Positions 1 to 64,000 of a DNA stretch of 64,000 bases are shown here, piece after piece. This DNA is from Polaromonas sp. (lineage in GTDB: Bacteria > Pseudomonadota > Gammaproteobacteria > Burkholderiales > Burkholderiaceae_C): the NCBI RefSeq assembly GCF_029945895.1, contig NZ_JAQSDL010000013.1, forward strand, positions 1 to 64,000, given 5' to 3'. Under the pieces are notes generated by a model that did no database searches, was not told the DNA's origin, and saw only the letters and a list, made by a program, of their open reading frames with translations. The stretch's first letter is position 1, and each line of letters opens with the position of its first letter. The translations under genes were made by a program, and so were the position numbers.

Positions 1-46
1 ACGCCTTGTTCTTGACGCTAAAAGCCAGCAGTTGGGTAATGTCCAT
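1..46 (-). CDS. pilT: PilT twitching motility ATPase, N-terminal fragment
   Basis: The complement reads ATG at 46-44 followed by MDITQLLAFSVKNKA, the conserved N-terminus of the type IV pilus retraction ATPase PilT. Only 15 codons lie in the window, so no catalytic motif can be checked. An AGGGA ribosome-binding site lies about 10 nt upstream of the start. It diverges from yggS with a gap of only 34 bp, the usual pilT/yggS arrangement in betaproteobacteria. PilT is known as the hexameric cytoplasmic ATPase that powers pilus retraction. Identification rests on the N-terminus and synteny. Confidence 0.85.
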   Translation of the reverse strand, partial: MDITQLLAFSVKNKA

Positions 47-80
47 CCCGGGGATCCCTGAAAAGTTTTACAGTTGGATT

Positions 81-803
81 ATGACCATGATTGTGCGCAA
101 GCTCCAACTCGTCCGTGACCGCATTACCACGGCCTGTGTCGCTGCCGGGCGCGACCCCGCAAGCGTGCGTCTGCTGGCTGTGTCCAAGACCTTCGGTGCC
201 GACGCGGTGATTGAGGCCATGTCCGACGGCCAGCGCGAGTTCGGCGAGAACTACATCCAGGAGGGGGTGGACAAGATTCTCGTGGTTCGGGGATGGGAAG
301 CCGATGGCCTTCGCGCGCTGGCTTCCCGCCCTTCAGAATGGCATTGCATCGGTCCCATCCAGAGCAACAAGACGCGGCTGGTTGCTGAACATTTCGACTG
401 GGTGCAGTCGGTGGACCGCCTCAAGATTGCGCAGCGCCTGAGCGAGCAGCGTCCGCCACATTTGCCGCCGCTGCAGGTGTGCCTGCAGGTCAACATCGAC
501 GGCGGTGCCACCAAGTCCGGCGTGCCGCCGCAGGAGGCCCAGGCGCTGGCGGCCGAGGTGGCGCGGCTGCCGCGGCTGCAGCTGCGCGGTCTCATGTCGA
601 TTCCCGAGCCTGCTCCTGATTTTGTAGCTGCCTGCGCCGTCCACCAAAGGGCTGCAGACCTTTTTGACCAGATAAATCGGGCCGGCGTGTTGCCGCAGGC
701 CATGGACACGCTGTCGATGGGCATGACGGCCGATCTGGAGGCCGCCATTCATGCCGGCAGCACCATGGTGCGGGTAGGCACCGCCATTTTCGGAAAGAGA
801 TAG
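81..803 (+). CDS. yggS: YggS/PROSC family pyridoxal phosphate homeostasis protein
   Basis: The protein has 240 residues when started at ATG 81. That start places the PLP-binding lysine at K36 (LLAVSKT), as in E. coli YggS; ATG 87 is the alternative, and the open frame back to position 6 runs into pilT. Also visible are FGENYIQE and the C-terminal phosphate-binding segment around SMGMTADLEAAI and MVRVGTAIFG. The family is a fold-III PLP carrier that buffers free PLP and affects amino-acid pools; no enzyme reaction is established. There is no Shine-Dalgarno; a TACAGT hexamer ends 6 nt before ATG 81, so the mRNA may be leaderless. Residues about 178-199 are encoded by a family A repeat. Confidence 0.93.
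   Translation: MTMIVRKLQLVRDRITTACVAAGRDPASVRLLAVSKTFGADAVIEAMSDGQREFGENYIQEGVDKILVVRGWEADGLRALASRPSEWHCIGPIQSNKTRLVAEHFDWVQSVDRLKIAQRLSEQRPPHLPPLQVCLQVNIDGGATKSGVPPQEAQALAAEVARLPRLQLRGLMSIPEPAPDFVAACAVHQRAADLFDQINRAGVLPQAMDTLSMGMTADLEAAIHAGSTMVRVGTAIFGKR
612..677 (+). repeat. Family A palindromic element inside yggS
   Basis: A degenerate 18-bp head (GCTCCTGATTTTGTAGCT) is followed by TGCGC, a 9-nt spacer, then AAGGGCTGCAG and a T-rich tail. It matches the family seen intact at 26014 and 47111. It is read in the same frame as most intragenic copies (Ala-Pro-Asp-Phe-Val-Ala-Ala-Cys-Ala). Confidence 0.75.
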
Positions 804-927
804 AGCCCCCACGCTTGTCACTGCGTGTACTGCGCTGCGCCTGCGGTCCGGCAAAGCCGGACCCGCGGCCCCTGCTGGACTGAAGAAGGGCCTTGCAGCT
901 CCTGCGCGCCGGGGGCTCGTGGGGGCT
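804..927. repeat. Family B GC-rich element between convergent yggS and the DUF3617 gene
   Basis: The element begins with AGCCCCCACG (804-813) directly after the yggS TAG and ends with the exact inverse CGTGGGGGCT (918-927), which overlaps the stop codon of the opposing DUF3617 gene. Inside is a strong hairpin, GGTCCGGC-aaa-GCCGGACC. The same end and core recur at 4636, 24353, 26993 and 36982. No transposase is present. The position between convergent genes suggests a 3' end or processing role, which is inference. Confidence 0.75.
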
Positions 928-1507
928 ATTTCTTCGGTGCGGCCAGGGGTTTGATGTTTCCGCAGTCGCCGCTTAGCCACTTGCCGCCGCCGTCCATGGT
1001 CATGGTTTCCGGCTTGCCCTGCACCGCGCTTTTCATGGTCATCTTCATCGTGTAGGCCTCGGGGCTGACGAAGGTCACGGTGCCTTCGCCGCTGGACGGT
1101 GGCTGGGTGCAGGCGAACGACATTTTCATGGTGTTGCCCGAACGAGGCGAGTTCGTGGTCCTGCAGTCGCCTTGCTGGGCCGGCAACTCATTGCGCTCTG
1201 TCATTTCTTTCGTCATGCAGATTTTCATGGCCATGTTGTTGCCTCCGGCACCGGGGCCCATGGCCACGCCCTGCTTGGCCATCATGTCCTGCATCAGCTT
1301 GCGCTGCTCGGGCGGCATGGCGGCCATCTGCTTTTGCGCCTCGGCCATGGCTTTTTCCACCTGGCCCGAGCTGGACTGCATCTTGTTGTTGATCTCCCAC
1401 AAGCCAGGCTTGAGGGACTGTGCGGCGACGGGTGGGGCCAAAAGAAAAAGCAGGCCCAGCGCAGGTGCGCAGGCCGTGAACAGACCCCGGGACAAAAAGC
1501 GATTCAT
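926..1507 (-). CDS. DUF3617 family exported protein
   Basis: The protein has 193 residues and a clear signal peptide (charged start, hydrophobic LGLLFLLAPP, AxA-like site near residue 30). The mature protein starts with LKPGLWEI, the hallmark opening of DUF3617 proteins, and is very rich in methionine and glutamine at residues 40-85. Cysteines at about 98, 114 and 131 could pair in the periplasm. The family is common in Burkholderiales and has no assigned function. GGGGGA lies about 8 nt before the ATG. Its stop codon overlaps the end of a family B element. Confidence 0.85.
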   Translation of the reverse strand: MNRFLSRGLFTACAPALGLLFLLAPPVAAQSLKPGLWEINNKMQSSSGQVEKAMAEAQKQMAAMPPEQRKLMQDMMAKQGVAMGPGAGGNNMAMKICMTKEMTERNELPAQQGDCRTTNSPRSGNTMKMSFACTQPPSSGEGTVTFVSPEAYTMKMTMKSAVQGKPETMTMDGGGKWLSGDCGNIKPLAAPKK

Positions 1508-1528
1508 GAAATATCCCCCAAAAAAAAC

Positions 1529-2668
1529 TTAACGAACAAAACGCCCGCCACGCCCAATGATGGTCAGGTCGGTGTAGTGGGAAGCCTCATGGTTTGTCGG
1601 GCTGTAGTTGACCAGGAATCCGCCCATGTTGACATCGCGCATGGACTCCAGCCCGCTGACCAGGCCGGCGCGTGTCAGGGCCTTGCCGGCCCGGCGCACA
1701 CCTTCGACAAACACCTTGGCGGCCAGAAAACCTTCCATGCTGGAGAAGTCGAAGTCCTTGTTGCCGGCTTCGGTCATGCGCTGCTGGTACTCGCGCACGA
1801 TCTCTGACGAAGGTGTGTAGGGAAAAGGCACCACCTGCGAAATCGTCACGCCGGCGCCGGCATCGCCCAGTTCCGCCGACAGGGCCGTGGAGCCGACAAA
1901 ACTCACGTTGAAAAATTGCCCGCCGTACCCCTTGCTGCGCGCCAGCTTGATCAATGCTGCGCAGGATTTGTAGGCGCTGATCTGCACCACCGCTTCCGGC
2001 GCGGCTTTGACCAGCTCGGCCCATGCGGCGGTGACATCGACCGAATTGCGCTCCACCGTCACCGCTGCGGCGGGCTTGAGGCTGCGTTTGGCCAGCGCCC
2101 GCGTCACGCCTTCCAGGCCTGCCTTGCCGTAGGAGTCGTTCTGGTAGAACACCGCAATTTTCTTGATGCCCAGCGTGCTCAGGTGCTGCACGATACGTTC
2201 GGTTTCGTCAAAGTAGCTGGCGCGTACATGAAAAACATGGCGGTTGAGCGGCTCACGCAGGGCCTGCGCGCCGGTGAAGGGGCCGATCAGCGGAATGCCC
2301 GCTGCATTGATGGCGGGCACCGCCGCCAGCGTGGTGGGCGTGCCGACCGAGCCCACCAGCGCAAACACCTTGTCTTCCTCGATCAGCGCCTTGACGGCGG
2401 CGGCCGCCTTCTCAGGCTCATACCCGTCGTCGCGTGATACCAGCCGGATGGCGCGCCCGTTGATGCCGCCGGCCGCGTTGACTGCGTTGAAATGCGCCAG
2501 CATGCCCAGCTGCATGCGTTTTCCCAGTTCGGCCGCGGGGCCGGTCTGCGCCGCGAACTGCCCCACCAGGATTTCCCTGTCCGTGACGCCGATGTCCGCC
2601 GCGTGGGCGGGCGCCGTGAGCAGGAGGGCAAGCAGGCTGCAGGCCCCCCATTGGTGAAAAATGTTCAT
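1529..2668 (-). CDS. Periplasmic Leu/Ile/Val-type ABC transporter substrate-binding protein (orphan)
   Basis: The protein has 379 residues from the ATG at 2668, chosen because GGAG lies 8 nt upstream and a typical signal peptide follows (LLALLLTAPAHA). The mature part opens with DIGVTDREILVGQFAAQTGP, the pattern of the Peripla_BP_6 / LivK family, with the two-lobed fold and the lobe motif VGSVGTPTTLAAVPAINA. No permease or ATPase genes lie nearby, so it is an orphan receptor, as is frequent in Comamonadaceae. The ligand cannot be read from sequence; amino acids, amides or aromatic acids are all possible. Confidence 0.9.
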   Translation of the reverse strand: MNIFHQWGACSLLALLLTAPAHAADIGVTDREILVGQFAAQTGPAAELGKRMQLGMLAHFNAVNAAGGINGRAIRLVSRDDGYEPEKAAAAVKALIEEDKVFALVGSVGTPTTLAAVPAINAAGIPLIGPFTGAQALREPLNRHVFHVRASYFDETERIVQHLSTLGIKKIAVFYQNDSYGKAGLEGVTRALAKRSLKPAAAVTVERNSVDVTAAWAELVKAAPEAVVQISAYKSCAALIKLARSKGYGGQFFNVSFVGSTALSAELGDAGAGVTISQVVPFPYTPSSEIVREYQQRMTEAGNKDFDFSSMEGFLAAKVFVEGVRRAGKALTRAGLVSGLESMRDVNMGGFLVNYSPTNHEASHYTDLTIIGRGGRFVR

Positions 2669-2845
2669 GCCGGACTCCTCGCGTTGTTGCACGATGCGGA
2701 AGGCTCGCCGGTACAAGGCAGGGCCTGTCCGAAGCCAACTTAGTCCAAATCGGAGGCGGTGACAACGCGATTTGTCGCCAAGTCATGAACTATTGGCTGA
2801 AACGCCGCAAATTGTCGCGCGCAGGCGTCGCCGCCGTTGCCGTGC

Positions 2846-3325
2846 TCACACACCCAGGGCCAGCTGGGTGGTGTTCTTGACCTCTTCCATCACCGCGTAG
2901 GTGCGGGTTTCGCGCACCCCGGGCAACTGCCAGAGCGCGTTGCCGGCAAAGTCGCGGTAGGCCGCCATGTCGGCCATGCGGGTCTTGAGCAGGTAGTCAA
3001 AACCGCCGGCCACCATGTGGCATTCCATGATCTGCGGGTACACCTGCACCGCTGCCTTGAAAGCCTCAAACACATGGGGCGTGGTGCGGTCCAGCAACAC
3101 CTCGACAAACACCAGCATGCCCGCGCCCAGCTTGAGCGGGTTCAGCCGCGCCTCGTAGCCCAGGATGTAGCCGTCGCGCGTGAGCCGCTGCACACGCGCC
3201 AGCACGGCCGTGGGCGACAGCGCCACCGCTTCGGCCAGCTTGAGGTTGGACAGGCGCCCGTCCTGCTGCAGCACGCTCAGGATTTTCAGGTCGATGCGGT
3301 CGATGGCGGGCGATAAGTCAAGCAT
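2846..3325 (-). CDS. Lrp/AsnC family regulator, probably of putA
   Basis: The protein has 159 residues. An N-terminal winged helix-turn-helix (IDLKILSVLQQDGRLSNLKL, then VALSPTAVLARVQRL) is followed by the RAM ligand-binding domain with HMVAGGFDYLLK. Length and domain order are those of Lrp-type regulators. It diverges from putA with 97 bp between them, the arrangement of PutR/BkdR-type activators that sense amino acids such as proline; that proline is the effector is inference. A perfect inverted repeat in the shared intergenic region is a candidate operator. No clear Shine-Dalgarno is seen before the ATG. Confidence 0.92.
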   Translation of the reverse strand: MLDLSPAIDRIDLKILSVLQQDGRLSNLKLAEAVALSPTAVLARVQRLTRDGYILGYEARLNPLKLGAGMLVFVEVLLDRTTPHVFEAFKAAVQVYPQIMECHMVAGGFDYLLKTRMADMAAYRDFAGNALWQLPGVRETRTYAVMEEVKNTTQLALGV

Positions 3326-3355
3326 GAGTGGTGATTTATTCGGATTGTCAGGCCA

Positions 3356-3371
3356 AATTTAGCGTTAAATT
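3356..3371. promoter_or_regulatory. Candidate Lrp-type operator between the regulator and putA
   Basis: AATTTA-GCGT-TAAATT is a perfect 6-bp inverted repeat with a 4-nt spacer in the AT-rich part of the divergent intergenic region. Lrp/AsnC proteins bind AT-rich imperfect palindromes of this size. No experiment supports it. Confidence 0.4.
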
Positions 3372-3422
3372 CTTCTGCTATCAAGACAACATGGCGTTAT
3401 TCACCAGATTTCGGAGATTTTC

Positions 3423-6400
3423 ATGTTGCAGCAGCCCCGCCTTCCTTTTCCCTACCGGCCCGAGGCCGACATCGTTGCGGGGCATTTGCAGGCACTGGCC
3501 GGGGCGCTCGACTGGACGGCCGCCACGCCCCTGGCCCGGCCTTGGGTACAGGCGGTGCGCAACAACCCGCCGCCCTTCTGGGCCATGGAAAGCCTGCTCA
3601 AGGAGTACCCGATTTCGAGCGCCGAGGGTCTGGCGCTGATGCGCCTGGCAGAAGCACTGCTGCGTGTGCCCGATGCCGAAACGGCCATTGCCCTGACCGC
3701 CGACCAGCTCGGTCGCGCCGATTTTGAAGGCGCCAGCGACGCCATGATGGCGCGCCTGTCGGCCTCGGCCATCGCGATGTCCAAGAAGTTTTTGCCGGAG
3801 GATGGCCAGAGCAGCCTCATGAGCAAGCTCGGCGCGCGTACCGTGGTAGCCGCCACCCTGCGCGCGGTGCAACTGCTGGGCCGGCAGTTTGTGCTCGGTC
3901 AGACGATAGGTGACGCCATGAGCGAGGCCGACAGTGCGCGCAGGAAGACGGCAAATCTGAGGTTCAGCTACGACATGCTGGGCGAGGGTGCACGCACTGA
4001 TGCCGACGCGCTGCATTACCTGGCCAGCTATACAAACGCTATTGAATCCATAGCTGCTCGCGCAGATCCGGCGGCCGCCTGCGAGCAAAATGACGGTATC
4101 TCCATCAAGCTGAGTGCCTTGCACCCGCGTTACGAGGACGCGCAGCATGCGCGTGTGCTGGCCGAACTGGTGCCGCGCGTCTGGGGCCTGTGCGAGCTGG
4201 CGGCGCGCGCCAACATCAACCTCACCATCGACGCCGAAGAGGTGGACCGGCTCGAACTCTCGCTGGACGTCTTTGAGGCGCTGGCCGCGCAGGTGGCGCT
4301 GCAGCAGCCGCAGTGGCAGGGCTTCGGCCTGGCCCTGCAGGCCTACCAGACGCGTGCGCTGGAGCTGGTCGGCCACGTCATCGCCCTGGCCCGCCAATAC
4401 CGGCTGCGCTTCATGTGCCGCCTGGTCAAGGGCGCCTACTGGGACTCGGAAATCAAGCGCGCGCAGGAGCTCGGCCTGCCGCATTACCCGGTATTCACCC
4501 ACAAGCATCACACCGATGTGTCTTACCTCGCCTGCGCGCAGGCCCTGTTGGCCGCCCCTGACGCGATTTACCCGCAGTTTGCGGGGCACAACGCCGGCAC
4601 CATCGCCGCCATCATCCAGATGGCGTCCCGGGTCAGGGCCCCCACGCTTGTCGCTTCGCGTACTGCGCTGCCCCCCGAGGGGGCTGTCCCGCCCAAGGGC
4701 GGCCTGTCGGCGGGACCTGCAGTGGGAGCCCAATTCGAGTTGCAGCGCCTGCACGGCATGGGCGAAGGGGTGTTCCGCGAGGTGCTGAAAAACCCGCAGA
4801 TCAGCTGCCGGGTCTACGCCCCGGTCGGCGCCCACCGCGACCTGCTGGCTTACCTGGTGCGCCGTCTGCTGGAAAACGGCGCCAACTCCTCCTTTGTGCA
4901 CCAGCTCGCCGACGAGTCGGTGGGCATGGACCAGCTGCTGACCTCGCCCCTGCGCATGGCGCCTGCGTCGTCCCTGCCGCTGCCGCCGGCCCTCTACGGC
5001 CCCGGCCGCCCCAACAGCGGGGGGCTGGACCTCACGGTCGAGAGCATGCGTGCACCCCTGCTGGCCGCGCTGCAGACAACGCAGGTGCCTGTGGTCCGCG
5101 CGTTTGATGCAAAACTGGCCTCTAGCGCAGTAACCACGGGCGCGGCCAGCTATCAAAAATGGAGCAAGGTGCCTGTGGCCGAACGCGCCGCCACCCTGCG
5201 CCGCGCCGCCGACGCGCTGCAGCAGCAGATGCCCGCCTTCTGCGCCCTGCTGGTCCAGGAAGCCTTCAAGACCTGGGGCGACGCGGTGTCCGAGGTGCGC
5301 GAGGCGATTGATTTTTTGCGCTACTACGCCAATGAGGCCGAACGCATCATGGCGCCCATCGCCCTGCCGGGGCCGACGGGCGAAACCAACGAGCTGCGGC
5401 TCACCGCACGCGGCGTCTGGGTCTGCATCAGCCCCTGGAATTTTCCGCTGGCGATTTTCACCGGCCAGGTCGCCGCCGCGCTGGCTACCGGCAACGCGGT
5501 GCTGGCCAAACCCGCCGAGCAGACGCCGGGCGTGGCCTGGGCCGCGGTCAAGCTGCTGCACGCCGCCGGTGTGCCAGAAGATGCGCTGCAGCTTTTGCAC
5601 GGCCCCGGCGAGACCGTTGGCGCGGCCCTGGTGGCGGCGCCGGGCGTGGCCGGCGTGGTGTTCACCGGCTCCACCGCAGTTGCCAAAATCATCAACCGCG
5701 CGCTGGCCGCCAAAGACGGCCCCATCGTGCCGCTGATCGCCGAGACCGGCGGCATCAACGCCATGCTGGTCGACAGCAGCGCGCTGCCCGAACAGGTGGT
5801 GGACGCCGTGGTGCAAAGCGCCTTTCGCTCGGCCGGACAGCGCTGCTCGGCGTTGCGCCTGCTGTGTGTGCACGAGGGTATTGCCGACAAGGTGATGGCC
5901 ATGATCCAGGGCGCGCTGCAGGAGCTGGCCGTGGGCGACCCGGCCCTGCTTTCCACCGACGTCGGCCCGGTCATCGACCGCGAGGCGTTTGAGGGCATCC
6001 AGAACCACCTGCAGCGCCTGGGTTCCACATCAAAAGTGCTTCCAGTCCTTGACAGGCGGGCGCAAGCAGCTCCTGATTCAGTAGCAAATCTGGTCTTGCC
6101 CTGCGCCTTTGAAGTCGCCAGCCTGGCCGAGGTGAAAGACGAAATTTTCGGCCCGGTGCTGCAGATCGTGCGCTGGGGCAGCGGCGCGCTGAAAACTCCC
6201 GAAGCCGTCATCGGGCAGATCAACGCCCTCGGCTACGGCCTCACGCTGGGCATCCAGACCCGCATCGACTCGCGCGCCCAGGCGCTGGCCGCGGCTGCGC
6301 ATGTCGGCAACATCTACATCAACCGCAACATGATCGGTGCGGTGGTGGGTAGCCAGCCTTTCGGCGGCGAGGGCCTCAGCGGCACCGGCCCCAAGGCCGG

Positions 6401-6497
6401 CGGCCCCAACTACCTGGTCCGCTTCTGCGCCGAGCAGACCGTCACGGTGAACACCACCGCGGCGGGCGGGAATGCGGCCTTGTTGTCGGGGACGTGA
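3423..6497 (+). CDS. putA: Bifunctional proline dehydrogenase / L-glutamate gamma-semialdehyde dehydrogenase
   Basis: The protein has 1024 residues. The N-terminal FAD-dependent PRODH barrel shows GISIKLSALHPRYE, FMCRLVKGAYWDSEIKRA and FELQRLHGMGEG. The NAD-dependent aldehyde dehydrogenase half (from about 540) shows SPWNFPLAIFTGQ, AETGG with general base E774 and SAGQRCSALR with catalytic C808. It oxidises proline to glutamate, with electrons from the first step going to quinone. It lacks the N-terminal ribbon-helix-helix repressor of E. coli PutA, so it is a short type A enzyme and regulation falls to the divergent Lrp gene. GGAG lies 7 nt before the ATG. Four repeat footprints lie in the frame (about residues 206-224, 405-436, 561-580 and 869-888). 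Confidence 0.97.
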   Translation: MLQQPRLPFPYRPEADIVAGHLQALAGALDWTAATPLARPWVQAVRNNPPPFWAMESLLKEYPISSAEGLALMRLAEALLRVPDAETAIALTADQLGRADFEGASDAMMARLSASAIAMSKKFLPEDGQSSLMSKLGARTVVAATLRAVQLLGRQFVLGQTIGDAMSEADSARRKTANLRFSYDMLGEGARTDADALHYLASYTNAIESIAARADPAAACEQNDGISIKLSALHPRYEDAQHARVLAELVPRVWGLCELAARANINLTIDAEEVDRLELSLDVFEALAAQVALQQPQWQGFGLALQAYQTRALELVGHVIALARQYRLRFMCRLVKGAYWDSEIKRAQELGLPHYPVFTHKHHTDVSYLACAQALLAAPDAIYPQFAGHNAGTIAAIIQMASRVRAPTLVASRTALPPEGAVPPKGGLSAGPAVGAQFELQRLHGMGEGVFREVLKNPQISCRVYAPVGAHRDLLAYLVRRLLENGANSSFVHQLADESVGMDQLLTSPLRMAPASSLPLPPALYGPGRPNSGGLDLTVESMRAPLLAALQTTQVPVVRAFDAKLASSAVTTGAASYQKWSKVPVAERAATLRRAADALQQQMPAFCALLVQEAFKTWGDAVSEVREAIDFLRYYANEAERIMAPIALPGPTGETNELRLTARGVWVCISPWNFPLAIFTGQVAAALATGNAVLAKPAEQTPGVAWAAVKLLHAAGVPEDALQLLHGPGETVGAALVAAPGVAGVVFTGSTAVAKIINRALAAKDGPIVPLIAETGGINAMLVDSSALPEQVVDAVVQSAFRSAGQRCSALRLLCVHEGIADKVMAMIQGALQELAVGDPALLSTDVGPVIDREAFEGIQNHLQRLGSTSKVLPVLDRRAQAAPDSVANLVLPCAFEVASLAEVKDEIFGPVLQIVRWGSGALKTPEAVIGQINALGYGLTLGIQTRIDSRAQALAAAAHVGNIYINRNMIGAVVGSQPFGGEGLSGTGPKAGGPNYLVRFCAEQTVTVNTTAAGGNAALLSGT
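4038..4093 (+). repeat. Family A palindromic element inside putA (copy 1)
   Basis: GCTATTGAATCCATAGCT then GCTCGCGC matches the family head, followed by a diverged tail. It is read as AIESIAARA just before the conserved GISIKLSALHPRY motif of the PRODH domain. Confidence 0.7.
4636..4731 (+). repeat. Family B element inserted in frame in putA
   Basis: The element is exactly 96 bp (32 codons). It begins GGGCCCCCACG and ends CAGTGGGAGCCC, near-inverted ends, with the internal CCCCCCGAGGGGGC hairpin. It lies between the conserved IAAIIQMA segment and FELQRLHGMGEG, where related PutA proteins as I know them have only a few residues. Confidence 0.75.
5105..5161 (-). repeat. Family A palindromic element inside putA (copy 2)
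   Basis: On the complement it reads TTTTTGATAGCTGG, then GCGC, a spacer, CTAGAGGCCAGTTTT. It lies in the linker between the two catalytic domains and is in a different reading frame from the other putA copies. Confidence 0.65.
6026..6085 (-). repeat. Family A palindromic element inside putA (copy 3)
   Basis: On the complement it reads GCTACTGAATCAGGAGCTG, TTGCGC, a spacer, then AAGGACTGGAAGC and a TTTTGA tail. It encodes residues of about 869-888 in the aldehyde dehydrogenase domain, just before the conserved EIFGPVLQI motif. Confidence 0.75.
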
Positions 6498-6524
6498 TCG
6501 GTCAGCTTCCTGTCCCGAAAAGAA

Positions 6525-6550
6525 AATCGGGCTCCGAAGAGCCCGATTTC
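6525..6550 (-). terminator. Rho-independent terminator with UUCG tetraloop
   Basis: A perfect 11-bp stem (AAATCGGGCTC with GAGCCCGATTT) encloses, on the minus strand, a TTCG tetraloop, followed by TTCTTTT. It sits 80 bp beyond the stop of the minus-strand DUF4148 gene and 28 bp after the putA stop, so it can end both converging transcripts. The T-tract is better on the minus strand. Confidence 0.8.
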
Positions 6551-6629
6551 AAAAAATTCACCCACTGCCAGGGCCGGAGCCCGGCTGGTGAGGGATCAAC
6601 TGGCCGGAAACCCGGTCAGCCTGCAGTCC

Positions 6630-6923
6630 TTACATGTAGCTGGCTTCGCCGCGCGGGATCTGGCCCAGGCGGACAGCGTCAGCGGCTTGTGCACGGACAG
6701 TGGCGCGGTCGGTGGAAGACTGCACGGTGGCTGCCACGCGCGAGCCGGCAGGCTCCTGGCTGTGGGTGGCCACTTTGGCGGCGGCTTCGGCGCGGACTTC
6801 GGCCACGGAACGGGTCGAGTTGAACTGGACGGCAAATTGCGAACCGTCAGCCTCGTCGGCGTGGGCGCCAAAAGAGGCAACGGTGGCAAGAGCGGCAACA
6901 GCGAAGAATTTGGATGCGTTCAT
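6630..6923 (-). CDS. DUF4148 family small exported protein
   Basis: The protein has 97 residues from the ATG at 6923, with AAGGAA about 8 nt upstream. It has a signal peptide ending near AHA (residues 1-21) and a mature region with repeated short Ala/Arg/Val helices (VAEVRAEAAAKVATHS, ATVRAQAADAVRLGQ) and the C-terminal GQIPRGEASY typical of DUF4148. These proteins are abundant in Burkholderiales and have no known function. It is followed by the terminator at 6525-6550, so it is probably a single-gene transcript. Confidence 0.85.
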   Translation of the reverse strand: MNASKFFAVAALATVASFGAHADEADGSQFAVQFNSTRSVAEVRAEAAAKVATHSQEPAGSRVAATVQSSTDRATVRAQAADAVRLGQIPRGEASYM

Positions 6924-7391
6924 GATGAAATTTCCTTGTGAGAATGAATAAACATTTCCGGGCATGGCGGGCTTGTTGATCCCCGTCTGTCCAGCCTCGG
7001 TGAGTCGTTTATTGGTTGCGGCTCATCGATGTATGAACTGTACTGTTGCCAATAACAAAGAAAAATAGCAAATCACTCAATTAATAATTGCCATAACAGA
7101 AACAATAAGGGTTTGAATTGTCTTTGTGCTGTCCAGAGCAGGCTCTGCCGGAGCCGGGCAATGAAAAAATCGGAAGAAGCTCCCCTTCATCGGGAACGCG
7201 GCGTCGCGGTCGCTGCTGACAATCAGCAGTGGCTGGTCCGTTTGCGTGGGCGCACAAGGCATGAGGCGCCAGGCAAAAACCTCGACCTTCGCTCCAACAG
7301 CTGCTGGTCCCCGGGCTGACGCCCGCGCGGGACTTGAATCAGGTCTGCAAGCCAAAATCGCTTCCAGCCCGCATGGATTATGCGCTTGCAG
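6924..7391. other. Gene-free stretch of 468 bp
   Basis: This holds the upstream region of the minus-strand DUF4148 gene, an AT-rich patch at about 7035-7110 that could carry its promoter, a GC-rich stretch at 7130-7330 with small inverted repeats, and most of a family A element at its right end. Short open frames here lack coding character. No RNA gene was recognised. Confidence 0.6.
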
Positions 7392-7407
7392 CTATTGATT
7401 CAGTAGC
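7347..7407 (-). repeat. Family A element supplying the stop codon of the GGDEF-EAL gene
   Basis: On the complement the head reads GCTACTGAATCAATAGCTGC, then GCGC, a spacer, GGGCTGGAAGC and an ATTTT tail. The TAG of the upstream gene (7394-7392) lies inside the palindrome, so the last residues ALLNQ and the stop are made of repeat. Confidence 0.8.
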
Positions 7408-9932
7408 GCTTTGATAGCCGCGAGCTGCGCGACTGAACTGGCCGGCGCGTCTTCTGACGGCCGCGCCAGGCCATGGATGAACACTTCGAGCTCGTCGATC
7501 GGCAACGGCTTGCAGAACAGGTAACCCTGGAAGCAGTGACAGCCGTGGCGGGCCAGGAAGTCGCGCTGGGCTTCGGTCTCCACACCCTCGGCCATGACAC
7601 CCAGCCCCAGGCTTTGTGCCAGGCCGATGATGGTTCGGGCAATTGCCGCGTCATTCGGGTCGGTCAGCACGTCCTTCACAAACGCGCGGTCGATCTTGAG
7701 CTGGTCCAGCGGCAGGTGTTTCAGGTAAGACAGCGCCGAGTAGCCGATGCCGAAGTCGTCAATGGACAGCGTCACGCCGGCGTCCTTGAGGATGCCCATC
7801 TTGGCAATCGTCACGTCCATGTCGTTGGCCAGCAGGCTTTCCGTCAGCTCGAGCTTGAGCCGGTGCGCGCTGATGCCTGCGTTGGCGATGGCCTTCATGA
7901 CCTGCTCGACAAACTCGGGGTGACGGAACTGGCGCACACTGACGTTGATCGCGATGCTGAAGCTGTCGGTTTCCGGGCAGGCGGCCCAGCGCGCCAGCTG
8001 GGCGCAGGCGGTTTCCAGCACCCACTTGCCCAGCGGCAGGATCAGTCCGCTTTCCTCGGCCTGGGGAATGAAACCATCGGGGAACACCAGGCCGCGTTGC
8101 GGGTGCTGCCAGCGCACCAGGGCTTCGACGCCCACCATGAAACCCTTGGGGCCGACCTGCGGCTGGTAGTGCAGCACGAATTCCTCGTTGCGCAGGCCCT
8201 GACGCAGTTCGTAGGTCAGCGCTGCGTTGGCAGTCGCCACGGCCTGCATGCCGGGGTCAAAAAAGCAGATGGTGTTGCGCCCCGCGGCCTTGGCCTGGTA
8301 CATCGCCAGGTCGGCCTGCTTGAGCAGGTCGCCCACACTTTTTTCGTGCTGGGTGATCAGCGTGATGCCGATGCTGCAGGTGCCGTCATAGTCCTGGCCC
8401 GACAGGTCGCAGGGTTCGCACAAGGTGGCCAGAATTTTTTTTGCCACAACTTCTGCCTTCTTGTGGGCCAGCGGCAGGTCGTCACCCAGGTCTTCCAGCA
8501 GGACGACAAATTCATCGCCACCCAGGCGGGCCACGGTGTCGCGCAGCCGCACGCAGCTGTTCAGCCGCGCCGCCACCTTTTGCAGCAGCAGGTCGCCGGT
8601 GGCATGGCCGCGCGTGTCATTGAGCATCTTGAAGTTGTCAAGGTCGATGAACATCAGCGCCCCGGTTTTGTCGGGGTTGTCCGTGTGGGTCAGCGCTGTG
8701 CGCAGGCTGTCCATCAGCAGCTGGCGGTTGGGCAGCTGGGTCAGCGTGTCGTAAAACGCCAGGTGCTCGATTTCTTCCTCGGCGGCCTTGCGTTCGGTGA
8801 TGTCGCGCGCCACGGCCACCCAATGCGTCAGGCCCCGGCTGAAATAGTCCACCGGCACGATGTCCAGCTCCAGCCAGAATTGCTCGCCGTTTTTCTTGTA
8901 GTTGATGAGTTCTGCGCGCACCGGCCGTGCCTCCTGCAGTGCCAGCCGGATGCGGTCCAGCTCGACGCGCTGCGTGCGCTGCCCCTGCAGAATGCGCGGC
9001 GTCCGTCCCAGCACTTCGTCGGGGCTGTAGCCGGTCTGCCGTTCGAAGGCGTCGTTCACGAACACGATGCGGGGGCCGGGGTCGTCCAGTGGGCCGGCTT
9101 CGGTGATGAGCACAATGTCGTTCAGGCGCGAGATGCTGGTTTGCAGCAGCAGCAACTGCTCCTGCGACTGGCGCCGGTCGCTGACATCGCGCAGGTACAT
9201 GGCCACGCCCTCTTCAAAAAGGTAGGCGCGCAGCTCCAGCCACCGTTCGGGAATGGCACAGAAGACCTCGAACTCGCGGCTGGCGCCGCCGCCAAGCATG
9301 TCCAGGATTTCCTGGTGCACCCGGCCCGTGGCATTGCCCTCCAGCACGTCCCAGAGTTTGCGGCCCAGCAGGGCCTTGCCCGGGGCGCGCAGCAGGCGTT
9401 CGCTCTCGCTGTTGACATAGGTCAGCCGGCCCTCATGGTCCAGGGTGGCAAAAGCGTCGGTGATGCTTGCCAGTGTCGTGGCCAGCCGCATGGTCAGGCT
9501 TTGGGTTTCCTGTTCGGCGCGTTTTTGGGCCGTGAGGTCTTTCAACACCCCGGACAGTTGCACGATGGTGCCCGAAACATCGCGCAAGGCCTCGCCCAGT
9601 GAGCGCATCCACAGGCGCTGGCCGCGCCCGGTGAGGACCTGCACCTCCTGGTCAAACGCCGTTCCGTCGGCAAGGCAGCGGTCCAGCGCCGCGGCCATGC
9701 GGGCGCGAGACTCGGGCGCATACACATCAAGCGCGTTGGCCCAGTCCGGCGCCTGCTCCGGCGTCATTTCCAGCATGGCGGCCAGGTGCGCCGTCCATGT
9801 CAGCTGATGCGAGGGCAGCGCCAGCATCCACGCGCCCGCACCGGTGGCCCGCTCCAGCACCGCAAGTGGGCTCGACGGCGGCAGGGGCGGGGCGGGGGGG
9901 AGGTTGTGGGGCGGGGGAGGGGTGACCAGCAT
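7392..9932 (-). CDS. PAS-PAS-PAS-GGDEF-EAL cyclic-di-GMP signalling protein
   Basis: The protein has 846 residues from ATG 9932 (GTG codons at 9941 and 9938 are alternatives). Three PAS-like regions (about 25-135, 145-260, 262-385, the last ending in a PAC-type WVAVARDITERKAA) precede a GGDEF domain (about 390-555) with intact ARLGGDEF and an upstream RLRD inhibitory site at the right spacing. An EAL domain (about 565-815) follows with GVEALVRWQHP, INVSVRQF, ELTESLL, SIDDFGIGYSAL, LKIDRAF and MAEGVETEAQ. Both active sites look intact, so it could make and break c-di-GMP. No membrane segment is seen. Its start codon lies in an inverted repeat. Confidence 0.95.
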   Translation of the reverse strand: MLVTPPPPHNLPPAPPLPPSSPLAVLERATGAGAWMLALPSHQLTWTAHLAAMLEMTPEQAPDWANALDVYAPESRARMAAALDRCLADGTAFDQEVQVLTGRGQRLWMRSLGEALRDVSGTIVQLSGVLKDLTAQKRAEQETQSLTMRLATTLASITDAFATLDHEGRLTYVNSESERLLRAPGKALLGRKLWDVLEGNATGRVHQEILDMLGGGASREFEVFCAIPERWLELRAYLFEEGVAMYLRDVSDRRQSQEQLLLLQTSISRLNDIVLITEAGPLDDPGPRIVFVNDAFERQTGYSPDEVLGRTPRILQGQRTQRVELDRIRLALQEARPVRAELINYKKNGEQFWLELDIVPVDYFSRGLTHWVAVARDITERKAAEEEIEHLAFYDTLTQLPNRQLLMDSLRTALTHTDNPDKTGALMFIDLDNFKMLNDTRGHATGDLLLQKVAARLNSCVRLRDTVARLGGDEFVVLLEDLGDDLPLAHKKAEVVAKKILATLCEPCDLSGQDYDGTCSIGITLITQHEKSVGDLLKQADLAMYQAKAAGRNTICFFDPGMQAVATANAALTYELRQGLRNEEFVLHYQPQVGPKGFMVGVEALVRWQHPQRGLVFPDGFIPQAEESGLILPLGKWVLETACAQLARWAACPETDSFSIAINVSVRQFRHPEFVEQVMKAIANAGISAHRLKLELTESLLANDMDVTIAKMGILKDAGVTLSIDDFGIGYSALSYLKHLPLDQLKIDRAFVKDVLTDPNDAAIARTIIGLAQSLGLGVMAEGVETEAQRDFLARHGCHCFQGYLFCKPLPIDELEVFIHGLARPSEDAPASSVAQLAAIKALLNQ

Positions 9933-9939
9933 GGTCACC
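9921..9939 (-). promoter_or_regulatory. Inverted repeat straddling the start codon of the GGDEF-EAL gene
   Basis: On the minus strand GGTGACCA-TGC-TGGTCACC is a perfect 8-bp inverted repeat with a 3-nt loop. The ATG start spans the last base of the left arm and the loop. It could be an mRNA hairpin limiting initiation or a protein operator. Confidence 0.45.
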
Positions 9940-9983
9940 ACGCTAACAGACGCAGCGCTGGCCCGGGCTTCGCAAAGCGCCCG

Positions 9984-10355
9984 TCACGGTGTCGGACGTT
10001 GGCTGCGTTCCTGCTTCAGTGCGGCGTGCAGGCGGTCCAGGGAGCCGACACAGTCGAGCACAACGGCCTGCACCAGGCTGGCCGACAGTGCTGCCGAATG
10101 AGCAGGGACCTCGGGCAGCTCTCCAAGCCGCTCGCCAACAATGCGCCGCAACGTGGTTTTCACCGCCTCGAACAGGACATCCCAGTCCTCGACCTCGATG
10201 GCCCGATGCGCGTCGTACGGTGCATCAGAAGTGGCTGCCTTGGGGTGGGGCGCTGATCCGTTCTGGCCCGAGGCCAAGGTTGGTGGCGCGTAAGAGGCGG
10301 CCGGGCCCACGCCGGTGGCCTGTCCGGGCGTGTGCGGAAGAAAGAACGAGGTCAT
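9984..10355 (-). CDS. Hypothetical protein upstream of the GGDEF-EAL gene
   Basis: The protein has 123 residues and no recognised family. Residues 1-45 are low complexity (Pro, Ala, Gly, Ser) and probably disordered. Residues 50-118 look helical, with EVEDWDVLFEAVKTTLRRIV and a LDCVGSLDRLHAALKQ helix. AGAGAGG stands 6 nt before the ATG, so translation is likely. It ends about 50 bp before the GGDEF-EAL start in the same orientation, suggesting co-transcription and a possible role in the same signalling pathway (inference). Confidence 0.7.
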   Translation of the reverse strand: MTSFFLPHTPGQATGVGPAASYAPPTLASGQNGSAPHPKAATSDAPYDAHRAIEVEDWDVLFEAVKTTLRRIVGERLGELPEVPAHSAALSASLVQAVVLDCVGSLDRLHAALKQERSQRPTP

Positions 10356-10507
10356 TTTTAGCCTCTCTGTGTCATGGGGTGGTGGCCGTCATCGCCTGCA
10401 GGGGTGCAGTTGCGGAGGGGGCGCGGTCCGATGCTGCTGGTTGTATATGTTTTTTTTTCTATCGTCTGTGCGTTGTCGCACAGAGCGGCCAGTGCCAAGG
10501 CTTCGGC

Positions 10508-10555
10508 CCTTCAAGCCTTCAAGCCTTCAATCCTTCAAGCCTTCATCTCTTCAAC
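10508..10555. repeat. Six tandem copies of an 8-bp unit
   Basis: Units read CCTTCAAG, CCTTCAAG, CCTTCAAT, CCTTCAAG, CCTTCATC, TCTTCAAC. The array lies between the first Crp-like gene and the start of the unknown gene at 10355, upstream of the latter. Confidence 0.85.
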
Positions 10556-10585
10556 AGGCGCAGGGCGAACGGTTGAAAAAAACGG

Positions 10586-11278
10586 CTAGCCCAACAAGTC
10601 GGCGTAGGTCTGGCGGTCGGCGGCGTAACAGCTGCAGGCGGCGGCTTCCAGCCCCTGGCGGTCCAGCACGGTGAGCTCGCCGCGGTGGTACTCGATCAGG
10701 CCGCCCTTCTGCAACGCGCGGGCGGCGACGGTGATGCCGACGCGGCGCATGCCCAGCATGTAGGCGAGAAACTCGTGGGTGACATGGAAGCTGTCAGCGT
10801 GGGCGCGGTCCTGGCTCATCAGCAGCCAGCGCGCCAGGCGCTGGCCGGTCAGGTGAAAACGCAGGCAGCCGGCCGACGCGGCGTGCTGCGCCATCAGCAC
10901 ATAGAGGTAGCGCTGCAGGCCGCGCTGCAGCGCCGGGCTGCGCGCCAGCTCGCGCCTGAAGGCGACCGTGCCGATGCGCCAGGCGCCACCAGCGCCTTGC
11001 ACCACCGCGCGCCATGGCCCGATGGCGACACCCAGCGCCAGCTGCGCACCCAGCATGCCTTCGCGCCCTATCATGCCCACCTCCACGCCCGGGCTGCCTT
11101 CGACCGGCGTGACCAGCGAGATAAAGCCCTGGGTGGGAAAGTACACGTGGCGGACCGGTTGGCCGGGCTCGCACAGGACCTCGGACAGTGCCAGCTCGAC
11201 GGGTTCGCAGTTGGCCAGCAGGCGCGCGCGGTCCCGGCGCGGCAGGAGTTCGAGGAGGTGGTTTTCGACTGCAGACAA
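10586..11278 (-). CDS. Crp/Fnr family transcriptional regulator (first copy)
   Basis: The protein has 230 residues. The cyclic-nucleotide-binding fold (about 10-125; VYFPTQGFISLVTP, VEVGMIGREGMLG) is followed by a winged helix (about 150-215; VTHEFLAYMLGMRRVGITVA). The cAMP-binding arginine/serine pattern of E. coli CRP and the Fe-S cysteines of FNR are not evident, so the signal is unknown. The start is TTG: an in-frame TGA lies 30 nt upstream, and GGAGAG stands 5 nt before it. It is a close paralogue of the next gene, sharing the VYFPT and GMIGREG/VVGHEG signatures, and is transcribed in the same direction. Confidence 0.9.
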   Translation of the reverse strand: MSAVENHLLELLPRRDRARLLANCEPVELALSEVLCEPGQPVRHVYFPTQGFISLVTPVEGSPGVEVGMIGREGMLGAQLALGVAIGPWRAVVQGAGGAWRIGTVAFRRELARSPALQRGLQRYLYVLMAQHAASAGCLRFHLTGQRLARWLLMSQDRAHADSFHVTHEFLAYMLGMRRVGITVAARALQKGGLIEYHRGELTVLDRQGLEAAACSCYAADRQTYADLLG

Positions 11279-11371
11279 GCGGCTCTCCGGTGGGTTGCGG
11301 CCCCTTCACGGGGGCAATTACAAGGCCGCGCCACTGTCAGATTCAGTTCCAGTCGGTGTCCCAGTATGCGC

Positions 11372-11382
11372 TAGATAATCTA
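11372..11382. promoter_or_regulatory. Short palindrome between the two Crp-like genes
   Basis: TAGAT-A-ATCTA is a perfect 5-bp palindrome in the 145-bp gap. It contains TAGATAAT / TAGATTAT, which resemble a -10 box on either strand, so it could be a promoter or an operator for autoregulation. Confidence 0.3.
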
Positions 11383-11423
11383 TCCGTTCGGACAAGGGGC
11401 CGCGCGCGCAGACGGAACAGGGG

Positions 11424-12140
11424 TCAGATCGCCAGCTTGTCGGGGAGCAGGCGGTCATATTCCTTTTTGACCACGGCATAACATTCGCAGGTGCGGTTTT
11501 CCAGCCCGGGGCGGTCCAGCACCGTGATGCGGCCGCGCGAATAACGGATCAGGCCGAGGTTTTGCAGCTTGACGGCACCTTCGGTCACGCCTTCGCGGCG
11601 CACGCCCAGCATGTTGGCAATCAGTTCCTGCGTCATCACCAATTCGTTGCCCTGCAGCCGGTCCAGGCTCAGCAGCAGCCAGCGGCACAGCTGCTGGTCC
11701 AGCGAGTGGTGGCGGTTGCACACCGCCGTTTGCGCCATCTGCGTGATCAGTGCCTGGGTGTAGCGCAGCAGCAGGTGCAATACAGGTGCCCGCTTGAACT
11801 CTTCCTTGATGACCTGCGAGGGAAGCCGGAAGCCCTGGCCGGCACTTTGCACCACGCCCCGGCTGGGTGTCGATTCGCCGCCCATGAACAGCGAGATGCC
11901 GACCACACCTTCGTGGCCAACCACGGCGATTTCGGCCGAGGCGCCGTTTTCCATCACATACAGCAGGGAGACGATGGCGGTGGTCGGGAAGTACACATGG
12001 CTCAGGGTGCTGCCCGATTCATAAACCACCTGGCCCAGCGGCATGTCCACCCATTCGAGTTGCGGCAACCAGCGCTGGAACTCGGCCTCAGGCAGGGCAG
12101 CCAGCAACTCGTTTTTTCGGGGATCGGGGGAAACGGCCAT
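11424..12140 (-). CDS. Crp/Fnr family transcriptional regulator (second copy)
   Basis: The protein has 238 residues from ATG 12140, supported by GGAG 9 nt upstream. A cyclic-nucleotide-binding fold (HVYFPTTAIVSLLYVMENG, AVVGHEGVVGISLFMG) and a winged helix (MTQELIANMLGVRREGVTE, then LIRYSRGRITVLDRPGLE) are clear. The C-terminus carries CECYAVV, matching CSCYAAD of the first copy. The VVGHEG family is common in Burkholderiales, often near stress or signalling genes; its ligand is not known. It stands 145 bp upstream of the first copy, with its own likely promoter. Confidence 0.9.
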   Translation of the reverse strand: MAVSPDPRKNELLAALPEAEFQRWLPQLEWVDMPLGQVVYESGSTLSHVYFPTTAIVSLLYVMENGASAEIAVVGHEGVVGISLFMGGESTPSRGVVQSAGQGFRLPSQVIKEEFKRAPVLHLLLRYTQALITQMAQTAVCNRHHSLDQQLCRWLLLSLDRLQGNELVMTQELIANMLGVRREGVTEGAVKLQNLGLIRYSRGRITVLDRPGLENRTCECYAVVKKEYDRLLPDKLAI

Positions 12141-12293
12141 CAACAAAAGCTCCGAAGCGGTATCTGGCTTCGAGTGGCGCCTCTGGCAGAGGTCCCTGGC
12201 CAGCCTGTGATGTTAGGCCGTTCCGGACCCTGTGTATGTGCGCTATCGAACAAACCGATGAACGGCTGTCAGGGCGCGAACCACCTGCTTGCC

Positions 12294-12737
12294 TCAGGTC
12301 GGCATGGCCTGGTCGTGCTGCGCGACGGCTTCGCGCTGCGCCGCCTGCACGTCTTCCGTGAGGATGTTGGCCGTCTGTTCGGTGCAATAGGCTAGCAGCG
12401 CGTCGATTTCGGTGGTCTTGTCAAACACCGCGTCGGCGCCCAGTTCAGCCGCGCGCCGGCGGATTTCAGGCGTGGCGTAGTTGGTCAGCACCACCACTTT
12501 CTGGTAGGGCTCGCGGTGGCGGCAGCCGGCCAGCACCCCCAGCCCGCTGCCCTCCTTGAGGAACAGATCCACGATGGCCAGGTGCCAGGTGCCGTCATGC
12601 AGCGTCAGCCAGCGGCTGGCTTCAGCCTGGGTGACCGCGTGGGCCACGACCTGGACATCGGCGATTTCCTCCAGCGTGTCGATCAGATTTTCCCGAATGA
12701 TCTGGTTGTCTTCGGCGAGGTAGGTGATGAGTGCCAT
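12294..12737 (-). CDS. Single-domain response regulator (CheY-like receiver)
   Basis: The protein has 147 residues from ATG 12737, with AGGAC 8 nt upstream. The receiver fold has acidic pair E9-D10 (LAEDNQ), phosphoacceptor D57 (AIVDLFL), T85 (VVLTNYA) and K107 (VFDKTTE), so it should be phosphorylatable. After the receiver there are only about 20 residues and no output domain, so it must act through a partner. No histidine kinase lies in the window; the neighbouring Crp-like regulators and the c-di-GMP enzyme are possible members of the same circuit. Confidence 0.92.
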   Translation of the reverse strand: MALITYLAEDNQIIRENLIDTLEEIADVQVVAHAVTQAEASRWLTLHDGTWHLAIVDLFLKEGSGLGVLAGCRHREPYQKVVVLTNYATPEIRRRAAELGADAVFDKTTEIDALLAYCTEQTANILTEDVQAAQREAVAQHDQAMPT

Positions 12738-13088
12738 GTTGCTTGTCCTGCAGTCTTGTTGTGGGTTGAGACGTTGACCGCGTGCCATACGGTCAATCCA
12801 GCGGGTTCTCCCATCAGACGCCGCCAACTGGAAAAAAAAGCCGTCCATCGGCGTGCTGGTCTGTAGGACGGGGCTGCGCGTGTTCGCCTTCCTCGCGGTA
12901 GCCTGAATCGCTGATGAAAGTGGGGAGGTGTTGGGACAGGGCTTGTGTGTGCCAGCGCACAGAGGGACTGGGGCCGCGTCCTACAGGCAGGGACGGCATT
13001 TGCTCAGGCGCCCGGTCCTTTGTGGTTTTTATAGTCCATGAGAACTTAAGTTAACACCCATCCGGTAAGCCATTCGGACCTCAACACC
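12738..13088. other. Gene-free stretch of 351 bp before the polysaccharide cluster
   Basis: This is the divergent region between the response regulator and the gene at 13089. It holds a 10-bp perfect inverted repeat, CTGTAGGACG at 12861-12870 and CGTCCTACAG at 12977-12986, separated by 106 bp. Near 13040-13058 there is an AT-rich patch with ACTTAAGTTAAC that may carry the promoter of the cluster. No RNA gene was recognised. Confidence 0.5.
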
Positions 13089-13382
13089 ATGCACAACGAC
13101 TTCGACCAGCTGAAAAACTTTCCCGACATTGGCACGCTGCGGCCGGCGCTTCACTCGCTGTGCTCGCGTTATGGGTCCGTGGCCCGGCTGGACATCCTGG
13201 CGGCCAGCCAGGCTGGCAAGCGGCAAGCCCTGTGTTTCCTGCGCCTGGATTCTGCCGCGCAGGAACAGCAATTCATGAGTGAGCTCGGCGTGGGCCGTTT
13301 CGGCGGCGACCTGGTCGTGATTGTTGACTTGTTGACCCCCGGCGCCATGACCGGCCCCGGCGCGAGCGCGCAACCGGCCTGA
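13089..13382 (+). CDS. Small hypothetical protein with an RRM-like pattern
   Basis: The protein has 97 residues. The pattern SLCSRYGSVARLDILAASQA, ALCFLRLDSAAQEQQFMSEL, GGDLVVIVDL resembles the beta-alpha-beta-beta-alpha-beta order of RNA-recognition motifs, but the aromatic RNP residues are weak, so this is a suggestion only. The tail (from about 84) is Gly/Ala/Pro-rich. The ribosome-binding site is poor. It lies 69 bp before the wecB-like gene in the same orientation and may be the first gene of the polysaccharide operon. Confidence 0.65.
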   Translation: MHNDFDQLKNFPDIGTLRPALHSLCSRYGSVARLDILAASQAGKRQALCFLRLDSAAQEQQFMSELGVGRFGGDLVVIVDLLTPGAMTGPGASAQPA

Positions 13383-13451
13383 TCCACCGCTGAGGCGCCT
13401 GCGCGCGCAGGTTCCCGGCCAGCCCTTTCCCTCTTTTTCTGAAAAGCTTCC

Positions 13452-14567
13452 ATGCAAAACATTCTTATCGTCTCGGGCACACGCCCTGAAATCATCAAGC
13501 TGGCGCCCGTCTATCACGCGCTGCGTGCAACCGACTGGGCGCGCGTCCAGTGGCTGCACACGGGCCAGCATGGGGACATGGCGAGCCAGATCTTCGAATG
13601 TTTCGACGTGGTGCCGGACATCACGCTGGAGCGCGCAGGCAGCAGCCTGCTGGCATTCAGCATGGGCTGCCGGGAGCAGCTTGACACGGTGATGACGTCG
13701 CAGGACTGGTCGCTTGTCATTGTTCAGGGCGACACCGAAAGTGCCTTTCAGGGCGCGCTGGCCGCCTTCTACAACCGCGTCCCTCTGGCGCATGTGGAGG
13801 CCGGGCTGCGTACCTACAACCTCGCCCGGCCGTTTCCCGAAGAGGGCCTGCGGCAGATGATCAGCCGCCTGACCCAGTTTCACTTTGCGCCCACGCAGCG
13901 CGCCATGGTGGCCCTGCAGACGGAGGGCATTGCCGATGAGTTCATCCACCTCACGGGCAACACCGTGATCGATGCCCAGCAATGGACCTGCGCCCACCGC
14001 GGCGTCAGGCGCACCAGCGCGGGCCGCGGCCATTTGCTGGTCACCGTGCACCGGCGTGAAAACTGGGGCAATGACGTGGAGGAGATCTGCCGCGCCATAG
14101 CCGACATTGCGCGCCAGCAGCCTGATCTGCAGGTGCTGTTTCCGGTGCACCTCAATCCCGTGATACAGGGGCCTGTCAATGCCCTGCTGGGCGATATTGC
14201 CAACGTGACTTTGACGGCGCCACTGGACTACACCGGCATGCAGCAGGCGCTGGCCGATGCGTGGATGGTGTTGACCGACTCCGGCGGCCTGCAGGAAGAG
14301 GCTCCGACCTTTGGCGTGCCGGTGCTGGTGCTGCGCGATGAAACCGAGCGGCCTGAAGCCATTGAAGCGGGCTGCGCCCTGCTGATCGGCGCGACGCGCA
14401 GCGCCATCGTTGCCGAGGTCACCCGGCTGTCGAAGGACACCGGGGCGTACACCCGGATGGCGCAATCCGGCAATCCGTTTGGTGACGGCACAGCCTCCGC
14501 GCAGATCGTGGCGTTGCTCAAGGACAGTCTGGTCGCGGCGCCCACCGCCGTTCCCGCGCTGGCCTGA
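13452..14567 (+). CDS. wecB: UDP-N-acetylglucosamine 2-epimerase (non-hydrolysing)
   Basis: The protein has 371 residues, the usual family length. Motifs in order are GTRPEIIKLAPV near the N-terminus, HTGQHGDM, VIVQGDTESAFQGALAAF, HVEAGLRTYNL with PFPEEGLRQMISRLTQFHFA, VTVHRRENWG and TDSGGLQEEAPTFGVPVLVL with the ERPEAIEAG substrate loop. It interconverts UDP-GlcNAc and UDP-ManNAc in the cytoplasm. The next gene is a processive glycosyltransferase, so it probably supplies UDP-ManNAc for an exopolysaccharide and not for enterobacterial common antigen, whose other genes are absent here. Confidence 0.94.
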   Translation: MQNILIVSGTRPEIIKLAPVYHALRATDWARVQWLHTGQHGDMASQIFECFDVVPDITLERAGSSLLAFSMGCREQLDTVMTSQDWSLVIVQGDTESAFQGALAAFYNRVPLAHVEAGLRTYNLARPFPEEGLRQMISRLTQFHFAPTQRAMVALQTEGIADEFIHLTGNTVIDAQQWTCAHRGVRRTSAGRGHLLVTVHRRENWGNDVEEICRAIADIARQQPDLQVLFPVHLNPVIQGPVNALLGDIANVTLTAPLDYTGMQQALADAWMVLTDSGGLQEEAPTFGVPVLVLRDETERPEAIEAGCALLIGATRSAIVAEVTRLSKDTGAYTRMAQSGNPFGDGTASAQIVALLKDSLVAAPTAVPALA

Positions 14568-14593
14568 CCGAACCTTTCCACTGGAGCATGCTC

Positions 14594-16030
14594 ATGTTGC
14601 CTTCCTCTTGCGACCTTCTCGCCGAAAGCCCCGTTCCCGCCCTGCGGCGGCCGGGCCGGCTGCGTGTGGCGCTGTTCCTCGCATCCGTCGCCCTCATGGG
14701 GGCGGGGCCGGCGCTGGCGCAAGCCCCGGCAACGGGTGCGCTGATTCCTTCGTTCAAGGATTACCCGGTTGCCGCCGTGATGACGACCCTGCTGTTCGTG
14801 ATCGTGGTGGGCATGATGATCTATGGCGTGCGCCACTTCATGTTCACCATGAACCGGCTGACCGGCGTGCAACGCCACCCCTACATCGACATCGCCGTGG
14901 CGCGCTGGCCGATGATCACCGTCTTCATTGCTGCGCACAACGAGGAGAAGGTCATTGCCGGCTGCATCGAGGCGCTGCTCAATACCGACTACCCGGTGGA
15001 GTGTCTCAAGATCATTCCTGTCAATGACCGGTCCAAGGACGGCACTGGCGAGATCATCGACGGTTATGTGGCGCGGTTCCCTTCGCGCATTTCACCGTTC
15101 CACCGCACCAGTGGCAAGGCCGGCAAGTCGGCCGCGCTGAAGGACGCCCTGAATTTTGCCGAGGGCGACATCGCCATCATTTTTGACGCCGACTACGTGC
15201 CCGGCCGCGGCCTGCTCAAGCAGCTGGTGGCCCCATTTTTTGACCCGGAAGTCGGCGCGGTGATGGGGCGCGTGGTGCCTGTCAACAGCGGCGCCAATCT
15301 GCTGACCCGCATGCTGGACCTGGAGCGCTCGGGCGGCTACCAGGTGGACCAGCAGGCGCGCATGAACATGAACCTGCTGCCTCAGTACGGCGGCACCGTC
15401 GGTGGCGTGCGCCTGTCGGCGGTGGAGGCGGTGGGCGGCTGGCACGACGACACGCTGGCCGAAGACACCGACATCACGTTCCGGCTCATGCTCAACGGCT
15501 GGAAGACGGTATACACCAACCGCTCGGAGTGTTATGAAGAAGTGCCCGAAGAGTGGAGCGTGCGCATCAAGCAGGTGACGCGATGGGCCAAGGGCCACAA
15601 CCAGGTGATGACGCGCTACTGGTGGAAGTTCGCCACCAGTTCGTACCTGACACCAGCACAGCGCATTGACGGCCTGTTGCTGCTGTTTGTGTTTGTCATT
15701 CCGCTGGTGATGCTGGCCGGGTGGTGTCTGGCGTTGGGGCTGTACTTCCTCAATGCGGGTTCCCTGCTGTCGTCGCTGATTCCCGTTTTCGCGTTGATGA
15801 TTTATGGCACGCTGGGCAACTTTGCCGCGTTTTTTGAAATTGTGATCGCCGTGCTGATTGACGGTAACCGGCGGCGCCTCAGGTTGTTGCCTTTCAACAT
15901 GCTGGGCTTCCTGGTCAGCCTGTTCGCCATCTCGGGCGCTGTCTGGAGCTTGCTGCTCGACAGGATTTTCAAGCGCGAGATGGTCTGGGACAAAACCATC
16001 CGCTACCGCTCCAAGGCCGTTGAACAATGA
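14594..16030 (+). CDS. Processive family 2 glycosyltransferase, membrane-bound
   Basis: The protein has 478 residues from ATG 14594 (GGAG 7 nt upstream; ATG 14588 is possible). A signal-like segment (VALFLASVALMGAG) and a second membrane helix near 60 precede a GT-A domain with ITVFIAAHNEEKVIAGCI, VNDRSKDGTGEI, IIFDADYVPGRG (DXD), the acceptor-site AEDTDIT and QVTRW (QxxRW). About four C-terminal membrane helices follow. This is the architecture of cellulose, chitin, hyaluronan and poly-GlcNAc synthases that polymerise and extrude a glycan. The substrate is probably UDP-ManNAc or UDP-GlcNAc given the neighbouring epimerase (inference). No PilZ domain is present. Confidence 0.92.
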   Translation: MLPSSCDLLAESPVPALRRPGRLRVALFLASVALMGAGPALAQAPATGALIPSFKDYPVAAVMTTLLFVIVVGMMIYGVRHFMFTMNRLTGVQRHPYIDIAVARWPMITVFIAAHNEEKVIAGCIEALLNTDYPVECLKIIPVNDRSKDGTGEIIDGYVARFPSRISPFHRTSGKAGKSAALKDALNFAEGDIAIIFDADYVPGRGLLKQLVAPFFDPEVGAVMGRVVPVNSGANLLTRMLDLERSGGYQVDQQARMNMNLLPQYGGTVGGVRLSAVEAVGGWHDDTLAEDTDITFRLMLNGWKTVYTNRSECYEEVPEEWSVRIKQVTRWAKGHNQVMTRYWWKFATSSYLTPAQRIDGLLLLFVFVIPLVMLAGWCLALGLYFLNAGSLLSSLIPVFALMIYGTLGNFAAFFEIVIAVLIDGNRRRLRLLPFNMLGFLVSLFAISGAVWSLLLDRIFKREMVWDKTIRYRSKAVEQ

Positions 16031-17079
16031 CCCCCAACTACATCACCTATACCGCGTTTGCCCTGATCTGCCTGTTGCTGCTGACGCTGCCGTTTGTGCC
16101 CGCGTTTCGCGAGTGGCTGCGGCCCACGGATTTCGCAGCGCTGCCGATTTCGGCCAACTACACCACCGACATTGACCACTTTGCCCGGCGTCTGCATGCC
16201 GATGTCTCGGCCAAACTCGGGCTGGGCGAGCCCACCGGGTATGAGGATTTCGAATTTGTCGACGATCCGGATTGGGCGGCCGGTACCGAGCTGGACTGGG
16301 GCAAGGCGGAGAAGCGGCTGATTGCACGCAGCAGCATTGCCAGCCCTTTGCCCATCCACAGTGCGCAGCCGGTTTATGTGCAGGGAAGCCTGCGCGCCGG
16401 CGCTGAATCGGTCTTCCCGGCGCTGTATGCCACCGGTGACATTGATCTGGGTGAGCACAGCATCGTCAAAGACTGGGCCCATGCCGACGGCGTGCTGCGC
16501 ATGGGGCCGCGCAGTGTGGCGCTGCGGCGGGTGTCCGCCGGCAGTGCCATTGAGCTTGGCAACGAAGCCTGGTTCGAGCGCCTGAATGCGCCCACCCTCC
16601 GGTTCGGCGCGCAGCTCAGCCCTGTGCCGTCGCCCGCTGATGCTGTGCAGGCGCCAGCCAGTTATGCCGATCTGCCAGGCGCCGTCCAGCAAACGCCCCT
16701 GCTGTACCTGATCCGGGGTGATTGCGCGCTGCCGGCCGGCAGCATTTACCGGGGATCGCTGGTTGTGACGGGCTTTCTGACCATTGGCGCGGCGACCACC
16801 ATCGTTGGCGACATCAAGGCGCGCGAAGGGGTGAGCATCGGCCACCGTGCCAGTGTGCAGGGCGCGGTAACCTGTGAAAAACGCGTTTATATTTACAAGG
16901 ACGCCAGCGCCTGGGGTCCGGTGGTGTCCGAGAGCGACATCCTGATCGGGGCCAGCGCGCTGGTGGGCCTGCCTGAAGCGCCCACCACGGTGACGGCCCG
17001 CAACATCATCGTGGAAGACGGCGTGGTTGTGCATGGCACCCTGTGGGCCAGAGAGATTGGCATGGTGAAGCAGGCATGA
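16027..17079 (+). CDS. Membrane-anchored polymer-forming (bactofilin-like) protein
   Basis: The protein has 350 residues. One N-terminal membrane helix (ITYTAFALICLLLLTLPFVP) is followed by a long region and a C-terminal right-handed beta-helix pattern of short hydrophobic repeats (YRGSLVVTGFLTIGAATTIV, GDIKAREGVSIGHRASVQGA, ITEVG-like turns), as in bactofilins and polymer-forming cytoskeletal proteins. The start overlaps the glycosyltransferase stop (ATGA), so the two are translationally coupled. It may scaffold the synthase in the membrane; this role is inferred from position. A soluble bactofilin lies 3.7 kb downstream. Confidence 0.75.
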   Translation: MTPNYITYTAFALICLLLLTLPFVPAFREWLRPTDFAALPISANYTTDIDHFARRLHADVSAKLGLGEPTGYEDFEFVDDPDWAAGTELDWGKAEKRLIARSSIASPLPIHSAQPVYVQGSLRAGAESVFPALYATGDIDLGEHSIVKDWAHADGVLRMGPRSVALRRVSAGSAIELGNEAWFERLNAPTLRFGAQLSPVPSPADAVQAPASYADLPGAVQQTPLLYLIRGDCALPAGSIYRGSLVVTGFLTIGAATTIVGDIKAREGVSIGHRASVQGAVTCEKRVYIYKDASAWGPVVSESDILIGASALVGLPEAPTTVTARNIIVEDGVVVHGTLWAREIGMVKQA

Positions 17080-18062
17080 GGTTCAAACAACTGTTGACGG
17101 TTTGTATGATGGGCACGCTGCTGCTGACTCAGGCGTCGTGTGCCGGTGCGGCAGCACCTCTGGAGCTGGGCGGCTACACGGACGACAGCGGCGCCATCAC
17201 CGTGCTGCACGGTGGCGATTCGGCGGACCCCTATTTCGCCATGCAGGCCCTGCTGCTGGCGCACGAGAACGGCATGGACATCTCGGTACCGGCTGAAAAG
17301 TTTGCCAACTGGCTGGTGCCACGGCAAAAACCGGACGGCACTTTTGACCGGTTCTGCCGGGGTGCCGATAAAACATGGGTGTCCTGCAAGACGGCCGATG
17401 CCGACGACTCCCTGCTGGCGATCTGGATGAAGCTGCTGGAAACCATGCCGGCCAAGCTGGCCGGCAACCCGGTCTGGCGCAAGAGCCATGAGGTCAGCAA
17501 AGTCGCACTGGAGCACCTGTACCAGCCGTCGCGCGGCATTTACATGGTCTCGCCGGTGGTCTTGCATGGCCTGTTCATGGACAACCTGGAAGTCTGGTCG
17601 CTCAAGGTGCACCTGAAACAGCCGCAGCAAAGGGCCGCTTCTGACAAGCTTGCGCGCGCCATTCATGACACGTTCTGGGACCCGGTGAACAAGCGGTTTC
17701 TGGTGTCTACCCAGCTCGAGCAGCGCTCCCAGAAGCAGGCTTTCTATCCCGACCATGTGGCACAGATTTTTCCGCTGATGTTCGATTTTCCGCTGCTGCC
17801 CGTCAATTCGAGGCCCTACTACCGCGACTGGATGGCGGCTCACCGAGCCGAGTGGCTGATTCAGGGCCAGGCCGACTACCCATGGGGGCTGCTGGCGGTG
17901 CTGGCGCTCCGGCAGAACGACAAGGTCAGCGCAGGGTGCTGGCTGCGCGAGTCCACGCCGCTGCGCCATTCGAAACGCTGGTCGGTGAGCGATGAGGCGT
18001 CCTATCAGATCCTGCTCAGCCGGGGTGTGGTGGCTGTGGACAAGCAGACCAGCTGCAAATAG
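17076..18062 (+). CDS. Secreted protein of unknown function in the polysaccharide cluster
   Basis: The protein has 328 residues from ATG 17076, which overlaps the previous stop (ATGA). It has a signal peptide with a possible lipobox-like TQASCAGA (cysteine at about residue 23). The rest is helical with repeated aromatic/aspartate motifs (GGDSADPYFAMQALLLAHEN, PDGTFDRFCRG, ADADDSLLAIWMKLLE, SRGIYMVSPVVLHGLFMDNL), reminiscent of alpha/alpha-toroid glycosidases or polysaccharide lyases. I do not assign it to a family. A hydrolase or lyase that trims the exported polymer would fit, as in cellulose and alginate operons. Confidence 0.8.
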   Translation: MRFKQLLTVCMMGTLLLTQASCAGAAAPLELGGYTDDSGAITVLHGGDSADPYFAMQALLLAHENGMDISVPAEKFANWLVPRQKPDGTFDRFCRGADKTWVSCKTADADDSLLAIWMKLLETMPAKLAGNPVWRKSHEVSKVALEHLYQPSRGIYMVSPVVLHGLFMDNLEVWSLKVHLKQPQQRAASDKLARAIHDTFWDPVNKRFLVSTQLEQRSQKQAFYPDHVAQIFPLMFDFPLLPVNSRPYYRDWMAAHRAEWLIQGQADYPWGLLAVLALRQNDKVSAGCWLRESTPLRHSKRWSVSDEASYQILLSRGVVAVDKQTSCK

Positions 18063-18125
18063 GGTGAAGTGAGCCGGGTCGTGGACCCAGGCTGCAAGAC
18101 ACAACAATTTTTTGGAGGACGTTTT

Positions 18126-18971
18126 ATGTTGAAAGTCATTTTCCCAGCCTTGCTGGTGATCCTTGGTGCCGCGGCGCCTGTAGCGGCACAGACGGGAGGC
18201 GCGGGCAGCGGCTCGGTCCAGCCCGGCAGCATGCTGACCCCACCGCCCGAGCCGTCTGGTGCGGAACCGGTGCGCAATCTGGAGCTGAGCACCGGCGTCC
18301 AGCACCTGACCAATGGTTACGGGAACTGGCACGACCTGACGCTGAGGGGTGTCTATGGGGTGGACAAACATGTGCTGCAGGGTGAGTTGTCCGCGCACAA
18401 GCGGTTTGGCGAAAATGGCACATTCCTGGGCGTGAGCGACACCTATACCTTCAACGAAGACTGGTTTGGCTCATTGGCACTGGGTGTGGGAGACGGGGCG
18501 TTTTACCTGCCACGTTACCGGGTAGACGCGACGATTTACCGCAAATTCCTTCCTGCCCGCAATCTCGTCGGGTCTGTGGGCGTGGGCCATTACAAGGCCC
18601 CTGACGGGCACACCGACCGCAGCCTGTCCATCGGTGCTGCCTACTACTTCGAGACCCCCTGGATTGTCGAGGGTGGTGTCCGTGTGAATCGCAGCAACCC
18701 GGGCTCGGTGGATACGCAGCAACAATTTGTGGCGCTGACATGGGGGCGCAACAAGCAGGACCTGGTGACTGCGCGTTATGGCTGGGGCAGCGAAGGTTAT
18801 CTGGCGATTGCCGCCAACCGGCAACTGGTCAACTTTGACAGCCGTGAGGCCAGTCTGACCTGGCGTCACTGGTTCAATGCGCGTACCGGCGTGCTGGTGG
18901 GCGCCAACCGCTACACCAACCCGCTGTACCGCCGCAGTGGTGTGAATGTCGGCGTTTTCCACGATTTCTGA
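18126..18971 (+). CDS. yaiO: YaiO family outer membrane beta-barrel protein
   Basis: The protein has 281 residues from ATG 18126, with a strong GGAGG 8 nt upstream. A signal peptide (ILGAAAPVAAQ) is followed by a Gly/Ser/Pro linker and then alternating amphipathic strands (NLELSTGVQHLTNGYGNWHD, LRGVYGVDKHVLQGELSAHK) ending in GVNVGVFHDF with a terminal phenylalanine, the signature of outer membrane barrels. The YaiO-type domain is found beside glycosyltransferases and is thought to take part in polysaccharide export. Here it would be the outer membrane component of the cluster. Confidence 0.82.
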   Translation: MLKVIFPALLVILGAAAPVAAQTGGAGSGSVQPGSMLTPPPEPSGAEPVRNLELSTGVQHLTNGYGNWHDLTLRGVYGVDKHVLQGELSAHKRFGENGTFLGVSDTYTFNEDWFGSLALGVGDGAFYLPRYRVDATIYRKFLPARNLVGSVGVGHYKAPDGHTDRSLSIGAAYYFETPWIVEGGVRVNRSNPGSVDTQQQFVALTWGRNKQDLVTARYGWGSEGYLAIAANRQLVNFDSREASLTWRHWFNARTGVLVGANRYTNPLYRRSGVNVGVFHDF

Positions 18972-18980
18972 TCACGCCCC

Positions 18981-19820
18981 ATGAGCTCCAGAACCCACTC
19001 CCTGACCGAAGCCGCCCGTGAGCAGGAGCGACTTTTCAACGCCTCCTTTTCCGCGGCCCGGGAAGCCCGCGCCCGCCAGGTCCTCGTGCGCCCGCACCGG
19101 TCCATCACTCCTCTGAAGGTCACGCCCTGGCTGCTGGCGCAGGCAGTCGTCCTGCCCTTGATCCTGTGCGCGCTGGTGTACTACGGAAAGCCGTGGCTGT
19201 TTGATTTCTGGCGCGACTGCATTCTGTTCTGGTCCAACGGGCTGGACATGCCCTTCACGCTGACCAACCAGCTCAACGATGCGGGGCAATACGCGATGCA
19301 GCTGTCGAGCGGGCCGGACGACAGGCCGCTGCCAAGCCGCACCATCCTGCTCGTGACGGCGGTCGTGACGCTGCTGGCGCTGGCCCTGTCCGTACGCATG
19401 AAAAATGCGCAACTGCCGCTCAAGTACCCCGTGCGTATCGTGGGCGTGATCCAGCTGGTGACGGTGATCTATTTCTGGCTGTCGCCGCAGGCCTTTCCGT
19501 ACAGCATCGCACGGCATAGCGAAGAGCTCATGACCATTGGTTACGTGGTCATGCTGGCCACGCCGGTGATGCTGGCCATGGGGTATTACATCCTGAACCA
19601 GCGCCTGTCGATCAAGCTGTTCCACACCGCGTTGATCCTGGGCTTTTTTGCCGTCATGATTCCCCATCAGGTGCTGGCGCAGGCTTTCATCATGCAGCAC
19701 CTGTCGGTGCTGTTCATGCCTGTGCTGTATATCTGCATGGGTGCCGTCTTTGACGCGTTGGTGTTTGTCGCCCTGTACTCCTGGGCTGTCAGCGGCGCGC
19801 CGCCAGACGCCACGGTCTGA
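18981..19820 (+). CDS. Polytopic inner membrane protein of the polysaccharide cluster
   Basis: The protein has 279 residues. A charged cytoplasmic N-terminus of about 45 residues is followed by about six hydrophobic segments (LLAQAVVLPLILCALVYYG, ILLVTAVVTLLALALSV, IVGVIQLVTVIYFWLS, TIGYVVMLATPVMLAMGYYI, LILGFFAVMIPHQVLA, LYICMGAVFDALVFVALYSW). No family is recognised. The 9-bp gap after the barrel gene and the lack of a ribosome-binding site suggest coupled translation as the last gene of the operon. A part in polymer export or modification is inference. Confidence 0.8.
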   Translation: MSSRTHSLTEAAREQERLFNASFSAAREARARQVLVRPHRSITPLKVTPWLLAQAVVLPLILCALVYYGKPWLFDFWRDCILFWSNGLDMPFTLTNQLNDAGQYAMQLSSGPDDRPLPSRTILLVTAVVTLLALALSVRMKNAQLPLKYPVRIVGVIQLVTVIYFWLSPQAFPYSIARHSEELMTIGYVVMLATPVMLAMGYYILNQRLSIKLFHTALILGFFAVMIPHQVLAQAFIMQHLSVLFMPVLYICMGAVFDALVFVALYSWAVSGAPPDATV

Positions 19821-19847
19821 TCTGACCCGGGCGGATCTGCACGCAGT

Positions 19848-20297
19848 TCAATAACGCACGCTGCAGACTTCCAGGGCATTGAGACCGCGGTCGGTGATGA
19901 GGTGGCCGCCTTCGCCGTCATCGGCCAGGAAACCGTGTTTTTTCAGTGAGGCGACGGTTTTGAGCCCGTGGGCACGGGTTTTGTGGGGCTGCGGCTGCTT
20001 GCGCTCGCTGGGCGGCAAGGCGACGATCCTGAATCCGTAGCGCGCGTCTTCCAGGCACTCGTACTGCTTGTAGGTGAGTATTTTCACCGGCAGGGCGCCG
20101 GTGGTGGTGCCGCTCCACTCAAACTCGGGCGGCGCATAACTGACCCGGTAGGTGCTGTCATCCAGCGTGCTGCTCTGCGGCTCCGCCTGCCGGCCGGCTG
20201 CCGGCGAGCCGGTCTCCCGACGTTTCATGGCGCGGTAGATGCCCCAGCCAAGCAGCCCCAGCACGATCACCCCCACGAGCAAGACAACAAACTCCAC
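19848..20297 (-). CDS. Membrane-anchored hypothetical protein
   Basis: The protein has 149 residues from the GTG at 20297, preceded by AGGGG 5 nt upstream. A single N-terminal membrane helix (VVLLVGVIVLGLLGWGIY) is followed by basic RAMKRRE and a cytoplasmic domain of about 115 residues with LTYKQYECLEDARYGFRIV and a helix-turn-helix-like end (LKTVASLKKHGFLADD, then HLITDRGLNALE). That end resembles a winged-helix fold, but the family is not recognised. The gene runs opposite to the polysaccharide cluster and converges on it. Confidence 0.7.
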   Translation of the reverse strand: MEFVVLLVGVIVLGLLGWGIYRAMKRRETGSPAAGRQAEPQSSTLDDSTYRVSYAPPEFEWSGTTTGALPVKILTYKQYECLEDARYGFRIVALPPSERKQPQPHKTRAHGLKTVASLKKHGFLADDGEGGHLITDRGLNALEVCSVRY

Positions 20298-20361
20298 AAA
20301 CTCCCCTTTTCTGGCAACTGGTGTAATTATCCGTACAAAGCGCGCGGTCGGGCCGGCGTGC

Positions 20362-20673
20362 TCATCTGTCCTGAATCTCCAGTTCAAAATGGGCATCGCC
20401 CATGTAGCGTTCGGCGCCAAAGGCCGCTTGCGTGGCCGCCAGTTCGGCGGCTTCCCACTGGTCTGCCAGCAACTGCTCCGCCGGCGCCAGGTCCCAGGGC
20501 CGGTTCTGCTCCCCATGAATCTGCAGCAAGCGCAGGTAGGCGCGGTAAACGGGTGCCACCAGACTGGCATCACCGAGCGAGGCCTCAAGCGCGCCTCGAA
20601 ACCGCTGCGCTGCGCTGGCGCGTTCGGTGTCGCAGACATCCTCGCTGTGAAAAATCCTGACCGTGTAATGCAT
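20362..20673 (-). CDS. Small conserved-looking hypothetical protein
   Basis: The protein has 103 residues, mostly helical, with no signal peptide or membrane segment. It opens MHYTVRIFHSEDVCDT and contains LVAPVYRAYLRLLQIHGEQN and LADQWEAAELAATQAAFGAE. Composition is balanced and coding-like. It lies 64 bp upstream of the membrane-anchored gene in the same orientation and probably shares its transcript. No function can be assigned. Confidence 0.65.
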   Translation of the reverse strand: MHYTVRIFHSEDVCDTERASAAQRFRGALEASLGDASLVAPVYRAYLRLLQIHGEQNRPWDLAPAEQLLADQWEAAELAATQAAFGAERYMGDAHFELEIQDR

Positions 20674-20792
20674 GGTCCCAGTCTACAAGCTCGCGGCCCG
20701 TACCCGGTTATTTCGTTACTCATCTTGCATTAGCAGTGGAGACTTTTCAAAGTGCTCTCCGTACCATCGGGTCCTTTTGAAGGAAATCCCAG

Positions 20793-21344
20793 ATGGCACT
20801 GCAATCACCGTTCTTCGGCAAACGCGACAATGAGTCTTCCGGTCTGCGTCATGGCAACCCCAACCCCAATCCCTACGCAAACAGTCCTGCGGCAACCAAC
20901 GTCTCGAACAGCGCGCCCGCCGCCGCTGTGACCGCAGCAAGCAGCGCGCCGGCTGCCGCCGCTACCCGCGAGAGTGGCGGCAGCAAGCTGACGGTCGGCC
21001 CCAACATCAAGCTCAAGGGCGTCGAGATCACTGACTGCGACACCCTGGTGGTGGAAGGACTGGTGGAGGCCACCATGGATTCGCGCGTGATGCAGATCTC
21101 CGAGCACGGCGAGTTCAAGGGTTCGGCCGAGATCGACATCGCCGAAATCCATGGTGCGTTTGACGGCAACCTGACGGTGCGCCAGAAGCTCGTGATTTAT
21201 GCCACCGGCAAGGTCACCGGCAAGATCCGTTATGGCAAGCTGGTGATCGAAGAGGGTGGTCAACTCGCCGGCGAAATCCTGTTTGGCGCCGTGACCAACA
21301 CGAAAACCGCATTGGCTGGAAAGCCGGGCCTTCAGGTCGCCTGA
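20793..21344 (+). CDS. Bactofilin
   Basis: The protein has 183 residues, with GAAGGA 8 nt before the ATG. A Pro/Ala/Asn-rich disordered N-terminus (1-68) is followed by a bactofilin beta-helix (about 70-170) with the repeats IKLKGVEITDCDTLVVEGLV, EFKGSAEIDIAEIHGAFDG, LVIYATGKVTGKIRYGKLVI and EEGGQLAGEI. Bactofilins self-assemble into cytoplasmic filaments that place envelope enzymes or machines. Length and domain position are typical of stand-alone forms. It is transcribed towards the carboxyltransferase gene. Confidence 0.93.
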   Translation: MALQSPFFGKRDNESSGLRHGNPNPNPYANSPAATNVSNSAPAAAVTAASSAPAAAATRESGGSKLTVGPNIKLKGVEITDCDTLVVEGLVEATMDSRVMQISEHGEFKGSAEIDIAEIHGAFDGNLTVRQKLVIYATGKVTGKIRYGKLVIEEGGQLAGEILFGAVTNTKTALAGKPGLQVA

Positions 21345-21414
21345 GTTTTCAGCGCTGCGCACGCTGTCACCGAGTTGACGACAGCGGCGCGTCGTGCGGG
21401 CGCAAAATGCGCCG

Positions 21415-23232
21415 ATGTCCGCGGTTCACTCCCCCCTTCAAGCCCAGGTTGTTCAATGGCAGGTCGAGCCCGGCGCAGCCGTGCAGGCCGGGGACCTGCT
21501 GGTGATTCTTGAAGCCATGAAGATGGAGCATGAAGTGCGGGCGGCCGTGGCCGGCCGCGTCGGCGAAGTTTTTTTTGCCGAGGGCGAGCTCGTGGAAGCG
21601 GGCGCGCTGCTCGCGCGTATCGAACCCGCACAGGCCGTGGCGCAGCCTGTGCCAGTCCAAGCACCATCCCCTACGTCTGATGGTGTGCGCGCTGACCTGC
21701 AGCGCACCCTGAATCGTCATGCGCCCACGCAGGACGCCAGCCGGCCCGAAGCGGTGGCGCGGCGACACGCCCTGGGCCTGCGCACCGCGCGCGAGAACAT
21801 CACCGACCTGTGCGACGCGGACTCTTTCATGGAATACGGCGCATTGGCCGTCGCGGCGCAGCGCAGCCGCCGCAGTGAAGAAGACCTGGTCAGGAACACC
21901 CCGGCCGACGGCATGGTCACCGGCATCGGCAGCATCAACGGCGCCCTGTTCGGCCCGCGGGCAAGCCGGGCCGTGGTGATGGCCTACGACGCCACCGTGC
22001 TGGCCGGCACGCAGGGCATGCGCAACCACCAGAAAACAGACCGCATGCTGGGCATCGCCTTGCAGAACAAGCTGCCGGTGGTGCTGTTTGCCGAAGGCGG
22101 TGGCGGACGTCCCGGGGACACCGACATGCCCATCGTTGCCGGCCTGCATGTCGGCACCTTTGCGAGTTTTGCCCGACTCAATGGCCGGGTGCCGGTGATC
22201 GGGATGGTGGCGGGTCGCTGTTTTGCCGGCAATGCAGCATTGCTGGGCTGCTGCGACGTGATCATTGCCACCCGGGGCAGCAACATCGGCATGGGTGGCC
22301 CGGCGATGGTCGAGGGCGGTGGCCTCGGCGTGTTCAAACCCGAGCAGATCGGGCCGGCCGGCGTGCAGCACGGCAATGGCGTCATCGACGTGCTGGTGGA
22401 CGACGAAACCCGGGCGGTGGCGGCGGCTCGGCACTATCTGTCCTTTTTTCAGGGTGCCCTGCAGGCGTTCACTGCGCCCGATGCCCTGGCCTTGCGCGAG
22501 CTGGTGCCCGAGAACCGCTTGCGCGTGTACGACACGCGGGCGGTGATCGACGGTATCGCCGACGCGGGCAGCGTGCTGGCGCTGCGCACCGGCTTTGGGC
22601 AAGGCATTCACACCGCGCTGGCGCGTATCGAGGGGCGGCCTGTGGGCATTCTGGCCAACAACCCGCTGCACCTGGGCGGCGCCATCGACGCCGATGCGGC
22701 CGACAAGGCCGCGCGTTTCATGCAGCTGTGCAATGCACATGGCCTGCCGCTGGTCAGCCTGGTGGACACCCCGGGTTTCATGGTCGGCCCGCAGACCGAG
22801 GCGCAGGCGCAGGTGCGCCATGTGAGCCGCCTGTTCATTGCCGCCGCGCATCTGCGGGTGCCGTTTTTCAGTGTGGTGCTGCGCAAGGGCTACGGGCTGG
22901 GCGCCATGGCCATGACGGCCGGCAGTTTTCACGCGCCGGCTTTCAACGTGGCCTGGCCCACCGGCGAATTCGGCGCCATGGGGCTGGAGGGGGCGGTGAA
23001 ACTCGGCTACCGCAAGGAACTGGAGGCGCAGCCCGAAGGTCCGCAGCGTGAGGCCTTGTACGAGACCCTGGTGGCGCAGCAGTATGACAAGGGCGGCGCA
23101 CTCAACATGGCGACCACGCTGGAAATCGATGCGGTGATTGATCCGGCGCAGACGCGCGACTGGCTGGTGCGCGGCCTGCAGTCGGCGCAGATCCGGCCCG
23201 CAGACGGCGGAGTGGCCATCGACGCCTGGTGA
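21415..23232 (+). CDS. Biotinyl-domain / carboxyltransferase fusion, acyl-CoA carboxylase type
   Basis: The protein has 605 residues from ATG 21415 (a GTG at 21394 is possible). Residues 1-75 form a biotinyl domain with LEAMKMEHEV, the biotinylated lysine being K36. Residues about 110-600 are a full carboxyltransferase of the PccB/MccB type: GIGSINGALFGPRASRAVVM, FAEGGGGRPGD, GRCFAGNAALLGCCDVIIA, VDTPGFMVGPQTEAQ and YGLGAMAM. It would move CO2 from biotin to an acyl-CoA. No biotin carboxylase gene is in the window, so a partner must be elsewhere. A CAAAAT hexamer ends 6 nt before the ATG and no Shine-Dalgarno is seen. Confidence 0.88.
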   Translation: MSAVHSPLQAQVVQWQVEPGAAVQAGDLLVILEAMKMEHEVRAAVAGRVGEVFFAEGELVEAGALLARIEPAQAVAQPVPVQAPSPTSDGVRADLQRTLNRHAPTQDASRPEAVARRHALGLRTARENITDLCDADSFMEYGALAVAAQRSRRSEEDLVRNTPADGMVTGIGSINGALFGPRASRAVVMAYDATVLAGTQGMRNHQKTDRMLGIALQNKLPVVLFAEGGGGRPGDTDMPIVAGLHVGTFASFARLNGRVPVIGMVAGRCFAGNAALLGCCDVIIATRGSNIGMGGPAMVEGGGLGVFKPEQIGPAGVQHGNGVIDVLVDDETRAVAAARHYLSFFQGALQAFTAPDALALRELVPENRLRVYDTRAVIDGIADAGSVLALRTGFGQGIHTALARIEGRPVGILANNPLHLGGAIDADAADKAARFMQLCNAHGLPLVSLVDTPGFMVGPQTEAQAQVRHVSRLFIAAAHLRVPFFSVVLRKGYGLGAMAMTAGSFHAPAFNVAWPTGEFGAMGLEGAVKLGYRKELEAQPEGPQREALYETLVAQQYDKGGALNMATTLEIDAVIDPAQTRDWLVRGLQSAQIRPADGGVAIDAW

Positions 23233-23236
23233 ATGC

Positions 23237-23962
23237 CTAAAAAAGCCGGAACAGCAGGGGCAGCAGCAGCGAGGCCAGCACCACCTGCAGCCCCAGCGCC
23301 AGGCCGGCGTAAGCCCCGGCATCGGCGTTGACCTGCAGCGCGCGGGCGGCGCCTATCCCGTGTGAGGCGGTGCCGAGCGCGAAGCCGCGCGCCGTCCAGC
23401 CGGCCGCATCCAGCGGAATCCCGAAGGCATCAAACAGGTATTTGCCGCTGAGCGCACCGACCAGGCCGGTGATGACCGCGAACACCGCCGCCAGTGCCGG
23501 AATGCCGCCAATTTTTTCGGCAATACCCATGGCCACCGGCGCGGTGACGGACTTGGGTGCCAGTGACAGCACCACCTCCAGGGGCAGCCCGACGGCCCAG
23601 CCCAGCGCGAGTGCCGAGCCGCTGGCCGCGATGCCGCCGGCCAGGGCTGCCAGCAGCAGGCTGCCCCAGCGCTGGCGCAACTCGGCGCGGCGTTGCCACA
23701 GCGGCCAGGCCAGCGCCACCACGGCCGGGCCGAGCAGAAAATGGATGAACTGCGCGCCGGCGAAATAGGTCGGGTAAGAGACACCGGTGGCCAGCAACAC
23801 CGCCGCAATCACCAGCACGGTCCAGAGCACCGGGTTGGCCCAGGGCGCCTGCCGCAGGCGTGCGTAAATGGCCTGAGCCAGCACATAGACCACCAGCGTG
23901 GCCGTCAGGCCGAACAGCGGCGTGGCGGAAAGGTAGACCCAGAGTTCAACGAATTTCGGCAT
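23237..23962 (-). CDS. lrgB: LrgB/CidB family membrane protein
   Basis: The protein has 241 residues from ATG 23962, overlapping the end of lrgA by 17 bp (an ATG-like start at 23980 is also open). About seven membrane segments are visible, with the family motifs PKSVTAPVAMGIAEKIGGIP and ASHGIGAARAL. LrgB forms a two-part transporter with LrgA. In Bacillus the pair exports pyruvate, and the plant fusion PLGG1 carries glycolate and glycerate. The next gene upstream encodes a glycolate oxidase subunit, which favours glycolate or a similar 2-hydroxy acid here. Confidence 0.9.
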   Translation of the reverse strand: MPKFVELWVYLSATPLFGLTATLVVYVLAQAIYARLRQAPWANPVLWTVLVIAAVLLATGVSYPTYFAGAQFIHFLLGPAVVALAWPLWQRRAELRQRWGSLLLAALAGGIAASGSALALGWAVGLPLEVVLSLAPKSVTAPVAMGIAEKIGGIPALAAVFAVITGLVGALSGKYLFDAFGIPLDAAGWTARGFALGTASHGIGAARALQVNADAGAYAGLALGLQVVLASLLLPLLFRLF

Positions 23963-24299
23963 GTTTGCGCCACAGGACATGCAGGGTCAGCACCGTCACG
24001 GCCAGCCCGATCAGGGTGGACAGAACAATCACCAGCAACATGCGGCCGCCATACTGGCTGACCAGGCTCAGGTGGGTCATGACACCAACACCCACCGGCA
24101 CAAACAGCAGCGAGAGGTGCGTCAGCAGAAAATCCGCGCAGGCTGCCACCGGCTCGCGCACCAGCGGCCAGCGCAGCGCGACCAGCAGCAGCATCATGCC
24201 GATGACCGGGCCGGGGAAAGGCAGCGACAGGCCGCGCGAGAGCAGTTCGCCGATGGACTGCAACAACAGCAGCCAGGCCAGGCCGCGCAGGCCTGTCAT
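23946..24299 (-). CDS. lrgA: LrgA/CidA family membrane protein
   Basis: The protein has 117 residues and four hydrophobic segments. Family motifs are PFPGPVIGMMLLLVAL and LSLLFVPVGVGVM, followed by a short basic C-terminus (LWRKHAEIR). It is a little shorter than average (about 120-150 residues) but complete. It overlaps lrgB, so the two are translationally coupled. It lies 104 bp after the glcD stop in the same direction, with part of a family B repeat between, so co-transcription with glcD is plausible but not certain. Confidence 0.9.
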   Translation of the reverse strand: MTGLRGLAWLLLLQSIGELLSRGLSLPFPGPVIGMMLLLVALRWPLVREPVAACADFLLTHLSLLFVPVGVGVMTHLSLVSQYGGRMLLVIVLSTLIGLAVTVLTLHVLWRKHAEIR

Positions 24300-24352
24300 G
24301 GCGACCGCAGCGCCGGGCCGCCCCAGGCAAGGTCAACCCCCTGTTTGTTGTG

Positions 24353-24402
24353 CAAGGGGCAGCGTACCGCCGCAGGCACACGCAGTGAAGAGCGTGGGGG
24401 CA
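24353..24402 (-). repeat. Degenerate family B element abutting the glcD stop codon
   Basis: Read on the minus strand it begins TGCCCCCACGCTCTTCACTG directly after the glcD TGA, then carries the CTGCGG...GGTACGCTGCCCC part of the family. It matches the left half of the copies at 804 and 26993. Confidence 0.6.
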
Positions 24403-25905
24403 TCAATATCGCGGGAGGTCGGGATGGGCGATCTTGCCGCCGCGCACCAGCATTTTTCCGTACTCGGCGCAGCGCTGCAGCGTCGGAATCACCTTGCCGG
24501 GGTTGAGCAAACCCAGTGGGTCAAAGGCGCGCTTGACGCCGAACATCTGCTCGTTCTCGCTGGCGGAGAACTGCACGCACATGGAGTTGAGTTTTTCGAC
24601 ACCCACGCCGTGTTCGCCGGTGACGGTGCCGCCCATGGCCACGCTGGTTTCCAGGATATCGGCACCGAACAGCTCGCAGCGGTGCAGCTGGTCGGCGTCG
24701 TTCGCGTCGAACAGGATCAAGGGGTGCAGGTTGCCGTCGCCGGCATGGAACACATTGGCGCAGCGCAGGCCGTACTTGATTTCCATCTGCTGGATGGCCA
24801 GCAGGATGTCGGCCAGGCGCTTGCGCGGAATGGTCGAGTCCATGCACATGTAGTCGGGGCTGATGCGGCCGCTGGCCGGGAAGGCGTTTTTGCGGCCGCT
24901 CCAGAAGCGCAGGCGTTCGGCCTCGTTCTGGCTGACCGCAATCGCGGTGGCCCCATGCCGGCGCAGCACCTCGCTCATGCGGCCGATTTCCTCCTCGACC
25001 TCTTCCGGTGTGCCATCGCTTTCACACAGCAAGATCGCCTCGGCCGTCAGGTCGTAACCGGCGTGCACGAAGTCCTCGACCGCCGCGGTCATGGGCTTGT
25101 CCATCATCTCGAGACCGGCCGGAATGATGCCGGCGGCAATCACCGCAGCCACCGCATCGCCCGCCTTGCGCAGGTCGTCGAAGCTGGCCATGATGCAGCG
25201 CGCCAGCACCGGCCTGGGCACCAGCTTGACGGTGACCTCGGTGGTGACGGCCAGCATGCCTTCGCTGCCGATGACCACCGACAGCAGGTCGTAACCGGCG
25301 CAGTCCAGTGCGTCGCTGCCGAACTCGACTTCCTCGCCTTCAATCGTGAAGCCCCGAACCTTGAGCACGTTGTGCAGGGTCAGGCCGTATTTGAGGCAAT
25401 GCACGCCGCCCGAGTTTTCGGCCACGTTGCCGCCTATGGTGCAGGCGATCTGGCTGGAAGGGTCGGGCGCGTAATACAGGCCCAGCGGCGCGGCGGCTTC
25501 GCTGATGGCCAGGTTGCGCACACCGCCCTGGACCACGGCGGTGCGGCTGGCCGCGTCCATCTTCAGGATCTTGTTGAACTTGGCCAGCGACAGGGTGACG
25601 CCCAGCTTGTGCGGCATGGCGCCGCCGGACAGGCCGGTGCCGGCGCCACGTGCCACCACAGGGACTTGCAGCGCATGGCAGGTTTTCAGCACGGCTTGCA
25701 CCTGCGCATAGGTTTCAGGCAGGGCGACCACCAGCGGCCGCTCGCGGTAGGCGGTCAAACCGTCGCATTCGTACGGCGTGGTGTCTTCACTGTTCCAGAG
25801 CAGCGCGTGGGCCGGAAGCACCGCCTGCAACGCGGCGACGACCTGCGCCTGGCGTTCGGAGCGTTCCAGCAGATGCTGCTGCCGGGGGTCGAGAGGAGCG
25901 TTCAT
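24403..25905 (-). CDS. glcD: Glycolate oxidase subunit GlcD-like FAD-linked oxidase
   Basis: The protein has 500 residues, matching GlcD (about 499). The N-terminal PCMH-type FAD domain shows VVARGAGTGLSGGAMPHKLG, PDPSSQIACTIGGNVAENSG and VVIGSEGMLAVTTEVTVKL. The C-terminal cap domain has ANVFHAGDGNLHPLILFD and TVTGEHGVGVEK. It oxidises glycolate (or D-lactate) to glyoxylate (pyruvate) and passes electrons to the respiratory chain. GlcE and GlcF partners are not in the window, so a stand-alone D-lactate dehydrogenase role cannot be ruled out. GAAGG stands 7 nt before the ATG. lrgAB follows. Confidence 0.9.
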   Translation of the reverse strand: MNAPLDPRQQHLLERSERQAQVVAALQAVLPAHALLWNSEDTTPYECDGLTAYRERPLVVALPETYAQVQAVLKTCHALQVPVVARGAGTGLSGGAMPHKLGVTLSLAKFNKILKMDAASRTAVVQGGVRNLAISEAAAPLGLYYAPDPSSQIACTIGGNVAENSGGVHCLKYGLTLHNVLKVRGFTIEGEEVEFGSDALDCAGYDLLSVVIGSEGMLAVTTEVTVKLVPRPVLARCIMASFDDLRKAGDAVAAVIAAGIIPAGLEMMDKPMTAAVEDFVHAGYDLTAEAILLCESDGTPEEVEEEIGRMSEVLRRHGATAIAVSQNEAERLRFWSGRKNAFPASGRISPDYMCMDSTIPRKRLADILLAIQQMEIKYGLRCANVFHAGDGNLHPLILFDANDADQLHRCELFGADILETSVAMGGTVTGEHGVGVEKLNSMCVQFSASENEQMFGVKRAFDPLGLLNPGKVIPTLQRCAEYGKMLVRGGKIAHPDLPRY

Positions 25906-26013
25906 GGGCGGCCTTCAGGGTGAAACACGGCTTGGCGCCGGGATGAATGCACTTTAATGCAAAGTGCCTGCGCGCGGCGTGAAGAAAATGGCGGGCTTTT
26001 GTGAAAACCGGAA

Positions 26014-26077
26014 TGCTATTGATTTAATAGCTGTTTGCGCTTATCCAGCAAGGACTGGAGTCATAAAAGGCTTGAAG
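26014..26077 (+). repeat. Intergenic family A element (near-consensus)
   Basis: The head GCTATTGATTTAATAGCTG is followed by TTTGCGC, a 9-nt spacer, AAGGACTGGAG and a CATAAAA tail. It lies between the divergent glcD start and the end of the LysR gene and is one of the best copies for defining the consensus. Confidence 0.85.
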
Positions 26078-26094
26078 AGATGGGGCGGCAGGGC

Positions 26095-26976
26095 CTATGC
26101 CACCGACTTTTTCAGCCATTCGGCAAAGGCGGCACATTCCCAGCGGTCCATCATGCCGGTGCGCCAGCACAGGTAGTGGGCGTGCGGGCTGGCGACATTG
26201 CGTTCGTACAGCCGCACCAGGGAGCCGTGTTCCAGCCACGGCGCGCCCAGTTTGAGGCGCACCAGCGCCACACCCATGCCGGCGGCGGCGGCGTCGCACA
26301 TCAGGCCGATGTCGTTGAACTGCGAGCCATCGACCGGCTCGGACCAGTCCAGTCCATGCGCGGCAAACCAGGTGCGCCAGGGCTCCAGCGGCGAGCGCAG
26401 CAGCGCTTCCCCCTCGAGGTCTTCCGCAGTTTCAAACGGCCCGTGTTCGCGCGCATAGGCTGGCGACGCGAGCGGCGTGACTTCGTCCTTCATGAGGCAG
26501 ACGTGCTCGAGGTCGGCATAACGCCCGGTGCCGAAACGCACGATCAGGTCGGCGTCCTCGGCCACCACGTCCAGCAGGGGAATCGACACCTGCAGCGTCA
26601 GGTCGATCTCGGGGTAGGCGTCGGTGAACTGGCGCAGCCGCGGGATCAGGATGGAGCGGGCAAAGGTCGGCGTGACCGCCAGGCGCAGTTTCCGTTTGCC
26701 GGGGCTGCCGCTCTGGCCGGCTGTGCCGGGAAATTTCTGCAGCGTCGCCAGGCCCTCGCGCACATGGGCCAGGTATTCGCTGCCTTCGGTGGTCAGCGAG
26801 AAATCGGCCCGGCCGAACAGCTTGGTACCAATGATCTGTTCGAGTTGCTTGACCCGGTGGCTGACGGCGCTCGGGGTGACATTGAGTTCTTCCGCTGCCT
26901 GCGTGACGCTGCGCAGCCGCGCCAGCGTCTCAAAGGTCAGCAGGCACTGGATGGGCGGGATGCGGGCGGCGGTCAT
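26095..26976 (-). CDS. LysR family regulator (GcvA-like)
   Basis: The protein has 293 residues. An N-terminal helix-turn-helix (LTFETLARLRSVTQAAEELN, TPSAVSHRVKQLEQIIGTKL) and a substrate-binding domain (KLRLAVTPTFARSILIPRLR) place it in the LysR family, with the GcvA-type LFGRADFSLTTEG and AAAAGMGVALVRL. The effector is unknown. It follows purU in orientation with 113 bp between the two, occupied by a family B repeat, and runs towards glcD. Regulation of one-carbon or glycine metabolism would fit purU but is inference. Confidence 0.93.
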   Translation of the reverse strand: MTAARIPPIQCLLTFETLARLRSVTQAAEELNVTPSAVSHRVKQLEQIIGTKLFGRADFSLTTEGSEYLAHVREGLATLQKFPGTAGQSGSPGKRKLRLAVTPTFARSILIPRLRQFTDAYPEIDLTLQVSIPLLDVVAEDADLIVRFGTGRYADLEHVCLMKDEVTPLASPAYAREHGPFETAEDLEGEALLRSPLEPWRTWFAAHGLDWSEPVDGSQFNDIGLMCDAAAAGMGVALVRLKLGAPWLEHGSLVRLYERNVASPHAHYLCWRTGMMDRWECAAFAEWLKKSVA

Positions 26977-26992
26977 ATGGCCGTGTCTTTAC

Positions 26993-27086
26993 CAGCAGGG
27001 GCCGCGGGTCCGGCTCTGCCGGCCCGCAGGCGCAGCGGCCCCCTCGGGGGGCAGCGTAGTACACGCAGTGACAAGCGTGGGGGCCA
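26993..27086 (-). repeat. Family B element after purU
   Basis: On the minus strand it starts GGCCCCCACGCTTGTCACTG, 3 nt beyond the purU stop codon, and continues with TACTACGCTGCCCCCCGAGG, CGCTGCGCCTGCGGGCC and GGACCCGCGGCCCCTGCTGG. It is the most complete copy in the window, with both internal hairpins. Confidence 0.8.
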
Positions 27087-27089
27087 TGT

Positions 27090-27962
27090 TTATTTGAAGA
27101 TGACTGTCTTGTGGCCGTTCAGCAGCACCCGGTGTTCGCTGTGCCAGAGCACGGCACGCGCCAGCACCTGGCTTTCTGTGTCCCGGCCCATGGCGGTCAG
27201 GGCTTCGACGGTTTTGCTGTGGTCGGCGCGTGCCACGTCCTGCTCGATGATGGGGCCTTCGTCGAGGTCGGCCGTCACGTAGTGCGCCGTGGCGCCTATC
27301 AGCTTCACGCCGCGGGCATGGGCCTGGTAGTAGGGTTTGGCGCCCTTGAAGCTGGGCAGAAAGGAGTGGTGGATGTTGATCGCACGGCCGGCGAGTTTTT
27401 TGCACAGGTCGTTGCTCAGGATCTGCATGTAACGCGCCAGCACCACCAGTTCGGCGCCTTCGGCCTCAATGATGTCGTACTGCTTCTTTTCGGCCTTTTC
27501 CTTGGTCGCAGCCGTGACCGGAATGTGGTGAAAGGGGACGTTGTAGCTGGCCGCCAGCTGGTAGAAATCGCGGTGGTTGGAGACGATGGCGCGGATGTCC
27601 AGCGGCAACAGCCCGGACTTCCAGCGAAACAGCAGGTCATTCAGGCAATGCCCTTCCTTGCTGACCATGAGCACCGTGCGCATGGGCTCGGTGGTCTGGT
27701 GCAGGCCCCAGCGCATGTCGAACAGCACGCCCAGCACGCCGACCTGTTCCTTGAGCTCTTCAAAGGAGAGCTGGTCACAGGTGAAACTGACGCGCATGAA
27801 AAACAGGCCCGTGGCGTCGGCCGCCGGGTCGTCGCGCTTGTCGTCGCTGAACTGCGCCGCTTCCAGGATGTTGCCGCCGCGCTCGAAGAGAAAGCCGGAA
27901 ACCGCATGAACAATGCCCGGGCGGTCGGGGCAGGACAGGGTGAGGATATAAGTAGGGCTCAT
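27090..27962 (-). CDS. purU: Formyltetrahydrofolate deformylase
   Basis: The protein has 290 residues from ATG 27962. An N-terminal ACT domain (YILTLSCPDRPGIVHAVSGF, ERGGNILEAAQFSDD) is joined to a formyltransferase-like hydrolase domain with IRAIVSNHRDF, INIHHSFLPSFKGAKPYYQA, GVKLIGATAHYVT and DLDEGPIIEQDV; the catalytic Asn/His/Asp triad positions are present. It hydrolyses 10-formyl-THF to formate and THF, balancing one-carbon pools and supplying formate for purine synthesis. The upstream leader lacks a good ribosome-binding site. It diverges from the aminotransferase gene. Confidence 0.96.
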   Translation of the reverse strand: MSPTYILTLSCPDRPGIVHAVSGFLFERGGNILEAAQFSDDKRDDPAADATGLFFMRVSFTCDQLSFEELKEQVGVLGVLFDMRWGLHQTTEPMRTVLMVSKEGHCLNDLLFRWKSGLLPLDIRAIVSNHRDFYQLAASYNVPFHHIPVTAATKEKAEKKQYDIIEAEGAELVVLARYMQILSNDLCKKLAGRAINIHHSFLPSFKGAKPYYQAHARGVKLIGATAHYVTADLDEGPIIEQDVARADHSKTVEALTAMGRDTESQVLARAVLWHSEHRVLLNGHKTVIFK

Positions 27963-28091
27963 GGGGGATGAATTGTCGCAGGTGGCGGAACGGGGGCGCC
28001 GTGCCGGAAAGCACATTGTCGCCGGGAGTGCCAGAATGCATCACATCCCGCCAAAACCCGGCTGCCTCATTTTCTAGCAGGAGATTTCTTC

Positions 28092-29432
28092 ATGGCCTAT
28101 CAAGACTTCAACATGGACCACCAGTGGTTGCCCTTCACGCCCAACCGCAGCTTCAAGAAGGATCCGCGGGTTTTTGTGAAAGCCGACGGCATGTTTTTCA
28201 CGACGCACGACGGCAAGCAGGTGCTCGACGGCATCTCCAGCCTGTGGTGCGTGGGCGCCGGCCATAACCGCAAGCCGATCAACGAGGCCATCAAGAAGCA
28301 GCTCGACACGCTGGACTACGCGACCGCCTTCCAGGCCAGCAACGACCAGGCCTTCAAGGCCGCCGACCTGATTGCCGGCATGGCCCCCGGCGACCTGAAC
28401 CAGGTGCTGTTCTGCAATTCCGGCTCGGAAGCGGCCGACACCTCGCTCAAGGTGGCGCTGGCTTACCACCGCGCACGCGGCGAGGGCCACCGCAACGTTT
28501 TCATCGGCCGCGAAAAGGGTTACCACGGCGTTGGTTTCGGCGGCATGAGTGTGGGCGGCATTCCTGCCAACCGCAAGGTGTACGGCTCGGCCTTCCTGCC
28601 GCGGGTGGACCACATGCGTTTCATCCACGACCCGGTCAAACATGCCTACATCCACGGCGCCGAACCGGTCTGGGAAGAAGACATCCTGCTGGAGCTGGAG
28701 CAGCGCATTTTGCCGCTGCACGACGCCAGCAACATTGCCGCGGTCATCGTCGAGCCGGTGGCCGGCAGCGCCGGCTGGTACCTGCCGCCCAAGGGTTACC
28801 TCAAGCGCCTGCGCGAGATCTGCGACAAACACGGCATCCTGCTTATTTTTGACGAGGTCATCACCGGCTTCGGCCGCATGGGCACCAATTTCGCCGCCGA
28901 CTACTACGGCGTGGTGCCCGACATGCTGAACTTTGCCAAGTGCGTGACCAACGGCGTGATCCCGCTGGGCGGCGTGATCTGCACCGACCGCATCTACAAC
29001 ACCATGATGGAAGCCAATGCCGACAGCCCGGCCCATGCGGTCGAGTTTTTCCATGGCTACACCTATTCCGGGCATCCGGTGGCCTGCGCTGCGGCCATTG
29101 CCACGCTGGGGCTGTTCAAGGAAGAAAAACTGTTTGAACGCGCCGGCCAGATGGGCACCGTGCTCGGTGATGCCATGCACAGCGGCTTCAAGGGTTTGCC
29201 CAATGTGGTCGGCATCCGCAGCCTGGGCCTGGCTGGTGCGGTGGAACTCGCTTCCATCGCCGGTGCGCCTGGAAAACGCGCTTATGACATCTTCATGGAC
29301 TGCTTCAAACACGGCGTGCTGGTGCGCCCGGCGGCCGACAACATCGTGATCTGCCCGCCCTACATCGTGGAAAAGGAGCAGATCGAACGCATCGTCAGCG
29401 TGGTGGCGGATTCCATCAGGAAGAACGCCTGA
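28092..29432 (+). CDS. Class III omega-aminotransferase (beta-alanine--pyruvate type)
   Basis: The protein has 446 residues. PLP-fold motifs are FCNSGSEAADTSLKVALAYH, KGYHGVGFGGMSVGG, LIFDEVITGFGRMG (PLP aspartate) and MLNFAKCVTNGVIPLGG with Schiff-base lysine K283, then HGYTYSGHPVACAAAIAT. The N-terminal HQWLPFTPNRSFKKDPRV matches beta-alanine/omega-amino acid:pyruvate transaminases. It moves an amino group from an omega-amino acid to pyruvate. GCAGGAGA lies before the ATG. Other class III substrates are possible; the class is secure and the substrate is not. Confidence 0.92.
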   Translation: MAYQDFNMDHQWLPFTPNRSFKKDPRVFVKADGMFFTTHDGKQVLDGISSLWCVGAGHNRKPINEAIKKQLDTLDYATAFQASNDQAFKAADLIAGMAPGDLNQVLFCNSGSEAADTSLKVALAYHRARGEGHRNVFIGREKGYHGVGFGGMSVGGIPANRKVYGSAFLPRVDHMRFIHDPVKHAYIHGAEPVWEEDILLELEQRILPLHDASNIAAVIVEPVAGSAGWYLPPKGYLKRLREICDKHGILLIFDEVITGFGRMGTNFAADYYGVVPDMLNFAKCVTNGVIPLGGVICTDRIYNTMMEANADSPAHAVEFFHGYTYSGHPVACAAAIATLGLFKEEKLFERAGQMGTVLGDAMHSGFKGLPNVVGIRSLGLAGAVELASIAGAPGKRAYDIFMDCFKHGVLVRPAADNIVICPPYIVEKEQIERIVSVVADSIRKNA

Positions 29433-29451
29433 GGCCGCGCCGGGGACGGGG

Positions 29452-30342
29452 CTACTTTGCCCCGGGCGGTTCTCTCAAACTCGCGCAGTAGTCCTGCTCC
29501 GGCACGGCCGGGGTCGGCCAGACAGCATCAAACGCCGCCCTGCTTTCGGCCTCCTGGCGCGCATCCGGCGCGGCCGGTGCCGGACCGGCGCGCAACTGCA
29601 CGGCCTTGACGGCAAGGCCTGGCGGCAGGTGCTGGGGCACGCCCAGCGTGCGGTTGACATGGCCGCTGCCGGCCAGCAACACCACTGTTTTTCCGGGCAG
29701 GGCCGCCTGCTGCAGCGTACGCGCCATGCGGATGTCGCGTGCGATCTGGACGCGTGTCATCGGGGAGATCCGGTCCTCCGGCAACAAGCCGCAGTGGCCG
29801 ATGCGTATCAGCTGCTGCTGGGCCTTGAGCGCGGGGCCGGGCAGGTTTTGGTCCAGCTGGCCGTCGGCCGAGGCGCCCCGCATCTGCGCCGCCGGCAGGT
29901 TGGCGCCCAGCACCGGCACGCCGGCCTTGACGGCAGCCATCACCGCCGGGCCATAGGCGGCCCAGGGCCAGCTCTTGTTGTTCCAGCCCAGGGCGGCCTG
30001 CACCTGCAGCTGGGTGCTGTTTGATTTCAGGGCCGCGGTGCTGGTACCGGCCTCGGCCATTTCCAGCGCCACGGCCGCCAGCCGGCCGCGCACCGCCAGG
30101 TACTCGATGACCTGTCGGTGAATGTCCTGGTGCTCGGCCGCATCGTGTTGCTCGCCGAGCAGGATCACGTCAGCAGGCAGCAGGGCCTCGGTGCGTACGG
30201 TGATGTCATTGGGCGCATGCGGAAACAGCCGGGGCTCGGGCACCCTGGCGCAGGCGGCCAGCAGCACAAGCAGCAACGGGGCCAGGACGGCCGTGCGCCG
30301 GCAGGTGTTCGCAGGGGAAGGGGGTGGGGTGTTCGTGGCCAT
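29452..30342 (-). CDS. ChaN-like (DUF399) haem-binding-type lipoprotein
   Basis: The protein has 296 residues from ATG 30342. A lipoprotein signal peptide (LLLVLLAACARV, lipobox cysteine at about 31) is followed by the ChaN fold: ADVILLGEQHDAAEHQDIHR, VALEMAEAGTS, AVKAGVPVLGANLP, then RDIRMARTLQQ and VVLLAGSGHVNRTLGVP. The conserved GEQHD and GSGHVN motifs match the ChaN/DUF399 family, some of which bind haem. The open frame extends upstream, but that part lacks coding character. It converges with the aminotransferase gene. Confidence 0.85.
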   Translation of the reverse strand: MATNTPPPSPANTCRRTAVLAPLLLVLLAACARVPEPRLFPHAPNDITVRTEALLPADVILLGEQHDAAEHQDIHRQVIEYLAVRGRLAAVALEMAEAGTSTAALKSNSTQLQVQAALGWNNKSWPWAAYGPAVMAAVKAGVPVLGANLPAAQMRGASADGQLDQNLPGPALKAQQQLIRIGHCGLLPEDRISPMTRVQIARDIRMARTLQQAALPGKTVVLLAGSGHVNRTLGVPQHLPPGLAVKAVQLRAGPAPAAPDARQEAESRAAFDAVWPTPAVPEQDYCASLREPPGAK

Positions 30343-30444
30343 GCTCAGGGCGATACTAGACCTATCTGTAAACCGGCGGAGGCCGGTCAGCCAAAACCCT
30401 GCATCTATCCCTTTCCTGTTCCTGTTCCTGTCTTTCTGCCCCGG

Positions 30445-31503
30445 ATGCGCCTCAAGCCTGTTCATGTTGTTTTCACCCTGCTGCTGGCGCTGGCCGGCGC
30501 TTGGCTCTGCGTCCGGATCGGCACGCCCCTGCCGTGGATGATCGGTCCGTTGCTGGCCGCGGCCTGCGCCTCGATCGCTGGCGTGCCGACTGCCAGCTGG
30601 CGGCCGCTTAACAACAGCGGCCAGTGGGTGATCGGCACCGTGCTGGGGCTTTACTTCACGCCGCAGGTGACCGCGCTGGTGGGCAGCCTGTGGTGGGCCA
30701 TTGTCCTGGCGATTGTCTGGGCGCTGGGACTGGGCCTGGCCTTTGGCGGCTGGCTGCACCGTGTCAATGCACCGCACATGCCCGGCGTGCCGGCGCCGGC
30801 GATGCGCGCCACCAGTTATTTCGCGGGGGCCATTGGCGGCGCTTCCGAGATGACCCTGCTGGCCGAACGTGCCCATGCGCGCACCGACCTGGTGGCGGCT
30901 TCGCACAGCCTGCGGCTGCTGCTGGTCACGGTGACCATTCCTTTTGCGATGCAGTTCAGCGGGCTGCATGGGCTGGACCTGAACCCGCCGGTGCTGCGCG
31001 CTGTGAACGGGCCGGGCCTGGCCGCGCTGGCCGGGGCCACAGCCACGGGCGCCTGGCTGATGCTGCGGCTGGGCCGGGCCAACCCGTGGTTCATGGGGCC
31101 GCTGCTGGCAACCATGGGCCTGACCATGGCCAGCCTGCACCTGTCGGGCATTCCGCCCTGGCTGACCAACGGCGCGCAACTGCTGATTGCCGTGGGACTG
31201 GGCGTGCGGTTTTCCCCGGCTTTTCTGCACGCCGCGCCGCGCTGGATGGCCTCGGTGGTGCTGGGCACCCTGGCCATGCTGGTGCTGTGCAGCGGCTTTG
31301 CCGCGCTGCTGGCGTGGACCACCGGCCTGCCGCTGGCCACGCTGATTCTGGGGACGTCCCCGGGCGGCATCGCCGAGATGGCGATTACCGCCAAGGTGCT
31401 GCAACTCGGTGTGCCGGTCGTCACGGCGTTTCAGGTGTGCCGGCTCGTGGCTGTGCTGATTCTGGTGGCGCCGCTCCACCGCTGGCTCTACCCGGCGGAC
31501 TGA
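30445..31503 (+). CDS. AbrB family membrane protein (ammonia monooxygenase-related annotation)
   Basis: The protein has 352 residues from ATG 30445. About ten hydrophobic segments in two halves are visible, each with a matching motif: LPWMIGPLLAAACASIAGVP in the first and PWFMGPLLATMGLTMASL in the second, the AbrB (E. coli) internal duplication. SYFAGAIGGASEMTLLAE and GTSPGGIAEMAITAKVL are the paired conserved loops. Function is not well established; some databases wrongly call the family ammonia monooxygenase. Three tandem TTCCTG hexamers (30413-30430) precede the start and no Shine-Dalgarno is seen. Confidence 0.85.
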   Translation: MRLKPVHVVFTLLLALAGAWLCVRIGTPLPWMIGPLLAAACASIAGVPTASWRPLNNSGQWVIGTVLGLYFTPQVTALVGSLWWAIVLAIVWALGLGLAFGGWLHRVNAPHMPGVPAPAMRATSYFAGAIGGASEMTLLAERAHARTDLVAASHSLRLLLVTVTIPFAMQFSGLHGLDLNPPVLRAVNGPGLAALAGATATGAWLMLRLGRANPWFMGPLLATMGLTMASLHLSGIPPWLTNGAQLLIAVGLGVRFSPAFLHAAPRWMASVVLGTLAMLVLCSGFAALLAWTTGLPLATLILGTSPGGIAEMAITAKVLQLGVPVVTAFQVCRLVAVLILVAPLHRWLYPAD

Positions 31504-31513
31504 GTCCGCGCCT

Positions 31514-32653
31514 TCAATGCCGGAACTTGCCTTCGCGGGTGACGATGGCCAGGTCCACCAGCGTCAGGCCGGTATGCGAGCCGGGCAGGTAGCTGGCCCG
31601 CAGGCCGTTCAGGTCGATGCTGCCGGCGTTGTGCAGGCCGCGCACAAAGCTGTCGCGGGTCGGATCGTTGCCGGCCAGTGCCAGGGCCGCGACCAGGGCC
31701 TTGGCCGTCAGATAGCCTTCCAGGCTGCCGTAGGAGAACTCCTGCCCGGGTTTGAGGCGCGCGAATTCTTCCTGGTACTCGCGCGTGATGGCTGTCTTGC
31801 GCTCCCAGGGGCTGGGCACCACCTGGGAAAAAACCATGCCGTGCGCCAGTTCACCCAGATGTTTGGCGAGCTGCGTCGAGCCCGAATTCACGCCGCTGAA
31901 GGTGGCGCGTACGCCTTGCTTGCGGGCCTGGCGAATCAGCCGTTCATACATGGCGGCGCCGCCGTGGTTGATCACCACCTGGGCGTTGGTCGCGGCGATG
32001 CGCTGGGCCATCTGGCCGATCTGCACGTCGCTCACATCGGATTTGAAGGGCAGATCTGCCACCAGTTCCATGCCCAGGTCCCGGCATGCCAGCTTGACGT
32101 TCTCCAGGTGTTGCTGGCCGGTCTCGGAGTCGGACCGGACAAAAGCCACACGGGTGGTCCCGGTCTTCTTCGCGTAGTCGAGCAGGGCGCGGAACTCGTC
32201 GCGGTGCTCGGCACGCACCGGAAAAACCAGCGGCTGATGCGGGCGCCGCAGTGTGGGTGAGCCCGCCATGGGCCCGAAAAACGGCACGTTCAGGTCCACT
32301 GCGGCTTTCATCACGGCGGTGGACGGGCCGCCTTCGATCGAGCCGAACAGGATGTACACCTTGTCCTGCGTTACGAGCTGGCGGGCATTGGCCTCGGCCC
32401 TGGCCGGCTGGTTGTCATCGTCCAGTGTCCTGAGCACGACCTGCCGTCCGTTGACGCCGCCACGGGCGTTGACGGCCTGCAGGTAGGTCTGGATGCCGTC
32501 CTGCACGGCCATGCCGTAGTCGTTTTTGCCGCCCTGCAGCGTGATGTTCTGGCCGATGAGGATCTGGCGCGGTGCCACGCCATCGGCGGCCAGCGCCCAT
32601 TGCGTGCACAGCACGAGGCAGGCGGCGAGGAGTCGGGGAAGAGAAAGCGTCAT
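31514..32653 (-). CDS. Periplasmic Leu/Ile/Val-type ABC transporter substrate-binding protein (second orphan)
   Basis: The protein has 379 residues from ATG 32653. A signal peptide (LAACLVLCTQWALA) is followed by the Peripla_BP_6 pattern: RQILIGQNITLQGGKNDYGM, GGVNGRQVVLRTLDDDNQPA, FGSIEGGPSTAVM and FSQVVPSPWERKT. It has the same length and closing motif as the protein at 1529, so the two are distant paralogues. No transporter genes adjoin it. The ligand is unknown. Confidence 0.9.
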   Translation of the reverse strand: MTLSLPRLLAACLVLCTQWALAADGVAPRQILIGQNITLQGGKNDYGMAVQDGIQTYLQAVNARGGVNGRQVVLRTLDDDNQPARAEANARQLVTQDKVYILFGSIEGGPSTAVMKAAVDLNVPFFGPMAGSPTLRRPHQPLVFPVRAEHRDEFRALLDYAKKTGTTRVAFVRSDSETGQQHLENVKLACRDLGMELVADLPFKSDVSDVQIGQMAQRIAATNAQVVINHGGAAMYERLIRQARKQGVRATFSGVNSGSTQLAKHLGELAHGMVFSQVVPSPWERKTAITREYQEEFARLKPGQEFSYGSLEGYLTAKALVAALALAGNDPTRDSFVRGLHNAGSIDLNGLRASYLPGSHTGLTLVDLAIVTREGKFRH

Positions 32654-32819
32654 GGTCGGGTCCCGGGGCAAGGTGTCAGAGGCACCGCCGACCATCGCGT
32701 GAACGGGCAGCTAATGTAAACAAATGTTACGCGCGCCCGCACCGGTCTGTTTGATGACCGTCAATGACCTTCCAGAAACATCGTGGACCCGATCCCGAGC
32801 GACGCCTGCGCGTGCGCGC

Positions 32820-33101
32820 TCAGTGCAGCCCCACAGGCGTGTGCGCCAGCTCCGCATAACTTTCGAGCATGTCCTCGAGTTCTTCCTGCGTCGGCGTGTT
32901 TTTTTGCCAGACGTTCAGGCGCTGCTGGAAAAGTTCTGCCCAGGAGCCGTCCAGATAGACCTCCTTGCCGGAGCGTTTGTCGACAATCTCGAAGCCGTTG
33001 CGGGCAAGCTGGGGCACGGCCGGGGCGGGCGCAGACTCCTCCGGGGCGTTGGCATGGATCTGCATCACCGCGAAGGATTCGGAGTCGTAGAGCATGTGCA
33101 T
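32820..33101 (-). CDS. DUF3567 family protein
   Basis: The protein has 93 residues, with AAGGAA before the ATG at 33101. It begins MHMLYDSESFAVMQIHA and contains ARNGFEIVDKRSGKEVYLDG and ELFQQRLNVWQKNTPTQEEL, the conserved pattern of this small betaproteobacterial family. It is probably cytoplasmic, with no signal or membrane segment. The function is unknown. The family is useful as a taxonomic marker of Burkholderiales. Confidence 0.85.
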   Translation of the reverse strand: MHMLYDSESFAVMQIHANAPEESAPAPAVPQLARNGFEIVDKRSGKEVYLDGSWAELFQQRLNVWQKNTPTQEELEDMLESYAELAHTPVGLH

Positions 33102-33258
33102 GGTGTGGTTTCCTTCTTGTACCCATATATCAACGGCCGGGCGGAGTTCAAGACACACAGGGTAAATCCCCGAAACACGCCGAAATGTGCTGAATTGCCC
33201 CGAAATGCCAAAAAAATCACAGCGTGACGAAAAGGGGCGCGGTGGCGCCTGCGTGGTG

Positions 33259-34350
33259 TCAGGGTTTTTCGACTGCGCGCAGTTGCTGGTCGATGAAGTC
33301 ACCGTTTTGCTGGGTGATGCGGCTGCGCACCGGCAGGTAGTCCATGGACGGCGCGAACCAGATTTCGACGGTCTGGTCATAGTCGCGCTGCGGCTTGCGC
33401 GTGAGTTTGAGCGTGGCCGCTTCGCCGGCGGGCAGCTTGAGGGTTTCCTCGGATTCGACGGTGAAGGTCCAGGTGTCGGCCTCGCGCGGGCCAGCGGTGT
33501 AGAGCGACACGCTGGCGCCGACCGGGTAGCTGGCCGGGGCGCCGGCCAGCAGGCTGCCCAGTTGCAGGAAAACACTCAGACGATCCTGCGCGCCGCGCAG
33601 CCAGGGCGCGTCTGGCGTGTTGGCGCTGAAGCTGATCGTGCCCTTGTCGGCCTGAAAATGGGCCGCGCGTTCGCTGCGGGACTTGTCCAGAAAACGCGTA
33701 GGCGCCAGGCCGTCGGCGGTGATGCGCCCGCTGCTGGTCATGCTGCGTGATCCCAGGAACAGGGCGCTGACCACCATTTTGGCGTCATAGGTCTGGCCGT
33801 CCTGCAACCAGTCGAGCTGGGCAAAGGCGCTGTAGTCCAGGTTTTTGGCTCGACCCGTCATCGCGTATTTGAGGCGCACCGAGCCGGGGATGGTCAGGGC
33901 CGTGCTGGCGCCGGGCAGGGGCGGTGGTGTTGGGGGGGAGGTGGGCGCGACCGATTCTGTCGTCGCTGCGGCGGTCTCGGCCGGCGGGCCCGGCAGGTCA
34001 ACCGGGGCGGTGCTGTCAGCGGCTGCAGGTGCTATTGATTCGATAGCTGGTGGCGCTTTTGGTTCGGGGGCTGGGGCCCGATTTGATGGTGAAACAGGGG
34101 CGCGACGCCGGACCGGCTGTGGGCGCACCGGCGGAGCAGCGGGGGCACTGGCCACCGCCGGTTCGGGTTTGATCTCCAGCGTTCGCGTGATGAAGGGGCG
34201 TGGCGCCTTCGCTTGCGGGTCGGGCACCGGCCCCCAGGCTAGCGGCGCCGCCTGCAGCAGCAGGACATGGGCCAGTGCCACGAGCGAGGTCAGGGTGATC
34301 AGGGGTCGCGCCGGCAGCGCGGGTGCCTGCCGGGCGGGCGGGGTGTTCAT
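33259..34350 (-). CDS. DUF3108 domain protein with proline-rich periplasmic linker
   Basis: The protein has 363 residues. ATG 34350 overlaps the IclR gene stop (ATGA). An N-terminal membrane anchor (LITLTSLVALAHVLLLQAAP) is followed by a Pro/Ala-rich linker of about 110 residues and a DUF3108 domain (about 150-355; VRLKYAMTGRAKNLDYSA, MVVSALFLGSRSMTSSGRI, EIWFAPSMDYLPVRSRI). The domain is a periplasmic beta-rich fold of unknown function. Part of the linker (PPAIESIAPAAA) is encoded by a family A repeat. Confidence 0.85.
   Translation of the reverse strand: MNTPPARQAPALPARPLITLTSLVALAHVLLLQAAPLAWGPVPDPQAKAPRPFITRTLEIKPEPAVASAPAAPPVRPQPVRRRAPVSPSNRAPAPEPKAPPAIESIAPAAADSTAPVDLPGPPAETAAATTESVAPTSPPTPPPLPGASTALTIPGSVRLKYAMTGRAKNLDYSAFAQLDWLQDGQTYDAKMVVSALFLGSRSMTSSGRITADGLAPTRFLDKSRSERAAHFQADKGTISFSANTPDAPWLRGAQDRLSVFLQLGSLLAGAPASYPVGASVSLYTAGPREADTWTFTVESEETLKLPAGEAATLKLTRKPQRDYDQTVEIWFAPSMDYLPVRSRITQQNGDFIDQQLRAVEKP
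34031..34090 (+). repeat. Family A element inside the DUF3108 gene
   Basis: The head GCTATTGATTCGATAGCTGG, then CGCTTTT, a spacer and GGGGCTGGGGCC follow the family plan. The gene runs on the other strand, and because the palindrome is 18 bp and in register it still encodes Ala-Ile-Glu-Ser-Ile-Ala. Confidence 0.75.
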
Positions 34351-35222
34351 GCCCCTGTGAATCCCAGATCGGCGGAAAGTTGCCGCGCCGCTGCCGCCAG
34401 GGGCCTGGCCACCGCGCCGTCCCAGGCGGGGTCGAAATTGGCCAGCGAGCCCATCGCCACCATGCCCAGCACCAGGTGGCCGTCGGCGTCGAACACCGGC
34501 GCACAGAATCCGGCCACGCCGGGCAGCAGGGTGTCCACCACGCGTGACAGGCCGCGCCGGCGCACCTCGTCCAGTAACGCCGTGACCTCGGCCATGGTCT
34601 TGGGCACGTCCTTGCGGGCGAGCTTGTGCATGCGTGCCAGTTCGTCCCTGAGCAGCGGCGTCAGGCTGTCCTGGGCGGGCGGCCTGGTCGCCGGGCCTTT
34701 TTTGCTGCGGCTGCCGGCGGGCTGCGCCATGAAGGCGGAGAAACACAGGCCGGTCGCCGAGGACAGCAGGGGCATCACGTCGCCCAGTCGCAAATTGACG
34801 GTCACGGCCTGCGGCGACTCCTCCCAGTGCACGATGGTCGGCCCCTGGTTACCCCACACCGCCAGGGCCAGGGTCTGGCCGATCTGCTCCATCAGCGGCC
34901 CCAGGCGCTGGCGTGCGAGCTTGACGCTGTCCAGGCGCGACAGGGAGGCCAGGCCCAGCTTGAGCGCCGCCGGGCCGAGGTCGTAACGTGTGGTGCCCGG
35001 GTCTTGCGTCACCAGCTGAAGCCGCTGGAAACTCACCAGGTAGCGGTGCGCCTTGGCGGCGCTCATGCCGGCAGCAAAGGCGAGGTCGCGCAGCATCAGC
35101 GCGCCCGGCGAGGCGCTGAGCACCTGCAGCAGACTGAAACCAACCTCCACCGACTGGATGCCGGCGCGCTGGGCGGGCAGGCTGGAAGGCGATGCGGCGG
35201 GGGCGGTTTTGCGCTCTTTCAT
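34347..35222 (-). CDS. IclR family transcriptional regulator
   Basis: The protein has 291 residues. An N-terminal winged helix (VEVGFSLLQVLSASPGALML, then AGMSAAKAHRYLVSFQRLQL) precedes the IclR effector domain (LGPAALKLGLASLSRLDSVK, LPGVAGFCAPVFDADGHLVL, GMVAMGSLANFDPA). A loop at about 160-180 (AGSRSKKGPATRPPAQDS) is longer than usual. It diverges from the FAH-family hydrolase gene with a 113-bp shared region and probably controls it. The effector is likely an aromatic or short organic acid, which is inference. Confidence 0.93.
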   Translation of the reverse strand: MKERKTAPAASPSSLPAQRAGIQSVEVGFSLLQVLSASPGALMLRDLAFAAGMSAAKAHRYLVSFQRLQLVTQDPGTTRYDLGPAALKLGLASLSRLDSVKLARQRLGPLMEQIGQTLALAVWGNQGPTIVHWEESPQAVTVNLRLGDVMPLLSSATGLCFSAFMAQPAGSRSKKGPATRPPAQDSLTPLLRDELARMHKLARKDVPKTMAEVTALLDEVRRRGLSRVVDTLLPGVAGFCAPVFDADGHLVLGMVAMGSLANFDPAWDGAVARPLAAAARQLSADLGFTGA

Positions 35223-35335
35223 GGAATTCGACTAAAATTGAAAATTACATTTAGGTAAACTGATTTCACTTATCGTAACTCCAATTTCCTGCCGCGATCC
35301 GTCGCCGTGCTTCCCATCATCCCCGAAGGAACCCC

Positions 35336-36352
35336 ATGAAACTCGCAACCTATAAAGATGGCTCACGTGACGGCCAGCTGGTGGTCGTCTCACGCGACCT
35401 GTCGACGGCCCATTATGCGACGGGCATCGCCACCAAATTGCAGCAGGTGCTCGACGACTGGAACTTCCTCGCCCCGCAATTGCAGGACCTGTACGAGACG
35501 CTGAACAACGGCAAGGCACGCCACGCGTTTCCGTTTGAGCCGGTGCGCTGCATGGCGCCGCTGCCGCGCGCTTACCAGTGGGCTGATGGTTCGGCCTACA
35601 TCAACCATGTGGAGCTGGTGCGCAAGGCGCGCGACTCCGAGGTGCCCGACAGTTTTTACAAGGACCCGCTGATGTACCAGGGCGGCAGCGACGACTTCAT
35701 CGGCCCCTGCGACGATGTGGTCTGCCCCAGCGAGGACTACGGCATCGACTTTGAGGCCGAAGTGGCGGTCATCACCGGCGACGTGCCCATGACCAGCACG
35801 CCCGAGCAGGCGCTCGAAGGCATACGCCTGGTGATGCTGGCCAACGACGTGAGCCTGCGCAACCTGATCCCCAACGAGCTGGCCAAGGGTTTCGGTTTTT
35901 TCCAGAGCAAGCCGGCCACGGCCTTCAGCCCGGTGGCGGTCACCCTGGACGAACTCGGCGACGCCTGGGACCACGGCCGCCTGAACCTGACCGTGCAAAG
36001 CACCTGGAACGGCCGCAAGGTCGGCATGTGCGACGCTGGTCCGGAGATGACCTTCCACTTCGGCCAGTTGATCGCCCACATCTGCAAGACCCGCAACGTG
36101 CGCGCCGGCTCCATCATCGGCTCCGGCACCGTCAGCAACAAGGGTGTCGAGGTCAAGGGCAAGACCGACTGGCCCAAGGGCTACAGCTGCATCGCCGAGA
36201 AGCGCGCGATCGAGACCATCCAGGACGGCAAGCCCTCAACGGCTTTCATGAAATACGGCGACACCATCCGTATTGAAATGAAGGGCAAGGACGGCGAGCT
36301 GATTTTCGGCGCGATCGAGCAGAAGATCGTTCCGGCCGTACCGGTCAAGTAA
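35336..36352 (+). CDS. Fumarylacetoacetate hydrolase family protein
   Basis: The protein has 338 residues, with AAGGAA before the ATG. The FAH fold carries the metal-site glutamates/aspartate in YGIDFEAEVAVITGDVP, then VMLANDVSLRNLIPNELA, GFFQSKPATAFSPVAVTLDE and GSIIGSGTVSNKGVEVKG. The N-terminal arm (about 1-110) is of the kind seen in FAH itself and in related 2-keto-4-pentenoate hydratases. The likely role is C-C bond hydrolysis late in an aromatic catabolic pathway. The pathway partners are not in the window. Divergent IclR control is typical of such genes. Confidence 0.92.
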   Translation: MKLATYKDGSRDGQLVVVSRDLSTAHYATGIATKLQQVLDDWNFLAPQLQDLYETLNNGKARHAFPFEPVRCMAPLPRAYQWADGSAYINHVELVRKARDSEVPDSFYKDPLMYQGGSDDFIGPCDDVVCPSEDYGIDFEAEVAVITGDVPMTSTPEQALEGIRLVMLANDVSLRNLIPNELAKGFGFFQSKPATAFSPVAVTLDELGDAWDHGRLNLTVQSTWNGRKVGMCDAGPEMTFHFGQLIAHICKTRNVRAGSIIGSGTVSNKGVEVKGKTDWPKGYSCIAEKRAIETIQDGKPSTAFMKYGDTIRIEMKGKDGELIFGAIEQKIVPAVPVK

Positions 36353-36372
36353 GGGGCGGGGCTGCGCGCCCC

Positions 36373-36978
36373 TCAGCCTGCAGCGCGCGTCTGCGCGATG
36401 AACAGCTGGATGCCGCGCAGCAGCATCTCGACCGAAATCGCCACCAGGATCAGGCCCATCAATCGCTCGAAGGCCGTCAGCAGACGGTCGCCCAGCACCC
36501 GCTGGATGCGTTCGGCCAGCACCAGGACCACAGCGCACACCGCCATGGTGACGCACAGGGCCGCCACCCACTCCATGCGCCGTGCCGGTGCCTGCGACAC
36601 CAAGAGCAGTACCGTGGCCAGCGCCGAAGGCCCGGCCAGTGCCGGGATGGCCAGCGGCACGATCAGCGGTTCGCCCTGCAGGGGCTCTGCCGCCGGGTGG
36701 CCGCCGGGAAAAATCATGCGCAGGGCGATGAGGAACAGGATCACCGCACCGGCAATCTGCAGTGAGAGTTCGCTCAGGTTCATCAGGCGCAGGAAGCGGT
36801 CGCCGACGAACATGAAGGCCAGCAGCAGCAAAAAGGCGATCAGCACCTCGCGCAGGATCACAAAGGCGCGCCGCTCGGGCGCGACGTGACGCAGCGCATT
36901 GGCAAAAATCGGGATGTTGCCCAGCGGATCAGTGATCAGGAGCAGCAGGATCGTGGCCGAGGCAAAGGTGTAGGTCAC
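36373..36978 (-). CDS. MarC family integral membrane protein
   Basis: The protein has 201 residues if started at GTG 36978 or 205 from GTG 36990; the longer start borrows GTG-GGG-GCC from a family B repeat. Six hydrophobic segments are visible, with the family motifs LLLITDPLGNIPIF near the start, AGAVILFLIALRMIFPG, VPLAIPALAGPSALATVLLL and LLTAFERLMGLILVAISVEM. MarC proteins were once linked to antibiotic resistance, but their function is unproven. The gene converges on the FAH gene; a GC-rich hairpin lies between. Confidence 0.88.
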   Translation of the reverse strand: MTYTFASATILLLLITDPLGNIPIFANALRHVAPERRAFVILREVLIAFLLLLAFMFVGDRFLRLMNLSELSLQIAGAVILFLIALRMIFPGGHPAAEPLQGEPLIVPLAIPALAGPSALATVLLLVSQAPARRMEWVAALCVTMAVCAVVLVLAERIQRVLGDRLLTAFERLMGLILVAISVEMLLRGIQLFIAQTRAAG

Positions 36979-36981
36979 TTT

Positions 36982-37091
36982 GGCCCCCACGGTCGTTCGC
37001 TTCGTGCCTGCGGCAGCTCCCTGCCCCTTGCACGGGGAAAGGGTCCGCTGCGCCTGCGGACTGGCGAAGCCAGATCCGCGGCTCCTGCCTG
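36982..37091 (+). repeat. Family B element at the marC start
   Basis: It starts GGCCCCCACGGTCGTTCGCT and carries CTGCCCCTTGCACGGGG in place of the central hairpin, then GGTCCGCTGCGCCTGCGGAC and GGCGAAGCC. It extends from the marC start towards the VOC gene. Unlike the other copies it touches a start and not a stop codon. Confidence 0.7.
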
Positions 37092-37131
37092 ATGGAAGAG
37101 GTCTCGCGGCGGCGTGTTCACCGGCCCATCC

Positions 37132-37545
37132 TCATGACGCGTAAATGGCGTCCAGGTCGCGGAAGCCCTTGATCTCCAGCGGGTTGCCAAAGGGGTCGCA
37201 AAAGAACATGGTCCACTGCTCGCCCGGCTGGCCTTCAAAACGCACCTGCGGCTCGAACAGGAAGTCGGTGCCGGCGGCCTGCAGGCGCTTGGCCATGGCC
37301 TGCCAGTCGGGCAGGCCCAAGACCAGCCCGAAATGCGGCATGGGCACCAGTGTGTCGCCCACATGGCCGGTGCGTTCGGTTTTGAAGGGCTGGCCCAGGT
37401 GCAGCGAGAGCTGATGGCCCATGAAGTCGAAATCGACCCAGCTCTCGGTACTGCGGCCTTCGGCGCAACCGAGCACGCCGCCGTAAAAACGGCGGGCCTC
37501 GTCGAGATCGGTGACATTGAAGGCGAAATGAAACAGGCTGCGCAT
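37132..37545 (-). CDS. VOC family (glyoxalase/dioxygenase fold) protein
   Basis: The protein has 137 residues. Paired beta-alpha-beta-beta-beta modules show FHFAFNVTDLDEARRFYGGV, then HFGLVLGLPDWQAMAKRLQA and MFFCDPFGNPLEIKGFRD. Metal ligand positions (first His in FHFAF, second His in HFGLV, Glu in PLEIKG) are consistent with a metal-dependent member. The specific reaction cannot be told. It lies upstream of marC in the same orientation, with a family B element between. Confidence 0.88.
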   Translation of the reverse strand: MRSLFHFAFNVTDLDEARRFYGGVLGCAEGRSTESWVDFDFMGHQLSLHLGQPFKTERTGHVGDTLVPMPHFGLVLGLPDWQAMAKRLQAAGTDFLFEPQVRFEGQPGEQWTMFFCDPFGNPLEIKGFRDLDAIYAS

Positions 37546-37605
37546 CCGGTCAAGGATAGCAGCCTGTGTGCCGCCGGGTGGTGTTCCGGCGAAAAAATCC
37601 TGCGC

Positions 37606-37980
37606 TCAGACGGTCGAAGGATCGGCCGCCATGTTGTCGAACTTCCTGAAGTACTGACGGGCCAGCGCAACCAGCTGGGCGTCGCTCGGGTGGTCGGCGG
37701 CTACCGAGTCCACTACAGCGTCAGCCACCGCCGGCAGGTGGCTGCTGCACCAGTCGCGGAACTGGTTGCGCACCAGACCGGGGCCGGTGAGCAGCACTTC
37801 GTGCGTGCCGTTCAATGCCCGGGCAACGTCGGCAAAAAAGGTGGCGCTGTCGTCGGCCTTGCCCTGGTGTTTGTGGTGCGAGCGCGACTTGATGCGCTGG
37901 GCTTCCATGTGTTCGCGGTCAAACATCACCACATGGGCTTCGGACTGGTCGATCCAGACAACGGCGTGAAAAGTGCTCAT
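37606..37980 (-). CDS. Hypothetical protein resembling eRF1-like 'translational machinery' proteins
   Basis: The protein has 124 residues, with AAAGGA before the ATG. It starts MSTFHAVVWIDQSEAHVVMF and contains FFADVARALNGTHEVLLTGP and LVRNQFRDWCSSHLPAV, a pattern like bacterial proteins with an eRF1 domain 3-like fold. The role is unknown. It is followed after 31 bp by the DksA-type gene start region on the same strand order, so a shared stress or ribosome-linked function is possible but unproven. Confidence 0.75.
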   Translation of the reverse strand: MSTFHAVVWIDQSEAHVVMFDREHMEAQRIKSRSHHKHQGKADDSATFFADVARALNGTHEVLLTGPGLVRNQFRDWCSSHLPAVADAVVDSVAADHPSDAQLVALARQYFRKFDNMAADPSTV

Positions 37981-38011
37981 GAAATCCTTTGAAGAAAAAA
38001 GAAAAAGGGGC

Positions 38012-38380
38012 TCAGGCCGGACGGGTTTGCTCGGCCTTTTCCTGGCAGGCGATGCAGCGCCACGCTTCGGGGCTCGCCTGCAGCCTGGCGGCAGGGATGG
38101 TCACGCCGCAGTCGGTGCATTTTCCGTAGGTCCCGGCTTCGATGCGGGCCAGTGCCGTGTCGATGGCGGCGAGTTCGGCTGTCTCGCGCTCGCCCAAGGC
38201 GAACTCGAGTTCGCGTTCGGTGGCCACCTGGGCACGCGAGTCTTCGGGCTGGCCAAAATGGTCAGCGGCGGCGTCAGCGCGGCTGACGGTTCCGCCACGC
38301 TGCGCCGCGATCTGTGCGAGCAGGGCAGTGCGCATGCCCAGCAATTGCTTCTGGTAGGGTGCGCTGTGTTGTTTGTCCAT
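38012..38380 (-). CDS. DksA/TraR family zinc-finger protein
   Basis: The protein has 122 residues from ATG 38380, with AAGGAA 6 nt upstream. A coiled-coil region (about 10-80; LLAQIAAQRGG, ELEFALGERETAELAAIDTA) leads to ALARIEAGTYGKCTDCG and CIACQ, giving the C-x2-C...C-x2-C zinc finger of DksA/TraR proteins. It is shorter than DksA (about 150), so a YbiI/TraR-like relative is likely. Such proteins enter the RNA polymerase secondary channel; whether this one acts with ppGpp is unknown. Confidence 0.88.
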   Translation of the reverse strand: MDKQHSAPYQKQLLGMRTALLAQIAAQRGGTVSRADAAADHFGQPEDSRAQVATERELEFALGERETAELAAIDTALARIEAGTYGKCTDCGVTIPAARLQASPEAWRCIACQEKAEQTRPA

Positions 38381-38518
38381 GGGGTTCCTTCTTGTCTTGT
38401 ACTCATCTCCATCATGCGCCATGGCGTCATGGCCCCGGTTGATGAATGTCAAGCGGTCGGGGCCTGATCTGTGCAGGGCACAATTCAGGCATTCCTTTTG
38501 CCCCCTGACGGAGACACC

Positions 38519-39340
38519 ATGACGGCCCAGACGATGGATTACAGCGCCTACCAGACCCTTCACATCACGCGCCGCGGTGCCGGCGGAGCGGTGCTGGACA
38601 TCCAGATGAAAGCACTCAACGGCAAATTGCCGACGGCCGGCCATGACGGCCACCGCGAACTCGCGCAGATCTGGCGCGACGTGGGCAGCGACGACTCGGT
38701 GCGCTGCGCCGTGTTGCGCGGCGAAGGCCTGGGTTTTTCCGGCGGCGGTGACCTCGCGCTGGTGCAGGACATGGCCGACGACTTTGCCACCCGCACCCGC
38801 GTCTGGAAAGAGGCGCGCGACCTGGTCTACAACGTGATCAACTGCGACAAACCCATTGTCAGCGCCTTGCATGGGCCGGCGGTGGGCGCCGGGCTGGTGG
38901 CGGGGCTGCTGGCCGACATTTCGATTGCCGCGAAAAGCGCGAAGATCGTCGATGGCCACACGCGCCTCGGTGTGGCCGCCGGTGACCATGCGGCCATCAT
39001 CTGGCCCCTGCTGTGCGGCATGGCCAAGGCCAAGTACTACCTGATGCTGTGTGAGCCGATCAGCGGCGAGGAGGCCGAGCGCATTGGACTGGTTTCCCTG
39101 GCTGTCGACGAAAACGAGCTGTTGCCCAAGGCCTATGAGGTCGCCGACCGCCTGGCCGCCGGCTCGCAAACCGCCATCAGCTGGACGAAGTACGCGCTCA
39201 ATAACTGGCTGCGCCAGGCAGGCCCGGCTTTCGACGCCTCGCTGGCGCTGGAGTTCATGGGTTTTGCCGGCCCCGACGTGCGCGAAGGTGTGGCCAGCTT
39301 GCGTGAGCGCCGTCCGCCTTCCTATGCACCCAAAACCTGA
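38519..39340 (+). CDS. Enoyl-CoA hydratase/isomerase family protein
   Basis: The protein has 273 residues from ATG 38519 (GGAG 7 nt upstream). Crotonase-fold motifs are [20 protein letters not shown] (first oxyanion loop), [20 protein letters not shown] (second) and [20 protein letters not shown]. The second catalytic glutamate position of classical hydratases reads [14 protein letters not shown], so the chemistry may differ (isomerase, thioesterase or decarboxylase). It stands alone; a family A element begins 3 bp after its stop. Confidence 0.9.
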
Positions 39341-39343
39341 TTT

Positions 39344-39408
39344 GCTACTGATTTAATAGCGTTTTGCGCACATCAGGCAAGGGCTCGCGGCTGATTTTTA
39401 TTGAAGCT
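39344..39408 (+). repeat. Intergenic family A element
   Basis: The head GCTACTGATTTAATAGC is followed by TTTTGCGC, a spacer, CAAGGGCTCGCGGC and an ATTTTTATTG tail. It lies directly after the enoyl-CoA hydratase gene. Confidence 0.8.
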
Positions 39409-39582
39409 TTGGCTGAGGCGGCCAGGCGGGGCAGGTGACCTGGGGGGATGCGATGCGCCGGCTGGAGGCAGAAAAACGGGTTGACGCGCCGCCCCGACCC
39501 TGCACAATGAAAGCACCGTGAACCGCAAGTCAGTGCAATGCCGCGGGACTTCGGGCACTTCCTACAACATCAGGAGACAACC

Positions 39583-40434
39583 ATGAGCGACGCAGACAAC
39601 CCTTCTTTTGCCGGGTTCGGCAAACTGGTCCCGGGCTTTGATTTCCTGCAGAACCTTGCCAAGCAGGCGGCCGGCAGCGCGTCGCAAAGCATTCCCCAGC
39701 TGCCCAACCTGGGCAACTGGGTCGCGCCGACGCTCAATGTCGAGGAGCTCGACAAACGCATCGAGGAGCTCAAGGCGGTCCAGTTCTGGCTGGACCAGAA
39801 CGCGATGGCGCTCAAGGCCACCATCCAGGCACTGGAAGTGCAGAAGATGACCCTGGCCACGCTCAAGGGCATGAATTTCAACATGGGCGATGTGGCCAAT
39901 GCCTTCAAGCTCAAGGTCGCCGACACGGTGGCGGGCGGGGTGCAGAAAGTGGCCGACAAAGCCAAGACGTTCTCGGGGCTGGAGGTACCTCCCACCAGTT
40001 ACCAGAACAGTGAGACGGCCGCGAAGGCCAAAGCCACGAAGCCCAAGGCTGACAAAGCCGCCGCGCCGGCGCCTGGCGTGGTCGACCCCATGCAGTGGTG
40101 GGGGGCGCTGACGCAGCAGTTCCAGAACATCGCCACCACGGCCATGCAGGACGCCGCCAAAAAAACCGCCATGAGCACGACGAAAAACATGGCCGCCGGA
40201 TTGGCCAAGGATGCGATGAAAACCGCCACCGGCATGGCCACCGACCTGGCCAAGGGCATGGCCAGTTCCGCTGGAAAGACGGTGGCCCGGGGCGCCCGCT
40301 CTGCGATGGACAGCGCTCTGCGCAGCAGCCAGGCCTGGCCCACCCCGGCGGCGGCCAAAACCGCGGCAGGCGCCAAACCCAAGCCGAAAGCCAAGGCGCC
40401 GGTGCGCAAGGTGGCGCGCAAGACCACGCGTTGA
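39583..40434 (+). CDS. phaM: PhaM family polyhydroxyalkanoate granule multifunctional protein
   Basis: The protein has 283 residues from ATG 39583 (AGGAGA upstream). The N-terminal conserved block (FGKLVPGFDFLQNLA, WVAPTLNVEELDKRIEELKA, QFWLDQNAMALKATIQALEV) is that of PhaM. The C-terminus (about 240-283) is a histone-like Ala/Lys/Pro tail with KPKPKAKAPVRKVARK. In Ralstonia eutropha PhaM activates PHA synthase and ties granules to the nucleoid through such a tail. No pha synthesis genes are in the window. The middle helices (AGLAKDAMKTATGMATDLAK) are amphipathic. Confidence 0.88.
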   Translation: MSDADNPSFAGFGKLVPGFDFLQNLAKQAAGSASQSIPQLPNLGNWVAPTLNVEELDKRIEELKAVQFWLDQNAMALKATIQALEVQKMTLATLKGMNFNMGDVANAFKLKVADTVAGGVQKVADKAKTFSGLEVPPTSYQNSETAAKAKATKPKADKAAAPAPGVVDPMQWWGALTQQFQNIATTAMQDAAKKTAMSTTKNMAAGLAKDAMKTATGMATDLAKGMASSAGKTVARGARSAMDSALRSSQAWPTPAAAKTAAGAKPKPKAKAPVRKVARKTTR

Positions 40435-40494
40435 ACCCCCGCCGCGCCGGTGGCCGGCTGGCAGGCATCTGAAAGAAAGCGAGAAAGCGTTCCC

Positions 40495-41136
40495 ATGTAC
40501 CGTCTTCATGGTTTTTGCCAGTCGGGCAACACCTTCAAGGTGGCTTTCCTGCTGCGCGCCCTGGGCCAGTCCTGGGAGCCGGTTTTTGTGGATTTCATGG
40601 AGGGTGTCACGCGCACCGGGCCCTGGCGCGCGCAGACCAACGAGATGGGCGAGGCCCCAGTACTGGAGGACGGGACGCGCCGCCTCACGCAGTCGGGCGT
40701 CATTCTGGGCTACCTCGCGAAAAAACACGGCGCGTATGACGGCGCCACGGAAGACGACCGGCTGGAGGTGCTGCGCTGGCTGTTTTTCGATAACCACAAG
40801 TTCACCAGTTACTTCGCCACCTACCGCTTCATGAAGGCCTTCGGCCCCGCCGCGCCCGACCCGGCCGTGATGGCCTGGCTGCGCGCGCGGATGGACGCCG
40901 CCTTTGCCATCGTCGACAAACATCTGGCCACACGCGAGTGGATGGTCGGCGGGGTCGCCACCATCGCCGACTTCTCGCTGTCCGGTTATCTTTTCTACCC
41001 GCTGGAGGAAAGCGGCTACGAAGTCGCTGGGCGATACCCGCACATCGAGGCATGGCTTGCGCGCCTGCGCGGGCTGCCCGGCTGGGCCTCGCCTTACGAT
41101 GTGCTTCCCGGAGAGCGACTGCTGCCCAAGTGGTGA
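40495..41136 (+). CDS. Glutathione S-transferase family protein
   Basis: The protein has 213 residues from ATG 40495. A thioredoxin-fold N-terminal domain (YRLHGFCQSGNTFKVAFLLR, EMGEAPVLEDGTRRLTQSGV with the cis-proline and the Gln-Ser glutathione site) is followed by an all-helical C-terminal domain (WMVGGVATIADFSLSGYLFY, the conserved Asp of the N-capping box). It is probably a cytoplasmic beta or theta-like GST. The substrate is unknown. It is transcribed in the same direction as phaM and the FIST gene. Confidence 0.92.
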   Translation: MYRLHGFCQSGNTFKVAFLLRALGQSWEPVFVDFMEGVTRTGPWRAQTNEMGEAPVLEDGTRRLTQSGVILGYLAKKHGAYDGATEDDRLEVLRWLFFDNHKFTSYFATYRFMKAFGPAAPDPAVMAWLRARMDAAFAIVDKHLATREWMVGGVATIADFSLSGYLFYPLEESGYEVAGRYPHIEAWLARLRGLPGWASPYDVLPGERLLPKW

Positions 41137-41172
41137 GGCAGATCGCCAGTGCCAACCTGTCCTGACAAGCCC

Positions 41173-42453
41173 ATGAAACTTTTTCCCTACGGCCACGCCA
41201 CCCACCCGCAATGGCGCATGGCAGCCGGCCTGGTGCTGGCCCAGTTGCGTGCGCAGATGGCCCTGCACGGTTATGCCAGTTCGCCCGGTTTGGGCCTGCT
41301 TTACATCACCGACCACTACACCGCGCAGGCGCAGGACATCCTGGACTTCCTGGGCGCCGAGCTGCCTGAAATCACCGACTGGGCGGGCACGGTCGGCATC
41401 GGTATCGCGTCGAACAATGTCGAGTATTTCGACGAGCCCGCGCTGGCGGTGATGTTGTGCGAACTGCCGTCGGACCAGTACCGCGTGTTTTCCGGTGTGT
41501 CGCCCCTGCCGCCGCCCGGCGCCAGCCATTTCCAGGCGCATACCGCGCTGGTGCACGCCGACGCCGGCACCCCCGACGTGGCCGAGCTGATCGCCGAGAT
41601 GGCCCAGCGCACCAGCAGCGGCTACGTGTTTGGCGGGCTGGCGTCGAGCCGCAGCAAGGCGGTCCAGTTTGCGCTCAGCGGCAGCGGCAATGTGAAAGGG
41701 CAGGGCGCCGCCGGCGGCGTGTTCAGCGGCGGCCTGAGCGGGGTGGCTTTTGCCCAGGGCGCCGGCCTGATGTCGCGCGTGACGCAAGGTTGCCGACCGG
41801 TCTCGCGGGAGCACGAGATCACCGCCTGCGACGCCAATGTGGTGACGGAACTGGACGGCCAGAGCGCACTCGACGTGATGCTGGAGGACCTCGGCGTGTC
41901 GCTCGATGCGCCGCGCGAGGCGCTCGAAAAAGTGCGCACCACGCTGGTCGGCCTGAGCGGCGCCGATGCCCTGCAGGACGGCCGGATCCGGCGCCCGGGG
42001 CAGTTCGGGGCCGATGTGCTGGTGCGCCACATCATCGGCCTGGATCCGGCGCGCCAGGGCGTGGCCATTGCCGAGGTGCCCAGCCCGGGCATGAAGCTGG
42101 CCTTTTGCGAACGCAATGCCGAGGCGGCGCGTGCCGACCTGGTGCGCGTCTGCGCCGAGATCCGCGAGGAACTGGAGCCGGAGGAGTTGACGCTGGAAGT
42201 CGCCAGTGCGCTGAGCGCGTCCGAGGCCGAATCGGCACCGCACCCGGCCCGACGCATTGCCGGCGCGATCTACATCAGCTGCGCCGGGCGCGGCGGCCCG
42301 CACTTCGGCGCGCCCAGCGCCGAGCTGCAGATTGTGCGGCGTGCCCTTGGCGACGTGCCGCTGGTCGGTTTTTTTGCCGGTGGGGAAATCGCGCGCCACA
42401 ACCTCTATGGCTACACCGGCGTGCTGACGGTGTTTACTTCAGCGGGCGGCTAG
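41173..42453 (+). CDS. FIST domain sensory protein
   Basis: The protein has 426 residues from ATG 41173. FIST_N (about 20-230; TSSGYVFGGLASSRSKAVQF, GVAFAQGAGLMSRVTQGCRP) and FIST_C (about 250-410; ISCAGRGGPHFGAPSAELQI, VPLVGFFAGGEIARHNLYGY) are complete. FIST domains are thought to bind small ligands such as amino acids and are usually coupled to signalling outputs. This one has no output domain and no signalling gene beside it, so it must work through a partner. The ribosome-binding site is weak. Confidence 0.9.
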   Translation: MKLFPYGHATHPQWRMAAGLVLAQLRAQMALHGYASSPGLGLLYITDHYTAQAQDILDFLGAELPEITDWAGTVGIGIASNNVEYFDEPALAVMLCELPSDQYRVFSGVSPLPPPGASHFQAHTALVHADAGTPDVAELIAEMAQRTSSGYVFGGLASSRSKAVQFALSGSGNVKGQGAAGGVFSGGLSGVAFAQGAGLMSRVTQGCRPVSREHEITACDANVVTELDGQSALDVMLEDLGVSLDAPREALEKVRTTLVGLSGADALQDGRIRRPGQFGADVLVRHIIGLDPARQGVAIAEVPSPGMKLAFCERNAEAARADLVRVCAEIREELEPEELTLEVASALSASEAESAPHPARRIAGAIYISCAGRGGPHFGAPSAELQIVRRALGDVPLVGFFAGGEIARHNLYGYTGVLTVFTSAGG

Positions 42454-42631
42454 GCAGACAGGCTTCGCCTGGCAACGGTCGCGCATTCCCTGCGGGCGGT
42501 TCGCAGCCGGGGCGGGAGCTGCCGCGGAGCTGTCATGAAAAGCAGGGCAGAATCCGCTTCAGCCTTGCGCGCGCAACCGGGCAACCGGGCGTGGCTCGCA
42601 TCACCAGCCGAAAAAACAGGAGCAGTCCACC

Positions 42632-44578
42632 ATGCGTGCCGAAACAGTCGTTGAGGTAGCCCCGCCGCCGCACGGGCATCCGGACCAGTTCGCGCTCTTG
42701 AGCCAGCGTCGCTTCGCCCCCTTTTTCTGGACGCAATTCTCGGGTGCCGCCAACGACAACCTGTTCAAGTTCGCTTTTACCGTGATGGTGACCTACCAGC
42801 TCAGCGTGAGCTGGTTGCCGCCCGCGCTGGCGGGGCTGGTGATAGGCGCCCTGTTCATCCTGCCCTTTCTGCTGTTTTCGGCGACCAGCGGGCAGCTCAC
42901 GGACAAATACGAAAAGACGCGCGTGATCCGCTTCGTGAAGAACCTGGAAATCGTGATCATGGTGGTGGCGGCCGCCGGTTTTCTGAGCCGCGACGTGAAC
43001 CTGCAGGTGCCGCTGCTGCTGGCCTGTACCTTTCTGATGGGACTGCATTCCACGCTGTTCGGTCCGGTCAAGTTCGCCTACCTGCCGCAGGCACTGAACG
43101 AGCGCGAGTTGACCGGCGGCAACGGCATGGTGGAGATGGGCACGTTTGTCGCCATTTTGCTGGGCAACATCGTTGGCGGGCTGATGGTGGCCGTGCCGGG
43201 TGTGGGTCCGCTGTATGTGGCGCTCTCCTGTGTGTTGCTGGCCGTGGCGGGGCGGGTGGTGGCGCAGTTCATTCCTACTGCGCCCGCCACCGACCCCGGC
43301 CTGACGATCAACTGGAACCCGGTCACCGAGACCTGGCACAACCTTCGGCTCGCGTACGGCAACATTGTGGTGTTTCGCTCCATGCTGGGCATCAGCTGGA
43401 TGTGGTTTTTTGGCGCCGTCTTTCTGAGCCAGTTTCCGAGTTTTGCCAAAGAGGTGATGCACGGCAACGAGCAGGTGGCCTCCCTGCTGCTGGTGGTGTT
43501 TTCCATCGGCATCGCCACCGGTTCGCTGTTGTGCGAGGTGCTGAGCCGGCGTCATGTCGAGATCGGCCTGGTGCCGCTGGGTGCCATCGGCATGAGCGTG
43601 TTTGCGATTGACCTGTATTTCTCCTCGCGCGGACTGCCGGCTTCACCGATCATGGGCCTGGCTGCCTTTGTGGCGCAGCCGGCCCACTGGCGCGTGATGG
43701 CCGACCTGGCACTGCTGAGCCTGTTTGCCGGTTTGTACAGCGTGCCCATGTATGCGCTGATCCAGCTGCGCAGCCAGCCCACCCACCGCGCTCGCATCAT
43801 TGCTTCCAACAACATTCTCAATGCGTTGTTCATGATTGTCAGCGCCGTTCTTGCTGGCGCCCTGCTCAAGGCCGACTTCAGCATTCCGCAGGTCTTCCTG
43901 TTTGTGGGCCTGGCCAATGCGGTGGTGGCGTTTTACATTTTCATGCTGGTGCCGGAGTACCTGCTGCGGTTTATCGCGCTGATCGCCTCGCGCTGCATCT
44001 ACCGCTTCAAGGTCCAGGGCGACGACAACATTCCTGCGCAGGGCGCGGCTGTGCTGACCTGCAACCATGTGAGTTTTATCGACCCCCTGCTGTTGATGGC
44101 GGCCAGCCCACGCCCCATTTATTTCGTGATGGACCACCGCATTTTCAACATGCCGGTGCTCGGCTGGCTGTTCCGGCTCGCCAGGGCGATCCCGATCGCG
44201 CCGCGCGACCAGGACCCGGTGGCTTATGAAGCGGCTTTCGAAGCGGCCGCCAGGGTGTTGCGAAACGGTGACCTGCTGGCCATCTTTCCGGAGGGTGGCA
44301 TCACCCGGGATGGCGAGCTTCAACCCTTCGAGGGCGGCATCATGAAGATCCTGGAGAACGCCGGACGTGATGGCCTCAGCGTGCCGGTGGTTCCCATGGC
44401 GCTGACCAATCTCTGGGGGTCTTTCTTCAGCCGCATCGAGCAAGGCGGCGCCATGGTGCGGCCGTTCCGCCGCGGCCTGCTGAGCCGCGTGGGCCTGAAC
44501 GTCGGGCCGGCCATTCCGGGCACGCAGGTGCAGCCGGACATGCTGCGGGCCCGGGTCTTGGCACTGCAAAAAGCCTGA
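42632..44578 (+). CDS. MFS transporter / 1-acylglycerol-phosphate acyltransferase fusion (LplT-PlsC type)
   Basis: The protein has 648 residues. Residues about 20-430 form a twelve-helix MFS domain like LplT (FWTQFSGAANDNLFKFAFTV, LPFLLFSATSGQLTDKYEKT). Residues about 440-640 form a PlsC domain with the catalytic HX4D in CNHVSFIDPLL, then FPEGGITRDGELQPFEGG. In LplT-Aas systems lysophospholipid is flipped inward and re-acylated; here flipping and acylation are joined. Some homologues carry a third acyl-ACP synthetase domain, which is absent here, so the acyl donor must be supplied in trans. GGAG lies 10 nt before the ATG. Confidence 0.92.
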   Translation: MRAETVVEVAPPPHGHPDQFALLSQRRFAPFFWTQFSGAANDNLFKFAFTVMVTYQLSVSWLPPALAGLVIGALFILPFLLFSATSGQLTDKYEKTRVIRFVKNLEIVIMVVAAAGFLSRDVNLQVPLLLACTFLMGLHSTLFGPVKFAYLPQALNERELTGGNGMVEMGTFVAILLGNIVGGLMVAVPGVGPLYVALSCVLLAVAGRVVAQFIPTAPATDPGLTINWNPVTETWHNLRLAYGNIVVFRSMLGISWMWFFGAVFLSQFPSFAKEVMHGNEQVASLLLVVFSIGIATGSLLCEVLSRRHVEIGLVPLGAIGMSVFAIDLYFSSRGLPASPIMGLAAFVAQPAHWRVMADLALLSLFAGLYSVPMYALIQLRSQPTHRARIIASNNILNALFMIVSAVLAGALLKADFSIPQVFLFVGLANAVVAFYIFMLVPEYLLRFIALIASRCIYRFKVQGDDNIPAQGAAVLTCNHVSFIDPLLLMAASPRPIYFVMDHRIFNMPVLGWLFRLARAIPIAPRDQDPVAYEAAFEAAARVLRNGDLLAIFPEGGITRDGELQPFEGGIMKILENAGRDGLSVPVVPMALTNLWGSFFSRIEQGGAMVRPFRRGLLSRVGLNVGPAIPGTQVQPDMLRARVLALQKA

Positions 44579-44629
44579 CACCCGGGGGCGCCGCCTGGTC
44601 ACACACTTTTTCCTGAAACTGGAGCCTCC

Positions 44630-45679
44630 ATGAGCAAAGCATTACGACTGTCCGAAAAATGGTTTCAGCGCGGCCTCTGGCTGGTGGCTTTTGTATTTGC
44701 CGCCTTCCTGATCGGCCTGGGAAGCACGGTGGTGGGCGACCTGCCGCGGGTCGAGAAGGTCCTGACCCTGGACGATTTCATCGAGCAGCCCGCCGCCACC
44801 GAGGCACGCGAGAGCCTCAAGACGGCGGAACGCCAGGGGCGCCAGGCGCAGGAAGCGCTGGAGCAGGCGCGGCTCAAGCTGCGCGTGGCGCAGGCCAATT
44901 CGCGCTCGGCCAGCGAGACCTTCAGCAACTGGCTGGCGACGCGGCGCGCGACCGATCGGGTCGACCAGGACCCGGAGCTGATTGAACGGACACGCGCGCT
45001 GGATACCCTTAAAGCGGCCGAGCGCCAGGCGCTGGCCACGATGGAGACCGAGCAGCAGAAGGCGCTGGACGCCAGCCAGGGCGCCACGCGCACGCGTGAA
45101 CGCATCGCTGAGATGGAACGCACGGCGCAGGACAAGTGGCAAAAAGCGCAGCGTGCCCAGGAGCTGCGCGTGTTTCTGTACCGGCTGGCCCTGACCCTGC
45201 CGCTGCTGGTGGCCGCGGGGTGGCTGTTTGCCAAAAAGCGCAAAAGCACCTGGTGGCCCTTTGTCTGGGGCTTCATCTTTTTTGCACTGTTCGCCTTTTT
45301 TGTCGAGCTCGTGCCCTACCTGCCCAGTTACGGCGGTTATGTGCGTTACATCGTCGGCATTGTCATCACGGTGCTGGTCGGGCGGCAGGCGATTGTTTCG
45401 CTGAACCGTTATCTGGAAAAACAGAAACTGGCCGAACAACTGCCCGATGCGCAGCGCCGCGAAGAACTCAGCTACGACACCGCACTGACGCGCCTGTCCA
45501 AAGGTGTATGCCCCGGCTGTGAACGCGCGGTGGATCTGAAAAACCAGGAGATCGACTTCTGTCCGCATTGCGGCATCGGCCTGTTTGACCATTGCGGCAT
45601 CTGCACTACGCGCAAAAGCGCATTTGCCAAGTTCTGTCACGCCTGCGGCGCGGATGCCAAAACGGCGTCCTGTCCTTGA
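44630..45679 (+). CDS. Membrane protein with coiled coil and C-terminal double zinc ribbon
   Basis: The protein has 349 residues, with GGAG 6 nt before the ATG. One membrane helix (GLWLVAFVFAAFLIGLGSTV) is followed by a long coiled coil (about 50-180) and then three closely spaced helices (about 182-262). The C-terminal cytoplasmic part has four CxxC motifs (CPGC, CPHC, CGIC, CHAC), which form a double zinc ribbon. I do not recognise a named family. The layout suggests a scaffold with a protein- or nucleic-acid-binding tail. It lies 51 bp after the MFS-acyltransferase gene and may be co-transcribed. Confidence 0.8.
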   Translation: MSKALRLSEKWFQRGLWLVAFVFAAFLIGLGSTVVGDLPRVEKVLTLDDFIEQPAATEARESLKTAERQGRQAQEALEQARLKLRVAQANSRSASETFSNWLATRRATDRVDQDPELIERTRALDTLKAAERQALATMETEQQKALDASQGATRTRERIAEMERTAQDKWQKAQRAQELRVFLYRLALTLPLLVAAGWLFAKKRKSTWWPFVWGFIFFALFAFFVELVPYLPSYGGYVRYIVGIVITVLVGRQAIVSLNRYLEKQKLAEQLPDAQRREELSYDTALTRLSKGVCPGCERAVDLKNQEIDFCPHCGIGLFDHCGICTTRKSAFAKFCHACGADAKTASCP

Positions 45680-45781
45680 CGGTTTTCGCTGGCCGCCTAC
45701 GCTCGGCACCCTTGTTCTCTTACAGGTATTACGCTTCGTTGCGATCACAGTGGGCCAATCCTTACTCCAGGTTTGAACACC

Positions 45782-47107
45782 ATGAAAAAACAGATTCGCA
45801 ACCAGGTGGCAGCCCTTTTTCTGCTGCTTCCCGCCGCCACCGCTCTGCTGGTCCTGCCGGGCACGGTCCTGGCGCAGCCCGCCGCCCCGGAGTTGCGATC
45901 ACTGCAGGTGGGAACAGACGACGGTCTCCGGGCCGGCGCCACTCTGGAGTTCACGGTGGAAGGCACACCGCGGGGTCGGGTCAGCCTGACTGTGCGCGGC
46001 GCGCCCCGCACCATCGTGCTCAAGGAAACCGCGCGAGGGGTGTACACGGGAAATTACACCCTCCGGCGCCAGGACCGGATCACGGAAAGCAGCGCCATAC
46101 GTGCCACGCTGAAGGTGCGCAACCGCAGCATCGCGACCAACTACACCTTTCCCGCCGGCATCGCACGCCAGGACGTGGCTGCTGCGCCACCGGCCGGCCT
46201 GAAAATCGACCGCTTCACGGTGGCGCCGGTCGACAAGCTCGAACCGGGCGCTGAACTCCGCTTCACGCTGAACGGCGCGCCAGGCGGTACCGCAGATTTC
46301 GACATTCCCGGAGTCATCAACAATGTGGCGATGCGCGAGGTGCGGCCCGGTGTGTATGAGGGCGCCTACACCATCCGTCGCCTGGACAACCTCGCCCCCT
46401 CCCGGCCTGTCGTAGCCACCCTGCGTGTCGGCGACCGCGCGGTGACCTCCACCCTGACCCAGCCCCTGCTGGCCGATGCGAAGCCGCCGGTGATCCGCAA
46501 CCTGTCGCCACGCGACGGTGAGTCCATCACGCGCAGCGCCAACACCTCGGTGTCCGGCACCTTTGACGATGCCGGCGGCGTGGGCGTGGACCCCAAAAGC
46601 GTTCGCATCATGCTGGCTGGGCGCGATGTCACTGCCGCGGCGCAGATCACACCGCAATTCTTCACCTACCGCGCAGACCTGCCGGCCGGCCGCTACGCCG
46701 TGGACGTGACCGCCAAGGACATGGTGGGCAATGCCGTGCGCCAGACCTGGAGTTTCGACGTGGCTTCGGCCGTGAGCGCCGCGCCTGCGACCGTGCTGTT
46801 GCAGGTCACCAGCCACGCCAACAACGCCACAGTCGAAGGCAGCCCGGTGGTGGTGCGCGGACGCACCGCCCCAGGCGCGATGGTTGATGTCAAGGTCAGC
46901 GCCGTGGGAACGCTCGCCGGCCTGTTCGGCATGAACCAGGATTTGCTGACGCAGCGGGTTCAGGCCGATGGCAACGGCAACTTCTCGTTCAGCTTCACGC
47001 CGCAGTTTCCGCTGCCCGGCACGCGTTACGAGGTGTCGATGACGGCCGGCAAGGACGGCATGGTGGCCACCGAAACCAGGCTGGTGCTGTTCCAGAAGCA
47101 GGGTTGA
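45782..47107 (+). CDS. Secreted protein with four Ig-like / beta-sandwich repeats
   Basis: The protein has 441 residues from ATG 45782. A signal peptide (LLVLPGTVLAQPA) is followed by two homologous tandem domains (about 37-125 and 138-228; compare TARGVYTGNYTLRRQDRITE with VRPGVYEGAYTIRRLDNLAP), then an Ig-like domain (KPPVIRNLSPRDGESITRS) and a last Ig-like domain (ATVEGSPVVVRGRTAPGAMV). There is no catalytic motif or anchor, so it is probably a periplasmic or surface structural or adhesive protein. It lies 102 bp after the zinc-ribbon gene. Confidence 0.82.
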   Translation: MKKQIRNQVAALFLLLPAATALLVLPGTVLAQPAAPELRSLQVGTDDGLRAGATLEFTVEGTPRGRVSLTVRGAPRTIVLKETARGVYTGNYTLRRQDRITESSAIRATLKVRNRSIATNYTFPAGIARQDVAAAPPAGLKIDRFTVAPVDKLEPGAELRFTLNGAPGGTADFDIPGVINNVAMREVRPGVYEGAYTIRRLDNLAPSRPVVATLRVGDRAVTSTLTQPLLADAKPPVIRNLSPRDGESITRSANTSVSGTFDDAGGVGVDPKSVRIMLAGRDVTAAAQITPQFFTYRADLPAGRYAVDVTAKDMVGNAVRQTWSFDVASAVSAAPATVLLQVTSHANNATVEGSPVVVRGRTAPGAMVDVKVSAVGTLAGLFGMNQDLLTQRVQADGNGNFSFSFTPQFPLPGTRYEVSMTAGKDGMVATETRLVLFQKQG

Positions 47108-47110
47108 GCC

Positions 47111-47176
47111 GGAATTTCAGTAAAAACGGGCTGCAGCCCTTATGCACAGGGCGCAAGCAGCTACTTATTTAATAGC
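47111..47176 (-). repeat. Intergenic family A element (near-consensus)
   Basis: On the minus strand it reads GCTATTAAATAAGTAGCTGC, TTGCGC, a 9-nt spacer, AAGGGCTGCAGCCC and TTTTTACTG. It fills the gap between the convergent Ig-like gene and the aldo/keto reductase gene. Confidence 0.85.
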
Positions 47177-47187
47177 GTGCCATGGGC

Positions 47188-48189
47188 TCAGACCGGGCGA
47201 CCGTAAAAGGGGTAGCTCGGGTCGTTGTAGCCGTGGCTGGAGGCGTGGCCCGGAATCACCAGCTCGTTGATGAAGGCCTCGTCGTCGCTGTCCAGTACCA
47301 GGTCCACCGCGCCGTAAACATCTTCCAGGTGCGAGAGCAGGCGCGGTCCCGCAATCACGGCGCTGACCAGCGGATTGGCCAGCACCCAGGCGGCGGCAAA
47401 CTGGCCCGGCACCCAGCCTTTGGCCTCGCAGCGCGCCTTGATCTTCTGCGCGATCACCAGTGACTCTTCGCGAAACTCGGTTTCCAGGATGCGTTTGTCG
47501 CCGCTACCGGCGCGCGTGCCTTCGGCCGGGGGCTGGCCTGGCGGGTACTTGCCAGTGAGCACGCCGCGCGCCAGCGGGCTGTAAGGCACAACGCCCAGGC
47601 CGTGGTGGCCGCAGGCCGGCAGGATTTCGACCTCGGGGCCGCGATTGAGCAGGTTGTAATAAGGTTGGCAGACCACCGGTTGCGGCACACCGGTTTTTTC
47701 GCAGAGCCGCACGATCTCGGCAATGCGCCAGCCGCGGAAGTTGGACAGGCCGAAGCTGCGGATCTTGCCGCTGCGGATCAGGTCGCCGATGGCACGCACC
47801 GCTTCTTCAAGATTTTCGCCATGGAAGTCGCGGTGCAGGTACAGGATGTCGAGGTAGTCGGTGCCCAGCCGCGCCAGGATGGCATCGGTCTGCTGCATGA
47901 TCCAGCTGCGCGAATAGTGGCCCTGGTTCACACCCGGGCCGGCCTTGTTGCCGAGCTTGCTGGCCAACACCCAATGCGAACGCTGACCCGCCAGCAGTTT
48001 GCCCAACAGCATTTCAGAGGCGCCTTCGTTGTAGACATCGGCGGTGTCGATGAAGTTGATGCCATGTTCTTTCGCCGATGCAACGATGCGCGCCGCTTCG
48101 TCGTCCGGGGTCTGCTGGCCGAACATCATGGTGCCCAGGCACAGGGTGGACACCTTCAGGTTGCTGCTTCCAAGGCGGCGGTATTTCAT
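47188..48189 (-). CDS. Aldo/keto reductase
   Basis: The protein has 333 residues. A (beta/alpha)8 barrel shows FIDTADVYNEGASEMLLG (catalytic Asp and Tyr), ASKLGNKAG (Lys) and YLHRDFHGENLEEAV (His), plus FGLSNFRGWRIAEIVRL and PYSPLARGVLTGKY. It is an NADPH-dependent carbonyl reductase of the YajO/Tas group. The physiological substrate is unknown. It lies 27 bp after tgt in the same orientation and is probably the last gene of the queA-tgt transcript. Confidence 0.93.
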   Translation of the reverse strand: MKYRRLGSSNLKVSTLCLGTMMFGQQTPDDEAARIVASAKEHGINFIDTADVYNEGASEMLLGKLLAGQRSHWVLASKLGNKAGPGVNQGHYSRSWIMQQTDAILARLGTDYLDILYLHRDFHGENLEEAVRAIGDLIRSGKIRSFGLSNFRGWRIAEIVRLCEKTGVPQPVVCQPYYNLLNRGPEVEILPACGHHGLGVVPYSPLARGVLTGKYPPGQPPAEGTRAGSGDKRILETEFREESLVIAQKIKARCEAKGWVPGQFAAAWVLANPLVSAVIAGPRLLSHLEDVYGAVDLVLDSDDEAFINELVIPGHASSHGYNDPSYPFYGRPV

Positions 48190-48216
48190 GAAAACTCCTT
48201 GTCGTGAGGCGGCTGC

Positions 48217-49392
<1,176 letters not shown>

Positions 49393-50442
49393 TCAGGCGA
49401 GGGTTCGTTGCAGCAGCATGGCATCGCCGTAACTGAAAAAGCGGTAGCGTTCGGCAATCGCATGGCGATACAGCGCCATGATGTGTTCGTAACCGGCAAA
49501 AGCGCTGACCAGCATCATCAGCGTGCTTTTGGGCAGGTGGAAATTGGTCAGCAGCAGGTCCACCACCTGGAACTCAAAGCCCGGGGTGATGAAGATATTG
49601 GTGTCCTTGTAGTCCGGGCCGAATTTGGCCGCCGACTCAAGGGCGCGCACGCTGGTGGTGCCGATCGCGACCACCCGGCCGCCGCGCGCCTTGCAGTCCT
49701 GGATGGCCTGCAGCGTGGCCTCGGGCACTTCAAAACGTTCGAAGTGCATGGTGTGGTCCGCGATGTTTTCGGCTTTGACGGGCTGGAAAGTGCCGGCGCC
49801 GACGTGCAGCGTGACGGTCGCGCGTTGTACACCGCGCGCTTCGAGCTGCGTAAACATGGCCTCGTCAAAATGCAGCGCGGCCGTCGGCGCCGCAACCGCG
49901 CCCGGGTTTTTGGCAAACACCGTCTGGTAGCGCTGCTCGTCCACGGCCGAGTCGGTGTGGGTGATGTAGGGCGGCAGCGGCACATGGCCGTGGCTGGCCA
50001 TCAGCGCATACGGATCGCTGCTGAGTGCAAAGTGGTACAGCGGCCCGTCCTCGTTGGGCCAGCGGCCCAGCAAGGTGGCCGTGAAACCGCCGTCCATCTG
50101 CAGCACCGCGCCCGGCAAAGGCTTCTTGCTGACTTTCATGTGGGCGGCGACTTCATGGCCGGCCTCCGGCGTGGGCGAGAGCACGCGCTCGATCAGCAGT
50201 TCGAGCCGGCCGCCGCTGCTTTTCTGCCCGAACAGGCGCGCCTTGACGACCTGGGTGTCGTTGAGTACCAGCAGATCGCCCGGTTGCAGCAGGTCTGCCA
50301 GCTCGGTAAAACGCCGGTCCACCGGGGTGGCGCCGCGCCCGTCCAGCAGGCGCGAGGCGCTGCGTTCGGCGGTGGGGTGCTGGGCGATCAGTTCGTCGGG
50401 GAGTGTGAAATCAAAATCACTGAGGCTGAACGAGGTCTTCAT
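49393..50442 (-). CDS. queA: S-adenosylmethionine:tRNA ribosyltransferase-isomerase
   Basis: The protein has 349 residues. Family motifs are [20 protein letters not shown] at the N-terminus, [57 protein letters not shown] and [20 protein letters not shown]. It transfers the ribosyl of AdoMet to preQ1-34 to make epoxyqueuosine. Its ATG (50442) lies only 2 bp from a possible recG ATG on the other strand, so the divergent promoters must lie within or overlap the coding starts. Confidence 0.97.
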
Positions 50443-50459
50443 GGATGCACAATTGTCCC

Positions 50460-52589
50460 ATGCCCACCCGGTCTGCCCCCACTGCTTCTCCCCGCAAGGT
50501 GCCGCCGGCTGAGGCTGGCACCGGCAACGCGGTGGCGCCCAAGTCCCAGCCGCAGAAAGCGCTGGAAAAGCTGGGCCTGCGCCGTGACATCGACCTGGCG
50601 CTGCACCTGCCGCTGCGCTACGAGGACGAAACCCGCATCACCCGGCTGGCCGATGCACGCGACGGCGACATGGTGCAGATCGAGGGCCAGGTGACGCACA
50701 GCGAAGTCACGTTCCGGCCACGCCGGCAGCTGCGCGTGACGGTGGACGACGGCAGCGACACCTGCGTGCTGCGCTTCATCAACTTCTACCCTTCGCACCA
50801 GAAAACCCTGAGTGTGGGCGCGCGTGTGCGGGTGCGCGGCGAAATCCGCGGCGGTTTTGTGAGCCGTGAGATGGTGCACCCGGGTTTTCGCGCCGCTGGT
50901 GGTGAACTCGCGACCGCCCTGACGCCGGTGTATCCCACCGTGGCCGGTTTGCCGCAGGCCTATCTGCGCAAGGCCGTGCTGGGCGGGTTGGCACGGGCCG
51001 ATCTGGCGGAAACCCTTCCGGCCGAATTTTTAAGTAAAAACCTGCCGCAGCCCTTGTCCAGTATGCGCGAGGCGCTATCATTTTTGCATAACCCGACGCC
51101 GGATGTAATGCTGGCCACGCTGGAGGATCGCAGCCACCCGGCCTGGCAGCGGCTCAAGGCCGAGGAGTTGCTGGCGCAGCAGCTGTCGCAGCTGCAGGCG
51201 CGTCGCGTACGGGCCGCCATGCGGGCGCCGCCGTTGCGGTCGCCTGTGCACGGCCCCCAGTGCACGCTGCAGGAACAGTTGCTGGAGCGCCTGCCGTTTC
51301 GACTGACGGCCGCGCAGCAGCGCGTGGGCGCCGAGATCGCGGCGGATCTGCAGAAAAACGTGCCCATGCACCGCCTGCTGCAGGGGGATGTCGGCTCCGG
51401 CAAAACCGTGGTGGCGGCGCTGGCGGCGGTGCGCTGTATCGACGCCGGCTGGCAGTGTGCGCTGATGGCGCCGACGGAAATCCTGGCCGAACAGCACTTT
51501 CGCAAGCTGATCGGCTGGCTCGAACCGCTGGGCATCCAGACCGCGTGGCTCACCGGCAGCCAGAAGGCGAAAGAGCGGCGCGAGGCGCTGGCCATGATTG
51601 CCAGCGGCGCGGCCAGCCTGGTGGTCGGCACGCATGCGGTGATCCAGGACAAGGTGGTTTTCGACAATCTGGCGTTGGCCATCATCGACGAGCAGCACCG
51701 TTTTGGCGTGGCACAGAGGCTGGCGCTGCGAAGCAAGATGACGCAGGGCGGGGAAGAGCCCCATCTTCTGATGATGACGGCTACGCCAATTCCGCGCACG
51801 CTGGCCATGAGTTATTACGCCGACCTCGATGTTTCGACGATTGACGAGCTGCCGCCCGGCCGCACGCCCATCGTGACCAAGGTGGTCAGCGAAACGCGAC
51901 GCGACGAGGTCGTCGAGCGTATACGCAGCCAGCTCGCCGAGGGCCGGCAGGTCTACTGGGTCTGCCCGCTGATCGAAGAGAGTGAATCGGTCGACCTGAT
52001 CAACGCCACCCAGACGCACGAGGCGCTGAGCGCCGCCTTGCCCGGCACACAGGTCGGCCTGCTGCACTCCCGCATGCCGCCGGCCGAAAAGAAGGCGGTG
52101 ATGGCGTCGTTCACCAGCGGCCAGCTCGGCGTGCTGGTCAGCACCACGGTGATCGAGGTCGGTGTGGACGTGCCCAATGCCTCGCTGATGGTGATTGAAC
52201 ACGCCGAACGTTTTGGCCTGAGCCAGCTGCACCAGCTGCGCGGCCGTGTCGGGCGCGGCGCAGCCGCCTCGGCTTGTGTGCTGCTTTATTCGACCGGGGA
52301 CGCGCCGCGCCTGGGCGAAACCGCACGCGCCCGGCTCAAGGCCATGGTGGAAACGCAGGACGGTTTCGAGATCGCCCGCCGCGATCTGGAAATTCGTGGC
52401 CCGGGCGAGTTCCTTGGAGCGCGGCAGTCCGGTGCGCCGCTGCTGCGTTTTGCCGATCTGGCGACGGATACCGAGTTGCTGGCCTGGGCGCGGGCGCTGG
52501 CGCCGGTGATGCTGGAAAAATACCCGGACCTCGCGCATCGGCATATTTTGCGATGGCTGGGGGGGAAGGCGGAATTTTTGAAGGCCTGA
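50460..52589 (+). CDS. recG: ATP-dependent DNA helicase RecG
   Basis: The protein has 709 residues from ATG 50460; ATG 50445 is an alternative. A wedge domain (OB fold, about 45-150) is followed by helicase lobes with [20 protein letters not shown] (Walker A), [13 protein letters not shown] (DEQH box), [14 protein letters not shown] and [20 protein letters not shown]. It drives fork reversal and branch migration at stalled forks. The start 50460 is favoured by CACAAT ending 6 nt upstream and by the lack of a Shine-Dalgarno. A family A repeat encodes part of the region around residues 189-210, between the wedge and the helicase core. Confidence 0.96.
51024..51088 (-). repeat. Family A element inside recG
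   Basis: On the minus strand ATGATAGCGC, CTCGCGC, a spacer, AAGGGCTGCGGCAGG and TTTTTACTTAAAAATTC follow the family plan, although the first half of the palindrome has decayed. It encodes the segment [20 protein letters not shown] in a frame different from most copies. Confidence 0.75.
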
Positions 52590-52594
52590 AGCAT

Positions 52595-52927
52595 TCAGTC
52601 CACGACTTCAAAGCTGCCCTTTTGCTGCGACCATTCCTTGTCGTTGGATCCAAAAGCAATCGCTTCGTTGTTCCGGAAATTCAATAGCACCGTGAGCGTG
52701 TAACCCGATCCGCCCAGGTAAGAAACGGCAAATACCGAATCGTCAACTCTGACGGTGGCGCATTTATCGACCCGAGTGGACTTGCCTTCCTTGCCGGCCG
52801 TGCGCCAGGCGACGGAGCCGTCCTGCTTGAAGCTGTGTTCAAACGTCATGCCCGCGGTGGGCCCGTCCGCGAAGCTCCAGCGCAAGGTCTTGCCCTTCAG
52901 CGATTCCGGGGAGTTTGGGTTGGTCAT
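52595..52927 (-). CDS. MoaF-like small beta-barrel protein
   Basis: The protein has 110 residues without a signal peptide. It opens SLKGKTLRWSFADGPTAGMT, then FEHSFKQDGSVAWRTAG, FAVSYLGGSGYTLTVLLNFR and IAFGSNDKEWSQQKGSFE, a pattern like the MoaF N-terminal (lipocalin-type) domain. MoaF-like proteins bind small molecules but their role is unclear. It converges on recG with only 5 bp between stops. Confidence 0.75.
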   Translation of the reverse strand: MTNPNSPESLKGKTLRWSFADGPTAGMTFEHSFKQDGSVAWRTAGKEGKSTRVDKCATVRVDDSVFAVSYLGGSGYTLTVLLNFRNNEAIAFGSNDKEWSQQKGSFEVVD

Positions 52928-53051
52928 CGGTGGCTCCGGTAGTTGATGGTCCAGTCTAGGTGCCGCCAGCAGATGTCCGGCCGTCGGCTATGGCCTGAAG
53001 CAGCGTAAGCCTTTGCCTTCAAGGGCTATCATGGATTTTTCTGACGCTGCG

Positions 53052-53103
53052 CATTTGATAGCTGCTCGTGCCTAACAGATAAGGCCTGAAGGCTGATTCG
53101 ATG
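53052..53103 (+). repeat. Intergenic family A element, rearranged
   Basis: TTTGATAGCTGCTCGTGC, a spacer, AAGGCCTGAAGGC and GATTCGATG follow the family plan from the second half of the palindrome. Just upstream (53018-53043) AAGGGCTATCATGGATTTTT looks like the tail of another copy, so two partial copies may be joined here. Confidence 0.6.
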
Positions 53104-53205
53104 CATGAAACCGGCGAAAACGCGTGCTGAGCCCGGCTGACTGCAGCGGGCCGGATGCGCCGGAGCGGTCAGCATCGCCGCCGCGAAAAGCCGCACAATA
53201 AGCCC

Positions 53206-54189
53206 ATGACGCTCACCGAACTCAAATACATCGTCGCTGTCGCCCGCGAAAAGCACTTCGGCAAAGGCGCCGAGGCTTGTCACGTATCGCAGCCGACCTT
53301 GAGCGTGGCGATCAAGAAGCTCGAGGAAGAGTTGCAGGTCAAGCTGTTCGAGCGCAACGCCAACGAAATCACGGTGACGCCGCTGGGTGAAGAAATCGTG
53401 CGCCAGGCGCAAAGTGTGCTGGAGCAGGCCGACAGCATCCGCGAGATTGCCAAGCGCGGCAAGGACCCGCTGGCCGGTGCCTTGCGCCTCGGTGTGATCT
53501 ACACCATCGGCCCCTACCTGCTGCCCGACCTGGTGCGCCAGGCGATTGCGCTCACGCCGCAGATGCCCTTGATGCTGCAGGAAAACTTCACCGTCAAGTT
53601 GCTGGAAGAGCTGCGTACCGGCGAGATCGACTGCGCCATTCTGGCCGAACCCTTTCCCGATACCAACCTGGCGATTGCGCCGCTGTACGACGAGCCCTTC
53701 ATGGCGGCCGTACCGAGCAACCATCCGCTGGCCGCGCGCAGCAACATCACGGCCGAAGAGCTGAAAAAAGAAACCATGCTGCTGCTCGGCACCGGCCACT
53801 GTTTTCGCGACCATGTGCTCGAAGTCTGCCCCGAGTTCGCCCGGTTTTCGAGCAATGCCGAGGGCATACGCAAGAGTTTTGAAGGCTCGTCGCTGGAGAC
53901 CATCAAACACATGGTGGCGGCCGGCATGGGTGTGACGCTGGTGCCCCGGTTGAGCGTGCCCAAGGACGCCCTGCTGCACCCGGCGCCGGCCAAAGCCGTC
54001 TCCAAAGCCAAAAGCCGGGAAGTGCCGGAGTTGCCCTCCTACATCCGCTACCTGCCGTTTGAGGGCCATGTGCCGACGCGGCGTGTGGTGCTGGCCTGGC
54101 GCCGCAGTTTCACGCGGTATGAAGCCATCGCCGCCTTGCGTAACGCGATTTACGCCTGCGAACTGCCGGGCGTGACACGCCTGTCCTGA
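53206..54189 (+). CDS. oxyR: Hydrogen peroxide sensor and transcription activator OxyR
   Basis: The protein has 327 residues from ATG 53206. The LysR helix-turn-helix (LKYIVAVAREKHFGKGAEAC, VSQPTLSVAIKKLEEEL) is joined to the OxyR redox domain with GTGHCFRDHVLEVCPEF, whose cysteines fall at C199 and C208, exactly the numbering of E. coli OxyR. Oxidation forms the disulphide and activates the protein. It is longer than usual through an insert near 270-290 (PAPAKAVSKAKSREVPELPS). CACAAT ends 6 nt before the ATG and there is no Shine-Dalgarno. dps follows and is a known OxyR target. Confidence 0.96.
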   Translation: MTLTELKYIVAVAREKHFGKGAEACHVSQPTLSVAIKKLEEELQVKLFERNANEITVTPLGEEIVRQAQSVLEQADSIREIAKRGKDPLAGALRLGVIYTIGPYLLPDLVRQAIALTPQMPLMLQENFTVKLLEELRTGEIDCAILAEPFPDTNLAIAPLYDEPFMAAVPSNHPLAARSNITAEELKKETMLLLGTGHCFRDHVLEVCPEFARFSSNAEGIRKSFEGSSLETIKHMVAAGMGVTLVPRLSVPKDALLHPAPAKAVSKAKSREVPELPSYIRYLPFEGHVPTRRVVLAWRRSFTRYEAIAALRNAIYACELPGVTRLS

Positions 54190-54218
54190 GCCCCGGTTCC
54201 CTGCTGGGTTCATGACGC

Positions 54219-54244
54219 CTATCAAGGCGATACAGTTTGACTGT
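54219..54244. promoter_or_regulatory. Candidate OxyR-binding site upstream of dps
   Basis: CTAT-N7-ATAC-N7-CTGT reproduces three of the four spaced tetramers of the OxyR consensus (ATAG-N7-CTAT-N7-ATAG-N7-CTAT). The first tetramer position (54208-54211, GTTC) does not match. It lies 62 bp before the dps ATG, a suitable place for activation. Confidence 0.5.
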
Positions 54245-54305
54245 TGCCTTGGGCTTGGCGATTGCTTAGAGTGATGTCCAGACTCATTCAAATCAAGGAC
54301 ACATC

Positions 54306-54824
54306 ATGGCCAAAACATCTCCCAAGGCTTCTGCCGGCCGCACCGGCGCGCCGCCCATCAACATCGGCATCGGCGAAAAAGACCGCGCCGCGATCGCGAA
54401 GGGCCTGAGCCATTTGCTGGCGGATACCTACACCTTGTACCTGACCACGCACAACTTCCACTGGAACGTGACCGGGCCGATGTTCAACACCCTGCATGTC
54501 ATGTTCATGACGCAGTACACCGAGCTGTGGGCCGCGGTGGACCCGGTGGCCGAACGCATCCGCTCGCTGGGCCATCCCGCGCCCGGCTCGTATGCGCAGT
54601 TCAGCAAGCTGGCCTCGGTGCCCGACGTGCCGACCACGCCGCCCAAGGCGCTGGAGATGGTGCGCATTCTGGTGAAGGGGCATGAAGCCGTCGCGCGTAC
54701 AGCCAGGGAGCTGTTCCCGGTGGCCGACAAGGCCGACGACCAGCCGACCGCCGACCTGCTGACGCAGCGCCTGACGGTGCACGAACAGACCGCCTGGATG
54801 CTGCGTTCGCTGCTGGAAGAGTGA
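54306..54824 (+). CDS. dps: DNA-protecting ferritin-like protein Dps
   Basis: The protein has 172 residues, with AAGGAC 6 nt before the ATG. A basic disordered N-terminus ([13 protein letters not shown]) of the kind that binds DNA is followed by the Dps four-helix bundle: [20 protein letters not shown] and [20 protein letters not shown] with the inter-subunit ferroxidase His, Asp and Glu, and [20 protein letters not shown]. Dodecamers oxidise ferrous iron with peroxide and shield DNA. It is placed directly downstream of oxyR with a candidate OxyR site between. Confidence 0.95.
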
Positions 54825-54850
54825 GTCCGCGCAGCCATTAACATCGCTGC

Positions 54851-55708
54851 GTGACGAATAAATTACACCTCTACCTGCAGCTGATCCGCTGGGACCGGCC
54901 GGCCGGCTGGCTGTTGCTGCTCTGGCCCACGCTGTCGGCGTTATGGGTCGCATCGCACGGTTTCCCCGGCTGGCACCTGCTGACGGTGTTCACGCTGGGC
55001 ACCATCCTGATGCGCAGCGCCGGCTGTTGCCTCAACGACGTTGCCGACCGGGAGTTTGACCGGCATGTCAAACGGACGGCGCAGCGCCCGGTGACACGTG
55101 GCGCGGTGTCCGTCAAGGAGGCCTTGATCCTGGGGGCCGTGCTGGCGCTGCTGGCTTTTGGCCTGGTGCTGACCACCAACACCGCCACCATCACCTGGTC
55201 GTTTGCCGCGCTGGCCGTCGCCGTGGTCTACCCCTATGCCAAGCGTTATGTGTCCATGCCGCAGGCGGTGCTGGGCGTGGCCTTCAGCTTCGGCATTCCG
55301 ATGGCGTTTGCGGCGGTGCAGTCGCGTGTGCCGGCGCTGGCCTGGCTGCTGCTGCTGGGCAACCTGTTCTGGGTGATCGCCTACGACACCGAATACGCCA
55401 TGGTGGACCGCGACGACGACCTGAAGATTGGCATGAAAACCTCGGCCATCACGCTGGGCCGCTTCGACGTGGCGGCGGTTTTGGCGAGTTACCTGATTTA
55501 TCTGTCAATTTGGGCCTGGGCCCTTATGGATATTGCGCAACCAGCTATTTATTTCATAGCAATTGCAGCGGCGCTGGGGCAGGCGCTGTGGCACGGCTGG
55601 CTGATCCGCCGGCGCGGGCGCGACGACTGCTTCAGGGCTTTTCGCCTGAACCACTGGCTGGGGTTCACGGTGTTTGCCGGCATCGCCCTGGCCTACCTGA
55701 TGGCCTGA
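54851..55708 (+). CDS. ubiA: 4-hydroxybenzoate octaprenyltransferase
   Basis: The protein has 285 residues from a GTG start. Eight or nine membrane helices are visible with the two aspartate-rich motifs [15 protein letters not shown] and [20 protein letters not shown] that bind Mg-prenyl diphosphate. It prenylates 4-hydroxybenzoate in ubiquinone synthesis. TAACAT ends 6 nt before the GTG and no Shine-Dalgarno is present. A family A repeat encodes the segment [18 protein letters not shown] in a late membrane helix (about residues 217-236). Confidence 0.95.
55497..55560 (-). repeat. Family A element inside ubiA
   Basis: On the minus strand GCTATGAAATAAATAGCTGG, TTGCGC, a 9-nt spacer, AAGGGCCCAGGCCC and AAATTGACAG follow the family plan closely. 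In the gene frame it reads PAIYFIAIA, the open palindrome frame. Confidence 0.85.
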
Positions 55709-55724
55709 GCCCGGCGCACGGGCA

Positions 55725-55748
55725 TGAAAAAGCCCGCACAGGGCGGGC
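55725..55748 (-). terminator. Rho-independent terminator
   Basis: On the minus strand GCCCGC-CCTGT-GCGGGC is followed by TTTTTC. It lies 28 bp beyond the stop of the small Lys/Ala-rich gene and 17 bp after the convergent ubiA stop. Confidence 0.85.
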
Positions 55749-55775
55749 ACAGTCAGCGAGGCCTCGCGCTGAGGC

Positions 55776-55994
55776 TCAAACGGCTTTTTTGATGGTCCTG
55801 GCTTTGGCCTTGCGGACGGCCTTGCGCTTGGCTTTGAGCTTGACGGGTGTGGCCTTTTTGGCAGGTGCAGCGGCGGGAGCCGTGGACGGGGCTGCCGCAG
55901 GAGCGGCGGTCTGCGCAGCGGCTGGCGTGGAGATCACGGCCAGGGGCATGGCGAGAACGGCGGCACTGGCGAGAATGGACAGAAATTTCTTCAT
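55776..55994 (-). CDS. Small exported Ala/Pro/Lys-rich basic protein
   Basis: The protein has 72 residues, with GGAG before the ATG and a terminator after the stop. A signal peptide (LSILASAAVLAMPLAVISTP) is followed by an Ala/Pro stretch (TAAPAAAPSTAPAAAPA) and a strongly basic tail (KLKAKRKAVRKAKARTIKKA). The mature chain has no hydrophobic core and is probably disordered and cationic. Similar short 'acid-shock-like' or histone-like exported proteins exist in Burkholderiales. The function is unknown; binding to anionic polymers in the periplasm is a guess from charge. Confidence 0.8.
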   Translation of the reverse strand: MKKFLSILASAAVLAMPLAVISTPAAAQTAAPAAAPSTAPAAAPAKKATPVKLKAKRKAVRKAKARTIKKAV

Positions 55995-56132
55995 GGTGAA
56001 CTCCGGGTGTTGGAAAGGCTGTTTCGCTTTCGCATGAACCGGGAACCCTGAGGGGCGCGAACACCGGCGTATGCGCCCTGATTCAACGTCTGCGTCGCCC
56101 CGGCGGTTGACCCGGGCTGTGCGTTGCCCGCT

Positions 56133-56981
56133 TCAGGCCGCGCCAAACTCGTCACCAAGTTCCGCCGCGCGTTGCCGGGCGGCGTGCATCGCGCGCATGA
56201 ACTGCTGCTTGACGCCGTCCCGCTCCAGGGAGGTGAGGGCCGCGTAGGTGGTTCCCCCTTTCGAGGTCACGCGTTCCCGCAGGGTTTCCGGTGGCTCGCT
56301 GGAGGCTTTGGCCAGAGCCGACGAGCCGACAAACGTCTGCACCGCCAGCTGGTGCGCCTGCGCGCGGCTCAGCCCCATCTCGGTGCCGGCCTGCACCATG
56401 GCTTCGATGAAATAAAACACATAGGCCGGACCGGACCCGGACAGGGCGGTCACGGCGTCGAGCTGCTCTTCCTGCGCCAGCCACAGGTGTTCGCCGGTGG
56501 TCTGGATCACGCGTTCGACCGTCTGGCGCTCGGCGGCGGTGACGGCTGGACGCGCGAAGAGGGCGGTCATGCCCTGGCCGACGAGGGCCGGTGTGTTGGG
56601 CATGGCGCGTACGATGCGTTCGGTCGCCAGCCAGGAGGCCATGCTGTCCGAGCGGATGCCCGCTGCCACGCTCAGATGCAGGGCCTGGCCGGTGTGCGGG
56701 CCGGCCTGCAGGGCGGCTTCCCGGAAAGTCTGGGGCTTGACGGCCCAGATCACCAGAGCGGCGGATGCCAGCGCTGCGCCGGGTGCCGCCTCAGCGGTGA
56801 TGCCGAACTGCGCCCGGAGTTTCGCGCGCTGCTCGGCCCAGGGCTCGACGACCTGGATCCGGGCAGCGGGCGTGCCTTGTTGGAGCAGGCCGCCAATGAT
56901 GGCGCTGGCCATGTTGCCGCCGCCGATGAAGGCGATGGCGCTGGTGTCGGTTTCGGTGTCTGTGGGAAGGGGTGAAGTCAT
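56133..56981 (-). CDS. proC: Pyrroline-5-carboxylate reductase
   Basis: The protein has 282 residues. A Rossmann N-terminus (IAFIGGGNMASAIIGGLLQQ), VIWAVKPQTFREAALQ, RAMPNTPALVGQGMTALFA and the dimerisation/active-site signature TALSGSGPAYVFYFIEAMVQ with KGGTTYAAL are those of ProC. It makes proline from P5C with NAD(P)H, the reverse branch to putA in this window. It starts 6 bp after the stop of the phytase-esterase-like gene, so the two probably form one transcript. No strong ribosome-binding site is seen. Confidence 0.96.
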   Translation of the reverse strand: MTSPLPTDTETDTSAIAFIGGGNMASAIIGGLLQQGTPAARIQVVEPWAEQRAKLRAQFGITAEAAPGAALASAALVIWAVKPQTFREAALQAGPHTGQALHLSVAAGIRSDSMASWLATERIVRAMPNTPALVGQGMTALFARPAVTAAERQTVERVIQTTGEHLWLAQEEQLDAVTALSGSGPAYVFYFIEAMVQAGTEMGLSRAQAHQLAVQTFVGSSALAKASSEPPETLRERVTSKGGTTYAALTSLERDGVKQQFMRAMHAARQRAAELGDEFGAA

Positions 56982-56987
56982 GAAGGG

Positions 56988-58181
56988 TCAGTCAAAAAAT
57001 TCAAAAGCCAGCCATTGGGTGATTTGCCGCGAACTGAAATTGTCGTCGCTAATGAAGTGCAGGCTGCGGTTGCCGTTGGGAAGCCGCGGTCCCCAGCACA
57101 TGCCCTCGGTGTTGTCGAGGCGGGCCAGCCTGTGGCCGGGACCTGCGCCGGTGAAGGCCGAAAAATCGGCGAGCAGCGTCTTGGCCACCGGCTGAAAGGT
57201 GCCGGGCTGCAGCTGGGGAGCGCCCAGCGTGTCCGTTCCCTCGCGCGTGTCAATCAGGTAGAGACGCAGCGAATTGCCCGAGAGGACGTCATGCCCCGCC
57301 ATGTAGGCCCGCTCCAGCACCAGCATGCGGTCGGCATCCAGCATCAGGATTTCAGTGACGCCGTTGTCGGCTTGTGTGGCCGGCGGGACAGGTGCGCGTG
57401 GAACCGCGTCGGGCACATAGGCGATTTGCCGCATGGCTTTCCCGCTGGCCAGGTCCAGCCGGGTGAAGCGGCAGGGTCCACCCGGCGCCTGCACGGTGGG
57501 CAGGGGGCCGTCCTGGCGCAGGGCGCCTTCCATGGCAATCCAGGCCTGTCTGCCGTCCGGGCTCAAGGCCAGGCCCTCCAGGGCCCGATTGCTGCGCGGC
57601 CCCCGGGCAAGCTGAAAGTCGAACATGGCCGGCAACGCAAATTCGCGCACCAGCGTGCCGTCGGTGCGGCTTTCGCGCAACGCGGGGGCAGCTCCCGTCA
57701 ATGCATGGCCCTCGCTGGTCCACAGCAGGGTCTGGCTGGCCGGGCGCCAGCGAATCGCCTCCGGGTCGGGAACCTGGATACCCCGCAGCGCCGCCGGGTA
57801 GGTGTTGCCGTCGGCCTGGCGCAGGAAGGTCACGCCCGTCAGCATGGGCTCGCCCGGATGACTTGTTTCCAGGGACAGGCGTGCCGTGTAAAACCGCGCC
57901 GGGTTGATGGTCGAGCCATCATCACTGAGCAGGTAGTACAGGCCGCTGGCCTCGTCATAGTCCACACCTGACAGGCCGCCGACGGTGGTGCCCTGAAACT
58001 GGAGCCGGTGCGGCAGGCGGGCTTCGCCGATCAGTCGCAGGCGGGGGGGCGCCAGGGCGGCCCGCGCCAGTGGCAGGTACGTCAGGCCCGCCAGACCCAG
58101 CGTGGCAGCCAGCCCGTAACCGAGCGTCCGGCGCCGGGTTGTTTCAAACAGGGGCGTGATAGGCTGAGATCGGCAAGGCAT
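56988..58181 (-). CDS. Esterase-like activity of phytase family protein, exported
   Basis: The protein has 397 residues. The N-terminus TTRRRTLGYGLAATLGLAGL is Tat-like (a double-arginine stretch before a hydrophobic core), ending near LARAA. The mature part is a beta-propeller-like domain with GTTVGGLSGVDYDEASGLYY, LLSDDGSTINPARFYTARL, DPEAIRWRP, ALEGLALSPDGRQAWIAMEG, ILMLDADRMLVLERAY and DNTEGMCWGPRLPNGNRSLH, matching the 'esterase-like activity of phytase' domain. Acidic residues fit calcium binding. The substrate is unknown. proC follows 6 bp later. Confidence 0.85.
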   Translation of the reverse strand: MPCRSQPITPLFETTRRRTLGYGLAATLGLAGLTYLPLARAALAPPRLRLIGEARLPHRLQFQGTTVGGLSGVDYDEASGLYYLLSDDGSTINPARFYTARLSLETSHPGEPMLTGVTFLRQADGNTYPAALRGIQVPDPEAIRWRPASQTLLWTSEGHALTGAAPALRESRTDGTLVREFALPAMFDFQLARGPRSNRALEGLALSPDGRQAWIAMEGALRQDGPLPTVQAPGGPCRFTRLDLASGKAMRQIAYVPDAVPRAPVPPATQADNGVTEILMLDADRMLVLERAYMAGHDVLSGNSLRLYLIDTREGTDTLGAPQLQPGTFQPVAKTLLADFSAFTGAGPGHRLARLDNTEGMCWGPRLPNGNRSLHFISDDNFSSRQITQWLAFEFFD

Positions 58182-58246
58182 GAAGCAAGTCTAGCCTTCG
58201 CTGTTGTACGGGGTGTGACGGGACGCCGACCTCTGCCGGCCCGGGC

Positions 58247-59740
58247 TTACAAGGCCACGGTCTGCCGCACCGCGTGTTCCCACTGCGCCATCAGGCTGGC
58301 TGCGCGGTCGGCGCTCAAAGTGGGCAAGAAGGTGCGTTCTGCGCGCCACATGGCGGAAAGCTCCGTGGTGCTGGCGTAGACGCCGCTGGACAGCCCTGCC
58401 AGGCAGGCCGCGCCCAGCGCCGTGGTTTCGGTCACGGCGGGCCGTACCACCGGGATGCCCAGCAGGTCGGCCTGGAACTGCATCAGCAGGTCATTGATGC
58501 AGGCGCCGCCGTCGACCCGGAGTTCGGCCACCGGTGCGGCGCCGGCCGCCACCGCATCGCGGCTCATGGCCTGCAGCAGGGCGGCGCTCTGGTAAGCAAT
58601 GCTCTCCAGCGCGGCCCGCGCGATGTGGGCCACCGTGGTACCGCGTGTCAGGCCGGTGATGGTGCCGCGCGCGTCGGGTTTCCAGTAGGGGGCGCCCAGG
58701 CCGGTGAAGGCCGGCACCATCATGACGCCGCCCGAATCGGGAACGCTTTGCGCCAGGGCCTGCACCTCGCCACTGCCCTGGATCGCATGCAGGCCGTCGC
58801 GCAGCCACTGCACCACGGCGCCGCCGACAAACACGCTGCCCTCAAAGGCGTATTCGGTGTGCGGCGTGACCTGCGCTGCGCTGGTGGTGAGCAGGCCGTT
58901 GTGCGAGGTCTGGAATTTGTGGCCGGTGTGCATCAGCATGAAGCAACCGGTGCCGTAGGTGTTTTTGGCCATGCCTTCCTTGAAGCAGGCCTGGCCGAAC
59001 AGAGCGCTTTGCTGGTCGCCTGCCACGCCGCCGATCGGGATGGCGCCGCCCAGCAGGTCCGGCAGCACATCGCCGAAGTGCGTGCTGGAGGGCAACACCC
59101 GCGGCATCAGGGTCTCCGGAATGTCCAGCAGCGCCAGCAGGTCGGCATCCCAGGCATTGGTGTGCACGTTGAACAGCATGGTGCGCGAGGCATTGGTCAC
59201 GTCGGTGGCATGCAGCTTGCCGCCAGTGAGTTGCCACATCAGCCAGCTGTCGATGGTGCCGAAGGCGAGTTCGCCGCGCGCTGCCCGCTGGCGCGCCTGC
59301 GGCACATTGTCGAGCAGCCATTTCAGTTTGGTGCCGGAAAAATAGGCATCGACCAGCAGGCCGGTTTTGGCCTGAATGAGATCGGCCTTTCCTTCTTCGC
59401 GCAGTCTGGCGCAGGTGGCTTCGGCACGCCTGTCCTGCCAGACGATGGCGTGGTGGATGGGCTGACCTGTCTTGCGGTTCCACACCACGGTCGTTTCACG
59501 CTGGTTGGTGATACCCAGCGCGCGGATGTCGGCCGCCTTGAGCCCTGCCTTGGCCAGCGCCTCGCGCGCCGTGCCGAGCTGGGTGCGCCAGATCTCCATC
59601 GGATCGTGTTCGACCCAGCCCGGCCGGGGGTAGATCTGCGGCAGTTCCTGCTGCGCCAGGGCCAGGATATGGCCGTTTTCGTCAAACACGATGCTGCGGG
59701 AGCTGGAGGTGCCCTGGTCCAGAGCGAGCAGGTAAGTCAT
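58247..59740 (-). CDS. glpK: Glycerol kinase
   Basis: The protein has 497 residues. FGGY kinase motifs are [20 protein letters not shown] (phosphate loop), [72 protein letters not shown] and [20 protein letters not shown]. It phosphorylates glycerol to sn-glycerol-3-phosphate. It follows glpR in the same orientation and lies back-to-back with the glycerol ABC transporter genes, so import and activation are co-regulated. Confidence 0.98.
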
Positions 59741-59763
59741 GGTGTGCGGTGGTTGGGTGGGTC

Positions 59764-60531
59764 TCAGGGAAAGGCCACGTCACAGCTTACGCCTGCCTCG
59801 GCCAGCAGGGCCGGGAAGGGTTCAGGCGGAGGCTGGTCGGTGAACAGCCGGTCGATCTGCGACAGCGTGGCGAGCTCAACCATGGCGGGCCGGTTGAACT
59901 TGCTGCTGTCGGCGGCCAGCCAGACTTCGCGCGCATGCTCAATGATGGTTTGCGCCACTTTGACTTCGCGGTAGTCGAAGTCACGCAGTGAACCGTCACT
60001 TTCGATGCCTGAAATCCCGATCAGGGCAATGTCAACGCGGAACTGGCGAATGAAGTCAACAGCAGCTTCCCCCACGATGCCGCGGTCGCGCGCGCGCACC
60101 ACGCCCCCGGCCACGATGACTTCGCAGTTGGGGTTGCCGCTCAGGATGGCTGCCACGTTGAGGTTGTTGGTGATGACGCGCAAGCCCTTGTGGTGCATCA
60201 GCGCCCGGGCAATGGCTTCGGTGGTGGTGCCGATGTTGAGGATCAGCGAGCAGTTGTCCGGCACTTCTGCTGCGACGGCCAACGCGATACGCGCCTTGCC
60301 ATCGGCATTGAGGCTTTCGCGCTGGCGGTGCGCCAGGTTCTCGATGGTCGAGCTTGGTACCCGTACACCGCCGTGGAACCGCGTCAGCAGGCCGGCTTCG
60401 GACAGGCGCTGCACGTCACGGCGCACGGTCTGCAGTGTGACCTCCAGCGTGTCTGCGAGTTGTTCAACCGTGACGGAGCCTCGGGCGCGGACGACGTCGA
60501 GAAGTTTCAGTTGCCGGGGATTGGAATTCAC
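59764..60531 (-). CDS. glpR: DeoR family glycerol regulon regulator GlpR
   Basis: The protein has 255 residues from GTG 60531, the start that best matches GlpR length (about 252) and its usual NSNPRQ N-terminus; ATG 60567 would add 12 residues. A DeoR winged helix ([40 protein letters not shown]) is joined to a sugar-isomerase-like effector domain ([52 protein letters not shown]). GlpR is a repressor released by glycerol-3-phosphate. It diverges from glpS and precedes glpK. Confidence 0.94.
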
Positions 60532-60567
60532 GCGTGCTTCGAGTCGGTATTCAAGTCTGTAGGTCAT

Positions 60568-60728
60568 TCGACTGTATATCGAAACAAAAAGAAACAAATT
60601 AGGGAAAGCATCTATTTAAAACGCGCAGAAAGGAAGAAAAATAGAAAAGATACGAACCAAGGTAGACAAAACTTGTACGCATCTCTCCCCCCGACTCACA
60701 CGCGCTCTGCCGCCCGAAAAGGCGCGTG
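60568..60728. promoter_or_regulatory. Divergent glpR / glpS regulatory region
   Basis: The AT-rich interval has, on the minus strand, repeated TTTC/TTTCG units (TTTGTTTC then TTTTTGTTTCGATATAC), the kind of repeat many DeoR-family regulators bind. TTGTAC and A-rich tracts on the plus strand may form the glpS promoter. Exact sites are not defined. Confidence 0.4.
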
Positions 60729-61802
60729 ATGCAGCTCCTGCTCGACAAAATCAGCAAAAAAGTCGGCCCCGAAACCTGGCTTTATGACATGAGCCTTGCG
60801 CCGCGGCCAGGCGAAGTGACGGTATTGCTGGGTGCGACCCAGGCAGGCAAAACAAGCCTGATGCGCGTGATGGCCGGCCTGGACGTTCCCAGCGCGGGCC
60901 GGGTCCTGGTCGATGGCGAAGATGTGACCGGCATGCCGGTACGTGAACGCAACGTGGCCATGGTCTACCAGCAGTTCATCAACTACCCTTCGCTCAGGGT
61001 CGCCGACAACGTTGCCTCGCCGCTCAAGCTGCGCGGCGACAAGGACATAGACCGGCAGGTACGCGAGATTGCCGGGCGGCTGCACATCGACATGTTCCTG
61101 GACCGATATCCGGCTGAGCTGTCGGGTGGACAGCAGCAGCGTGTGGCGTTGGCCCGCGCGCTGGCAAAGGGCGCGCCCCTGATGCTGCTGGACGAGCCCC
61201 TGGTGAATCTGGATTACAAGCTGCGTGAAGAGTTGCGGGAAGAACTCACCCAGCTGTTTGCCATCGGCGATTCGACAGTCATTTACGCAACGACCGAGCC
61301 CGGTGAGGCCCTGTTGCTGGGTGGCTATACCGCCGTGCTGGACGGTGGCGAACTGCTTCAGTACGGCCCGACAGCGGAAGTCTTTCATGCACCGAAATCG
61401 CTGCGGGTCGCACGCGCCTTCAGTGACCCGCCGATGAACCTGATCGCCGCGAAGGCGAGTGCGCACGGTGTGCAACTGATCGGCGGAGCCGAACTGCCCA
61501 TCGTGCTGGCGCCTGGCGCGACAACGGGCCTGACCGTGGGGGTGCGCGCCAGCGCCTTGCGCGAAACGCCGCGTGATGGGGACGTCAGTCTGCCGGGGAA
61601 GGTCGAGTTGGCGGAAATCTCGGGCTCGGACACCTTTGTGCACGTGAGCACGGCAGTTGGTGAGCTGGTTGCGCAGCTCACTGGTGTGCACTATTTCGAT
61701 CTGGGTGAGCCGATTGCGCTTTATCTCCAACCGGCCCATGCATATGTATTTGATGCAAGCGGCGCCTTGCTGGTTGCGCCGCAGCGCAAGGGAGTGCATT
61801 GA
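60729..61802 (+). CDS. glpS: Glycerol ABC transporter ATP-binding protein GlpS-like
   Basis: The protein has 357 residues from ATG 60729 (GTG 60726 possible; AAAAGG upstream). It has Walker A (GATQAGKTSL), a Q-loop (MVYQQFINYPS), signature LSGGQQQRVALARAL, Walker B (LMLLDEPLVNLD) and a C-terminal TOBE-like regulatory domain (from about 235). The H-loop histidine of the usual YVTHD is replaced: the segment reads YATTEPGEALLL. It therefore lacks a full catalytic site of its own but supplies an intact signature to GlpT. GlpSTPQV is the glycerol uptake system described in Rhizobium. Confidence 0.9.
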   Translation: MQLLLDKISKKVGPETWLYDMSLAPRPGEVTVLLGATQAGKTSLMRVMAGLDVPSAGRVLVDGEDVTGMPVRERNVAMVYQQFINYPSLRVADNVASPLKLRGDKDIDRQVREIAGRLHIDMFLDRYPAELSGGQQQRVALARALAKGAPLMLLDEPLVNLDYKLREELREELTQLFAIGDSTVIYATTEPGEALLLGGYTAVLDGGELLQYGPTAEVFHAPKSLRVARAFSDPPMNLIAAKASAHGVQLIGGAELPIVLAPGATTGLTVGVRASALRETPRDGDVSLPGKVELAEISGSDTFVHVSTAVGELVAQLTGVHYFDLGEPIALYLQPAHAYVFDASGALLVAPQRKGVH

Positions 61803-61803
61803 G

Positions 61804-62876
61804 ATGGCACGCATCGACCTGGACCTTGCGCACTCGTACAAGGTCAATCCGCAGGAGGACGCCGACTACGCACTGCTGCCGCTGCAGATGACCTTCGACG
61901 ACGGTGGGGCGTACGCCTTGTTGGGCCCCTCGGGCTGCGGCAAGACCACCATGCTCAACGTGATTTCCGGATTGCTGGCGCCGTCGCAGGGAACGGTGAA
62001 ATTTGATGGGCGGGACATGACCCATGCCACGCCGCAGGAGCGCAACATTGCGCAGGTGTTCCAGTTCCCGGTCATCTACGACACGATGACTGTGGCCGAA
62101 AACCTCGCCTTCCCGCTGCGCAACCGGAAAATGCCGGAAGACCAGATCAGAAAACGGGTTGGGCAGATCGCCGAGATGCTGGAGATGAGTGGCCAGCTGA
62201 ACCAGCGCGCCGCCGGCCTCGCGGCCGATGCGAAACAGAAGATCTCGCTGGGCCGCGGCCTGGTGCGGCCGGACGTCTCAGCGGTTCTTTTCGATGAGCC
62301 CTTGACCGTCATCGACCCGCACCTGAAGTGGCAGCTGCGCCGCAAGCTCAAGCAGATTCATCATGAACTCAAGCTCACCCTGATCTATGTCACGCATGAC
62401 CAGGTGGAGGCATTGACCTTTGCCCAGCAGGTGGTAGTGATGACCCGCGGCCGCGCCGTGCAGATCGGGTCAGCCGATGCATTGTTCGAGCGACCTCAAC
62501 ATACTTTTGTGGGTCACTTCATCGGTTCACCCGGGATGAATTTTTTACCTGCCCGGGTCACCGGCGATTCCCTCGAGATTGCTGGCTGCACCTTGCCCAT
62601 GCCAACCGGGCGGGAACTGCCGCCCGGCCACTACAAGCTCGGCATACGCCCCGAATATGTGACGCTGGCGGCGTCCGGCACTGCAGGTGCCTTGCCCGCG
62701 ACCGTCACACGGGCGCAAGACATCGGGACCCACACGATGTTGACAGCGCGGGTCGGCGAGACATCTGTGAAAGTGCGTCTGCAGCCAGAGGTGGCGGTTC
62801 CGCGGGCCGGCGAGGGCGTCTTGCTGCAGGTGCTGGGTCTACATACCTGTTTTTATGCCAACGAGGAGCTTGTGGC

Positions 62877-62880
<4 letters not shown>
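61804..62880 (+). CDS. glpT: Glycerol ABC transporter ATP-binding protein GlpT-like
   Basis: The protein has 358 residues, starting 1 bp after the glpS stop. It has Walker A (LLGPSGCGKTTMLNVISGLL), a Q-loop (QVFQFPVIYDTM), Walker B (SAVLFDEPLTVIDPHLK) and an intact H-loop (YVTHDQVEALTFAQQ), and a TOBE-like domain from about 240. The ABC signature is degenerate: where LSGGQ should be, it reads GLAADAKQKISLGRGL. This complements GlpS, whose signature is intact but H-loop lost. glpT here is the ABC ATPase name, not the E. coli MFS antiporter. Confidence 0.9.
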
Positions 62881-63762
<882 letters not shown>

Positions 63763-63770
<8 letters not shown>

Positions 63771-64000
63771 GCCCCGCTTCCAGGCGAGGACGCTGTTCCT
63801 CATTGCCTACATTCTTTTTGCACTGTTGCCCATCTACTGGATGATCAACATGAGCTTCAAGACCAATTCGGAAATCCTGTCGAGTTTCTCCTTTTTTCCG
63901 CAGGAGTTCACCTGGGCCAACTACCGGACCATCTTTACGGATCCCTCCTGGTATTCGGGCTACATCAATTCTCTGATCTATGTGGCCATCAACACCGTGA
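63763..64000 (+). CDS. glpQ: Glycerol ABC transporter permease GlpQ-like, N-terminal part
   Basis: The frame starts at GTG 63763, overlapping the glpP stop by 8 bp, with GGAG 8-11 nt upstream, and runs off the window end after 79 codons. It reads LFLIAYILFALLPIYWMINM (first membrane helix), SFKTNSEILSSFSFFPQEFT and INSLIYVAINT, the typical MalG-type opening. The rest, and the substrate-binding protein glpV, should lie just outside. This glpQ is the permease, not the E. coli phosphodiesterase. Confidence 0.9.

Follow-up and report, generated by a model that had tools for sequence, protein, structure and literature searches.

The window, a stretch of 64,000 nucleotides from Polaromonas sp., contains a tight run of six genes on the plus strand: wecB, GT2, the bactofilin-like gene, toroid, yaiO and the gene for a polytopic protein (Table 1). 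The run with ATGA overlaps that was described in the first-pass annotation was found with all its members; the overlaps lie at two junctions (GT2/bactofilin-like and bactofilin-like/toroid) and the remaining intergenic gaps, calculated from the listed starts, are 20, 6 and 9 bases. For the toroid gene the ATG at 17076 was taken as the start, an alternative GTG at 17043 being possible. Position 13089 is the start of a separate ORF of 97 aa, which lies outside the six-gene set. No Pfam match was found for this ORF, and tblastn revealed relatives of its product in 13 of the best 80 of 531 loci (described below), mostly just upstream of the cluster. Predicted promoters and terminators at the locus showed no excess over shuffled sequence.

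Table 1. Features of the gene run and its neighbourhood, in positions of the window.
Feature	Position	Strand	Basis
WecB-type non-hydrolysing UDP-GlcNAc 2-epimerase	13452..14567	+	TIGR00236
Processive membrane GT2 synthase	14588..16030	+	Pfam GT2 families, 480 aa
Bactofilin-like protein, N-terminal membrane helix and beta-helix	16027..17079	+	PF04519 sub-threshold, AlphaFold2
Secreted-looking (alpha/alpha)-barrel 'toroid', glycoside-hydrolase-like	17076..18062	+	AlphaFold2, Foldseek
YaiO-family outer-membrane beta-barrel, presumed polymer exit	18069..18971	+	PF19413, TIGR04390
Polytopic inner-membrane protein, about six helices	18981..19820	+	Hydropathy, presence in 78/80 loci
Small protein of 97 aa, possible first gene of the run	13089..13382	+	ORF, relatives by tblastn
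Canonical bactofilin, downstream, possible partner	20793..21344	+	PF04519, 65.9 bits
Response-regulator domain protein, upstream, possible regulator only	12294..12848	-	PF00072
PAS-GGDEF-EAL protein, upstream, possible regulator only	7392..9941	-	Domains

The same gene order was looked for in other genomes, as the first-pass annotation had proposed. A genome scan yielded 531 confirmed relatives of the GT2 synthase, and the best 80 loci, picked by GT2 similarity, were compared. The set recurred. The bactofilin-like gene, whose presence in a synthase operon had been called unfamiliar, proved to be a constant part of it, as it followed the GT2 gene directly in all of the best 80 loci at a median spacing of 3 bases (range -6 to 225). 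The polytopic gene was present in 78 of these best 80 loci, yaiO in 74, the toroid gene in 63 (it was missing in 17) and a deacetylase-like gene in 47, unlike the run in the window, which has none; all these family counts are conditional, since the profiles had been refined iteratively on these 80 loci. The best 80 loci were labelled Beta-, Alpha- and Gammaproteobacteria, Acidobacteriota and others. All six families were also found, in diverged form, on one E. fergusonii plasmid and on the chromosome of E. coli AH19B041. In 399 genomes of the order, surveyed without starting from GT2, all eight places with a polytopic gene lay within about 4 kb of a place with a bactofilin-like gene. In a draw of 397 genomes from across the phylum the polytopic family was detected in four, each belonging to the same order as the window. 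The pairwise distances among the six genes correlated with r between 0.64 and 0.93, a value that none of 100 permutations reached for each of the 15 pairs, as is expected if the genes are inherited together. The position of the bactofilin-like gene directly behind GT2 in every one of these GT2-selected loci is far beyond chance, and the cluster is a real conserved unit. Two of the loci (L092 and L102) were labelled Sphaerotilus; for the sheath genes of Sphaerotilus and Leptothrix, the accessible part of PMC13386937 names no such cluster.

The first gene of the unit matches the WecB equivalog TIGR00236 with 393.5 bits (cut-off 210). Its residues D94, E116, E130 and E131 were kept in 80 of 80 ungapped alignment rows and H200 in 78 of 78; the conserved acids we take to be the catalytic residues. 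WecB is single-copy in the genome (E <= 1e-10), WecG was not found there and only a single dehydrogenase, Ugd-like, passed the cut-off. Thus, no other user of UDP-ManNAc was found; as the assembly consists of 122 contigs with a completeness of 95%, a second one could be missed. Among the best 80 loci wecB was present in 75. It was absent from L064 and L072, whose flanks extend far enough to have included it, reduced to a remnant upstream of GT2 in L079, and absent as well from the short contigs L035 and L101. A recurrent ORF of 320 aa (L058, 9157-10116) overlaps the wecB frame and has no Pfam match; it was taken for a shadow ORF. Hit H3 of a plasmid search proved to be a wecB from the gene cluster for enterobacterial common antigen in Klebsiella and was set aside; hits H4-H7 match the same query stretch as H3.

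The GT2 protein carries D147, a DxD motif (200/202), ED (292-293) and QxxRW (329-333), and these motif residues were kept in 100 of 100 alignment rows. Its membrane helices are supported by hydropathy segments, and together with the DxD, TED/ED and QxxRW motifs they mark the protein as a putative processive synthase. The nearest curated family is PgaC/IcaA (TIGR03937), at 125.9 bits and far below the PgaC cut-off of 422.3. In searches of Pfam and NCBIfam GT2 families were the only ones of any weight, and a c-di-GMP domain was not detected. The first-pass annotation had named the cluster beside unrelated pathway genes and GT2 orthologues of another known specificity as findings against its reading. 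Neither was seen, and no GT2 relative with a measured specificity or a known product was found.

The idea of a ManNAc-type exopolysaccharide operon, put forward at the outset, is borne out as far as the supply of UDP-ManNAc goes, and from this the ManNAc content of the product is inferred: judged by its genes, the cluster would most likely build an exported sugar polymer with N-acetylmannosamine. It is also conceivable, though rather unlikely, that the product is a heteropolymer or includes a different hexosamine, WecB being the source of a minor sugar. The closest curated family of the synthase makes a GlcNAc polymer, the deacetylase-like genes of many relatives fit any N-acetylhexosamine polymer, and wecB, besides missing from a few clusters, is the gene whose distances correlate least with those of the other five (r 0.64-0.72, versus 0.81-0.93). 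However, the frequency of wecB in the clusters, its single copy here and the failure to find another user of its product argue against a minor role, and the run in the window holds no second glycosyltransferase.

The GGDEF-EAL protein and the regulators noted earlier just upstream of the run are present on the opposite strand; they comprise the GGDEF-EAL protein, which also has PAS domains, two proteins of Crp type and one protein with a response-regulator domain. Within flanks of at most 10 kb relatives of these neighbours occurred in 16 (GGDEF), 18 (Crp-like) and 2 (response regulator) of the best 80 loci. Control of the synthase by c-di-GMP, as the first-pass annotation had hinted, is unsupported, GGDEF neighbours being found in so few of the loci. 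Two PilZ proteins are encoded elsewhere in the genome.

The bactofilin-like protein scored 24.1 bits against PF04519, just below the gathering score of 27.9, and 40 of 50 members of its family matched this model at E <= 1e-3. The E. fergusonii member exceeded the cut-off with 31.0 bits and that of E. coli AH19B041 remained under it with 22.1 bits. In the AlphaFold2 model (pLDDT 92.1) a single N-terminal membrane helix (model residues 4-31) is followed by a beta-helix in two stretches. Residues 230-343 could be superposed on BacA (2n3d) with a Z score of 8.7, tied with other beta-helices, and an rmsd of 2.5 over 102 of 103 residues, whereas the LpxA, LpxD and GlmU chains superposed on the model only at an rmsd of about 11. 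Foldseek returned no match for the model at E <= 0.001, with BacA at E 4.5, and a single-sequence search revealed no solved relatives. Arginine and lysine were more numerous after the membrane helix than before it in 70 of 73 bactofilin-like proteins and equal in 3; at the cut-off used for this charge comparison, a clear membrane segment was lacking in 20 of the 93 long proteins. The bias places the beta-helix in the cytoplasm, and we infer that it lies on the cytoplasmic side of the inner membrane. The protein appears to resemble the bactofilins (BacA, PF04519) in a C-terminal half whose model aligns to the BacA beta-helix and in its predicted location, and differs from them in an extra N-terminal half, in the membrane helix and in the position of its gene behind a polysaccharide synthase. 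The canonical bactofilin downstream has relatives in 5 of the best 80 loci and is outside the conserved core.

Right-handed beta-helices are frequent among polysaccharide enzymes. The secretion system might be the same with the beta-helix protein acting enzymatically on the chain or on a precursor of it (as an epimerase, an acyltransferase or lyase-like) and no scaffold involved, which we consider improbable. In its favour, the family profile matched solved structures weakly, with YdcK, a putative transferase, in front (1.4e-5), then LpxA/LpxD, and BacA at 0.015; of 50 members, three matched LbH_EIF2B weakly, two Ice_binding and one Hexapep. A cytoplasmic helix, however, would lie apart from the chain once exported, conservation is strongest at glycines, at F183 and in a P25/E29/D35 motif next to the membrane, positions that form no obvious catalytic cluster, and BacA superposed more closely than LpxA, LpxD or GlmU. 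A left-handed hexapeptide acyltransferase is likewise disfavoured, as no hexapeptide enzyme was present at low rmsd among the matches listed, a re-ranked list in which absence excludes nothing.

The toroid protein was modelled as an (alpha/alpha)-barrel (AlphaFold2, pLDDT 93.9). Among its many barrel matches MmpH (7qsj_B, Foldseek E 8.1e-6; 7qsj_A, Z 18.8 and rmsd 4.0 over 268 residues) and a GH8 xylanase ranked above PssZ (6r2m, E 1.7e-3, TM 0.48/0.50); dextran dextrinase (9ju0, Z 18.9) was tied with 7qsj_A, and BcsZ (3qxq) was matched at E 2.2e-3. The predicted fold is that of the (alpha/alpha)6 glycoside hydrolase barrels, which include BcsZ (GH8), MmpH and PssZ (GH126). Residues D119, D122, D180 and E183, numbered from the GTG, were conserved in 81 of 81 rows. 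No Pfam or NCBIfam family was assigned to the member in the window; weak MGH1-like matches appeared in 3 of 43 members (best 0.0014), and the profile found only poor, implausible matches among solved structures (best 0.0023, a designed repeat protein). YaiO matched PF19413 with 137.3 bits and TIGR04390 with 220.5 bits (cut-off 32), which places a predicted outer-membrane beta-barrel in the same operon as the synthase. For the polytopic protein, with about six helices by hydropathy, no Pfam or NCBIfam family was found for the member in the window, and among 43 aligned members no family occurred in more than one.

No published description of such a cluster was found in a literature search. The E. 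coli NGR glycan, the receptor of phage N4, depends on WecB and has been proposed to be a ManNAc polymer; as far as covered in the accessible parts of PMC8669469 and PMC8669472, the NfrBA-YbcH system shares with the present one the logic of WecB, a processive inner-membrane GT2 and an outer-membrane barrel. That the cluster belongs to the NfrB/NfrA/YbcH family with parts swapped is nevertheless very improbable, as the kinship to NfrB suggested earlier is not supported by a best GT2 alignment of 26.6 bits, the c-di-GMP domain that NfrB carries as a C-terminal MshEN was not found in the synthase here, the toroid profile gave no meaningful alignment with YbcH (probability 0.1), and no TPR region was found in the YaiO of the window, unlike in NfrA as described in the accessible part of PMC8669469. 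The K-12 nfr operon also has no annotated bactofilin-like or (alpha/alpha)-barrel gene. The Pss polymer of Listeria is, in the accessible parts of PMC11439720 and PMC6307706, a chain of beta-1,4-ManNAc that bears galactose branches, and its dedicated hydrolase is PssZ; the latter source also lists a Pss deacetylase. Here the likeness consists of the PssZ fold, this description and the deacetylase-like genes of the relatives, with no kinship shown, and Listeria differs in being Gram-positive and without an outer membrane. PNAG (PgaABCD) is related through the nearest curated GT2 family and the deacetylase-like genes, and differs in its synthase and in the WecB, bactofilin-like and YaiO genes present here. 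In E. coli K-12 yaiO-yaiX-yaiP-yaiS a GT2 and YaiO are likewise close together, but wecB is lacking and yaiX is split by IS2; yaiP and yaiO were rejected as orthologues, as YaiP aligned with 27% identity over 215 residues only and YaiO gave no meaningful BLASTP alignment.

In view of gene content, family assignments, conservation of the unit, catalytic motifs and predicted folds, the cluster probably encodes a synthase-dependent system for the secretion of a ManNAc exopolysaccharide, with a scaffold of bactofilin fold in the cytoplasm; it would work like Nfr or Listeria Pss and would not be Nfr. WecB would convert UDP-GlcNAc to UDP-ManNAc, which the GT2 synthase would polymerise and thread as a chain across the inner membrane; its partner in this step is probably the polytopic protein. 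The bactofilin-like protein would be held in the same membrane by its anchor and may gather or position the synthases by its cytoplasmic beta-helix. In the periplasm the (alpha/alpha)-barrel would trim or edit the chain, a deacetylase often being added in relatives, and YaiO would be the exit for the polymer in the outer membrane. More tentatively, and with somewhat less than even confidence, the cluster may represent a new class of secretion systems in several phyla, whose constant subunit, a cytoplasmic protein of bactofilin fold with a membrane anchor, aligns or clusters the synthase.

We know of no dedicated cytoskeletal gene in single-synthase exopolysaccharide systems. In cellulose-ribbon bacteria a cytoplasmic cortical belt has been proposed to keep the polysaccharide synthases in line; the likeness is one of proposed role, and the belt component is unknown there according to the accessible part of PMC7811197. 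The question of an internal scaffold that positions such synthases, raised in that source for cellulose ribbons, becomes testable here via one gene. If the more tentative reading is true, guidance of a bacterial polysaccharide synthase by a cytoskeleton would be represented by a case at the level of genes, open to genetic tests. The cluster would also indicate a biofilm or surface polymer that has not been studied, together with the enzyme likely to hydrolyse it, a candidate for dispersing biofilms, and an unnamed family of membrane proteins, that of the polytopic protein. The membrane-tethered bactofilin relative in the cluster suggests that bacteria may organise polymer export by means of a small internal scaffold.

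Genome contigs of 84,980 genomes were scanned with an alignment of 12 GT2 synthases, which yielded at least 593 stretches; 531 of these were confirmed and the best 80 of the 531 were examined. The first-pass annotation had proposed a possible ManNAc-type exopolysaccharide operon with a bactofilin and a YaiO barrel, and the same gene order was sought at these loci (L numbers; G numbers are genomes of the comparison draws). One part of that order held throughout: the bactofilin-like gene lay directly 3' of GT2 in 80 of 80 loci, with a median spacing of 3 bases (-6 to 225; gene starts picked by script). The remaining order was variable: in most loci wecB either precedes GT2 or comes after the toroid gene. 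Among these best 80 of at least 531 loci the bactofilin-like gene was present in 80, the polytopic gene in 78, wecB in 75, yaiO in 74 and the toroid gene in 63, counts that are conditional because the loci were picked by GT2 and the profiles were iterated on those same loci. Among the loci with misses, eight are short contigs: L035, L042, L070, L089, L091, L095, L101 and L103. wecB was absent from L035, L064, L072, L079 and L101; L079 (Collimonas sp. OK607) retained a short remnant upstream of GT2, and no remnant was seen at L064 (about 6 kb upstream covered) or L072. At L062 (Cupriavidus pauculus) wecB was split over two overlapping frames and the polytopic gene of G043 contained one internal TAG. 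It is possible that these three cases are pseudogenes or assembly errors.

Coordinates of the gene run, its neighbours and features at other loci
Sequence	Feature	Start	End	Strand	Remark
Window	Crp/Fnr-like protein	10586	11278	-	adjacent to the next
Window	Crp/Fnr-like protein	11424	12146	-	
Window	Gene run	13089	19820	+	97-aa ORF, wecB, GT2, bactofilin-like, toroid, yaiO, polytopic protein
Window	97-aa ORF	13089	13382	+	
Window	Toroid	17076	18062		residues numbered from possible GTG at 17043
Window	Canonical bactofilin	20793	21344	+	immediately downstream of operon
L059	Deacetylase-like gene	13428	15278		
L062	Split wecB	5840	7305		
L068	Deacetylase-like gene	12243	14174		
L079	wecB remnant	9587	9801		
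G043:C1	Polytopic gene with internal TAG	4288300	4289073		

A deacetylase-like family of about 600 residues was found in 47 of the 80 loci, where it adds to or replaces the toroid; it occurred in 9 of the 17 toroid-less loci. Seven members were scanned, of which two passed the Pfam cut-off of Polysacc_deac_1 and five matched under it. A second, diverged toroid copy was seen near the cluster at L038, L039, L041, L045, L046, L048 and L094. As for the neighbours in the window, the 97-aa ORF is without a Pfam match and resembles by eye a small RNA-binding protein; relatives occurred at 13/80 loci, mostly immediately upstream of the cluster. Crp-like neighbours were present at 18/80 loci. A canonical bactofilin was near the cluster in 5/80, and the one in the window might co-assemble with the bactofilin-like protein of the operon.

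Within the run, ATGA overlaps occur at two junctions. WecB (TIGR00236, 393.5 bits; cut-off 210) and YaiO (TIGR04390, 220.5 bits; cut-off 32) were recognized by their models. GT2 matched general GT2 families, its best curated model, PgaC/IcaA, scoring far under its cut-off. PF04519 gave 24.1 bits with the bactofilin-like protein (cut-off 27.9) and was matched at E<=1e-3 by 40 of its 50 aligned relatives. For the toroid and the polytopic protein no family was matched in the Pfam/NCBIfam search, and the polytopic family produced just two single, chance-like matches in 43 aligned members.

UDP-ManNAc is the product of WecB, as known for the family (PMC8669472). The operon wecB is the sole WecB relative at E<=1e-10 in the window's genome (4.12 Mb, 122 contigs), and WecG (PF03808) was not found there by a search whose control was positive in 7 of 14 genomes. 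One sugar dehydrogenase scored over the cut-off, next to two short weak matches under it; with 674.7 bits for the UDP-glucose dehydrogenase model (model cut-off 757) and 115.5 and 75.2 bits for two UDP-ManNAc dehydrogenase models (cut-offs 750 and 459), it is by its scores Ugd-like. Because WecB stands alone, WecG was not found and the dehydrogenase appears Ugd-like, GT2 would be the only evident UDP-ManNAc user found, as we infer from absence in a genome that is 95.27% complete.

For a check independent of GT2, 399 genomes of the window's order were searched with the polytopic and bactofilin-like profiles. The former found 8 places in 7 genomes, each (8/8) with a bactofilin-like place within about 4 kb; the latter found places in 11 genomes. 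Those without a polytopic match were a full-length place in G113, situated about 2 kb into its contig, and places in G200 and G230 (both C-terminal part only) and G143 (weak). Phylum-wide, the polytopic family was present in 4/397 genomes, each from the window's order, and the window's bactofilin-like protein as query matched in 11/61 relatives, among which were 9 of the 37 same-genus genomes (own genome counted). This sparse occurrence in order, phylum and genus indicates that the system is patchy. Pairwise distances correlated among all six genes (r 0.64-0.93), which shows that they share an inheritance without by itself showing coupling. The GT2 tree of 82 rows (metagenome-bin labels taken as submitted) contained 64 Pseudomonadota, 9 Acidobacteriota, three further phyla with one row apiece, and 6 rows left ungrouped; the rows closest to the window's GT2 were Polaromonas.

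A conjugative plasmid of E. fergusonii (L003) carries in one run a bactofilin, wecB, YaiO, a hypothetical, an acyltransferase, a hypothetical and GT2, and the profile search placed the two hypotheticals in the polytopic family and the toroid family. On its chromosome, E. coli AH19B041 (L105) keeps the same order, its six proteins being 51-84% identical to their plasmid counterparts. In both, the acyltransferase is an extra gene within the run, and a FaeA/PapI-type regulator, a DsbA-like gene and a phosphoadenosine-phosphosulfate-reductase/ParB-like pair are in the surroundings; L105 also has fimbrial genes nearby. The bactofilin-wecB part was found in 2/5,426 E. coli genomes (close DNA match, covering 15% of the query). 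A Cupriavidus megaplasmid has all six families, and 2/72,556 plasmid records matched the GT2 protein at 1e-60. At L104, E. coli K-12 yaiX, next to yaiO and yaiP, is interrupted by IS2.

The AlphaFold2 model of the toroid (pLDDT 93.9) matched (alpha/alpha)-barrel enzymes in Foldseek, with MmpH first, a GH8 xylanase second and PssZ and BcsZ lower; in VIA-align MmpH (Z 18.8) tied with dextran dextrinase (18.9). Hydrolysis is unproven by the fold alone, because the lists include epimerases and phosphorylases. D119, D122, D180 and E183 were kept in 81/81 rows. According to PMC9883506, the activity of MmpH, a methylmannose polysaccharide hydrolase, was lowered on changing two aspartates and one glutamate.

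The bactofilin-like protein was modelled (AlphaFold2, pLDDT 92.1) as one long N-terminal helix followed by two beta-helix stretches. Foldseek gave no match at E<=0.001, BacA appearing at E 4.5. Realigned, BacA superimposed over 102 of its 103 residues (Z 8.7, rmsd 2.5), and chains of LpxA, LpxD and GlmU at rmsd of about 11. The model is read as a bactofilin-type right-handed helix, though the BacA Z ties with other beta-helices. Among 93 proteins with 280 or more residues, 73 have, by hydropathy, a clear N-terminal membrane segment and 20 none clear. In the 73, R/K averaged 0.03 before and 2.03 after the segment, with more after it in 70 and equal numbers in 3. By the positive-inside rule, this excess gives the beta-helix a cytoplasmic location. 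Next to the membrane, P25, E29 and D35 hardly vary and form a candidate docking motif.

No description of the cluster, or of a bactofilin gene within a synthase operon, was among the matches listed in searches of open-licence PMC papers, and the cluster is apparently undescribed. In the reading as a ManNAc exopolysaccharide secretion system, the proposed polymer chemistry and the putative scaffold role of the bactofilin-like protein are the testable claims. The architecture is well supported, and the cluster is a real, multi-phylum variant of synthase-dependent polysaccharide secretion.
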